Below are positions 1 to 39,094 of a stretch of 39,094 bases of DNA, one piece after another. This DNA is from an uncultured Lachnospiraceae bacterium. Lineage in GTDB: Bacteria; Bacillota; Clostridia; Lachnospirales; Lachnospiraceae. The stretch is taken from NCBI GenBank assembly GCA_947626985.1, contig CANQUG010000033.1, positions 1-39,094 of the forward strand. The letters are read 5' to 3'. The translations under genes were made by a program, and so were the position numbers. Position 1 is the stretch's first letter. Every line of letters begins with the position of its first letter. The notes beneath the pieces were generated by a model. The model did no database searches. It was given only the letters and a program-made list of their open reading frames with translations, and had not been told where the DNA came from.

Positions 1-1
1 T

Positions 2-34
2 GCCGGAAGACTGAAAAAACTGCAGAAGGCGTAA
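2..34 (+). CDS. C-terminal end of an upstream gene (partial)
   Basis: The only open phase into the left edge ends AGRLKKLQKA followed by TAA at 32-34. It has the basic, Lys-rich look of a real C-terminus and is followed directly by a strong hairpin. In many Firmicutes the gene before greA is a tRNA-dihydrouridine synthase, but ten residues cannot identify it. Confidence 0.45.
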   Translation, partial: AGRLKKLQKA

Positions 35-40
35 CACCCC

Positions 41-60
41 GGGGCGCCCATGGGCGCCCC
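41..60 (+). terminator. Perfect GC hairpin after the upstream gene
   Basis: GGGGCGCCC (41-49) and GGGCGCCCC (52-60) form a perfect 9-bp stem with almost no loop, 7 bases after a stop codon. There is no T-tract behind it, so it may act as a 3' end-protecting or weak terminating structure rather than a textbook intrinsic terminator. Confidence 0.5.
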
Positions 61-69
61 CGTATCATG

Positions 70-262
70 TCTGCCGGTAAAAAAGATTTATGAAAGGGTA
101 TGCTCTGCGGCATGCGCGGGAATGACTGTTTGCCGGTATGAGAATTTGGGAAAGAGTATGCTCTGCGATATGTGCAGGGATTTTCGTCTGCCGGTAAAAA
201 GCATTTGTGGCAGAGTATAATCTTGGGCATGCGCAGGATTTTCATCTGCCGGCGAAAGGATT
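70..262 (+). repeat. 58-60 bp degenerate tandem repeat upstream of greA
   Basis: Three full units begin with T(C/T)TGCCGG at 70, 130 and 187, and a fourth partial unit begins at 245. Each continues with an A-rich stretch, then (A/G)GTATGCTCTGCG or a variant, then a CATGCGCGGGA-like end. Periods are 60, 57 and 58 bp. Unit 3 turns the shared GTATGCT element into GTATAAT (216-221), a possible -10 box with no good -35. The array fills nearly the whole greA leader. Confidence 0.8.
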
Positions 263-283
263 TTGTAAAAGGAGAATCAAATC

Positions 284-784
284 ATGAGAGAAAAACTGAC
301 ACAAGGTGATGTGGAAAAAATTCAGCAGGAGATCGAGCACCGCAAGCTGGTCATCCGCAAGGAGGCCATCGAGGCGGTGAAGGAGGCAAGGGCCCAGGGA
401 GATTTAAGCGAGAATTTTGAATATTACGCGGCCAAGCGGCATAAAAATCAGAATGAGAGCCGCATTCGCTATCTGGAGAAAATGCTGAAGACGGCAGACA
501 TTGTGGAGGATTTCTCCAAAGCCGACGAGGTGGGGATGAACGACATCGTGGAAGTGGAATTCGAGGAGGACGGGGAGATCGAGAAGTATAAGCTGGTGAC
601 CTCCATCCGGGGCAACTCCCTGGAAAACCGGGTGAGCATCGAATCCCCCATCGGAAAGGCCCTTCTCGGGCACAAGGCCGGCGACCGTGTCCAGGTTCAG
701 GTGAACGACAGCTACAGTTATTTTCTGCTTATCCGTTCCATCGACAAAAGCGGCGGTGAGGAGGAGGAGATCAGAGGCTTCTGA
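284..784 (+). CDS. greA: Transcription elongation factor GreA
   Basis: GreA enters the secondary channel of RNA polymerase and stimulates cleavage of backtracked RNA. The 166-residue protein has the expected size. It has an N-terminal antiparallel coiled coil (about residues 1-75) whose tip carries GDLSENFEYYAA, with the two acidic residues D40 and E43 that position the catalytic Mg, and a C-terminal FKBP-like domain (80-160). GGAG at 271-274 supports the ATG at 284. The C-terminus adds an unusual acidic stretch, GGEEEEIRGF. It stands alone between a tandem-repeat leader and its own terminator; the lysS gene that often follows greA in Firmicutes is not present here, and an AT-rich island begins instead. 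Confidence 0.95.
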   Translation: MREKLTQGDVEKIQQEIEHRKLVIRKEAIEAVKEARAQGDLSENFEYYAAKRHKNQNESRIRYLEKMLKTADIVEDFSKADEVGMNDIVEVEFEEDGEIEKYKLVTSIRGNSLENRVSIESPIGKALLGHKAGDRVQVQVNDSYSYFLLIRSIDKSGGEEEEIRGF

Positions 785-853
785 GCTGCCTTATTTCAGA
801 AACATATCTGTTTTTCGACTGTGTGTCCTGGAACAGGGACCATTGAAAGGAAG

Positions 854-892
854 ACTCTCCGGTCATGCTCATCAGGAACCGGAGAGTTTTTT
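854..892 (+). terminator. Intrinsic terminator of greA
   Basis: ACTCTCCGG (854-862) pairs perfectly with CCGGAGAGT (879-887) around a 16-base loop and is followed by TTTTTT. This is a standard Rho-independent terminator and marks the left edge of the foreign-looking region. Confidence 0.9.
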
Positions 893-922
893 CAAAAAAG
901 TATCGTTGGCCGCGGTGTGGAT

Positions 923-1641
923 TTAAATCCATTGATTATTTGTGACAGACCAATACCCGGTAAATGTGCTGCCTTCCAATGACGCTGCCAAAGGCTGTTC
1001 AAGGAAAATCTTTATAGTTTTCAGCACCGTGCTGAAAGTTTCGGTTTTGATGTTGATTTTGCGGACAAAAGCCTTCCATTTCTTCTGCATTTCTGTGTCA
1101 TTATCAAAGTCCATAACCTGTTCAAAATGCTCCAGTGTAAAAGCATGTCCACGGTTGTCAAAGGTTTTACGCAGCGCTTCGGTAAGCGTTTTTCCTGTTT
1201 GGGGACAATGACGTCACCCACGCCGAAATCAATTCCAAAAGGTGTCCTTGTGTTTTTGATGTGAGCGACAATAGACGCACTGATTCCGGCGTACTTTTTT
1301 GCCGCCGCAATGGGAGTCACATCCTTGATTTCAAAGGAAATGAAATTATTGCCGGTTTCAGCTGCCATAATTTCTTCAAGCAGCGCTTTGAGCTGTACGG
1401 GTGTGTTGGGCATTTTTCTCAGCAGGAAATCGACATCAACGGTAACACGGCTGTCGAAGTTCGTGAGAGAGTAGATGAATAATCCGCCTTTCAGAACAAG
1501 ATTTTCTACATATCTGGATTTCTCTAAGCGGCGCAGGAATTCCTCCTGACAAAAGAGCTGCAGGCAGAGCTGGTAGCTTCTGCCGCTTTCCTTCGCCTTA
1601 TTTTTCAGTCTTGCCAGCACAGACGCAGCAACGTCAGCCAT
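923..1641 (-). pseudogene. abiEii: AbiEii/AbiGii-family nucleotidyltransferase toxin, internally deleted and frameshifted
   Basis: The family consists of type IV toxins that transfer nucleotides and arrest growth or phage. The first frame (from 1641) reads normally for 154 residues: KGG at 51-53 and the TVDVDF metal-binding motif at 67-72 match the nucleotidyltransferase core. At about 1180 the sequence jumps: the original frame continues with unrelated LPKRCVKPL, while the frame shifted by one gives EALRKTFDNRGHAF and a normal AbiEii C-terminus to the stop at 923. What should lie between, including the helix with the later conserved Lys/Asp residues (AEK...RxKDxYD in relatives), is missing. 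This points to a deletion of about 150-200 bp that was not a multiple of three. The start overlaps the antitoxin gene by 8 bases. The family call is firm; the exact size lost is inferred from typical length near 300 residues. Confidence 0.8.
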
Positions 1642-2260
1642 TCAGCAGCACCTCCATTACATTCATCATTTTTGCATACAGTTTCATCTTTTTTGCGTAC
1701 CAGGACAAATTGGCGAGATTTTTTCGTTCATCTGCGATATAAGCGTTTAGTGCTTTACTGAATGTCTCTCTGTCAAGTTTTGTTCGATATTTAAAGCAGT
1801 CACAGATCGTGCGCTCCCGATCATACACAGCGAGTTCCACGCCATTGAAGTTTTCAACGGATTTTCCGATTAGAAAATACTCTTTTTGAATGTAGTAGGC
1901 CTTGACTGGGAATTCCTCAATTCTGCTGACTGCCCGGGACGCCGTTCTCGGTATGGCGACAGACCAGGCGCGGGGCGCAAAATCACTGTATCCATAATGG
2001 AACAGGGCGGATTCTACGCAAACGATTCCCTGCGGCAGCAGTTTATGGAGCAACTGCTCCTCCGTGATCTGGTCACTGCCCGGGAGTTCGTAAACCCCAC
2101 GCCGAATTCGCTCGATGAAGCCTTCTTTACACAGAGCTGCAACATTATAATTCTTCAAACCTGCTGCAGCAAAGTCTGCTGTTTTGGCAATTCCGCCATT
2201 ATCTTTAATCACTTTTTGTACTAATCCCTTTTGATTCAAATAAGTACCTGCTTTCTGCAT
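1634..2260 (-). CDS. abiEi: AbiEi-type antitoxin / transcriptional regulator
   Basis: This is the antitoxin of a type IV system, which in this family represses its own promoter and counteracts the nucleotidyltransferase. The N-terminal part (KVIKDNGGIAKTADFAAAGL...) is the winged-helix domain; the rest (EEFPVKAYYI, ELAVYDRERTICDCFKYR) is the AbiEi C-terminal domain. An in-frame ATG exists at 2284, but the -10 box at 2287-2292 would put the transcript start near 2280, so the ATG at 2260 (MQKAGTYLNQKG, 208 aa) with AGGA upstream is preferred. The frame is intact although its toxin partner, with which it overlaps by 8 bases, is broken. It may survive as a plain repressor or as protection against related toxins. 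Confidence 0.85.
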   Translation of the reverse strand: MQKAGTYLNQKGLVQKVIKDNGGIAKTADFAAAGLKNYNVAALCKEGFIERIRRGVYELPGSDQITEEQLLHKLLPQGIVCVESALFHYGYSDFAPRAWSVAIPRTASRAVSRIEEFPVKAYYIQKEYFLIGKSVENFNGVELAVYDRERTICDCFKYRTKLDRETFSKALNAYIADERKNLANLSWYAKKMKLYAKMMNVMEVLLNG

Positions 2261-2286
2261 GCTGTTCTGCATTCCTGTACGCATTT

Positions 2287-2315
2287 ATTATAGCGAAAAA
2301 AAGTCTATTCTGCAA
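2287..2315 (-). promoter_or_regulatory. Promoter of the abiEi-abiEii operon
   Basis: On the minus strand TTGCAG (2310-2315) and TATAAT (2287-2292) are separated by 17 bases. The predicted transcript start lies inside the first possible start codon and so helps choose the start of abiEi. Confidence 0.75.
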
Positions 2316-2591
2316 TAATTAAACGCAAACAGTTTTTGATTTTTGCATGCAGTTAATTGAGCCTATTCAATTTTTCCAAAAGAAGAAAAAACTTTTGCTT
2401 TGGAAGAGTAGTTTTTTCAACTTTTTTGAAATTCTATCTTGATGGAATCGTCCTGAAGGCACGGTCTTGGTGAAGGGCAGGAGGAATAGTAATTGAATTT
2501 GCATAATTTTTATATTTCTCATACTGAGACAGACTAAAAGACTCTTATAATCTGATATTTCTGACAAAAACAATAGTATAAGTACTTTGTT

Positions 2592-2602
2592 TTTGTTATA
2601 AT
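2592..2602 (+). promoter_or_regulatory. Extended -10 promoter before the LytTR island
   Basis: TGTTATAAT (2594-2602) is an extended -10 element with no good -35. It faces the small frame at 2647 and the regulator gene at 2878. A second TATAAT at 2546-2551 also has only a weak -35. The stretch 2316-2590 is AT-rich and shows no gene. Confidence 0.45.
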
Positions 2603-2646
2603 GAAATTATTTACTAAAATCATCAACAAAAAGGAAGATTATACCA

Positions 2647-2851
2647 ATGAAAAACATAGCAGAAATTTTTGATGCGGCCGCAAGGTCTGGGTATGTTTCT
2701 TCTTCTTGAAGATGCGGACAGAATGTCACAGCACGAGGCATGGTTTTTTATCAGCAAGCGGCCTGAAAACCTGGAAAATTCGTTTTTAGATGCCAGAAGC
2801 AGCTTAATTTCCGGCAATCCACCGGTTTTCAGCGTACGAAGTATGAATTAA
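2647..2851 (+). pseudogene. Short leader frame or relic of a decayed gene
   Basis: An ATG at 2647 with a good AAGGAAG site (2631-2637) opens a 20-codon frame, MKNIAEIFDAAARSGYVSSS, ending at 2709. The next frame stays open over the following 140 bases and reads (F)LLLEDADRMSQHEAWFFISKRPENL up to a stop at 2851. The two frames overlap at a TTCTTCTTCTT run, a likely slippage site, so this may be one gene with a frameshift. I recognise no family. The 20-mer has no Cys or Gly-Gly leader, so it is not an obvious signalling peptide. The remainder of the gap from 2285 to 2877 holds only promoter-like elements. Confidence 0.25.
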
Positions 2852-2877
2852 TTTATGATGTATCAGGAGAAAGTAAG

Positions 2878-3594
2878 ATGTATCATGTTGGGATATGTGA
2901 TGATGAATACAACATATGCGCTGAATTGGAGAACTATATAGAAAAATATTTCAAAGCGCATTTTCTTAAAGGAATAATAGATGTATTCTTCGATGGAAAA
3001 GCTATGTCTGATTATCTGCGCCAAAATAATACGATCAATTTGCTTTTTTTAGATATTGAATTACCTGAAAACAATGGGATTGAAATAGGAAGGCTTTTAC
3101 GAGAAGAATTAGAAAATGAATCGACAGAAATTATTTATGTATCTTCTAAGACAAATTATGCGATGGAACTTTTTCAATGCAGACCTTTAGATTTTCTTGT
3201 AAAACCGATTACTTATGCAATGGTAGAGAAAATCATGGACATAGTATTAAAAAGAGATTTTATACGTCAAAAAAAGGTGTCATTTCAGATTGGTAAGGAA
3301 AACCAGACCTTTTTCGTAAAAGATATTCTATATTTCCGAAGTGATAATAAGACAATTTATATGGAAATGACATCAGGGGAAGTATACAATTTCAGAGCAA
3401 AACTGGATGATATAGAAACGAAGATTTCAGAAGATCTATTTTTGAGGATACATAAGTCTTATTTAATAAACCATGCTTATGTACAATGTTATGGGGCAGA
3501 CTGGATTCAAATGATTAATGGGCATAGAATAAGTATATCAAAATCTTATAGGATCAGTGTAAGACAAAGGCTCATGCAGATAGAACTGGGATAA
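2878..3594 (+). CDS. LytTR-family response regulator (AgrA-like)
   Basis: This is a cytoplasmic two-component regulator. Receiver domain: acidic pair D8-D9, phospho-acceptor D59 in LLFLDIELP, and conserved K109 in FLVKPI. The LytTR DNA-binding domain (about 133-235) carries the typical FxVKDILYFRSDNK and FLRIHKSYLIN segments. Length 238 aa is normal. AGGAGA (2865-2870) supports the ATG. It is followed 25 bases later by a GHKL kinase, so the two form a classic quorum- or peptide-sensing pair of the AgrAC/ComDE type. The direct repeats at 4883-4912 are its most likely binding site. Base composition is AT-rich, unlike the backbone genes. Confidence 0.92.
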   Translation: MYHVGICDDEYNICAELENYIEKYFKAHFLKGIIDVFFDGKAMSDYLRQNNTINLLFLDIELPENNGIEIGRLLREELENESTEIIYVSSKTNYAMELFQCRPLDFLVKPITYAMVEKIMDIVLKRDFIRQKKVSFQIGKENQTFFVKDILYFRSDNKTIYMEMTSGEVYNFRAKLDDIETKISEDLFLRIHKSYLINHAYVQCYGADWIQMINGHRISISKSYRISVRQRLMQIELG

Positions 3595-3619
3595 AAAATG
3601 ATAAACGGAGAAAAGATAA

Positions 3620-4876
3620 ATGCAGGTAGTACTGGGGATATTAGCGAATATTTTAAGAATATATACTATTTATCGCTTTATGGAATTATTAACTGCTTCG
3701 AAAGTAAATTCATGGAAAATAAAATTGTTAGTATATTCTGTTTTTGTATTATTGACAAGTGGAGCCTACTATCTTTTTCATAATCAAACAATTACTCTTA
3801 TAGCAAATTTGCTTGGGCTGACTTTAGTTACCTCAATATATGCAGAGGATTTGAAGAAAAAGATGATTTTTGCCATGGGGATTTATGCAATTAATGTAGT
3901 AGTTGAAAGTCTGTTTTTTTCTGTGACAGGATTATACGAAGAATATGATGAATGGACTCGTTCTATAAGGGAATGTGTGATTAGTCTGGGTATATATTTC
4001 AGTGTATTTCTTTTGGAACGTACCAGCTTAAAAAAGAAACGACAATCAGATATAAAAACTTCGGTTTGGTTTATGATGTTATGTGTGCCGGTTTTCAGCA
4101 TAGTCGAGATATTCTATATGTGGCAGGCAAATTATAATAATAAGCACTATATAAGTATAGAAATTACAGGTATTCTTATTATCAATATTGCAGTGTTTTA
4201 TTTATATGATGCACTGCAGGATTATTATAAACAAAGAACAGAAAAAGAAGAGTTTCGTATCGCAATGGAAAGTTATCGTAATCAGATTGATATTATGAAA
4301 GAATCCTGGGAGAAAATCAGGAGTCTGCGTCATGACTTAAAACTTCATGTATCTGAATTAAAGTATTTAACGACTCATCAGGATAAGAATAGAGTAATAA
4401 CATACCTGAATGAAATGGAAAAGCAGATGACTAATGAAGATGAATATGTATCTTCAGGTATACAGGAAATTGATAGTACTTTGAATTATTTATTACAGTA
4501 TGCGAGAAAAACTCTTGACGAAGTGAACATAAAAGTTGTTTTACCGGAAGAATTGGAGGTACATGGATTTACATTAAATGTTATATTAGGGAATCTGTTA
4601 AGTAACGCGATCCGAGCGGCACAGCAATCGCAATGCAAATATTTGAGCATAACTTTACATGAGAAACAGGGAATACTGTACATAAAGATTGAGAATAGTT
4701 ACTCTGGTATTATGCACATTGAAGATAAAAAACTATTATCAACTAAGCCAAATTCAGAGCTGCACGGTATCGGTTTGAAAACTGTTGAGAAGATTATTAA
4801 GGATCAGGGTGGAGATATGGAAATAAATTGGGATGAAGAGAATTTTTGTGTAAAGGTCATGTTATTTATGAAATAA
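3620..4876 (+). CDS. GHKL-domain sensor histidine kinase (AgrC-like)
   Basis: This is the membrane sensor partner of the LytTR regulator. The N-terminal 200 residues hold about six hydrophobic segments (for example 33-50, 58-74, 83-101, 118-132, 149-168, 180-197) with no extracellular domain, as in peptide sensors of the AgrC/ComD group. A coiled linker leads to the H-box SLRHDLK (phospho-His H238), then the N-box LGNLLSNAIRAA (N329) and the G-box HGIGL (382-386) of the GHKL ATPase. Length is 418 aa. GGAG at 3607-3610 supports the start. No agrB-type peptidase or cysteine-containing propeptide is visible next to it, so the ligand is unknown; it could be an external antimicrobial peptide or one made elsewhere. 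Confidence 0.9.
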   Translation: MQVVLGILANILRIYTIYRFMELLTASKVNSWKIKLLVYSVFVLLTSGAYYLFHNQTITLIANLLGLTLVTSIYAEDLKKKMIFAMGIYAINVVVESLFFSVTGLYEEYDEWTRSIRECVISLGIYFSVFLLERTSLKKKRQSDIKTSVWFMMLCVPVFSIVEIFYMWQANYNNKHYISIEITGILIINIAVFYLYDALQDYYKQRTEKEEFRIAMESYRNQIDIMKESWEKIRSLRHDLKLHVSELKYLTTHQDKNRVITYLNEMEKQMTNEDEYVSSGIQEIDSTLNYLLQYARKTLDEVNIKVVLPEELEVHGFTLNVILGNLLSNAIRAAQQSQCKYLSITLHEKQGILYIKIENSYSGIMHIEDKKLLSTKPNSELHGIGLKTVEKIIKDQGGDMEINWDEENFCVKVMLFMK

Positions 4877-4882
4877 GGTCCG

Positions 4883-4941
4883 TTTTCGCCATTTTATCAG
4901 CTATTTTCGCCAAAACAATAATCTGTACAGAAAAATATGAT
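4883..4941 (+). promoter_or_regulatory. Putative LytTR operator (9-bp direct repeats) and -10 box
   Basis: TTTTCGCCA occurs at 4883-4891 and again at 4904-4912: two identical 9-bp repeats separated by exactly 12 bases (21-bp period, same face of the helix). This is the site geometry known for AgrA, ComE and relatives. A TATGAT -10-like box follows at 4936-4941, 23 bases after the second repeat, with no good -35, as expected of an activated promoter. The downstream genes are the lipoprotein and ABC operon. The repeats are seen directly; binding is inferred. Confidence 0.6.
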
Positions 4942-4958
4942 AAAGTATCAATATAGTT

Positions 4959-4983
4959 GGGGTGCTGTTCAACACCCCTTTTT
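4959..4983 (+). terminator. Hairpin with T-tract between the kinase and lipoprotein genes
   Basis: GGGGTG (4959-4964) and CACCCC (4973-4978) enclose an 8-base loop and are followed by TTTTT. It would end transcripts from the regulator-kinase pair. It also lies only about 11 bases after the transcript start predicted from the TATGAT box, so for the downstream operon it would form a 5' hairpin. Confidence 0.6.
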
Positions 4984-5005
4984 ATATATGTGAGGTGTGA
5001 TTTTG

Positions 5006-6166
5006 ATGAGATGGGAAAAGGTACCAGGGAAATATTTGGTGATGGGAATAATACTGATAATTTCCGGATGTGAGAAAAGACCGGAAGTATCAATAAGAGA
5101 TGAAATTTCATTTGCAGATTCAGTCGTTCGTGATCGGGAGTACGAATCTGAAATGATGGGCAGTGATGAACAGGAAAATATAGCAGCCAGTATTGAAACT
5201 GAAATAGTATCAGAAATTTCAACGATGAAAATTGAAGCGCAGATAGATAATTTTCCATCTGAATGTGAAGCATTTACAGGGATTATTGAGTACAAAACAA
5301 TAAATATTGACAATGTGTACAGGATTCTTTTCGGCGATACATATAATAATCAAATAAATGATATAAGTGAAAAGGATAGTTCGGATTACGAGAAGGGAGA
5401 GAATGCAGAGACGGTTGAGTCTCATTTTTCGTCAGATGTTGAGCAGGTCGGAACATGGACTCTGATGGACAAGAATAACTGGAAAGAAATAGCGGAATTG
5501 TCCATTGATAAAAATGGAACTCTGGCATATATTAATCTGGAATTAAATGAGAAATATCCCAACAATACATCAATTAGTGTGGAACCATTAGGGGAAACGG
5601 ACGCACCTGATACAGTGTTAACCCGAAAAGAGGCAACCAATAAGTTGCTTGATATTATAAAAAAGATGGAAGGTCCGGAGATAGAAGTTATAAATTGCCT
5701 GGCGTATCAGGATGCAAATGGGAAAGGATATTATCAGCTGAGTTTTGTGCCGATGTTCCAGGGAATTGCCTTGACAAATGATTTACCTGCGTTCAGTAAT
5801 AATAGTATATCGACAATTTTCGGGAGAGCGATCATTACAGAAGACGGGCTAATGGAACTTATTGGGAATTTTATGATTGAATATAGAGGTGTAAAGAGCG
5901 CAGGAAAAATCCTCACGGATGATGAGATAGTTGAAGCATTGACTGCTTATATAAATAATGGGAGAATTATTACAACGCCTGAAGTACCGGTATATCAAAT
6001 TAAGTTTGAATACTTGACAAAGTTTATTGAGGGAGAAATAAATGTTATTCCTGTTTGGCATTTATATTTTGATGAAGAAAAGACTGGAAATGTAGATATA
6101 ACTGAATTTTTAGCAGGAGGAATAGGAATAGCCGCGAACGATGGAGAATTGGAATTTGCTTACTGA
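5006..6166 (+). CDS. Putative exported lipoprotein of unknown function
   Basis: The ATG at 5006 has TGAGGTG eight bases upstream and is preferred to an in-frame GTG at 4997, which is too close to that site. The 386-residue product starts with a short basic N-terminus, a hydrophobic stretch and the lipobox IISGC with Cys22, so it should be lipid-anchored outside the membrane. A Ser/Glu/Asp-rich linker (about 25-75) precedes a globular part with a regulatory-looking pattern of repeated beta segments. I recognise no family. It heads an operon of three permeases and an ATPase, with the first permease 17 bases away. In comparable loci such lipoproteins often act as sensors or immunity proteins against a membrane-active peptide, but nothing in the sequence proves that here. 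Confidence 0.75.
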   Translation: MRWEKVPGKYLVMGIILIISGCEKRPEVSIRDEISFADSVVRDREYESEMMGSDEQENIAASIETEIVSEISTMKIEAQIDNFPSECEAFTGIIEYKTINIDNVYRILFGDTYNNQINDISEKDSSDYEKGENAETVESHFSSDVEQVGTWTLMDKNNWKEIAELSIDKNGTLAYINLELNEKYPNNTSISVEPLGETDAPDTVLTRKEATNKLLDIIKKMEGPEIEVINCLAYQDANGKGYYQLSFVPMFQGIALTNDLPAFSNNSISTIFGRAIITEDGLMELIGNFMIEYRGVKSAGKILTDDEIVEALTAYINNGRIITTPEVPVYQIKFEYLTKFIEGEINVIPVWHLYFDEEKTGNVDITEFLAGGIGIAANDGELEFAY

Positions 6167-6183
6167 TTTTTGGAGGAAGGATA

Positions 6184-6933
6184 ATGAAAAAAATATTTGT
6201 CCTGGATATAAAGCGGGGAATCATCAATTTGGGTTGGCTTATGTCTGCATTTCTTGTGATGATTATATTGTATCGTCCATTGAGAGGCTGCTTTAGTAAT
6301 ATTGGTCTGATGCATGTACTGGAATGGGTGACGTTACCCATGGCGTTATCCGGATTTTCTGTATTTGCTGCAGTTTTTCCTGTTATGGGTTATTCGAATT
6401 CTTTTTATTATGATTTTACTACAGGATATCTTCGTTTCATATTGTCAAGAATGTCCTGGAAGAAGTATGGAGTTATGCGAATCATTTCCGTGGGGATTTC
6501 AGGAGGAACGATTTTGGCTGTTCCGTTCAGTGCTGTTTTTGTGATTTGTTATATGGTTGGTGATAAGGGGAGTTTGGCAGGACGATTATATGAGGGAACC
6601 CGGGTAGGAATATTTATAGAACAATATGGAATTATTGCAGCACTAACAGCAAAAGTGATATTAGGATTTTTGTTTGGTGCCTTATGGGCGCTGACAGGGT
6701 ACTGTGTTTCCTGTTTCATTTTAAACAAATACGCAGCACTATTATGTCCTTTTGTGCTCTATCAATTTATGTGGATTCTGTTATTTAAATTGCCTCTGTT
6801 CAATCCGATTTTCCTGATGCGGGGAGACGATTTGGATTCGTATTTCCTGTCTGGAATGATGCTGATCATTTATATCATATTAACTTGTATAATAATAATG
6901 TATATGCTTAAGAGGAGAGTACAAAATGTCTAA
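6184..6933 (+). CDS. ABC-2-like permease subunit, first of three
   Basis: The 249-residue product has six predicted membrane segments (about 16-33, 48-70, 98-122, 148-178, 183-201, 222-243) and a short cytoplasmic N-terminus (MKKIFVLDIKRGI), the layout of ABC-2 exporter permeases. GGAGGA ends six bases before the ATG. It overlaps the next permease gene by 8 bases and follows the lipoprotein by 17, so it is translated from one operon. Sequence similarity to any named permease is too weak to see by eye. Its role is inferred from topology and the ATPase encoded at the end of the operon. Confidence 0.7.
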   Translation: MKKIFVLDIKRGIINLGWLMSAFLVMIILYRPLRGCFSNIGLMHVLEWVTLPMALSGFSVFAAVFPVMGYSNSFYYDFTTGYLRFILSRMSWKKYGVMRIISVGISGGTILAVPFSAVFVICYMVGDKGSLAGRLYEGTRVGIFIEQYGIIAALTAKVILGFLFGALWALTGYCVSCFILNKYAALLCPFVLYQFMWILLFKLPLFNPIFLMRGDDLDSYFLSGMMLIIYIILTCIIIMYMLKRRVQNV

Positions 6934-7741
6934 AACTTACACTTTGTTAAAAGTTATCTGGGATAGTTTGAAGACGGATATAAGCTCAATAAAGTTGTGG
7001 ATCGGTGTTTTGACAGGAATAGTGCTGACATTGCAATATACGTCACAGTTTCTTTGGTTTTCAATGAAGATAGGTCAGCCGGTTAATGTGTTGGAACCAT
7101 TTTTCTATATATGTAATAATTTCAAAACAAGTATGTTTATATTTCCCGGATTGCTTCTTGTTTTATCGGACGCGCCATTTGCTAAATCTCGGACATTACA
7201 AGTTATATGCAGAATAACCAGAAGGATGTGGAATGTTAGTGTAGCTGCTCATATTGTTTTGCTGGCTCTGTTTTATTATGGGATTTTACTGTTATTCAGT
7301 ATAGGTATAGCGTCTTTGAACGGTTATATAGGGACGGCATGGAGTATTCCTATGGTTGAAATAGCTGCGGGAAATCAACTGGCGATGGTAAAATATAATT
7401 TATCTTTTGAAAACTATGGATATATTGCTGAAAACAGTATTGCTGCAGCAATCATGAAATCGTTTTGCGGCGTAACACTATATGGCATAACGGAAGGTCT
7501 TTTTTTATACACTTTTAACATGAATGTGAAATGGGAAGCAGGTACAGTTCTGGCAATTATTATCCATTTTTCCAGTTATATAACATTCGTTGAAAAAATG
7601 GAGAAATACTCCCTTTTAGCATACTCTATGGCAATTGGAGAAAAAACATATGCGATTTTTTTACTAATTGCAATTGTTGTATATAAGATTGCGGATATAA
7701 AATGTAAATATATAGATATACAATGTATTGGGGAAGGATAA
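6926..7741 (+). CDS. Multi-pass membrane protein, second permease-like subunit
   Basis: The 271-residue product has about six hydrophobic segments (near 22-42, 70-86, 104-128, 175-196, 203-220, 236-255). The large loop between the third and fourth (about 129-170) is probably extracellular. It begins MSKTYTLLKVIWDSLKTDI, a cytoplasmic N-terminus like that of the preceding gene, and the two genes overlap by 8 bases. GAGAG just before the ATG is a weak ribosome site, so translation is probably coupled. I do not recognise a family; lanthipeptide-immunity (LanFEG-like) permeases have this size and topology. Confidence 0.65.
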   Translation: MSKTYTLLKVIWDSLKTDISSIKLWIGVLTGIVLTLQYTSQFLWFSMKIGQPVNVLEPFFYICNNFKTSMFIFPGLLLVLSDAPFAKSRTLQVICRITRRMWNVSVAAHIVLLALFYYGILLLFSIGIASLNGYIGTAWSIPMVEIAAGNQLAMVKYNLSFENYGYIAENSIAAAIMKSFCGVTLYGITEGLFLYTFNMNVKWEAGTVLAIIIHFSSYITFVEKMEKYSLLAYSMAIGEKTYAIFLLIAIVVYKIADIKCKYIDIQCIGEG

Positions 7742-7746
7742 TAAAA

Positions 7747-8457
7747 ATGATTGATATAAAGGGCAGAATAAAGATCACATGTGCTTTAAGTTTATTTTTA
7801 GGAATATATCAGCATAAAATGTTTGCCCCTGACAGTATATTGTTGTCATTGATCGGAGGGATTGAAATTGGAAAGAAAAATGATACGGTACCATATATTG
7901 AAATGGCAGAATGGATGTTTATAATAAGTTTTTTTGTTCTGCTATCTGTAATGCAATTAAGAGAAAAAAACAGACTTTATATTTATGAAGTCATAAGATG
8001 TAGAACGTATCGCTGCTGGTGCTGGAAATTATATAAAACTGCATTCCTATATACTATATATAATATTTTGATATGTATTGTTGTTTGGTATTTCATGGAC
8101 GTCATAATAAATAGAAAAGTTTCAATTCCTATGTCAGCTATTGTATTATTTATGCTCCATCTTTTGTGCTGTACGGCAATTATATGTCAGGTGGAAAGAC
8201 TGTCTGTCAGAAATGAATTAATTTATTTACCGCTTATTGCAGAGGGCGGGTCAATATTGTCAGCATGTAAATGTAACACAGAACAAATCTGGTTTTGGGG
8301 TACCTGGGGAATGTATAATCGGAGTAATTGTGTGAATCAGCATATGGGCTTTCCGATTAACCTGATTGTTTTTTTGGAATTGGCTATTATCGTAATAAGT
8401 TTCCTGTTGAGCAGTAAAGGAGCAAATTATAATGAAATCATACATAAGGATTATTGA
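7747..8457 (+). CDS. Multi-pass membrane protein, third permease-like subunit
   Basis: The ATG at 7747, with GGAAGG nine bases upstream, is preferred over one at 7723 inside the previous gene. The 236-residue product has about five or six hydrophobic segments, the clearest near 46-66, 93-115, 123-142 and 206-222. A Cys-rich stretch (IRCRTYRCWCWK around 83-94, CKCN later) is unusual for a permease. The gene starts 5 bases after its neighbour and its end overlaps the ATPase gene by 26 bases. Three distinct permeases for one ATPase is more than the usual two. Confidence 0.6.
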   Translation: MIDIKGRIKITCALSLFLGIYQHKMFAPDSILLSLIGGIEIGKKNDTVPYIEMAEWMFIISFFVLLSVMQLREKNRLYIYEVIRCRTYRCWCWKLYKTAFLYTIYNILICIVVWYFMDVIINRKVSIPMSAIVLFMLHLLCCTAIICQVERLSVRNELIYLPLIAEGGSILSACKCNTEQIWFWGTWGMYNRSNCVNQHMGFPINLIVFLELAIIVISFLLSSKGANYNEIIHKDY

Positions 8458-9073
8458 TGTATCAAAAAGATTTAAAAATGATCTGGTATTAGATCATATT
8501 TCTCTGGATATGGAACAGGGAAAGATATATGGATTTGCAGGACGGAATGGTTCTGGTAAAACGGTACTTTTTAAATTAATATCAGGTCTTTTAAAACCAG
8601 ATAGCGGAGAAATAATTGTTGCGGGAAAGAAATTGGGAAAAGATATGGATTTTCCGGAAAATATGGGAATTATGATAGAAACGCCAGGTTTCCTGAATCA
8701 ATACAGCGCGTATAAAAATCTGGAGTATCTGGCGAAGATTCGAAATAAAATTTCTACTGATGATGTAAAAAAAGCTATAGAGATGGTAGGGTTAGACGCT
8801 AATGACAAGAAAAGGGTTGGAAAATATTCTTTGGGAATGAGACAAAGACTGGGCATTGCTCAGGCTATAATGGAGAATCCCCATTTATTGATTCTCGATG
8901 AGCCGATGAACAGTTTAGATACGGAAGGGATTAGGTTAGTAAGAGGTATATTGGAAAAGACACGTGAATATGGAGCGACTGTGTTAATATCCAGTCATTA
9001 TAAGGATGATATCGATGTTTTATGTGATTCTGTATATGAGGTGGAGAAGGGACTTTTGATAAAAGTCAGATAA
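8432..9073 (+). CDS. ABC transporter ATP-binding protein
   Basis: This is the cytoplasmic ATPase that would power the three permease-like proteins encoded just upstream; its start lies inside the last of them (26-base overlap). Walker A GRNGSGKT is at 37-44, the signature SLGMRQ at 133-138, Walker B LLILDEP at 152-158 with D-loop SLD, and the switch His is H189. All catalytic residues are present, so it should be active. At 213 residues it is short: it stops soon after the H-loop, lacking the C-terminal extension of BcrA- or drug-exporter-type ATPases. The overall pattern (YSLGMRQRLGIAQAIM) is that of the BcrA/LanF group of peptide-protection ATPases. It is the last gene of the AT-rich island. 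Confidence 0.92.
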   Translation: MKSYIRIIDVSKRFKNDLVLDHISLDMEQGKIYGFAGRNGSGKTVLFKLISGLLKPDSGEIIVAGKKLGKDMDFPENMGIMIETPGFLNQYSAYKNLEYLAKIRNKISTDDVKKAIEMVGLDANDKKRVGKYSLGMRQRLGIAQAIMENPHLLILDEPMNSLDTEGIRLVRGILEKTREYGATVLISSHYKDDIDVLCDSVYEVEKGLLIKVR

Positions 9074-9162
9074 AAATGTAAGGCCTGAATTTTGGTCCTC
9101 AGATTACTGCCGCGCCGCTGATGCTGTTGTCATGCTTTATGCCGGGGCGTCATTACTGTAAT

Positions 9163-9216
9163 TTTACATAGATTTAACATTGCTCTGTCCAAAGTTTTAC
9201 AATCCTTTCTTATAAT
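9163..9216 (+). promoter_or_regulatory. Pho-box promoter of the phosphate operon
   Basis: TTTACA (9163-9168), TTAACA (9174-9179), CTGTCC (9185-9190, degenerate) and TTTACA (9196-9201) stand at exact 11-bp intervals, each 6-mer followed by 5 spacer bases. TATAAT follows at 9211-9216. This is the arrangement of PhoP-binding sites in Bacillus-type Pho promoters (TTAACA-like direct repeats). It precedes a Na/Pi cotransporter and a PhoPR-like pair, which fits. Confidence 0.75.
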
Positions 9217-9273
9217 CGAGCCAGTTTCAGCGACAAAGATGTTCTGCAGGAATAAAACCGGAAGGAGAAGGAA

Positions 9274-10344
9274 ATGGACATATTTGGCATATTTACCCTG
9301 TTTGGCGGTCTGGCAATGTTTCTCTATGGGATGCAGGTGATGGGCGAGGGCCTGGAGAAGACTGCGGGAGGAAAACTGGAGAGCATTCTGGGCAGTCTCA
9401 CTTCCAGTCCGCTGCGGGCTGTCTTCCTGGGTGCAGGCGTTACGGCCGTGATTCAGTCCTCATCCGCCACCACAGTGATGGTGGTGGGCCTGGTAAATTC
9501 CGGGATCATGAAGCTGTCCCAGGCGGTGGGAGTGATCATGGGGGCGAATATCGGAACCACGGTTACCTCCTGGCTTCTGAGTCTCTCCGGAATCCAGAGC
9601 GGGAATTTCTTCCTCCGTCTTTTAAAGCCGGCATCCTTTTCTCCGGTTCTGGCTGTAGCCGGGATCGCGCTTCTCATGTTTCAGAAGAATGAAAAAAAGA
9701 AGGACGCGGGGAACATTCTGATGGGCTTTGCCATCCTGATGTTCGGAATGCAGACCATGAGCGGCGCGGTGGAGCCTCTGGCGGATGTGCCTCAGTTTAC
9801 CGGCATTCTTCTGAAATTTTCCAATCCCCTTCTGGGGGTTCTGGCAGGTCTGGTGCTGACCGCCGTGATCCAGTCCTCCTCCGCATCTGTGGGAATCCTG
9901 CAGGCGCTGTGCGTGACGGGAGCGGTGAGATACAGCGCGGCGCTGCCCATTATCATGGGTCAGAATATCGGAACCTGTGTGACGGCTCTCCTGTCGGCAG
10001 TGGGAGCGAATAAAAATGCCAGAAGAGCGGCTATGGTGCATCTCTATTTTAACCTGATCGGGACAACGGTTTTCATGGGAGCGTTTTATGCTCTTCACGG
10101 GCTGTTCCCCTTCGGGTTTATGGAGCAGGCGGTGAATCCGGCGCAGATTGCGGTGATCCACAGCGCCTTCAATATCTTTACAACACTTTTACTCCTTCCT
10201 TTTTCCCGGTGGCTGGAGAAACTGGCATATATCACCATTCCTGACAGCGCGGGAAACAGAAACAGGAACGAAGCCGGCGGGTCTTTGAAGTTTTTTGTAA
10301 GGAGGCTTGTTCAATCAGAGAAAAATGGCTATACTGAAAGATAA
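9274..10344 (+). CDS. Na/Pi cotransporter family protein (PNaS, NptA-like)
   Basis: This is a sodium-coupled phosphate importer of the plasma membrane. The family's inverted repeat is plain: two copies of the VIQSSSA motif (about residues 58-64 and 199-205), each followed by G-x-NIGT (ANIGTTVT, QNIGTCVT). About eight hydrophobic segments span 1-315. Most bacterial members of 500-600 residues end in a PhoU-like helical domain. This one stops at 356 aa after LEKLAYITIPDSAGNRN with a short basic tail, so the PhoU part is absent. It is the first gene behind a Pho box and is followed 28 bases later by a PhoB-type regulator. GGAAGGAGAAGG gives a strong ribosome site. Confidence 0.9.
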   Translation: MDIFGIFTLFGGLAMFLYGMQVMGEGLEKTAGGKLESILGSLTSSPLRAVFLGAGVTAVIQSSSATTVMVVGLVNSGIMKLSQAVGVIMGANIGTTVTSWLLSLSGIQSGNFFLRLLKPASFSPVLAVAGIALLMFQKNEKKKDAGNILMGFAILMFGMQTMSGAVEPLADVPQFTGILLKFSNPLLGVLAGLVLTAVIQSSSASVGILQALCVTGAVRYSAALPIIMGQNIGTCVTALLSAVGANKNARRAAMVHLYFNLIGTTVFMGAFYALHGLFPFGFMEQAVNPAQIAVIHSAFNIFTTLLLLPFSRWLEKLAYITIPDSAGNRNRNEAGGSLKFFVRRLVQSEKNGYTER

Positions 10345-10372
10345 ACTGGAGTATGAAAAAGGAGCGGAGGAA

Positions 10373-11038
10373 ATGATTTACTGTGTGGAGGATGAGAGGA
10401 ATATTCGGGAGCTTCTGGTTTATACCCTGGAAACCACAGGCTTTTCCGCAAAAGGGCTCTCCGACGGGCAGGAGCTTATGGCAGCTCTGAAGGAGGAGCG
10501 GCCGGAGCTGATTCTTCTGGATATCATGCTTCCGGGGGAGGACGGCTATTCCATTCTGGAGAAGCTGAAGGCGGCTTCCTCCACCAGGAGTATCCCGGTG
10601 ATCATGGTGACCGCCAAGGAGGCGGAATTTGAGAAGGTCCGGGCGCTGGAAGGGGGAGCGGACGATTATGTGACCAAGCCCTTCGGCATGATGGAGTTTG
10701 TGGCCAGGGTCAAAGCGGTGCTCCGGAGATGCGGACACACAGGGGAGGAGAAGGAGATGACCTGCGGGGAACTGTGCATTTCCGTGGGCAGACGTGAGGT
10801 ACGTTACGGGGATACGAAGATCGATCTCACCCGAAAGGAATTTGAGCTGCTTCAGTACCTCATGGAAAATAAGGGACTGGTAATGACCCGGGATCAGATT
10901 CTCTGCCATGTGTGGGGCTATGATTTTGACGGAGAAACCCGAACGGTGGATGTGCACGTCCGGACGCTTCGCCAGAAGCTGGGAGAAGCAGGGAATCTGG
11001 TGGAAACGGTGCGGGGCGTGGGCTACCGCATTGCATAG
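10373..11038 (+). CDS. OmpR/PhoB-family response regulator
   Basis: The ATG at 10373, preceded by GGAGCGGAGG, is preferred to an in-frame start at 10307 inside the transporter gene. The 222-residue protein has a receiver domain (E6-D7 acidic pair, phospho-acceptor D50 in LILLDIMLPG, K102 in TKPF) and a C-terminal winged helix (about 128-222) ending VDVHVRTLRQKL... ETVRGVGYRI, the recognition helix and hairpin of the PhoB group. Its position between a Na/Pi transporter and a PhoR-like kinase, behind Pho-box repeats, suggests it is the phosphate regulator PhoP and activates its own operon. The operon context is seen; the identity as PhoP is inferred. Confidence 0.9.
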   Translation: MIYCVEDERNIRELLVYTLETTGFSAKGLSDGQELMAALKEERPELILLDIMLPGEDGYSILEKLKAASSTRSIPVIMVTAKEAEFEKVRALEGGADDYVTKPFGMMEFVARVKAVLRRCGHTGEEKEMTCGELCISVGRREVRYGDTKIDLTRKEFELLQYLMENKGLVMTRDQILCHVWGYDFDGETRTVDVHVRTLRQKLGEAGNLVETVRGVGYRIA

Positions 11039-11106
11039 CGGCGCGGAGATGGACTGCCGGGCCGCGGCGGCAGGCTCTATCGGGGGGAAGCGGCAGGAGG
11101 ACGGAA

Positions 11107-12438
11107 ATGAAACAGCGGATTCTGAGTCACGGGAGTTTTCTGGTGATTTTGTCAGTGCTTCTGACATTTACAGCCGCCAGCGTGGTGATGTATGGAAAAT
11201 TCAATACTTACATGAAGGAAAATGTGCGCAATGAGGCGGAGTACATTCAGGCGGGACTTCATCAGTCGCCGGAGAGCTATCTCAGCGAAATTTCGGAGAC
11301 TCTCACTTCCAGCAGGATCACGCTCCTGGACAAGGACGGGAACGTACTGTTTGACTCCAAAAAGGATCCGGAGGAACTGCAAAACCACAGTGACCGGCCG
11401 GAGGTGGTTCAGGCAATGACCGAAGGCTACGGAGAGTCCGTGAGGTTTTCGGAAACCCTTTCCAGGCAGACCTTCTATTGTGCCCTGCGTCTGGAGGACG
11501 GAAACGTGATCAGAGTCGCCCGGACGACAGACAGTGTTCTCTTCACCCTGTTCTCCAGCTTTACCCTTCTGGGTATCCTGATGATCGGAATTCTGCTTCT
11601 GGAGTTTTTCCTGGTCCAGAAACAGACCAATGATCTTATCGCGCCCATCAATCAGCTGGATCTGGAGCATCCTCTGCAGAATATCTGCTACGAAGAACTG
11701 CGCCCGCTGCTGGTGCGGGTGGATCAGCAGAATAAGCAGATCGCCCGTCAGGTGGCGGAGCTGAAGGAAGCGGAGGCCATGCGCCGGGAGTTTTCGGCAA
11801 ATGTCTCCCACGAACTGAAAACGCCTCTCATGTCCATCTCCGGCTACGCAGAGCTGATGATGAAGGGGATGGTGTCCCAGGAGAATGTGCCGGAATTTTC
11901 CGGGAGAATCTATTCCGAGGCCAGCAGGCTCACCTGCCTGGTGTCTGACATTATTCAGCTTTCCAGACTGGACGGAAAGGACATCGATATGCCCTTCGAG
12001 ACGGTGGACTGCTATGAGATGGCGGAGGACGTCGTCCGGCATCTGAAATCCGCAGCCGAGAAAAAGAACCTGAAGCTGAGTCTCACCGGGGAAAAGCTGA
12101 CGGTGAACGGCGTTCGTCAGGTATTGTACGAAATGTTCTATAACCTTGCCGACAACGCGGTGAAATATACCGGGGAGGGCGGTCAGGTGAAGATCTCCGT
12201 GGAAGCAAGGAACGGTCATCCCTGCTATAAAGTGCAGGATAACGGAATCGGAATTCCGAAGGCGGAGCAGGAGCGGATCTTTGAGCGCTTTTACAGAGTG
12301 GACAAAAGCCATTCCCGCCAGACCGGAGGAACAGGGCTGGGACTGTCCATCGTGAAGCACGGAGCGGCCCTTCACCATGCGGAAATCCGTGTGGACAGCG
12401 AACCCGGCAGAGGCACCGCGATGGAACTTATATTTTAA
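11107..12438 (+). CDS. PhoR-like membrane sensor histidine kinase
   Basis: Partner kinase of the preceding regulator. Two membrane helices (about 9-29 and 146-170) flank an extracytoplasmic sensor region with the TLLDKDGNVLFDSKKDPEEL segment typical of PhoR/WalK-type sensors. The cytoplasmic part has the H-box FSANVSHELKTPL (H235), an N-box YNLADNAVKYT, G1 DNGIGIP, an F-box RFYRVDKSHS and G2 GGTGLGLSIV, all intact. There is no PAS domain before the H-box, unlike Bacillus PhoR, so the protein (443 aa) is shorter. Its ATG follows GGAGGACGGAA, and a hairpin terminator ends the operon. Confidence 0.92.
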   Translation: MKQRILSHGSFLVILSVLLTFTAASVVMYGKFNTYMKENVRNEAEYIQAGLHQSPESYLSEISETLTSSRITLLDKDGNVLFDSKKDPEELQNHSDRPEVVQAMTEGYGESVRFSETLSRQTFYCALRLEDGNVIRVARTTDSVLFTLFSSFTLLGILMIGILLLEFFLVQKQTNDLIAPINQLDLEHPLQNICYEELRPLLVRVDQQNKQIARQVAELKEAEAMRREFSANVSHELKTPLMSISGYAELMMKGMVSQENVPEFSGRIYSEASRLTCLVSDIIQLSRLDGKDIDMPFETVDCYEMAEDVVRHLKSAAEKKNLKLSLTGEKLTVNGVRQVLYEMFYNLADNAVKYTGEGGQVKISVEARNGHPCYKVQDNGIGIPKAEQERIFERFYRVDKSHSRQTGGTGLGLSIVKHGAALHHAEIRVDSEPGRGTAMELIF

Positions 12439-12474
12439 AGAATTGACAGGCATATACCTGACAAACATGCATGG

Positions 12475-12509
12475 GGGCGCACCGGACTCTTTTTCAGTCC
12501 GGCGCGCCC
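12475..12509 (+). terminator. Strong hairpin ending the phosphate operon
   Basis: GGGCGC-A-CCGGACT (12475-12488) pairs with AGTCCGG-C-GCGCCC (12496-12509), a 13-bp stem with one mismatch and a T-rich loop. No T-tract follows, so its efficiency as an intrinsic terminator is uncertain. Confidence 0.6.
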
Positions 12510-12613
12510 TCAATTCATGTCCTCCGGTACTTTTTCCACCCGCCCGAAACCAGCGAAAAGTGCCCCCATTTACTATAAAATTCAAAAAAGATAGTGCGCA
12601 AAGGAGTTCCGCG

Positions 12614-12622
12614 TGGTATAAT
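12614..12622 (+). promoter_or_regulatory. Extended -10 promoter for the DUF3784 and YbaK genes
   Basis: TGGTATAAT (12614-12622) is an extended -10 with no clear -35. It is followed by a leader of about 130 bases containing a small GCCGG...CCGGC hairpin. The 320-base gap from 12439 to 12760 holds only this promoter, the preceding terminator and the leader. Confidence 0.55.
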
Positions 12623-12760
12623 ATGGACACTTAGCCGGCGCAAGCCGCATGGCGAAGGACAAAAGCCGGGGCAGTTCTCCGGCATAAGCATACGGCCTAT
12701 GTAAACGCATGATGAAATACAAAAAAAGTGAAATACTATCATACGAAGGAGTAGAGAAAC

Positions 12761-13120
12761 ATGCTGGTGGAGATTTTGACAGGGATTCTGGGAGTGGTAT
12801 TTCTGGTTGGAGCATTTAATCAGTTTCAGTGCCGGGGACCCATATGGAGCGCGGAATACTTTGCCGCCTCCCCGAAAGAGAGAAAAAAACTGTGTACCAG
12901 GGAAGGGTATTATTATTCCGCCTCCGCCTGCCTCACCATCGGCCTGAGTCTTGTATTCCTGATGATCTATTCGATTACAGATCTGAAAATTTTTCTGTAC
13001 ATTGTGTTTCTGTTTTCCGCGCTGCTCTTCCTGCTCCTTGTATACGGAGCGGTGCGCGCCGTAAAACAGAGCACGCTGAGAGAAGAGGAAGATAACAGAA
13101 GAAGAAGGAGACGCAGCTGA
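12761..13120 (+). CDS. Small membrane protein, DUF3784-like
   Basis: The 119-residue product has three hydrophobic segments (about 2-20, 52-72, 76-98), an ERKKLCTREGYYYSASACL stretch between the first two, and a strongly basic end (NRRRRRRS). This size, topology and pattern fit DUF3784, a family of Firmicutes membrane proteins without known function. GAAGGAG lies nine bases before the ATG. One base separates its stop from the next start, so it is translationally linked to a YbaK-type deacylase. Confidence 0.7.
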   Translation: MLVEILTGILGVVFLVGAFNQFQCRGPIWSAEYFAASPKERKKLCTREGYYYSASACLTIGLSLVFLMIYSITDLKIFLYIVFLFSALLFLLLVYGAVRAVKQSTLREEEDNRRRRRRS

Positions 13121-13121
13121 A

Positions 13122-13586
13122 ATGGGAATTGTACAGGTAAGGGAATACTTTCGGAAATATGGAATGGAGCAGAGGATTCTGGAATTTTCAGAATCCTCTG
13201 CAACTGTTGAACTGGCAGCCCATGCGGTGGGCTGTGAGCCCGCCCGCATCGCCAAGAGCCTGTCCTTTAAGGTGAACGACCGTCCGGTTCTCGTAGTAAC
13301 CGCCGGGGACGCCCGCATAGACAATGGCAAATATAAAGCTTTCTTCCACACCAAGGCGAAAATGCTCACCAGGGAGGAAGCGGAGGAGATGATCGGCCAC
13401 AGCGTAGGAGGCGTCTGCCCCTTCGCCGTGAAGGAAGGAGTCACCGTATATCTGGACGTCTCCCTGAAGCGTTTTAAGACCGTGTTTCCCGCGGCAGGCA
13501 GCAGCAACAGCGCCATAGAGCTGACTCTGGAGGAGCTGGAAAAATACGCGGCCAGCGCCGGCTGGGTGGATGTATGTAAATCGTGA
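13122..13586 (+). CDS. YbaK/EbsC-family aminoacyl-tRNA deacylase
   Basis: Members hydrolyse mischarged tRNAs such as Cys-tRNA(Pro) or Ala-tRNA(Pro). The 154-residue chain shows the family landmarks: C-E-PARIAKSLSFK with the conserved Lys near 45-49, VVTAGDARIDNGKYK, the GHSVGGVCPFA loop and a PAAGSSNSAIELT C-terminal motif. The GGVCPF(A) form is that of the YeaK/ProX-like branch rather than E. coli YbaK. The exact amino acid removed cannot be read from sequence. It follows the DUF3784 gene with a single-base gap. Confidence 0.88.
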   Translation: MGIVQVREYFRKYGMEQRILEFSESSATVELAAHAVGCEPARIAKSLSFKVNDRPVLVVTAGDARIDNGKYKAFFHTKAKMLTREEAEEMIGHSVGGVCPFAVKEGVTVYLDVSLKRFKTVFPAAGSSNSAIELTLEELEKYAASAGWVDVCKS

Positions 13587-13633
13587 AAGATTCTGTGGAC
13601 GCCGGCGGGGCGCTCTGCCGCCTTCGTCGGAGA

Positions 13634-13667
13634 CTGAGAGAGAAAGACTTCTGAGAGAGAAAGACTT
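13634..13667 (+). repeat. Perfect 17-bp tandem duplication
   Basis: CTGAGAGAGAAAGACTT occurs at 13634-13650 and again, without a gap, at 13651-13667. It sits in the short leader before the esterase gene at 13734. Confidence 0.9.
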
Positions 13668-13733
13668 CATATCGCTCTGTACCAGGAGCCGTCCATGGAG
13701 CGGAGCGCAAATGAAGCCACGGAGGAAAATAAC

Positions 13734-14492
13734 ATGGTGAAATACTGGAAAACCGCCATCCCGGAGCTGACCGGGAAGGAGAAGCGGAACGTGTACGTAT
13801 ACCTGCCGGAGACTTATGAGGAAGACGAGGAAAAGCGATATCCGGTGATGTACATGTTTGACGGACACAACGTATTTTTTGATTCCCACGCCACTTACGG
13901 CAAGAGCTGGGGAATGAAGGAATACATGGACAGCACGGAAACGGAGATGATCATTGTGGCGGCGGAGTGCAATCACAGCCCGGACAATGGCCGTCTCAGC
14001 GAGTATTCGCCCTACAGCTTTACAGACCCTGAATTCGGAACAGTGACCGGCAGGGGAAAGATCACCATGGAGTGGATGGTAAACACTCTGAAAAAAGACA
14101 TCGATGAACGGTTCCGTACCCTTCCGGGACGGGCTGGCACTTACATAGCGGGCAGCTCCATGGGCGGACTCATGAGCCTGTACGCTGTGCTGGAATATAA
14201 TGAGATTTTCCGCGGTGCGGCGGCTCTGTCCCCATCCCTTTGGGCGGTGTCCGGGGAGATGGAAAAGCTGGCCAGGGAGGCGAAGCTGAGTAAGAACACG
14301 GTGATCTATATGGATTACGGCTCCAGGGAGCTTCTGGGACAGCGGCACATGGAGCGCTATTTCAGCCGCATGACGCAGATCCTCATAGACCGCCGGGTGA
14401 ATGTAACCAGCAGGATTGTTCCGGGGGGAAGCCACTGCGAGGCCAGCTGGGAAAGACAGATTCCCTATTTTATGAATACGCTGCTGTATTAA
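13734..14492 (+). CDS. Alpha/beta-hydrolase esterase (esterase D / PF00756 type)
   Basis: Cytoplasmic serine esterase: no signal peptide is seen. The ATG at 13734 with GGAGG eight bases upstream is preferred over an ATG at 13695. The 252-residue chain shows KRNVYVYLPETYEED near the start, YPVMYMFDGHNVFFD (oxyanion side), the nucleophile elbow GSSMGG (Ser142), and a late His in PGGSHCEASW, so the Ser-His pair is complete. Members cleave acetyl, feruloyl or siderophore esters. The substrate is not evident. It is the first gene of a same-strand run that goes on to a second esterase, an ATP-grasp enzyme and nucleotide-sugar genes, suggesting a sugar or glycoconjugate ester. Confidence 0.88.
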   Translation: MVKYWKTAIPELTGKEKRNVYVYLPETYEEDEEKRYPVMYMFDGHNVFFDSHATYGKSWGMKEYMDSTETEMIIVAAECNHSPDNGRLSEYSPYSFTDPEFGTVTGRGKITMEWMVNTLKKDIDERFRTLPGRAGTYIAGSSMGGLMSLYAVLEYNEIFRGAAALSPSLWAVSGEMEKLAREAKLSKNTVIYMDYGSRELLGQRHMERYFSRMTQILIDRRVNVTSRIVPGGSHCEASWERQIPYFMNTLLY

Positions 14493-14661
14493 CGTAATAC
14501 TTCACTTGCCGGACAGGGAGCCGAAGAACCGTACAGCGGATGCTGCGCTGTGCTGTTCAGAGAAAGAATACACCCTATCATCCATGTGGAAACAACACAG
14601 CGATACCCTGCTTAATTACCACAGCCTGTGATTTTACGGCCGGAGCATTTCCGTCTGGAAA

Positions 14662-14743
14662 CCCGATAATAAAACCAATAAAACGAAATCCGATAAATAA
14701 AGCCCGATAATAAAACCAGAAAAAGAAAAACCTGATAAATACA
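14662..14743 (+). repeat. 41-bp imperfect tandem repeat before the second esterase
   Basis: CCCGATAATAAAACCA begins copies at 14662 and 14703. Both continue with an A-rich stretch and a second (T/C)CCGATAAATA- or CCTGATAAATA-like element, giving two 41-bp units. Each unit itself holds two related (C)CGATAA elements. The array ends 13 bases before the start codon and contains no clear promoter. Confidence 0.8.
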
Positions 14744-14756
14744 GAAGGAAAAAACC

Positions 14757-15515
14757 ATGGAGATACAATATTACAGAGAATACAGTCCGATCATGGGGAG
14801 GGATATGGAATGGAAGTCCTACGGACACGCCGGAAGACCGGTGCTCTACATCCCCTGCCAGGACGGAAGATTTTACGACTTTGAAAACTTTAAGATGATC
14901 GACGTGTGGGCGCCCTGGATCGAAGACGGCCAGGTGATGGTCTTCTCCATCGACACCATAGACGGAGAGGCATGGTCCAATCAGGCGGGGCATCCCAGCT
15001 GGCGGATCCAGCGCTTTGAGCAGTGGGTGGCCTATATCACCGACGAGATGATCCCCTTTATCCGGTGGATGGTGAACGAGCGGAACGGATGGACGGGAGA
15101 GCCGGGCGTGATGGTGTTCGGATGCAGCCTGGGGGCCGGACATGCGGCGAACCTGTTTTTCCGCAGACCGGATCTCTTTGACAGCGTCCTGGCCCTCAGC
15201 GGGGTTTACACGGCGGAGTACGGCTTCGGATCCTATATGGACGAGCTGGTCTATATGAATTCTCCGGTGCATTATCTGCCCAACATGGCGCCGGATCATC
15301 CCTATATTGAAATGTACAACGAAAGAAAAGCCATTTTCTGCACCGGTCTGGGCCCCTGGGAGCTGCCGGATTACACCCGCCAGCTTCAGTGGATCATGGA
15401 GAGTAAAGGAATCCATGCCTGGGTAGACTACTGGGGGACGGACTGCAGCCACGACTGGTACTGGTGGTACCGGCAGGTGGAGTATTTTCTGCCGTTTTTG
15501 CTGGAGGACGACTGA
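14757..15515 (+). CDS. Second alpha/beta-hydrolase, PF00756-type esterase
   Basis: The 252-residue protein differs strongly from the esterase before it but has the same fold signs: RPVLYIPCQDGRFYD, nucleophile elbow GCSLGAGH with Ser124, an ALSGVY strand, and a C-terminal His in DCSHDWYWW. The elbow and the W-rich C-terminus resemble uncharacterised esterases found beside ATP-grasp proteins. AAGGA precedes the ATG by seven bases. No signal peptide is present. The gene lies 65 bases before the ATP-grasp gene and is likely co-transcribed with it. Substrate unknown. Confidence 0.85.
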   Translation: MEIQYYREYSPIMGRDMEWKSYGHAGRPVLYIPCQDGRFYDFENFKMIDVWAPWIEDGQVMVFSIDTIDGEAWSNQAGHPSWRIQRFEQWVAYITDEMIPFIRWMVNERNGWTGEPGVMVFGCSLGAGHAANLFFRRPDLFDSVLALSGVYTAEYGFGSYMDELVYMNSPVHYLPNMAPDHPYIEMYNERKAIFCTGLGPWELPDYTRQLQWIMESKGIHAWVDYWGTDCSHDWYWWYRQVEYFLPFLLEDD

Positions 15516-15580
15516 TCAGGAAATCAGCTGCCGGCTTTGGACCGGCGGATGAAAAATACAAGAAGAGGAAGAGAATTATT

Positions 15581-16783
15581 ATGAAAAACTTTATTTTTAT
15601 TTCACCGAATTTCCCCGCCAATTACTGGATGTTCTGCCGGGAACTGAAAAAGAACGGCATGAACGTTCTGGGAATCGGGGATCAGCCCTACGACGAGCTG
15701 ACGCAGGATCTGAAGGACAGCCTGAACGAATACTATAAGGTGAGCAGCCTGGAAAACTGGGACGAGGTGTACCGGGCGGTGGCGTTTCTGACCTTCAAGC
15801 ACGGGAAAATCGACTGGCTGGAGTCCAATAACGAGTACTGGCTGGAGCGGGACGCCCATCTCCGCACGGAATTTCACATCACCACCGGCTTCCAGGACGA
15901 GGATATGCCCAGAGTAAAATATAAGTCCAAAATGAAGGAGTTCTACCGTAAAGCAGGACTTCCGGTGGCGCGCTATCACATGGTGGACACCCTGGAGAAG
16001 GCCAGAGAATTTACGGAGAAGGTGGGATACCCTGTAGTGGCCAAGCCGGACAATGGCGTAGGCGCTTCCCACACCTTTAAGATCGGGAACGATGAGGAGC
16101 TGGAACAGTTCTTCCGGGATAAATGGCCGGATACCATTTATATTATGGAAGAATTTGTAAAAGGAGAGGTGAATTCCTACGACGCCATCATAGATTCCAA
16201 CGGAGAGCCCCTCTTTGAGACGGGAAATATCAGCCCCATCTCCATCATGGACATTGTAAATTATTCGGATAACTGCCGGTTCTATATTCTGAAGGAGCTT
16301 CCCGACGATACCCGGGCCGCAGGCCGGGCCACGGTGAAAAGCTTCGGTGTGAAGAGCAGATTTATACATTTCGAGTTTTTCCGTCTTCTGGAGGATCAGG
16401 AGGGGCTGGGAAAGAAGGGCCAGCTGGTAGCTCTGGAGGTCAACATGCGTCCCAGTGGCGGCGTGACCCCGGATATGATCGACTTCGCCCACAGCACGGA
16501 CGTATATAAGATCTGGGCGGATATGGTTACCTTTGACTGTTCCACCATGCCGGTGGGAGAGCATGCCTACTGCGGGTACGCCGGACGGAGAGACGGAAAA
16601 CAGTTTGTCATGACCCATGAGGATATCATGGCCAGATACGGCGGCCAGGTGAAGATGGCGGAGCGCGTTCCCGACGTGCTTTCCGGAGCCATGGGAAATC
16701 AGATGTACGTGGCGGTGTTCCCCACAGAGGAGGAGCTGAACGCATTTTATAAAGATATTTTGTCTTGCAGAGAAGGAGAATAA
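15581..16783 (+). CDS. ATP-grasp domain carboxylate-amine/thiol ligase, substrate unknown
   Basis: ATP-grasp enzymes activate a carboxylate as acyl-phosphate and join it to a nucleophile. The ATG at 15581 follows AGAGGAAGAG. The 400-residue chain has a pre-ATP-grasp domain (1-105), the ATP-binding lysine segment VVAKPDNGVGASHT (152-165), the hinge MEEFVKGEVNSYD (189-201) and metal-binding residues in HFEFF (E265) and LEVNMRPSGG (E286, N288), so it looks catalytically complete. Similar proteins are often mislabelled as carbamoyl-phosphate synthase fragments. It lies 4 bases before a nucleotidyltransferase and after two esterases, suggesting ligation of an amino acid or similar group to a sugar or its carrier; that is inference. 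Confidence 0.85.
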   Translation: MKNFIFISPNFPANYWMFCRELKKNGMNVLGIGDQPYDELTQDLKDSLNEYYKVSSLENWDEVYRAVAFLTFKHGKIDWLESNNEYWLERDAHLRTEFHITTGFQDEDMPRVKYKSKMKEFYRKAGLPVARYHMVDTLEKAREFTEKVGYPVVAKPDNGVGASHTFKIGNDEELEQFFRDKWPDTIYIMEEFVKGEVNSYDAIIDSNGEPLFETGNISPISIMDIVNYSDNCRFYILKELPDDTRAAGRATVKSFGVKSRFIHFEFFRLLEDQEGLGKKGQLVALEVNMRPSGGVTPDMIDFAHSTDVYKIWADMVTFDCSTMPVGEHAYCGYAGRRDGKQFVMTHEDIMARYGGQVKMAERVPDVLSGAMGNQMYVAVFPTEEELNAFYKDILSCREGE

Positions 16784-16787
16784 GGCT

Positions 16788-17717
16788 ATGAAAAAACCGG
16801 TTCTGGTAGTGATGGCGGCAGGAATGGGCAGCCGGTACGGCGGATTGAAACAGATCGATCCCATCGACGGAGAAGGCCATATCATCATGGACTTTTCCAT
16901 CTACGACGCGGTGCGCGCTGGATTTGAGAAGGTGATCTTTATCATCAAGCGGGAAAACGAGGCGGATTTCCGGGCGGCCATCGGGGACCGGCTGGAAAAG
17001 CATATTCAGGTGGCGTATGTGTATCAGGAGCTGGACCGTCTTCCGGAGGGCTTTGCCGTACCGGAAGGACGGGTGAAGCCCTGGGGGACCGGTCACGCGG
17101 TGCTCAGCTGCCGGGAGGAGCTGGACGGTCCCTTCGCCGTGATCAACGCGGACGACTACTACGGACGGCATGCCTTCCGGATGGCGTATGATTTCCTGGC
17201 GAATCAGGAGGATATCCCCGGGGCATACCGGTTTATGATGGTGGGCTACCAGGTGGAAAACACCCTCACTGAGAACGGCCATGTGGCCAGAGGCGTGTGC
17301 TCCGTGGACGAGGAGGGAAATCTCGCGGACATTCACGAGCGCACCCGCATTGAAAAAAAGGGAGACGGAGCCGCCTACACGGAGGACGAGGGAAAAACCT
17401 GGGTACCCCTTCCGAAAGGAAGCATCGTTTCCATGAACATGTGGGGCTTTACCCGGGGTTTTCTGAAAGAACTGGAAGATCGTTTCGCGGGCTTCCTGGA
17501 GGAAAATCTGAAAAAGAACCCGCTGAAGTGTGAGTATTTCCTGCCCTTTGTGGTGGATGAGCTTCTGAAGGAGGGAAAGGCCTCCGTGAAGGTGCTCAGC
17601 TCCGCGGACAAATGGTACGGCGTCACTTATAAGGAGGACAAGCCCGTGGTGATGGCCGCGGTGCAGAGACTGAAGGAGGAAGGGGTTTATCCTCAGAAAC
17701 TGTGGGAGACGGAATAG
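16788..17717 (+). CDS. Sugar-phosphate nucleotidyltransferase
   Basis: This enzyme should transfer NMP from an NTP to a sugar 1-phosphate. The N-terminus has the signature LVVMAAGMGSRYGGLKQ (G-x-G-x-R at 12-16, Lys21), followed by WGTGHAVL and the metal-binding NADDYYG (D122-D123). Length 309 aa fits a single Rossmann-type catalytic domain without the left-handed beta-helix of GlmU. Four bases separate it from the ATP-grasp gene, and a NahK-like sugar kinase follows 64 bases later, so kinase and nucleotidyltransferase probably act in sequence on the same sugar. The nucleotide used (UTP or another) is not visible. Confidence 0.9.
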   Translation: MKKPVLVVMAAGMGSRYGGLKQIDPIDGEGHIIMDFSIYDAVRAGFEKVIFIIKRENEADFRAAIGDRLEKHIQVAYVYQELDRLPEGFAVPEGRVKPWGTGHAVLSCREELDGPFAVINADDYYGRHAFRMAYDFLANQEDIPGAYRFMMVGYQVENTLTENGHVARGVCSVDEEGNLADIHERTRIEKKGDGAAYTEDEGKTWVPLPKGSIVSMNMWGFTRGFLKELEDRFAGFLEENLKKNPLKCEYFLPFVVDELLKEGKASVKVLSSADKWYGVTYKEDKPVVMAAVQRLKEEGVYPQKLWETE

Positions 17718-17781
17718 AGCCGGGGCGGTTTTTGCCGGCGGATCCGGCCGTGCCGGGGCGAAAGGGCAGGAGGAATCATAA

Positions 17782-18888
17782 TTGGAAATTGAAGAAAGAA
17801 TCAGGGAAGTCATTTCCCATTACAGATTTTCGGGCGGGCTGACGGAATGCAGACCTTACGGCAGCGGACATATCAATGGAACCTATCGCCTGACCTTCCG
17901 GGAGGGAGACCGGGAAAAACGGTATATCCTCCAGATCATCAACCGGAGTATTTTTACGAAGCCGGAAGAAGTGATGGAAAATATCGAAGGCGTGACGGCG
18001 TGGCTGAGAAAGAAGATACTGGAAAAGGGCGGGGACCCGGAGCGGGAAACGCTGAATATCGTTCCTGCCGGGGACGGAGCCCTCTTCTGTGTGGATTCCC
18101 GGGGAGAATACTGGAGAGTGTACCATTTTATCGAACATGCGGTCTGTCTGGACCAGGTGCGGAGCACGGAGGATTTTTACCAGAGCGCTCTGGCCTTCGG
18201 GAATTTTCAGCGTCTGCTCTCCGATTATCCTGCCCACACCCTTCACGAGACCATACGGAACTTTCACAATACTCCCGAGAGATACCGTCAGTTTCAGGAG
18301 GCTTTCCGCAGGGACGCCTTCGGGCGGGCGGCCCAGGTGGAGGAGGAGGCCCGGTTCGTGGAAGAGCGGGAAGGCTTTTCCCACACGCTCATGGACCTTC
18401 TGGACTCCGGGAAGCTGCCTCTGCGGGTCACTCACAATGACACGAAGCTGAATAACCTCATGTTCGACAGCGCCACAGGCAAACCTCTCTGCGTCATCGA
18501 TCTGGATACGGTGATGCCCGGGCTTTCCGTGATGGATTTCGGAGATTCCATCCGCTATGGAGCCAATACCGGAGCGGAGGATGAGCGGGACCTGTCCAGG
18601 GTTTCCTGCAGCATGGAGCTCTATGAGGCGTATGTCAAAGGTTTTATTGAGGGATGCGCCGGCGCGCTGACGGAGCTGGAGCTGGAGATGCTGCCCGTCG
18701 GAGCCATCATGATCACCTTTGAGAATGCCATGCGGTTCCTTACGGATTATCTGGAGGGAGATCACTACTATAAGATCGAGTGGGAAGGACAGAATCTTGT
18801 CCGGGCCAGAACTCAGATCAAGATGGTGCGGGACATGGAGGAAAAGCTGCCGCTGATGAAGGCTATTGCGGAAAAATACAGGAACTGA
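17782..18888 (+). CDS. Sugar kinase of the aminoglycoside-phosphotransferase fold, NahK-like
   Basis: The start is TTG (17782) with CAGGAGGA eight bases upstream; no better ATG exists. The 368-residue chain has a Gly-rich N-lobe loop YGSGHINGTYRL, the hinge WRVYHFIEH, the catalytic loop THNDTKLNN (217-225, Asp220 as base) and the metal motif VIDLDTV (238-244). The order and the HNDTKLNN form match N-acetylhexosamine 1-kinases (NahK of the bifidobacterial lacto-N-biose pathway, about 360 aa) rather than choline or homoserine kinases. In bifidobacteria NahK works with a uridylyltransferase and GalE; here a nucleotidyltransferase precedes it and galE follows. The sugar specificity is inferred. 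Confidence 0.82.
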   Translation: MEIEERIREVISHYRFSGGLTECRPYGSGHINGTYRLTFREGDREKRYILQIINRSIFTKPEEVMENIEGVTAWLRKKILEKGGDPERETLNIVPAGDGALFCVDSRGEYWRVYHFIEHAVCLDQVRSTEDFYQSALAFGNFQRLLSDYPAHTLHETIRNFHNTPERYRQFQEAFRRDAFGRAAQVEEEARFVEEREGFSHTLMDLLDSGKLPLRVTHNDTKLNNLMFDSATGKPLCVIDLDTVMPGLSVMDFGDSIRYGANTGAEDERDLSRVSCSMELYEAYVKGFIEGCAGALTELELEMLPVGAIMITFENAMRFLTDYLEGDHYYKIEWEGQNLVRARTQIKMVRDMEEKLPLMKAIAEKYRN

Positions 18889-18905
18889 AAGGCAGCAGGG
18901 AACTA

Positions 18906-18987
18906 CAGGAAGATTCGTACAGAGCCGCTCGGCAGTGTATAATGCACAGCCGGGCTTTAGCAGGCAGCTGCAGGAAGATTCGTACAG
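18906..18987 (+). repeat. 17-bp direct repeat, 65-bp period, in the kinase-galE gap
   Basis: CAGGAAGATTCGTACAG occurs at 18906-18922 and 18971-18987. The rest of each 65-bp unit is only loosely similar and both end in a GC(A)GCxGCTG-like segment. A TATAAT at 18938-18943 lies between the copies without a good -35. The 240-base gap shows no gene. Confidence 0.8.
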
Positions 18988-19128
18988 TGCTGACGCGGAT
19001 ATCAGACACTGATTACTTCGATGTGAATGCAGCGCTGTACCGGGAAACAATGAGCAGTCGCCGGCAGGCACGATACATAGTCCATAATGTGCTATAGCTG
19101 CGGAGAGCGTCAGAAAGGAGAAACAGAT

Positions 19129-20145
19129 ATGGCGATTTTAGTTACAGGAGGAGCCGGATATATCGGAAGTCACACAGTGGTGGAGCTGCAGGAAGCGGGC
19201 CACGACGTGGTCGTGGTGGATAACCTCAGCAATTCCAGTGAAAAAGCATTAAAGCGGGTGGAGAAGATCACCGGTAAGCCGGTAACCTTTTATAAGGCGG
19301 ATATCCTGGACCGGGATGCCCTCAACGGGATTTTTGACCGGGAAAGCATTGACTCCTGCATTCACTTTGCGGGTCTGAAGGCTGTGGGCGAATCCGTGGC
19401 GAAGCCCTGGGAATACTATAACAACAACATTTCGGGGACCCTCACTCTGGTGGACGTGATGAGACAGCACAATGTGAAGAATATCATCTTCTCCTCCTCC
19501 GCCACTGTCTACGGGGATCCGGCGATAATTCCCATCACGGAGGAGTGCCCCAAGGGCCAGTGCACCAATCCCTACGGCTGGACCAAATCCATGCTGGAGC
19601 AGATCCTCATGGATATCCAGAAGGCGGACCCGGAATGGAACGTGGTGCTTCTCCGCTATTTCAATCCCATCGGCGCTCACAAGAGCGGAACCATCGGGGA
19701 AAATCCCAATGGGATCCCCAACAATCTCATGCCCTACATTACTCAGGTGGCCGTGGGCAAGCTGAAGGAGCTGGGAGTATTCGGAAACGATTATGACACC
19801 CCGGACGGCACCGGCGTGAGAGACTATATTCATGTGGTGGACCTGGCGAAAGGCCATGTGAAAGCCCTGAAAAAACTGGAGGGCCATACCGGACTTTCCA
19901 TTTATAATCTGGGCACCGGCGTGGGCTACAGCGTACTGGATATTGTAAAGAATTTCCAGGAGGCCACCGGGGTGAAGATCCCCTATGTGATCAAGGCCCG
20001 CCGTCCCGGCGATATCGCCGCCTGCTATTCCGACGCCTCCAAGGCGGAGCGGGAGCTGGGCTGGAAAGCGGAAAACGGCATCCGGGAAATGTGCGCGGAT
20101 TCCTGGAACTGGCAGTCCAAAAATCCCAACGGCTACGAGGACTGA
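19129..20145 (+). CDS. galE: UDP-glucose/UDP-N-acetylglucosamine 4-epimerase
   Basis: GalE interconverts UDP-Glc and UDP-Gal through an NAD-bound 4-keto intermediate. The ATG at 19129 follows AAAGGAG. In the 338-aa chain, GGAGYIG (7-13) binds NAD, S124 in FSSSATVYG with Y149 and K153 in NPYGWTK form the catalytic set, and [10 protein letters not shown] (291-300) binds the uridine phosphate. The residue aligned with Tyr299 of E. coli GalE is Cys299, the small residue that human GALE has at this position and that permits UDP-GlcNAc/UDP-GalNAc as substrates. With the kinase and nucleotidyltransferase just upstream, this suggests a role in N-acetylhexosamine use as well as the Leloir pathway. Confidence 0.95.
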
Positions 20146-20159
20146 TTTCAGAAAAAAAG

Positions 20160-20204
20160 GAAACAGGGCTGCCGGTACATGCTGACAGCCCCGTTTCTTT
20201 TTTT
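20160..20204 (+). terminator. Bidirectional terminator between galE and the DUF1846 gene
   Basis: GAAAC-A-GGGCTG (20160-20171) pairs with CAGCCC-C-GTTTC (20186-20197). A T7 tract follows on the plus strand and an A7 run (20152-20158) precedes it, giving a T-tract on the minus strand. It serves both convergent genes. Confidence 0.88.
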
Positions 20205-21681
20205 AATGATAGTTCCTCTCTTTTTCGAATTTCGGCTCGCAGGTAAGCTCGATGCCCAGTCTGCGCAGCTCCTCGATGTCCACCGGGGAGAGCATTACGG
20301 AGATGTGGGCCTGGCAGCCCTTCAGATTCCGCAGCTGCTCCAGGGCCTGACGGGCATAGGGATTGCTGGCGGCGCTGACGGAGAGGGCAATGAGAGTCTC
20401 GTCCGTATGAAGCCTGGGATTTTTGCTCCCCAGATAGCGGGTTTTCAGCTCCTGGATGGGGCGGATGGCCTCCGGCGAGATCACATGGACGCTGTGATCG
20501 ATCCCGGCCAGCTCCTTTAAGGCGTTCAGCAGAAGAGCGGAGGAAGCCCCCAGAAGCTCAGAGGTCTTTCCGTCCACCAGAGTGCCGTCGGGAAGCTCCA
20601 GAGCGGCCGCGGGAGCGCCGGTTTCTCTGGCCCGGTTCAGACTGCAGGTGACCACCGGACGGTCCTCGGGAGAAATATGGGCCTGCTGCATGAGGAGCTC
20701 GATCTTCAGGACCTCCTCCTCCTTGCCGGAGCCGGACGCCAGAGCGTTCATGCTTTTATAGTATCTGCGGATGATCTCCTGGCAGGACGCCTCCCGGCAC
20801 GCTTCGTCGTCCACGATGCAGTTGCCGGCCATGTTTACCCCCATATCCGTGGGAGATTTGTAGGGACATTTGCCGATGATCTTCTCGAACATGGCCTGAA
20901 GAACCGGGAAAATCTCCACGTCCCGATTGTAATTGACCGTGGTTTCCCCGTAGGCCTCCAGGTGGAAGGGATCGATCATATTCACGTCGTTCAGATCCGC
21001 AGTGGCCGCTTCATAGGCCAGATTCACCGGATGCTTCAGAGGAATGTTCCAGATGGGGAACGTCTCGAATTTCGCATAGCCGGCGCTGATTCCCCGTTTG
21101 TATTCGTGATAAAGCTGAGAGAGACAGGTGGCCATCTTGCCGCTTCCCGGACCGGGCGCGGTGACCACCACCAGGGGCCGGGATGTCTCGATGTACTGAT
21201 TTTTTCCGTAACCCTCGTCGCTGACGATGAGAGAGGTGCTGCTGGGATAACCGGGGATGGTGTAGTGCATGAACACCGGAATTCCCATTTTTTCCAGACG
21301 GTTTTTAAACAGGTCGGCGCTCTCCTGGCCGGCGTAGCGGGTGATGCATACGCTGCCCACATAGAGGCCCTTGTCCGTAAATTCCTGAATCAGACGGAAA
21401 ACGTCGGTGTTGTAGGTGATGCCCAGATCGCCCCGGATTTTATTTTTGTCGATATCCGCCGCGCTGATGACGATGACGATCTCCGCCTGATCGGAGAGCT
21501 GCATCAGCATGCGCAGCTTGCTGTCGGGTTCGAACCCCGGAAGAACTCTGGATGCGTGGTAGTCGTCGAAGAGCTTGCCTCCGAATTCCAGGTACAGCTT
21601 GTTGCCGAACTGGCTGATACGCTCCCGGATGTGCTCGGACTGCATCTTAAGGTACTTTTCGTTGTCAAATCCAATCTTCAT
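20203..21681 (-). CDS. DUF1846 (UPF0371) family protein
   Basis: The family is widespread in Firmicutes and has solved structures but no agreed function. The start MKIGFDNEKYLKMQSEHIRERI at 21681 is the usual family start; an ATG at 21714 lies in a purine-rich GGGAAAGGG tract that more likely serves as the ribosome site. The 492-aa length is typical. A glycine-rich loop APGPGSGKMATCLSQLYHE resembles a P-loop but has Met where Ser or Thr is normal. The segments VNMAGNCIVDDEACREA and RYLGSKNPRLHTDETLIALSVSA are characteristic. It is monocistronic, with its own promoter and a shared terminator. Confidence 0.93.
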   Translation of the reverse strand: MKIGFDNEKYLKMQSEHIRERISQFGNKLYLEFGGKLFDDYHASRVLPGFEPDSKLRMLMQLSDQAEIVIVISAADIDKNKIRGDLGITYNTDVFRLIQEFTDKGLYVGSVCITRYAGQESADLFKNRLEKMGIPVFMHYTIPGYPSSTSLIVSDEGYGKNQYIETSRPLVVVTAPGPGSGKMATCLSQLYHEYKRGISAGYAKFETFPIWNIPLKHPVNLAYEAATADLNDVNMIDPFHLEAYGETTVNYNRDVEIFPVLQAMFEKIIGKCPYKSPTDMGVNMAGNCIVDDEACREASCQEIIRRYYKSMNALASGSGKEEEVLKIELLMQQAHISPEDRPVVTCSLNRARETGAPAAALELPDGTLVDGKTSELLGASSALLLNALKELAGIDHSVHVISPEAIRPIQELKTRYLGSKNPRLHTDETLIALSVSAASNPYARQALEQLRNLKGCQAHISVMLSPVDIEELRRLGIELTCEPKFEKERNYH

Positions 21682-21730
21682 TTGTCCTTTCCCTTTTCCC
21701 TTTCCCATGCTCATAATAGAAACAAACCTA

Positions 21731-21759
21731 AGTATACTACAAAAAATTTCCTTTGTCTC
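21731..21759 (-). promoter_or_regulatory. Promoter of the DUF1846 gene
   Basis: On the minus strand GAGACA (21754-21759) and TATACT (21731-21736) are spaced by 17 bases. The predicted transcript start near 21724 leaves a leader of about 43 bases before the start at 21681. Confidence 0.65.
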
Positions 21760-21881
21760 ACTATTTTTTTCGGCAAGGGGAAAATAAATTCCGGCTGCGG
21801 CCGAAAGATTGCAGAATATTCCGGTTAACAGATTTTGGGCAGTCTGGGCATAAAAATCAGAAGTTTTTCACAATCTGCAGG

Positions 21882-21910
21882 TTGATTTCTCTGAGGAATC
21901 TCTTTATAAT
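21882..21910 (+). promoter_or_regulatory. Promoter of ftsH
   Basis: TTGATT (21882-21887), 17 bases, TATAAT (21905-21910). The start codon at 21940 follows with AGAGGAGG in the short leader. Confidence 0.8.
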
Positions 21911-21939
21911 ATAGAATTGATTACAAGAGGAGGAAAAAA

Positions 21940-24045
21940 ATGAATAATATGGACAGTCACCAAAACGGAAATCGTCCTGACAACAATGATCCCAGAAAAC
22001 AGGGTTCCAATAAGAATCATCAGTCGATTCTCGCGTTTCTCATCTGCCTCCTGGTCACGCTGGTATGTTTCAGTCTTTTTACCAATATGCTGCGGGATAA
22101 TTCCAGCGAAATCACCTATGATAAATTTATTCAGATGGTGGAGGACGGCCAGATCCGGGAAGTGACCCTCCAGTCGGGAACGCTTACCATTGTTCCCAAG
22201 GGTCTGAGCGCCGCTTTTGCAGATATGACCTATTACACGAATCTGATGGAGGATGAAGCCTCCCTGACGAAACGTCTGGAAGGAACAGGCATTGTGTTCA
22301 GCTCCGAGCCGCCGGACGCCATGGGGGAATTTCTGGCGATGATGCTCAGCGTTCTGCTTCCTACGGTTCTGCTGTTCGGTATGCTGATGTTTTTTATGCG
22401 CCGCATGAACAAGGGGGGCGGCGTGATGGGAGTGGGCCGCAGCCGTGCCAAGGCCTATATTCAGAAGGAGACCGGCGTCACCTTCCAGGATGTGGCGGGA
22501 CAGGAGGAGGCGAAGGAATCCCTCCAGGAGGTGGTGGATTTCCTGCACAATCCCGGCAAATATACCACCATCGGGGCCAAGCTTCCCAAGGGCGCGCTGC
22601 TGGTGGGACCTCCCGGAACAGGAAAAACCCTGCTGGCCAAGGCAGTGGCGGGGGAGGCGAATGTCCCGTTTTTTTCCCTCTCCGGTTCGGAATTTGTGGA
22701 AATGTTCGTGGGCGTGGGCGCTTCCCGCGTGAGGGACCTCTTTGAGGAAGCGAAAAAGAACGCGCCCTGTATTGTATTTATCGATGAGATCGACGCCATC
22801 GGCAAAACCCGTGACGCCCATTTCGGTGGGGGGAACGACGAGCGGGAACAGACGCTGAATCAGCTCCTTGCGGAGATGGACGGCTTTGACACCTCCAAGG
22901 GTCTTCTGATCCTGGCCGCGACCAACCGCCCTGAGGTTCTGGATCCGGCGCTGCTCCGTCCGGGACGGTTTGACCGGCGCGTCATCGTGGACCGTCCGGA
23001 TCTGAAAGGCCGTGTGGACATCCTGAAGGTTCACGCCAAGGATGTGATGCTGGATGAGACGGTGGATTTTGACGCCATCGCGCTGGCTACTTCCGGGGCA
23101 GTGGGCTCCGATCTGGCCAACATGATCAATGAGGCCGCCATTCTGGCGGTGAAGAGCGGCCGCAAGGCCGTATCCCAGAAGGATCTCCTGGAGTCCGTGG
23201 AGGTGGTCCTTGTGGGCAAGGAAAAGAAGGACCGCATTTTAAGCGCACAGGAGCGGAGGATCGTTTCCTACCACGAGGTGGGACACGCCCTGGTGAGCGC
23301 CCTCCAGAAGGACGCGGAGCCGGTGCAGAAGATCACCATCGTTCCCCGTACCATGGGAGCTCTGGGATATGTGATGCAGGTTCCGGAGGAGGAGAAATTC
23401 CTGAATACCAAGAAAGAACTGGAAGCCATGCTGGTGGGCTATCTGGGCGGCCGCGCCGCCGAGGAGATCGTCTTCGACACGGTCACCACGGGAGCGGCCA
23501 ACGATATCGAGCAGGCCACCAAGGTAGCCAGAGCCATGATCACCCAGTACGGCATGTCGAAGAAGTTCGGCCTGATGGGGCTGGCCACCCAGGAAAATCA
23601 GTATCTCACCGGCCGGGCTGTTTTGAACTGCGGAGACGACACGGCCACGGAGATCGACCACGAGGTGATGAAGCTGCTCCACGATTCCTACGAGGAGGCC
23701 AAGGCGCTTCTGAACAGTCACCGTCCGGCGCTGGATAAGATTTCGGAGTACCTGATTAAAAAGGAGACCATCACCGGGAAGGAGTTCATGAAGATCTTCC
23801 GGGCGGTGGAAAAGGGCATGGAGATTCCGGAAAACCTGGATGAGCTGAATCTGGACGAACTGAGCGGGAAGAAGCCGGCAGACGGGGAAACCCAGTCCGG
23901 GAGAATGCTGACGGACAGCGGGAAGGCCGGGGATTCCCCGGAGACAGATGCCCCGGCGGAAGGGGAAGTTCCGGAAAAGGCGGAATCCCCGAAGGAAGAG
24001 AAAGCCGCTGTTTTCGTGGACGAGAAACCGGTTCCCCAGGCATAG
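21940..24045 (+). CDS. ftsH: ATP-dependent zinc metalloprotease FtsH
   Basis: FtsH is a membrane-anchored AAA+ protease that extracts and degrades membrane and regulatory proteins. Two membrane helices (about 29-49 and 133-153) enclose the extracytoplasmic domain. The AAA module has Walker A GPPGTGKT (223-230), pore loop FVEMFVG (252-258), Walker B IVFIDEID (278-285) and arginine fingers in RPGRFDRR. The zinc site is HEVGH (445-449), where most FtsH proteins have HEAGH, with third ligand D522 in [11 protein letters not shown]. The 701-aa protein ends in a Pro/Glu/Ala-rich tail (about 630-701) that looks disordered. It is monocistronic with its own promoter and terminator. The N-terminal [12 protein letters not shown] stretch is polar and also probably disordered. 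Confidence 0.96.
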
Positions 24046-24079
24046 GATTTCCGGTTATCGCAGATATCGTATGGACAGA

Positions 24080-24124
24080 AGCTGCTGCAATAGGTAAAAT
24101 GATTGCGGCAGCTTTGTTATTTTC
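24080..24124 (+). terminator. Terminator of ftsH
   Basis: AGCTGCTGCAA (24080-24090) pairs with TTGCGGCAGCT (24103-24113), with one G-T pair, and is followed by TTGTTATTTT. It separates ftsH from uvrC and rules out a uvrC start upstream of 24145. Confidence 0.8.
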
Positions 24125-24144
24125 ATAAGGAAAAGGAGTTTTCC

Positions 24145-26019
24145 ATGTTTCTAATCGAAGAAGAACTGAAAAAGCTTCCCCCCAATCCCGGCGTCTACAT
24201 CATGCACGGGGAGCGGGATGAAATCATCTATGTGGGAAAGGCCGTCAGCCTGAAAAACCGGGTGCGCCAGTATTTTCAGAGCAGCCGGAACAAGGGCGCG
24301 AAGATCGAGCAGATGGTCACCCACATTTCCAGGTTTGAGTACATCATTACGGACTCGGAGCTGGAGGCCCTTGTGCTGGAGTCCAACCTGATCAAGGAGC
24401 ACCGGCCGAAATACAACACCATGCTCAAGGATGACAAGAGCTATCCCTTCATCCGGGTCACCGTCCAGGAGGATTTCCCCCGGGTCCTGTTTTCCCGCCG
24501 GATGAAAAAGGACAAAAGCCGGTACTTCGGGCCATACACCAGCGCCGGCGCTGTGAAGGACGTGATCGAGCTGGTGCGGAAGCTGTATCAGGTGCGTTCC
24601 TGCAGCAGGGTGCTTCCCAGAGATACAGGGAAGGAGCGGCCCTGCCTGTATTACCATATGAAGCAGTGCACGGCCCCCTGTCAGGGAGGAGTGACCCCGG
24701 AGGAGTACAAAAAAAATATTCAGAAGGTTCTCCGCTTCCTGAACGGAGATTTTCAGGAGACCATCGACGGTCTTACGGAAAAAATGCAGCAGGCTTCGGA
24801 GGAGATGCGCTTCGAGGACGCCATGGAATACAGGGATCTCATCCGCAGCATCCAGATGATCGGGGAACGTCAGAAAATCACCACCTACGGACAGGAGGAC
24901 CGGGACATTATCGCGGCGGCCATGGACGAAAGCGAGGACCTCCGGGATCAGGACGCCGTGGTTCAGGTGTTCTTTGTCCGGGACGGAAAGCTCATCGGCC
25001 GTGACCATTTTTACCTCCGGGTGGCCAGGGGCGACACCAAGGAGCAGGTGCTTTCCAGCTTCCTGAAGCAGTTTTACGCCGGAACGCCCTTTATTCCCGG
25101 AGAGATCATCCTGGAGAAGGATATTGAGGACAAAGAGATCATTGAGGAATGGCTGTCCGGCAGAAGAAAACAGAAGGTTCACATCCTGGTTCCCAAAAAG
25201 GGGACCAAGGAGAAGATGGTGGAGCTGGCCAGAGAAAACGCCCGCATGGTTCTGGACAAGGACCGGGAGCGGATCCGCAGGGAGGAGGGCCGGACCATCG
25301 GAGCGGTGAAGGAGGTGGAGGAGTGGCTGGGACTTTCCGGACTCAGCAGAATGGAAGCCTTCGACATTTCCAATATCAGCGGCTTCGAATCCGTGGGATC
25401 CATGGTGGTGTACGAAAAAGGCCGGCCCAAGCGCAGCGATTACCGGAAATTCCGCATAAAATCCGTGGAGGGTCCCAACGACTACGCCAGCATGGAGGAG
25501 GTTCTCACCAGACGGTTCACTCACGAGAGCAGCGGGGAATTTGACAGCTTTGCCAGGATGCCGGATCTGCTGCTGATGGACGGCGGGAAGGGGCAGGTGA
25601 ATATCGCCCTTTCCGTTCTGGACAAACTGAATCTTTCCATTCCTGTGTGCGGGATGGTGAAGGATGATCATCACCGCACCCGGGGTCTCTATTTCAATAA
25701 TGAGGAGATTCCCATCGACACCGGCAGCGAGGGCTTCCGGCTGATCACCAGAATACAGGATGAGGCTCACCGTTTTGCCATAGAATATCACCGGTCCCTG
25801 CGAAGTAAGGATCAGGTACATTCTGTTCTGGACGATATTAAGGGGATCGGGGATACCAGGCGCAAGGCTCTCATGCGGCGGTTCAGGGCCATAGAAAACA
25901 TCCGGGACGCCACGCTGGAGGAGCTGGAGCATACGGAATCCATGAACGCCGCCAGCGCCCGGCAGGTGTACGATTTCTTCCATAAAAAAGAAAGGGAAAA
26001 TTCCCCGCAAAATGACTGA
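24145..26019 (+). CDS. uvrC: Excinuclease ABC subunit C
   Basis: UvrC makes both incisions during nucleotide excision repair with UvrAB. The ATG at 24145 with AAAAGGAG upstream starts the normal N-terminus. The 624-aa chain holds the GIY-YIG nuclease (GVYIM 16-20, IYVGKA 28-33, first incision), a Cys-containing segment ([15 protein letters not shown]), a UVR motif that binds UvrB (about 200-235), the RNase H-like second nuclease ([31 protein letters not shown]) and C-terminal helix-hairpin-helix repeats ([19 protein letters not shown]). No part is missing. The uvrA and uvrB genes are not in the window. hprK follows with its own promoter. Confidence 0.97.
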
Positions 26020-26025
26020 CATTTC

Positions 26026-26055
26026 TTGAAGTCTCCCCTGTCCGCATGCTATAAT
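26026..26055 (+). promoter_or_regulatory. Promoter of hprK-glcK
   Basis: TTGAAG (26026-26031), 18 bases, TATAAT (26050-26055), immediately after the end of uvrC. A leader of about 125 GC-rich bases precedes hprK. Confidence 0.75.
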
Positions 26056-26187
26056 GTGACTTATCGGCAGACGGACAGGCGGCCGCGAAGCGGATATTCG
26101 CCCGGAACCGACAGGCCGCCGGGCGGCCCGGAAATGCCGCGGCCCCTGAAACCATGACATGGAAATACCGGAAAAGGAGAACGATGT

Positions 26188-27120
26188 ATGAAAGGTGTAG
26201 AGCTGACAAAAATGATGCAGGCCCTTTCTCTGACGAATCTGACCCCGCAGATCGATCTGTCGGACATGCGGGTCATGACGGCGGAGATCAACAGGCCGGC
26301 CCTGCAGCTTACAGGTTATCTGGAGCATTTTGCCAATGAGCGCGTTCAGATCATCGGGTATGTGGAGTATACATATCTGATGCAGCTTAGTGACGAGGAG
26401 CGGAATTTTAAATATGAAAGGTTCATCTCCAGCAAGATCCCCTGTGTGATCTTCAGCACCATGACCAGGCCCTCCCAGAGCATGATCGACATGGCCCTGA
26501 AGTATAATGTCCCCACCTTCGTCACGGAGAGAACCACCTCCAATGTGATGGCGGAGACCATTCGATGGCTGGGCGTTCAGCTGGCTCCCTGCATCTCCAT
26601 CCACGGCGTGCTGGTGGATGTTTACGGCGAGGGCGTGCTGATCACCGGAGAGAGCGGGATCGGCAAGAGCGAGACGGCCCTGGAGCTGATCAAGAGAGGA
26701 CACCGGCTGGTGAGCGATGACGTTGTGGAGCTGCGGAAGGTGAGCGACGTCACCCTGGTAGGCTCGGCGCCGGATATCACCAGACATTTTATTGAACTGA
26801 GAGGAATCGGAATCATCGATGTAAAGACCCTCTTCGGCGTGGAATGTGTGAAGAATACCCAGGCCGTGGACCTGGTGATCAAGCTGGAGGAGTGGAACCG
26901 GGACAAGGAATACGACCGTCTGGGACTTCATGAGGAGTATACGGAATACCTGGGAAATAAGGTGGTCTGCCATTCCATACCCATCCGCCCCGGGAGAAAT
27001 CTGGCGATCATCGTGGAATCCGCCGCGGTGAACCATCGTCAGAAGAAGATGGGATACAATGCCGCGGAGGAACTTTATAAACGTGTGACCGCCAATATCG
27101 CCGGCCGCCGGCAGAGCTGA
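26188..27120 (+). CDS. hprK: HPr kinase/phosphorylase
   Basis: HprK phosphorylates Ser46 of the PTS protein HPr and reverses this with phosphate, setting carbon catabolite repression with CcpA. The 310-residue chain has the N-terminal MurF-like domain (1-130), Walker A GESGIGKS (154-161), catalytic SDD (176-178) in HRLVSDDVVELRK, and the family signature IELRGIGIIDVKTLFG. Length and motifs are standard. AAAAGGAGAACG lies before the ATG. It is followed 25 bases later by a glucokinase gene, joining sugar sensing with glucose phosphorylation in one operon. Confidence 0.97.
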   Translation: MKGVELTKMMQALSLTNLTPQIDLSDMRVMTAEINRPALQLTGYLEHFANERVQIIGYVEYTYLMQLSDEERNFKYERFISSKIPCVIFSTMTRPSQSMIDMALKYNVPTFVTERTTSNVMAETIRWLGVQLAPCISIHGVLVDVYGEGVLITGESGIGKSETALELIKRGHRLVSDDVVELRKVSDVTLVGSAPDITRHFIELRGIGIIDVKTLFGVECVKNTQAVDLVIKLEEWNRDKEYDRLGLHEEYTEYLGNKVVCHSIPIRPGRNLAIIVESAAVNHRQKKMGYNAAEELYKRVTANIAGRRQS

Positions 27121-27145
27121 AGATATGGAAAAAAGGAGAGATTGA

Positions 27146-28090
27146 ATGGGAGTTTACTGTTTTGGCATCGATGTGGGGGGAACCACTGTAAAATGCGGAT
27201 TGTTTCAGGCGGACGGAACCCTGCTGGAAAAATGGGAGATTCCCACGAGACTGGAAAATGAGGGCGGAGAGATCCTGCCGGACGTGGCCCGGACCATTCT
27301 GGACAGGCTTTCGGAAAAAGGCATTTCCAGGGACGAGGTGGCCGGAGCGGGCCTCGGGATTCCCGGGCCGGTGAACGACGCGGGGGAGGTTTCCTGCGCG
27401 GTAAATCTCGGCTGGGGACAGAAAGCGGCTGCCAGGGAGCTTGAGGAGCTCACCGGAATTCCGTCCCGGGCCGGAAACGACGCCAATGTGGCGGCTCTGG
27501 GCGAGGCCTGGAAGGGCGCTGCGGAAGGCGCCCGGAATGTGATCATGATCACTCTGGGAACGGGCGTGGGCGGCGGAATCATCGTGAACGGAGAAATCGT
27601 ATCCGGCCACCACGGCGCGGCCGGGGAAGTGGGCCATGCCGCTGTGAGCCGTCACGAGACGGAGAAGTGCAACTGCGGAAATAAGGGCTGTCTGGAGCAG
27701 ACCACATCCGCCACCGGCATTGTCCGCGTGGCGAAGAGAGAACTGGCAGCGTGCGCCGGGGAAAGCAGTATTCTGCGGTCCCTTCCGGAGCTCACGGCCA
27801 GGGATGTGCTGGACGCCTTTAAGGCGGGCGATCCTCTGGCTGTAAGGGTGGTTGAGAAGATCAGCAGGCGCCTTGGCAGCTCCCTGGCGATCTTCTGCTG
27901 TGTGACGGATCCGGAGTTTATCGTGATCGGGGGCGGCGTATCCAGGGCGGGAGAGCCGCTGCTGGAATGCATCCGGAAGTATTTCAGGCAGTACGCCTTC
28001 GGACCGTGCAGGGAGACGCCCATTGTGGCCGCTGCTCTCGGAAATGACGCGGGGATTTACGGGGCGGCCCGTATGGTACTGCAGAAGTGA
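27146..28090 (+). CDS. glcK: ROK-family glucokinase
   Basis: This enzyme phosphorylates glucose to glucose 6-phosphate with ATP. The 314-aa chain has the phosphate-1 motif GIDVGGTTVKCGLF at the N-terminus, GLGIPGP, NDANVAALGE (catalytic Asp), LGTGVGGGI (phosphate 2), and the ROK zinc site CNCGNKGCLE with the preceding His in EVGHAAVS. There is no helix-turn-helix, so it is a kinase and not a repressor of the ROK family. It is co-transcribed with hprK (25-base gap, AAAAGGAGAG ribosome site) and ends at a strong bidirectional terminator. Confidence 0.94.
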   Translation: MGVYCFGIDVGGTTVKCGLFQADGTLLEKWEIPTRLENEGGEILPDVARTILDRLSEKGISRDEVAGAGLGIPGPVNDAGEVSCAVNLGWGQKAAARELEELTGIPSRAGNDANVAALGEAWKGAAEGARNVIMITLGTGVGGGIIVNGEIVSGHHGAAGEVGHAAVSRHETEKCNCGNKGCLEQTTSATGIVRVAKRELAACAGESSILRSLPELTARDVLDAFKAGDPLAVRVVEKISRRLGSSLAIFCCVTDPEFIVIGGGVSRAGEPLLECIRKYFRQYAFGPCRETPIVAAALGNDAGIYGAARMVLQK

Positions 28091-28187
28091 CCTTTTGTAC
28101 CGGGAGGTTTTCCGGGCGGAAGGATCCGTCAGTTCATGGAAGCAGCTGAGCTTTTTTAAATAAAGCCTCCGGCCGGAGGGTGAAAAA

Positions 28188-28223
28188 AACGGCGGAGCCC
28201 CGTGGAGGGTGCTCCGCCGTTTC
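28188..28223 (+). terminator. Bidirectional terminator between glcK and the PBP1A gene
   Basis: AACGGCGGAGC (28188-28198) and GCTCCGCCGTT (28211-28221) form a perfect 11-bp stem. An A-run lies before it, giving a T-tract on the minus strand, and TTTCT after it. A smaller CCTCCGGCCGGAGG palindrome precedes it near 28166-28179. Confidence 0.88.
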
Positions 28224-28255
28224 TGCGCCCGGCTGCAGTATGGGAGAGATCGCGC

Positions 28256-30808
28256 TTACTCGTAATAATCGTAGTTTACATCCCAGTTGCCGGTGCCGCC
28301 GTAATCGCCTTCGTTATAATCGTTGTTATAATCGTTCTCGTCTTCGTATTCCCAGTCTTCGCCGTTATCCAGTTCATAGTCCCAGTCCCAGTATTCGTCT
28401 GTGGGTGTGGGGGTGATGTCCGGATTTTCTTCCTCCTCCTCATCCAGATCGTAATAATGTTCGTAGCAGTAGTCTGTCGGCATGGTTCCGACATCGAAAT
28501 ATTCGGTGATGACAGGACAGCCTGCGGTGGGGTAAAGCCCGGTTTCTTCACATACGCTTGCCGTTTCGATGCTGGAGGGCATCGGAAAATCCTGATAGGG
28601 AAGGCCCTGGTGGATCCGGTTCATCACCTTCCGCCAGAGGTTTTTATGAAATTCCCGGGCATATTCCGGAAGCTTCTCATTATTGTCATAGCCGGACCAT
28701 ACGGCGCAGGTGTAGTAGGGAGTATATCCCACGAACCAGAGATCGTTGTAGGCCTCGGTGGTACCTGTCTTGCCGGCTACCGCCATATTTTCCAGCTGGC
28801 AGGCGGTACCCGTACCCTGACTCACCACATCCTCCATGGCGCTGGTGAGAAGGAAGGCGGTGCTTTCTTTGATCACGGAGCGTGTCACGGAAGTATTTTC
28901 GATCAGGACGTTTCCGTTGTGGTCCAGAATTTTCGTGTAGTAGATGGGCTTGATGTAGTTCCCGCCGTTGGCTATGGCTGCATAGGCGGCGCAGAGCTCC
29001 ACGTTGGTAACGCCGTGGGTAATGCCCCCCAGAGCTGTGGCAAGGTTCGCGTCGCTCCATACATTTCCGTTGGCGTCTGTGTCCGCTTCCGTGCCGTGGG
29101 CCAGCGTGGTGAAGCCGAAGTCATCCAGATATTTCAGGCCCAGCTCCGGGGTAACCTGTTCCAGACATTTGATCGCCACCACGTTTATGGAATTCTGGAT
29201 CGCCCGGCGGATCGTGGTGGTTCCTCCGTAAGTACGGGAAGCGTTGTACACCGGGGAGCCGTCGGGATAATTGTAGGGCTCATCCTCGAAGGAGGTGGCA
29301 AGGCTCATTCCCTTTTCGTTGAGAGCGGGAGCGTAGGTGGAAACGATCTTAAAGGTGGAACCGGGCTGACGGGTGGAATCGGTAGCGCGGTTCAGGGTAA
29401 GGCTGGCGGTCTTCTGTCCGCGGCCGCCGATGATGGCTTTTACATATCCTGTGTGCTGATCGATGACGCTCATGGCCGACTGAGGCTGAGGAGCGAAATT
29501 CACCCGCTCGGCCACCACTTCGCTGCCGTCGGAGAGGATGTCCTCCTTATACCGGTCTACGTAGGACTGTCCCTGTTCCGGCGAATCGAAGAGAAGGTCG
29601 AAGTAGGGATCCTCATTCTGGAAGTAGACCCGCAGCATTTCCTTACTGTAGTTTACTTCCTCGCCCTGGGGGTTTTTCACCGTGAGAGCGTAGTCCAGAT
29701 CGTACTGAACGGTTTCGGGATAATTGGCGGGGTCGGCGTATTCCTCATCCAGGATAGCCTGAATACTGGGGTCCTGGGTGGTATAGATCTGAAGGCCGCC
29801 GCTGTAGAGCATGTTTCTTGCCTGGGTACGGGTGTAGCCTTTGATGTTCATGAGGTCGTTGATCACCTGGTCGGTGAGTTCGTCCTCGAAGTAGGTATAG
29901 ATACGGTTCCTGGTGGCGGAGGTGGCTGCCTGAGCCTCCTGGATCCTGGTGTATACGTCGTCATTCAGGGCGTTTTTGTACTGTTTTTTTGTGATGTAGC
30001 CCTGCTCCAGCATGTGCTCCAGCACGTCTTTTCTCCGGGCGGCATTATCCTTGGGATTCTGGATGGGATCATAGCTGCTGGGGTTCTGGGTGATGCCAGC
30101 GAGAGTGGCGCATTCGGAAAGATTCAGATCCCACACGTCTTTATTGAAATACTGCCGGGCCGCGGCCTGCACTCCGTATGCGCCTGCGCCCAGGTTAATG
30201 GTATTCAGGTAGTTTTCCAGTATTACGTTTTTGTCGTTGATCTTCTTTTCAATCTGGATGGCCAGATACTGCTCCTGGAATTTTCGGGTGAAGCTTTCCA
30301 GAAGGGTGGATTCGTTGGTCCAGTTGGTAAAGACGTTGTTCTTCAGCAGCTGCTGGGTGATGGTGCTGGCGCCCTCGGAAATGCCTCTGCTGGTGATATT
30401 TTTGATCAGGGCACGGAGCATGGCCTTTACGTCGATTCCGTTATGCTCATAAAATCGTTCGTCCTCGATGGCCACCACCGCGTGCTGCAGGTCCAGCGGT
30501 ATCTGATCGATGGAGACCGGAAGACGGTTGGAATTGGGAGCGGCGAGCTTCCGCATCTGATTCCCCTGGTAATCGTAGAGGAACGTTGCGTAGCCCAGAG
30601 GCATAATGTCTACCGTATCCACATCCGGAGCGTTGTCCACCACGCCCCGAAAAGCGCCTGCGGCCAGGCATACGCTGATCACGCAGAGAGTGATCAGAGA
30701 AAAAAATATGATTCTGATAAAAGAAACGTGCGCGCGCTTGCCCAGCATGGATGTGGAGGAGGTGAGTGCGCTCCGTTTCCTGGAAGTGGCTTTTTTTCCG
30801 TAGTTCAT
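28256..30808 (-). CDS. Class A penicillin-binding protein (PBP1A type)
   Basis: This bifunctional enzyme polymerises and cross-links peptidoglycan outside the membrane. The ATG at 30808 (MNYGKKATSRKR) has a perfect AGGAGG upstream and is preferred to one at 30832. The 850 residues are: basic cytoplasmic start, one membrane helix (about 31-53), GT51 glycosyltransferase (AIEDERFYEHNGID near 113-126, GASTITQQL), linker, and transpeptidase with nucleophile Ser484 in GSTFK, SIN in QNSINVVA, and KTGTTEAY. The last 64 residues hold 27 Asp/Glu, nine Tyr and four Trp with no Lys or Arg, an unusual acidic aromatic tail exposed in the wall. Monocistronic, minus strand. Confidence 0.95.
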   Translation of the reverse strand: MNYGKKATSRKRSALTSSTSMLGKRAHVSFIRIIFFSLITLCVISVCLAAGAFRGVVDNAPDVDTVDIMPLGYATFLYDYQGNQMRKLAAPNSNRLPVSIDQIPLDLQHAVVAIEDERFYEHNGIDVKAMLRALIKNITSRGISEGASTITQQLLKNNVFTNWTNESTLLESFTRKFQEQYLAIQIEKKINDKNVILENYLNTINLGAGAYGVQAAARQYFNKDVWDLNLSECATLAGITQNPSSYDPIQNPKDNAARRKDVLEHMLEQGYITKKQYKNALNDDVYTRIQEAQAATSATRNRIYTYFEDELTDQVINDLMNIKGYTRTQARNMLYSGGLQIYTTQDPSIQAILDEEYADPANYPETVQYDLDYALTVKNPQGEEVNYSKEMLRVYFQNEDPYFDLLFDSPEQGQSYVDRYKEDILSDGSEVVAERVNFAPQPQSAMSVIDQHTGYVKAIIGGRGQKTASLTLNRATDSTRQPGSTFKIVSTYAPALNEKGMSLATSFEDEPYNYPDGSPVYNASRTYGGTTTIRRAIQNSINVVAIKCLEQVTPELGLKYLDDFGFTTLAHGTEADTDANGNVWSDANLATALGGITHGVTNVELCAAYAAIANGGNYIKPIYYTKILDHNGNVLIENTSVTRSVIKESTAFLLTSAMEDVVSQGTGTACQLENMAVAGKTGTTEAYNDLWFVGYTPYYTCAVWSGYDNNEKLPEYAREFHKNLWRKVMNRIHQGLPYQDFPMPSSIETASVCEETGLYPTAGCPVITEYFDVGTMPTDYCYEHYYDLDEEEEENPDITPTPTDEYWDWDYELDNGEDWEYEDENDYNNDYNEGDYGGTGNWDVNYDYYE

Positions 30809-30874
30809 GATTTTCCTCCTTATAGAATTCATGATCCGCCCTTCCGGAGGTTCATCCGGAACTCAATACGCTTT

Positions 30875-30883
30875 ATTATAACA
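30875..30883 (-). promoter_or_regulatory. Extended -10 promoter of the PBP1A gene
   Basis: On the minus strand TGTTATAAT (30883 down to 30875) is an extended -10 with a weak -35. The stretch between it and the yigZ promoter at 31063 is AT-rich and holds no gene. Confidence 0.55.
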
Positions 30884-31062
30884 AATTCAAAACCTTAAAT
30901 AAACCCCAAACATAAAAACTTCGCATGAACTTTGCATTAATTTCACATCAGCTTCCTGCTTTCGCTGTCCTTTCTTCGTTATTTTTTCAGTATTTCAGAT
31001 AAATATAGCACAGCGGACGCGGATTTCTGTAAGGAAATTCTTCCAGAACCGGCAGAAAGGGA

Positions 31063-31092
31063 ATGACGGGGACAGGAAAAGCATGATATAAT
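31063..31092 (+). promoter_or_regulatory. Promoter of yigZ
   Basis: ATGACG (31063-31068), 18 bases, TGA-TATAAT with the -10 at 31087-31092 and an extended TGn element. It lies upstream of the tandem repeat, so the repeat would be part of a leader of about 225 bases. Confidence 0.65.
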
Positions 31093-31106
31093 GACTGCAG
31101 TGATTT

Positions 31107-31290
31107 TTTGCCGGAAGCCGGGAGGGTTTTGCCGGCCCGAAGGCGGAAGAAAAAAAGCAGCCTGATATGGGTCTTTGCGCAATATGCGGGAGCTTTGCCG
31201 GTCGGAGTGCGGGAGACAAAAAGCAGCCTGATACGGTCTTTGGGCAATATGCGGGAGCTCTTCCGGCCCGGATGCGGGGAGCAAAAGATT
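31107..31290 (+). repeat. 65-66 bp tandem repeat in the yigZ leader
   Basis: Units begin with TTTGCCGG at 31128 and 31194, with a partial third at 31259 (TCTTCCGG) and a short fragment at 31107. The two full units share AAAAAGCAGCCTGATA and CAATATGCGGGAGC. The array occupies most of the leader between promoter and start codon. Unit ends and starts (TGCCGG ... ATGCGGGA) resemble those of the array before greA. Confidence 0.85.
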
Positions 31291-31325
31291 TTGAGAGTGC
31301 GTGAGCAGGATGGGAGAGATGAAGA

Positions 31326-31982
31326 ATGCTGGAGAAATATATGACGGTTCTGGAGGGCGGCGAAGGGGAGATCGTGGAAAAAAAATCGCGGTTCATCGCC
31401 ACTGTCCGCCCGGTGGAGTCGGAGGAGGAGGCGCTGGCCTTTCTGGAGGAAATGCGAAAAAAATACTGGGACGCCAGACACAACTGCTATGCCTGTACTG
31501 TGGGAACCGGCAGGGAGTATACCCGCTGCAGCGACGACGGGGAACCCTCCGGGACGGCGGGAAGGCCCATGCTGGACGTGATCCTTGGAGAGGAGCTGTA
31601 CAATGTGGCCGTGGTGGTCACCAGATATTTCGGGGGCGTCCTTCTGGGCACCGGCGGCCTGGTGCGGGCCTATTCCAGAGCAGTGCAGGAGGGGCTGGCC
31701 AGGAGCCGCGTCATCGAGAAGCGGCACGGAGTTTCCCTGGAGGTGACGACGGACTATTCCGGCATAGGAAAAATCCAGTATCTCGCGGCGGAGCGGGGAA
31801 TGCCGATACTGGACGCGAGCTACACGGATCAGGTGGTGATGAAGCTTCTCATTCCGGACGGGGAGGTGGAGCGCATGAAGAAGGCCATCACCGAGGGAAC
31901 CAGCGGCAGGGCCAAAATGGAGATCGAGCGGGAACTGTACTTCGCGGTTCTGGACGGGGAAGCGCATCTGTTCGACCATTGA
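31326..31982 (+). CDS. yigZ: YigZ/IMPACT-family protein
   Basis: This conserved cytoplasmic protein has an IMPACT-type N-terminal domain and a ferredoxin-like C-terminal domain; its bacterial function is not settled, with ties to translation proposed. The 218-aa chain carries the hallmark pieces KKSRFIATV, ARHNCYACTVG, RCSDDGEPSGTAGRPML and VVVTRYFGGVLLGTGGLVRAYS. Length is typical. The ATG follows GGAGAGATGAAGA. It is alone between the PBP1A gene and the convergent cyclophilin gene, behind a repeat-filled leader. Confidence 0.93.
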   Translation: MLEKYMTVLEGGEGEIVEKKSRFIATVRPVESEEEALAFLEEMRKKYWDARHNCYACTVGTGREYTRCSDDGEPSGTAGRPMLDVILGEELYNVAVVVTRYFGGVLLGTGGLVRAYSRAVQEGLARSRVIEKRHGVSLEVTTDYSGIGKIQYLAAERGMPILDASYTDQVVMKLLIPDGEVERMKKAITEGTSGRAKMEIERELYFAVLDGEAHLFDH

Positions 31983-31990
31983 GAGCGCAG

Positions 31991-32018
31991 AAAAAGGGCG
32001 GCTCCGGAGGGAGCCGCC
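31991..32018 (-). terminator. Terminator of the cyclophilin gene
   Basis: GGCGGCTCC (31997-32005) pairs with GGAGCCGCC (32010-32018) and is followed on the minus strand by a TTTTT run (31995 down to 31991). It also lies just after the yigZ stop and may serve both. Confidence 0.85.
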
Positions 32019-32052
32019 GATGCAGGCAGTGTCTCATGGTTTCAGGAAGCGA

Positions 32053-32571
32053 TCAGCATTTCTTCGGTTCCGGATAGTCTGCGCCGAAGGTTTCCACAGT
32101 GATGGAGCGGATCTTCTGTTCATCCAGAGGACGGTCGCTGTAGTCCGTGTCCTCCTCTGCAATGCGGTTTACCACATCCTGGCCCTCGATCACCTTTCCG
32201 AAGGCCGCGTAGGAGCCGTCCAGATGGGGAGCGGCTTTGTGCATGATGAAGAACTGGCTTCCCGCGGAATCGGGATGCATGGCCCGCGCCATGGAGAGCA
32301 CGCCGGGAGTATGCTTTAAATCATTGGGAAATCCGTTCTGGGCAAATTCCCCTTCTATACAGTATCCGGGGCCGCCCATGCCGGTTCCGTCGGGGCATCC
32401 TCCCTGGATCATAAAGCCGTTGATCACGCGGTGGAAGATAAGACCGTCATAGAATCCCTTTTTTACAAGGCTGATAAAGTTGTTTACAGTGTTGGGAGCG
32501 ATATCGGGATACAGTTCCGCCTTCATCACGTCGCCGTTGTCCATGGTAATGGTAACTGTCGGATTTGCCAT
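32053..32571 (-). CDS. Cyclophilin-type peptidyl-prolyl cis-trans isomerase
   Basis: It catalyses cis-trans change at proline bonds during folding. The ATG at 32571 (MANPTVTITMDNGDV) with AGGAGAAGG upstream is preferred to one at 32592. The 172-aa chain shows the cyclophilin core: FHRVINGFMIQGG with the catalytic Arg and Phe, CPDGTGMGGPGYCIEGEF, LSMARAMHPDSAGSQFFI, and YAAFGKVIEGQDVV. No signal peptide is present, so it is cytoplasmic. It is transcribed divergently from tsaE; the two promoters overlap. Confidence 0.95.
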   Translation of the reverse strand: MANPTVTITMDNGDVMKAELYPDIAPNTVNNFISLVKKGFYDGLIFHRVINGFMIQGGCPDGTGMGGPGYCIEGEFAQNGFPNDLKHTPGVLSMARAMHPDSAGSQFFIMHKAAPHLDGSYAAFGKVIEGQDVVNRIAEEDTDYSDRPLDEQKIRSITVETFGADYPEPKKC

Positions 32572-32598
32572 AGTTTTCCTTCTCCTTTTCAAAAAGTA

Positions 32599-32648
32599 TT
32601 GTTTTTCCTGGTTCGCTCTATTATAATATGCGGAGAATCATTCTGCAA
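32599..32648. promoter_or_regulatory. Overlapping divergent promoters for the cyclophilin and tsaE genes
   Basis: The self-complementary core ATTATAAT (32620-32627) gives TATAAT on both strands. Plus strand: TTGTTT (32599-32604), 17 bases, TATAAT (32622-32627), toward tsaE. Minus strand: TTGCAG (32648 down to 32643), 17 bases, TATAAT (32625 down to 32620), toward the cyclophilin. Both spacings are ideal, so one polymerase site serves either direction. Confidence 0.82.
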
Positions 32649-32680
32649 GGAAAATCGGACATGGAGATACGGAGGATTGG

Positions 32681-33169
32681 ATGATCATCACAGAGACGAG
32701 ATCGTGGGAGGAAACCTTTGCGCTGGGAGAGAGGGTGGGCAGGATCGCCCGGCCGGGCCAGGTCTACACCCTGAATGGGGACCTGGGCGCGGGAAAGACC
32801 GTATTTACCCAGGGAGTTGCGGCAGGATTGGGGATCAGGGAGACGGTGAACAGTCCCACCTTTACCATTCTGCAGATTTATGAGGAGGGGCGTCTGCCCT
32901 TTTACCATTTTGACGTGTACCGCATCGTTGATGCGGAGGAAATGGACGAGATCGGGTACGAGGATTATTTCTACGGAGAGGGCGTCTGCCTGATCGAGTG
33001 GGCGGAGCTGATCCGGGAAATCCTTCCCGAAGAGAACATCCGGATTGTCATTGAAAAGGATCTGGAGAAGGGATTTGATTACCGGAGGATCACCATGGAA
33101 GGCCTGCCGGAGGAGGAAGATCTGTTCCGGGAGAATCCCGGTTCCGGCATGCCGGGCTGTGAAGACTGA
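32681..33169 (+). CDS. tsaE: tRNA t6A biosynthesis ATPase TsaE
   Basis: TsaE is the ATPase that drives cycles of the TsaB-TsaD complex when it adds threonylcarbamoyl to A37 of ANN-reading tRNAs. The 162-aa chain has Walker A GDLGAGKT (33-40), switch residues in SPTFTILQIYE, and HFDVYR and LIEWAE segments typical of the family. GGAGG lies five bases before the ATG. The tsaB gene follows after 12 bases, so partners are made together. A ten-residue acidic, then Gly-rich tail is slightly longer than usual. Confidence 0.95.
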   Translation: MIITETRSWEETFALGERVGRIARPGQVYTLNGDLGAGKTVFTQGVAAGLGIRETVNSPTFTILQIYEEGRLPFYHFDVYRIVDAEEMDEIGYEDYFYGEGVCLIEWAELIREILPEENIRIVIEKDLEKGFDYRRITMEGLPEEEDLFRENPGSGMPGCED

Positions 33170-33181
33170 CAGGAGAGATTT

Positions 33182-33928
33182 ATGAAAATTTTAGGATTGG
33201 ACAGCTCCGGGATGGTGGCGTCGGTGGCTCTGGTGGAGGACGACACGCTTCTCGGAGAGTATACGGTGAATTATAAAAAAAACCACTCTCAGACGCTGCT
33301 TCCCATGCTGGATGAGATTGTGAAGATGACGGAGCTGGACCTGGCTTCCATCGACGGAATCGCGGTGGCGGCGGGGCCTGGCTCCTTTACGGGACTGCGC
33401 ATCGGCTCCGCCACGGCGAAGGGACTGGGACTGGCCCTGAAAAAGCCCCTGATTCCTGTGCCGACGGTGGAGGCCCTCGCCTATAATCTGTACGATACGC
33501 AGGGACTGATCTGTCCCATTATGGATGCCAGAAGAAATCAGGTGTATACAGGGATTTATCGTTTTCGGGAGCATTGCCTGGTTACCGTGAAGGATCAGAT
33601 GGCCGTTTCCATCGAGGAGCTTCTGCGGCTGCTGAATGAGCTGGGGGAGAGCGTGACATTTCTGGGAGACGGAGTGCCCGTGTTCCGGGAAAGAATCCTG
33701 GAGCTGGGGAGTTTCCCCTGTTCTTTTGCCCCTGCCCATGTGAACAGACAGAGAGGCGCCGCTGTGGCGGCTCTGGGACTGGAGTATTTCCGGGCGGGAA
33801 AGACAGAGAGCGCCGCGGAGCATTCGCCGGATTATCTGAGGGTATCCCAGGCGGAGCGGGAGAGAGCGGAACGGGAGCGCCGGGCCGCTGCGGCGGATCC
33901 TTCCGGGAAAGGAGAACGCAGCCTATGA
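33182..33928 (+). CDS. tsaB: tRNA t6A biosynthesis protein TsaB
   Basis: TsaB is the inactive ASKHA-fold partner that forms a dimer with TsaD. It opens MKILGLDSSGMVASVAL and has the family block AVAAGPGSFTGLRIGSATAKGL and PIMDARRNQVYTGIY. The 248-aa chain ends in a Glu/Arg-rich stretch (QAERERAERERRAAA) that probably forms a charged helix. The stop overlaps the rimI start as ATGA (33925-33928), so translation is coupled. GGAGAG lies six bases before the ATG. Confidence 0.95.
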   Translation: MKILGLDSSGMVASVALVEDDTLLGEYTVNYKKNHSQTLLPMLDEIVKMTELDLASIDGIAVAAGPGSFTGLRIGSATAKGLGLALKKPLIPVPTVEALAYNLYDTQGLICPIMDARRNQVYTGIYRFREHCLVTVKDQMAVSIEELLRLLNELGESVTFLGDGVPVFRERILELGSFPCSFAPAHVNRQRGAAVAALGLEYFRAGKTESAAEHSPDYLRVSQAERERAERERRAAAADPSGKGERSL

Positions 33929-34359
33929 CCCTTCGGGAGATGACCGTGGAGGATCTGGACCAGGTGATGGAACTGGAAAGGGACCTTTTCCCCGTTCCCT
34001 GGACGAGAGAAGGATATTTTACGTTTCTGATCCGGCAGGATACCATGTTTCTGGCCGTGGAGGAAAAGGGAGAAATCCTTGCCTACTGCGGAGTACTGAT
34101 GGTTCTGGATGAGGGGGACGTGCTGAACGTGGCCGTGAAGCGGGACCGCCAGAGGGAGGGCATCGGGCGCTTTCTCATGGAGAGCCTGATCCGGCTGGCA
34201 GGAGAACAGGGCGTCACCACGCTTCATCTGGAAGTGAGGAAGAGCAATGAAACCGCGATCCGTCTCTATGAGAGAACGGGATTTGCCCGGGACGGCATTC
34301 GCAGGAATTACTATACGGATCCCGCGGAGGACGCCGTTCTGATGACGGCAAAATTCTGA
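33925..34359 (+). CDS. rimI: Ribosomal protein S18-alanine N-acetyltransferase RimI
   Basis: This GNAT enzyme acetylates the N-terminal alanine of S18 in E. coli; the Firmicutes protein may have wider targets. The 144-aa chain has the acetyl-CoA loop RQREGIG after VLNVAVKRDR, then LHLEVRKSNETAIRLYERTGF and RRNYY, the usual RimI ending. It overlaps tsaB by four bases, the common tsaB-rimI arrangement in Firmicutes. Confidence 0.93.
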   Translation: MTLREMTVEDLDQVMELERDLFPVPWTREGYFTFLIRQDTMFLAVEEKGEILAYCGVLMVLDEGDVLNVAVKRDRQREGIGRFLMESLIRLAGEQGVTTLHLEVRKSNETAIRLYERTGFARDGIRRNYYTDPAEDAVLMTAKF

Positions 34360-34400
34360 GGCGGGACGGCAGGGTCCCAAAGCAAGGGAGGGAAGCCGGC

Positions 34401-35636
34401 ATGAAGTTTAAACTGACAAAAATCGAAAGAAACTGGGTGCTGTATGATGTGGGAAATTCGGCGTTTACTCTGCTCGTCGCCACCATCATGCCCATTTATT
34501 TTAATTATCTCGCCGGAAACGCCGGACTTTCTTCCGTGGAATATCTGGCGTACTGGGGCTATGCCGCCTCCGTTTCCACTCTGGTGGTAGCGGTTATGGG
34601 GCCCGTGGCCGGAACCCTGGCGGACACCAGGGATTTTAAAAAGCCTGTGTTTATCGTTTCCCTCTGCATCGGAGCGGCGGGATGCGCCGGCCTGGCGCTG
34701 GCCAGAAACTGGCTGGTATTTCTGACGGTCTTCGTCATTGCGAAAGCCGGATATTCCGCAAGCCTCATCTTTTACGACTCCATGCTCTCGGATGTGACCA
34801 CCCGGGAACGGATGGACCAGGTTTCCTCCCAGGGATTTGCCTGGGGCTATATCGGAAGCTGTGTTCCCTTCGTGATCTGCCTGGGGATCGTGCTGGGCTC
34901 GGGGAAGCTGGGGATTACCATGGAAACGGCCATGATGATCGCCTTTTTTATCATTACCGTCTGGTGGGCGGCTCTGTCCGTTCCCCTTCTGAAGGAATAC
35001 CGGCAGAAGCATTTCGTGGAAAGACAGAAAAATGCAGTGAGAGAGAGCTTTCGCCGCCTTGGGAGAACCTTTCTGAGCATTCGCAGGGAAAAGAAGATCT
35101 TTTTGTTTTTGCTGGCGTTTTTCTTCTATATAGATGGCGTTTATACCATCATTGATATGGCTACGGCTTACGGTTCCGCTCTGGGGCTGGACAGTACAGG
35201 GCTTCTTCTGGCTCTGCTCCTCACTCAGGTGGTAGCCTTTCCCTTTGCCCTGCTTTTTGGAAAGCTGGCCCGGAAATATGCGGCGGAAAAGCTGATTTCC
35301 CTGTGTATTGCCGCCTATTTCGGCATTGCCGTTTTTGCCATGTTTCTTACCAGTCAGATTCAGTTCTGGATTCTGGCGGTGCTTGTGGGAATGTTTCAGG
35401 GGGGAATTCAGGCGCTTTCCAGATCCTATTTTACGAAGATCATTCCGCCCCGGCAGTCCGGGGAGTTCTTTGGTTTTCTGGATATCTGCGGCAAGGGAGC
35501 CTCCTTCATGGGAACGACTCTGGTAAGCGTGATTTCCCAGATCACGGGAAGCATCAATCTGGGAGTGGGAATGATCGCTGTGCTGTTTCTGGCGGGCTTT
35601 GTCCTGTTTCGTCTGACGGCTGCCGTGAGAGATTAG
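34401..35636 (+). CDS. UMF1-family MFS transporter
   Basis: The 411-aa product has about twelve membrane helices. The N-terminal ERNWVLYDVGNSAFTLLVATIMPIYF is the hallmark of the UMF1/Atg22-like branch of the major facilitator superfamily, and GPVAGTLADTRDFKKP is the loop 2-3 motif. A second conserved loop, KLARKYAAEKLISL, follows helix 8. Substrates of bacterial members are not established, though efflux of small metabolites is often proposed. It starts 41 bases after rimI on the same strand and interrupts the t6A genes, but nothing links it to tRNA modification. Confidence 0.9.
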   Translation: MKFKLTKIERNWVLYDVGNSAFTLLVATIMPIYFNYLAGNAGLSSVEYLAYWGYAASVSTLVVAVMGPVAGTLADTRDFKKPVFIVSLCIGAAGCAGLALARNWLVFLTVFVIAKAGYSASLIFYDSMLSDVTTRERMDQVSSQGFAWGYIGSCVPFVICLGIVLGSGKLGITMETAMMIAFFIITVWWAALSVPLLKEYRQKHFVERQKNAVRESFRRLGRTFLSIRREKKIFLFLLAFFFYIDGVYTIIDMATAYGSALGLDSTGLLLALLLTQVVAFPFALLFGKLARKYAAEKLISLCIAAYFGIAVFAMFLTSQIQFWILAVLVGMFQGGIQALSRSYFTKIIPPRQSGEFFGFLDICGKGASFMGTTLVSVISQITGSINLGVGMIAVLFLAGFVLFRLTAAVRD

Positions 35637-35757
35637 CATGACCCCTGCCCCTGACGTATTTTGAATGACATGACAGGATCTGATCGCCGGAAGGCATTTT
35701 ACCGCCGGGGTCTGCGGCCTTCTGACGGCGGATTACGATTAAAGGAAGAGGTTGAAT

Positions 35758-36672
35758 ATGCTGGATATTTGTCTGCTGGGAACAGGGGGAATGATGCCTC
35801 TGCCAAAACGATGGCTCACCGCTCTCCTGACCCGCTATAACGGCAGCAGCCTGCTCATCGACTGCGGTGAGGGAACCCAGGTGGCTGTCAGAGAAAAGGG
35901 ATGGACCTTCAAGCCCATCGATGTAATCTGTTTTACCCATTATCACGGGGATCATATCAGCGGCCTTCCGGGGCTGCTTCTCACCATGGGGAATGCGGAG
36001 CGCCAGGAGCCCCTCACTTTGGTAGGCCCGAAGGGACTGGAGCGTGTGGTGAACGCTCTTCGGGTGGTAGCGCCGGAGCTTCCCTTTCCGCTGGAATTTG
36101 TGGAGCTTACGAAACCGGAGGAGGTTCTGGAGCTGAACGGTTACCGGATTACCGCCTTCCGGGTCAACCATAATGTAACCTGCTACGGATATACCCTGGA
36201 GATACTCCGCCAGGGGAAATTTTCACCGGAAAATGCCAGAGCGCTGAACATACCGCTGAAATTCTGGAACCCTCTTCAGAAGGGAAACACCGTGCAGGAC
36301 GGGGACCGGGTGTATACGCCGGAGATGGTTCTGGGGCCGCCCAGAAAGGGTATTAAGCTCACGTATACCACGGATACCAGACCTGCGGCGTCCATTGTCC
36401 GCAACGCCGCGGATTCGGATCTCTTCATCTGCGAGGGGATGTACGGGGAGGAGGACAAGGCGGAGAAAGCCAGAGGCTACAAGCATATGACCTTTCAGGA
36501 AGCCGCTGTCCTTGCCAGGGATGCGGGGGTGAAGGAGCTGTGGCTCACCCATTACAGTCCCTCCCTCATCCGTCCGGAGGATTATATGGGCAGGGTGCGG
36601 GAGATTTTTCCCAATGCGTTTCCGGGAAAGGACGGAAAATCCGTGGAACTGAATTTTGAGGAGGAAGGCTGA
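35758..36672 (+). CDS. rnz: Ribonuclease Z
   Basis: RNase Z cuts the 3' trailer of tRNA precursors, above all those lacking an encoded CCA. The ATG at 35758 with GAAGAGG upstream is better placed than the in-frame TTG at 35752. The 304-aa chain has the metallo-beta-lactamase motif THYHGDH (60-66), [10 protein letters not shown], the [12 protein letters not shown] segment, TYTTDTRP (bridging Asp) and LWLTHYSPS. Both tRNA genes at the end of this window lack CCA, so they are natural substrates. The stop overlaps the tsaD start by one base (TGATG). Confidence 0.95.
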
Positions 36673-37730
36673 TGGAGAATTGTTCTTTAGACACACGGAA
36701 GGCTGATGGAGAAAAAGATATTCTGATCCTTGCCGTCGAGAGCTCCTGTGATGAGACTGCCGCGTCCGTGGTAAAAAACGGGAGAACGGTGCTTTCCAAT
36801 ATTATCTCTTCTCAGATAGAGCTCCATAAGCTGTATGGGGGCGTGGTTCCGGAGATCGCATCCCGGAAGCATATGGAAAAAATCAATCAGGTGATCGAGG
36901 AAGCGCTGTCCGGGGCGGGGGTGGAGCTTTCGGATCTGGACGCCATAGGAGTCACATACGGGCCGGGTCTGGTAGGCGCGCTTCTGGTGGGCGTGGCCGA
37001 GGCGAAGGCCATCGCTTACGGCGCGGGACTGCCGCTGGTGGGAGTTCATCATATTGAAGGGCATGTCTCCGCCAATTATATCGAAAATCCGGATCTGGAG
37101 CCGCCTTTTTTGTGCCTTATCGTTTCCGGAGGCCATACCCATCTGGTGATCGTGAAGGATTACGGTGAATTCGAAATCCTGGGGCGCACCAGGGACGACG
37201 CCGCGGGGGAAGCCTTTGACAAGGTTGCCCGGGCCATCGGGCTGGGTTATCCCGGCGGTCCGAAGATCGACCGGCTTTCCAGAGAGGGAAATGCTGACGC
37301 CATCGTATTTCCCCACGGGAAAATCAGCGGTTCTCCTTATGATTTCAGCTTCAGCGGGCTGAAGTCGGCTGTGCTGAACTATCTCAACAGCGCCAGGATG
37401 AAGGGGGAAAATGTGGACGCGGCGGATCTGGCCGCTTCCTTTCAGAAGGCGGTGGTGGATGTTCTGGTGGAACATACCATGCTTGCCGCCGGAGATTATC
37501 ATATGGATAAGATTGCCATCGCAGGGGGAGTGGCTGCCAACGGTTCATTGAGGGAGGCCATGAAAAAAGCCTGCCGGGACAGAGGGTATCGTTTCTATTA
37601 TCCCTCCCCTGTTTTTTGCACGGATAATGCCGCCATGATCGGGACGGCGGCCTATTATGAGTTTATCAGGGGCGTCCGCCACGGCTGGGATCTGAACGCG
37701 GTGCCGGATCTGAAACTGGGACAGAGGTGA
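36672..37730 (+). CDS. tsaD: tRNA t6A37 threonylcarbamoyltransferase TsaD
   Basis: TsaD transfers threonylcarbamoyl from its AMP adduct to A37 of tRNA. The 352-aa chain has [28 protein letters not shown], the metal-binding pair H127-H131 in [21 protein letters not shown], and a C-terminal TDNAAMIG with the third metal ligand. The start overlaps the rnz stop; the first 15 residues ([15 protein letters not shown]) extend beyond the usual start and are probably flexible. Partners tsaE and tsaB lie 3 kb upstream on the same strand; the tsaC gene that makes the donor is not in the window. Confidence 0.96.
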
Positions 37731-37817
37731 AAAGGCTCTGTTCTCAGGATAATTCCGGAGACAGCGCTTTTTGGCGGACGGACCGTTCACGGTAGATCTT
37801 CAGAAAGGGGAAGGCTC

Positions 37818-38573
37818 ATGGAAAACAATACGGCGATCGTTCTCGCGGCGGGCCGGGGGAAAAGGATGAACAGCAGCATACAGAAGCAGTTTATGGATCT
37901 GGGAGGGTATCCGGTTCTCTATTATTCTCTGAGATGCTTTCAGGACAGTCCTCTCATCAGGGATATCATTCTGGTTGCCGGGGAGGAGGAGATTTCCTAC
38001 TGCAAAAGTGAAATCGTGGAGAGATACGGCTTTTCCAAGGTGTGCGCGGTTGTCCCGGGAGGCAGGGAACGGTATGATTCGGTCTATGCCGGGCTCTGCG
38101 CCTGCAGCGGATGCGATTATGTTGTGATTCACGACGGAGCCAGACCCTTTGTCACGGAGGAGATTCTCAGGAGGGGAATGGAGGGAGTGCGGGCGACGGG
38201 GGCCTGCGTGGCGGGCATGCCCTCCAAGGACACGGTGAAGCTGATGGGGGACGACGGCTGCATCAGCGGGACTCTCAACCGAGACCGGGTGTGGATCATA
38301 CAGACGCCCCAGATCTTTTCCTATTCTATTGTGCGTTCCGCCTATGATAAGCTGCAGGACCAGGACAAGAGCCATATCACGGATGACGCCATGGTTGTGG
38401 AACGGAACGGAGAGGCGTCCGTTCGTCTGGTGGAGGGCTCCTACCGCAATATTAAGATCACCACTCCCGAGGATCTGGAGGTGGGGGAAATTTATTTGAA
38501 AAAGGGAAATTATGTCTTGACACACCGGAAGGATGGTGCTAGAATAAATCCTGCGCTGAGTCAGTTGCGTTGA
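37818..38573 (+). CDS. ispD: 2-C-methyl-D-erythritol 4-phosphate cytidylyltransferase
   Basis: IspD makes CDP-methylerythritol in the MEP isoprenoid pathway. The 251-aa chain has the CTP loop LAAGRGKRM (9-17) with Lys23, VPGGRERYDSVYAGL, VIHDGARPFV, VWIIQTPQIF and TDDAMVVE. All catalytic elements are present. GAAAGGGGAAGG gives the ribosome site. The C-terminus, from about LKKGNYVLTHRKDGA, is longer than the catalytic core needs, and its DNA carries a perfect tRNA promoter (38517-38545). No other MEP gene is in the window. Confidence 0.95.
   Translation: MENNTAIVLAAGRGKRMNSSIQKQFMDLGGYPVLYYSLRCFQDSPLIRDIILVAGEEEISYCKSEIVERYGFSKVCAVVPGGRERYDSVYAGLCACSGCDYVVIHDGARPFVTEEILRRGMEGVRATGACVAGMPSKDTVKLMGDDGCISGTLNRDRVWIIQTPQIFSYSIVRSAYDKLQDQDKSHITDDAMVVERNGEASVRLVEGSYRNIKITTPEDLEVGEIYLKKGNYVLTHRKDGARINPALSQLR
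38517..38545 (+). promoter_or_regulatory. tRNA promoter inside the end of ispD
   Basis: TTGACA (38517-38522), 17 bases, TAGAAT (38540-38545). The start of transcription would fall near 38552, about 43 bases before the tRNA-Ser gene and still within ispD. Confidence 0.85.
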
Positions 38574-38594
38574 AAACGGCGTTTTGCCGCACTT

Positions 38595-38680
38595 GGAGAG
38601 ATATCGAAGTGGTCATAACGAGGCGGTCTTGAAAACCGTTTGTCCGCAAGGGCGCGTGGGTTCGAATCCCACTCTCTCCG
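38595..38680 (+). tRNA. tRNA-Ser (anticodon UGA)
   Basis: The acceptor GGAGAGA (38595-38601) pairs with TCTCTCC (38673-38679), with discriminator G at 38680. The anticodon stem GCGGT/ACCGT encloses the loop CTTGAAA with anticodon TGA. A long variable arm (TTTGTCCGCAAGGGCG region) and the T-loop GGTTCGAATCC complete a class II tRNA of 86 bases. CCA is not encoded, so the 3' end needs RNase Z and CCA-adding enzyme. Confidence 0.97.
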
Positions 38681-38710
38681 CTGGTCAGGTAAAAAAACAG
38701 AAAAAAACAC

Positions 38711-38739
38711 TTGACAAAAGGAAATACAAGATATATAAT
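38711..38739 (+). promoter_or_regulatory. Consensus promoter of tRNA-Ser(GGA)
   Basis: TTGACA (38711-38716), 17 bases, TATAAT (38734-38739): a perfect match to the vegetative consensus. It lies between the two tRNA genes and points at the second. Confidence 0.9.
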
Positions 38740-38817
38740 TATTTTCGCTTTTGGAGGAAAAATCTTTTCATCACTAATTTCACACAGAAACACTTCCTTA
38801 TGTAAGTAGGGCGATTT

Positions 38818-38907
38818 GGAGAAGTACCCAAGCTGGCCGAAGGGGCTCCCCTGGAAAGGGAGTAGGTCGTTGATAGCGGCGCGAGGGTTCAAATCCCTCC
38901 TTCTCCG
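38818..38907 (+). tRNA. tRNA-Ser (anticodon GGA)
   Basis: The acceptor GGAGAAG (38818-38824) pairs with CTTCTCC (38900-38906), with discriminator G at 38907. The anticodon stem CTCCC/GGGAG encloses CTGGAAA with anticodon GGA. The long variable arm (TAGGTCGTTGATAGCGGCGC region) and T-loop GGTTCAAATCC fit a class II serine tRNA, 90 bases. CCA is not encoded. Confidence 0.97.
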
Positions 38908-38967
38908 CTCAGGCGGTTTGATGATTTTGCGGATAACGGAAATGATCAAAAAACCTGAAAAAAGTTG

Positions 38968-38996
38968 TTGACAAGCTTAAAAAGATGTGGTAATCT
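38968..38996 (+). promoter_or_regulatory. Strong promoter, probably of an rRNA operon
   Basis: TTGACA (38968-38973), 17 bases, TAATCT (38991-38996), with an extended TGG before the -10. What follows is an rRNA-type leader. Confidence 0.8.
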
Positions 38997-39094
38997 TAAC
39001 AAGCTGTCGAACGGCAGATACCTTGATAACTGAACAGTGAAACACATACGATTCTCGAAAATTCTTTTACACATTCAAGAGAATGAACCTAAAA
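38997..39094 (+). other. Probable rRNA operon leader (boxA region, pre-16S)
   Basis: CCTTGATAACTGAACAGTGAAA (39021 onward) resembles the CCTTTGAAAACTGAAC element found before and between rRNA genes in Clostridia and Bacilli. A small CTGTC-GAAC-GGCAG hairpin precedes it, and ATTCTC (39051-39056) with GAGAAT (39079-39084) forms an arm near the window edge. The 16S gene itself is not in view. Confidence 0.7.

Follow-up and report, generated by a model that had tools for sequence, protein, structure and literature searches.

An AgrAC-like regulator pair with a lipoprotein-ABC module in an uncultured Lachnospiraceae bacterium: a candidate receptor and protection half of a secreted-protein system under agr control

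Among the described systems closest to the locus analysed here are the lantibiotic-immunity modules, in which, according to the available portion of PMC5786555, LanI is a surface lipoprotein, the transporter has a stand-alone ATPase and control is exerted by a two-component system; the same portion gives NsrFE1E2G three membrane subunits and describes the cpr operons as assumed to be evolutionarily linked to producers. Pneumococcal blp 'cheater' strains, which no longer secrete pheromone or bacteriocin, still answer a neighbour's pheromone and make immunity (PMC4739721, in the part available). We compared with these systems an operon in a 39,094-nt stretch of DNA (contig CANQUG010000033.1 of assembly GCA_947626985.1), which as a whole is referred to as the window. 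In the open-licence literature searched (on LytTR/GHKL, AgrD in Lachnospiraceae and eavesdropping immunity), as far as its accessible text goes, no description of this operon was found.

The operon occupies positions 2878-9073 of the plus strand and consists of seven genes, all present and all with open frames, in the order RR(LytTR)-HK(GHKL)-LP-PA-PB-PC-NBD. RR (2878..3594) is an AgrA-like response regulator with Response_reg and LytTR domains (PF04397, 58.2 bits) and an intact phosphoacceptor motif, LFLDIEL, while HK (3620..4876) is an AgrC-like sensor kinase with a GHKL ATPase domain (HATPase_c_5, PF14501, 75.5 bits), five hydrophobic segments by a crude count and an intact H-box, RHD. These are followed by the lipoprotein LP (5006..6166; ATG 5006 is the likely start, and the lipobox was read by eye), by the permeases PA (6184..6933), PB (6926..7741) and PC (7747..8457; the frame opens at 7723 and ATG 7747 is the likely start), with six, three and four hydrophobic segments, respectively, by the same crude count, and by the ABC ATPase NBD (8432..9073), an ABC_tran protein with GIMIETPGF and a Glu at the usual Q-loop position. 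Intergenic gaps measure 25 bp (RR-HK), 129 bp (HK-LP) and 17 bp (LP-PA), PA overlaps PB and PC overlaps NBD, and the GC content of the seven genes is 0.31-0.37, versus 0.53-0.56 for greA, the Na/Pi transporter gene and phoB. Thus, the Pfam domains and these figures bear out the gene set, the tight packing and the shared composition that a first-pass annotation of the sequence had described. The operon sits in an 8.5-kb insertion (785..9261) between greA and the Na/Pi transporter gene, which are adjacent, with no insertion, in 5/5 congeners examined. An AbiE-type pair (1021-2284, minus strand) lies inside the same insertion, and its AbiEii frame looks broken.

The three permeases (236-271 aa) had no Pfam match over cut-off, and at E<=1 neither Pfam nor NCBIfam offered a permease model for any of them. 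HHalign gave probabilities of 0.5-2.5 between their profiles, so no homology among them was seen at profile level, in agreement with the earlier claim of three unlike permeases per ATPase; a BceAB transporter, which needs a single 10-TM permease with a large extracellular domain, does not fit these three separate permease genes. LP could not be placed in a named family, since no match in Pfam or NCBIfam exceeded its cut-off and DUF6034 (PF19499) was not matched at E<=1. Its predicted fold is YycH/YycI/YpeB-like over most of the protein; the fold matches listed are headed by 5coz, YpeB, YycH and YycI, and no LanI row is among those listed. By sequence, the LP profile met solved structures with one chance-level match (E 0.9) and hence no solved relative, and the LP of a relative, L151, gave no match. 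Among 34 LPs, PepSY was matched in 12 (best E 1e-4) and DUF6034 weakly in 2 (best E 0.08), and the LP of L061 matched YycI at E 5e-5, which is below cut-off. The window LP therefore resembles YycH/YycI and YpeB of Bacillus in predicted fold and through weak YycI and PepSY hints in its relatives; however, none of these Bacillus proteins is known as a lipoprotein encoded in an ABC operon. PADLOC, at E<=0.01, returned nothing for RR, HK, LP, PA, PB or PC, and the 11 matches of NBD look like generic ATPase matches and were set aside. Consistent with the first-pass view of an undescribed system, neither LP nor any of the permeases could be assigned to a characterised family by means of Pfam, NCBIfam or PADLOC.

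Relatives were not recovered when genome contigs were scanned with a pattern from the LP sequence alone, but the permease alignment did recover them. PA was matched in 49 of 397 family genomes, and the exact seven-gene order recurs in 24 of 38 related loci, so that the neighbourhood is conserved beyond this strain. In relatives, genes for AgrB (9/9 submitted candidates over the PF04647 cut-off) and AgrD (5/5 over the TIGR04223 cut-off) lie close to this RR/HK and LP-ABC set, and several relatives encode, immediately upstream of LP, a secreted beta-sandwich protein of 130-160 aa, SP, some of which are DUF2712 proteins. A full relative accordingly comprises AgrB and AgrD, AgrC and AgrA, SP and LP-PA-PB-(PC)-NBD. 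Reading by eye gives SP its own signal peptide, and its fold had no specific structural relative. A profile of nine SPs led to 36 places, 13 of which were examined anew; two were cut by contig ends, and in all the others (11/11) genes for a PA-type permease and for an NBD follow within some 4 kb. PADLOC gave no match for the SP of L117 at the same threshold, the plasmid collection held no PA match, and neither the plasmid nor the phage collection matched the one DUF2712-type SP used. Named domains in loci of the wider family were DUF6034 in L058, DUF2712 over cut-off in L055 but below it in L048, and DUF2705 in L059 at no better than E 0.16, whereas the window proteins match none of the three over cut-off; these three names are absent from the open-licence literature searched.

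The window locus itself lacks these partners. The HK-LP gap leaves just 129 bp where relatives encode SP, the best SP match in the genome had an E of 0.97, none being credible, and a candidate SP remnant at 2776-2847 (tblastn of the window, E 0.02) was rejected as a chance-level match. As the first-pass annotation had claimed, no agrB or propeptide gene is present at the locus: tblastn of window positions 1-9300 detected no agrB- or agrD-like stretch at E<=0.05 and no AgrD propeptide, and the whole genome (97.6% complete) gave a single AgrB match, located in a 326-aa frame, whose 19.4 bits fall short of the 23-bit cut-off. The locus is thus akin to agr quorum sensing in its AgrC-type GHKL kinase, which has an agrBD-linked homologue, in its AgrA-type LytTR regulator with a direct-repeat site that it is predicted to bind, and in the AgrB and AgrD of its relatives, and differs from it in that no AgrB over cut-off is encoded in the genome and a lipoprotein-ABC module serves as the linked output.

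Forty-seven loci have PA with linked RR/HK (duplicate records L116, L128 and L149 dropped, near-copies L115, L129 and L148 kept, and L101 and L112, which have no PA, left out); Agr and SP occur together in 10 of these and are both missing from 33, 2 have Agr alone and 2 have SP alone. In the PA tree (67 rows), the window pairs with L011 (97/93), which keeps an SP remnant, and 30 SP-less, Agr-less rows form one clade (100/99). The window's 36-row clade includes the SP- and Agr-bearing rows L007, L115 and L117, and the receptor and putative immunity half stands alone in 31 of the 35 other rows. On the simplest history, at least two lineages, including that of the window, would each have lost agrBD as well as SP, and an origin of the window operon by loss is well supported. 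SP-less relatives are under purifying selection: dN/dS of the seven genes was 0.04-0.50 in six of seven SP-less pairs, with LP of one pair saturated, and 0.08-1.14 in the seventh, near-identical pair, and that of the kinase sensor domain was 0.10-0.27 in the four of these pairs computed.

The first-pass annotation had described the genes as linked by a LytTR-type operator, and a perfect 9-bp direct repeat of this type was indeed found upstream of LP (4883..4912, plus strand; TTTTCGCCA-N12-TTTTCGCCA), with the repeats 21 bp apart and a 12-bp spacer, which is that of most LytTR sites in the available part of PMC6193735. The pattern with up to 3 mismatches occurs once in the window, as against a mean of 0.07 in 100 shuffles (7 with one), and this is the sole 0-mismatch site in the genome; with up to 2 mismatches allowed, 9 sites were counted across the genome versus 12 for a reversed control pattern, and weaker operator-like sites therefore carry no meaning. 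The repeat precedes LP in 28 of 29 testable loci of the SP-less clade versus 50 of 2900 shuffled stretches, an exact TATAAT lies 27-28 bp past it in 23 of 30 loci (scripted count), and in the window a weak -35-like CTGTAC begins 10 bp 3' of it (read by eye). Since a repeat before SP is missing from most tested relatives (none by the rule used in L115, L117, L042 and L054, a weak one in L044 and two perfect ones in L151), the operator of SP-less loci is not established as ancestral. Between operator and LP lies a terminator-like hairpin with a T run (4959..4983, plus strand), weak on its own (z -1.12), which is possibly a scar, given that in L007 and L117, both of which carry SP, a strong hairpin separates SP from LP.

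Of the earlier idea of a peptide-sensing and self-protection or export device, which may expel antimicrobial peptides of neighbours, the AgrAC-like pair, the operator, the LP-ABC set without agrBD at the locus and their conservation are supported. The relatives with agrBD and SP suggest that the set is the residue of a larger system rather than a free-standing peptide sensor. Our best reading is that the operon represents what is left, for reception and protection, of a secreted-protein system under agr control. Given agrB, agrD and the SP gene upstream of LP in relatives, induction would be expected from a cyclic autoinducing peptide that other cells release, and SP proteins, not lanthipeptides or bacitracin, would be the threat. 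We infer the ligand, the toxicity of SP and the immunity function of LP-ABC, and consider it somewhat probable that the AgrC/AgrA pair, an orphan here, eavesdrops on the autoinducing peptides of neighbours and in response activates immunity genes. HK would detect peptides from neighbouring cells with full systems, phosphorylated RR would bind the direct repeat and turn on LP-PA-PB-PC-NBD, the surface LP might capture the neighbour's SP or sense SP damage, and the ABC complex might drive SP off the membrane, by analogy with LanI/LanFEG in lantibiotic producers. Such a response to a foreign signal could be likened to that of the blp 'cheater' strains, whose loci, in the available part of PMC4739721, likewise kept response and immunity after loss of secretion; there, however, a transporter gene was disrupted, while agrBD and SP are absent across the 30-row clade here, and judged by their named domains the two sets of gene families have no relationship.

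General antimicrobial-peptide detoxification of the CprABC/LanFEG kind, in which HK senses lanthipeptides, bacitracin or host peptides, the ABC proteins expel them and the agr ancestry is merely history, appears rather unlikely. The window operon shares lipoprotein, stand-alone ATPase and two-component control with LanI/LanFEG, CprABC and NsrFE1E2G, and three membrane subunits with the last, as the accessible text of PMC5786555 describes them; the NBD scores best with the lantibiotic-protection ATPase family in NCBIfam (TIGR03740), and the SP-less form is the commonest among the 38 PA-related loci. That score, however, is 185.8 bits against a cut-off of 309.75, and the operon has three unlike permeases matching no Lan model, not two 6-TM permeases of the LanE/LanG kind. 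HK aligns with the agrBD-linked kinase of L115 over its full length, sensor domain included (36% identity, 417 aligned positions), and the tree neighbours L007, L115 and L117 have SP and agrBD. Other differences from these systems are the YycH/I-like predicted fold of LP and the secreted SP of relatives. We regard as less likely still an envelope or maturation machine, serving SP folding, anchoring or release or a lipid or cell-wall task and retained for another substrate after SP was lost, because SP, with its own signal peptide, requires no ABC exporter and the module is patchy among family genomes and an insertion here. A decaying leftover of no present function, to which the AT-rich insertion, the lost partners, the leader hairpin and the neighbouring AbiEii frame could point, is very improbable in view of seven open frames, intact RR, HK and NBD motifs, a perfect operator repeat and six LP proteins, the window's included, at 40-100% identity.

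Returning to the receptor-plus-protection reading, we tentatively propose, at somewhat less than even confidence, that DUF2712 proteins and the other SPs form a large, so far undescribed class of protein bacteriocins which gut Lachnospiraceae secrete under agr control, with dedicated immunity from a YycH/I-fold lipoprotein and a three-permease ABC transporter, and that most close relatives of the window locus keep only an eavesdropping-immunity module, which is passed on stably and, here at least, carried on an island. If true, gut Lachnospiraceae would deploy a family of quorum-regulated secreted proteins against each other, the genes conferring protection would be identified, and DUF2712, DUF6034 and several unnamed permeases would receive initial functional guesses. 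'Orphan' AgrC receptors would then be testable eavesdroppers, each matching the autoinducing peptide of a co-resident producer, and the operon may enable this bacterium to listen in on its neighbours and withstand their weapons.

Seven consecutive genes on the + strand of the window encode an AgrA-like LytTR regulator (RR, 2878-3594), an AgrC-like GHKL kinase (HK, 3620-4876), a lipoprotein (LP, from an ATG at 5006 to 6166), three unlike permeases (PA, 6184-6933; PB, 6926-7741; PC, 7747-8457) and an ABC ATPase (NBD, 8432-9073). Pfam named only RR, HK and NBD over cut-off, and NCBIfam returned nothing for LP, PB and PC and a single chance-level row for PA (E 0.53). The GC content was 0.31-0.37 across the seven genes versus 0.53-0.56 in the flanking greA, transporter gene and phoB. 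Thus, the seven-gene set delimited at 2878-9073 by the first-pass annotation was borne out by gene order and strand, a low common GC content and the presence of a direct repeat.

Close LP relatives are few: a search of 5.8 billion proteins yielded 5, including the window's own, and a profile search added 2 more. Among 397 family genomes, LP was present in 6 and PA in 49, the window's own genome being counted in both. Five distant LP matches in these genomes showed 22-24% identity; the order RR-HK-LP-PA-PB-PC-NBD was found at three of them (L008, L009 and L010, with small genes ahead of LP in L009), L007 contains the same genes with agr genes and the gene for a secreted beta-sandwich protein (SP) in between, and L011, sited at a contig start, reads LP-PA-PB-NBD. 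When named genome records were scanned with a PA alignment, 38 loci emerged, many of them in records titled Lachnospiraceae; they include contigs identical to earlier loci (L116, L128 and L149) and near-copies (L115, L129 and L148). The exact seven-gene order was present in 24 of the 38, showing that the neighbourhood is conserved beyond this strain, a point on which the first-pass annotation had staked its proposal; 4 were SP-LP-PA-PB-PC-NBD and 10 were rearranged, partial or cut. Some loci (L050, L053, L055 and L106) carry repeated SP, lipoprotein-like or PA copies, as might be expected of a specificity arms race.

In several relatives, extra genes occupy the site of a 129-bp gap in the window. 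L007, L115 and L116 share the order RR-HK-AgrD-AgrB-(other genes)-SP-LP-PA-PB-PC-NBD, and AgrB, AgrD and SP are differently arranged in L117, L042, L054 and L151. All nine AgrB candidates sent to Pfam and all five AgrD candidates sent to NCBIfam scored over cut-off. The SPs are 130-160 aa long; by eye they carry a signal peptide, and most have a C-terminal motif of the G-W-(N/S)-(A/S/P)-D type. Among ten SP-position proteins sent to Pfam, DUF2712 was matched once over and once below cut-off; a control search also matched DUF2712 in Bacillus subtilis. Structure prediction for the L117 SP gave a beta-sandwich with good confidence (pLDDT 86.1), and no specific structural relative of it was found in the PDB. 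A profile of nine SPs (E<=0.01) matched 36 places in 30 of the 397 genomes, the 11 weakest unfetched ones being doubtful, as they lie mostly in frames of 370-1227 aa. Of 13 new places fetched, 2 were cut by contig ends, and all 11 others had a PA-type permease and NBD within ~4 kb downstream of SP. One SP-position secreted protein (L058:9502-9969), adjoining a DUF6034 lipoprotein, carries a PG_binding_1 peptidoglycan-binding domain, a hint that some SPs may target the cell wall. In one genome, G268, AgrB scored over cut-off 8 times, and PA and SP were both matched at three places (C9, C3 and C33).

The direct repeat upstream of LP (4883-4912) is a perfect 9-bp repeat with a 12-bp spacer and is the sole exact copy in the genome. 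LytTR sites in the systems described in PMC6193735 have the same anatomy, with spacers of 12 bp in most and 11 or 13 bp in a minority, often 10 bp ahead of the -35. A window-like repeat (spacing 21-22 bp, score >=12 of 16) was found upstream of LP in 28 of the 29 loci of the clade lacking SP that have both HK and LP, compared with 50 of 2900 shuffled stretches. The failure, L125, is probably due to a misplaced LP start, and a whole-locus scan found a repeat scoring 13 there. When whole loci of this clade were scanned, an exact TATAAT lay 27-28 bp past the repeat in 23 of 30, and a -10 with one mismatch followed it in 6 more. In L151 (Eubacterium ramulus), where the agr and SP operons diverge, the region separating them contains two perfect direct repeats spaced 22 bp and of opposite sense by eye; these repeats, 330 bp upstream of SP at 4786, likely form a double LytTR control region.

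In the five congeners with the best transporter match among 20, 102-255 bp separate greA from the Na/Pi transporter gene. The corresponding distance in the window is 8.5 kb, and the insert carries an AbiE-type pair and the operon. Distant PA occurs in 4 of the 20 congeners and PA above 31% identity in none; therefore, the operon was most likely gained by the window lineage. The transporter frame itself (9274-10344, 356 aa) lacks its C-terminal part ahead of phoB, eight congener matches (71-77% identity) being open frames of 593-624 aa. AbiEi (1634-2284) matches its family over nearly the whole length. AbiEii (923-1641, - strand) ends early at 206 aa and aligns with just the first half or so of its family, and 923-1114 in another frame resembles, by eye, the missing C-terminus, so that a frameshift appears to have disrupted the toxin gene. 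A remnant-like 60-aa ORF (2669-2851) lies between AbiEi and RR.

A maximum-likelihood PA tree (67 rows, midpoint rooted, omitting five duplicate or near-copy loci and rows <200 or >330 aa) paired the window with L011 (support 97/93), in which the SP gene before LP is reduced to pieces. Their 36-row clade also contains L007, L115 and L117, with SP and Agr, L114, with neither at its locus, and a 30-row clade lacking both (support 100/99). Outer rows include loci with both (L042 and L151), SP only (L044), Agr only (L043) and neither (L045 and L046). These data are most simply read as descent from an ancestor that had both agrBD and SP, followed by independent losses in the window lineage, the 30-row clade and L114, with gains as the alternative; the loss history is well supported. 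Among 47 loci with PA and linked RR/HK, 10 had both Agr and SP, 33 neither (most of them from one clade), 2 Agr only (L043 and L061) and 2 SP only (L048 and L053); L112, with SP, RR and HK and without Agr, is cut by a contig end and was excluded. In the window genome, no AgrB was found over cut-off and the best SP match had an E of 0.97. AgrB matches were absent from G184 and G136 as well, yet G176 and G264, in which the SP-less operon is present, have AgrB elsewhere in the genome.

Purifying selection appears to act on each of the seven genes in SP-less loci, with dN/dS of 0.04-0.50 in six of seven pairs (LP being saturated in one); the seventh, at 0.08-1.14, is too similar to judge. For the sensor part of the kinase, four of the seven pairs were computed and gave dN/dS of 0.10-0.27.

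The operon is thus real and conserved, and no published description of it was found in the literature searched. It would combine two known kinds, agr eavesdropping and LanI/LanFEG-like immunity, and this function is a hypothesis.
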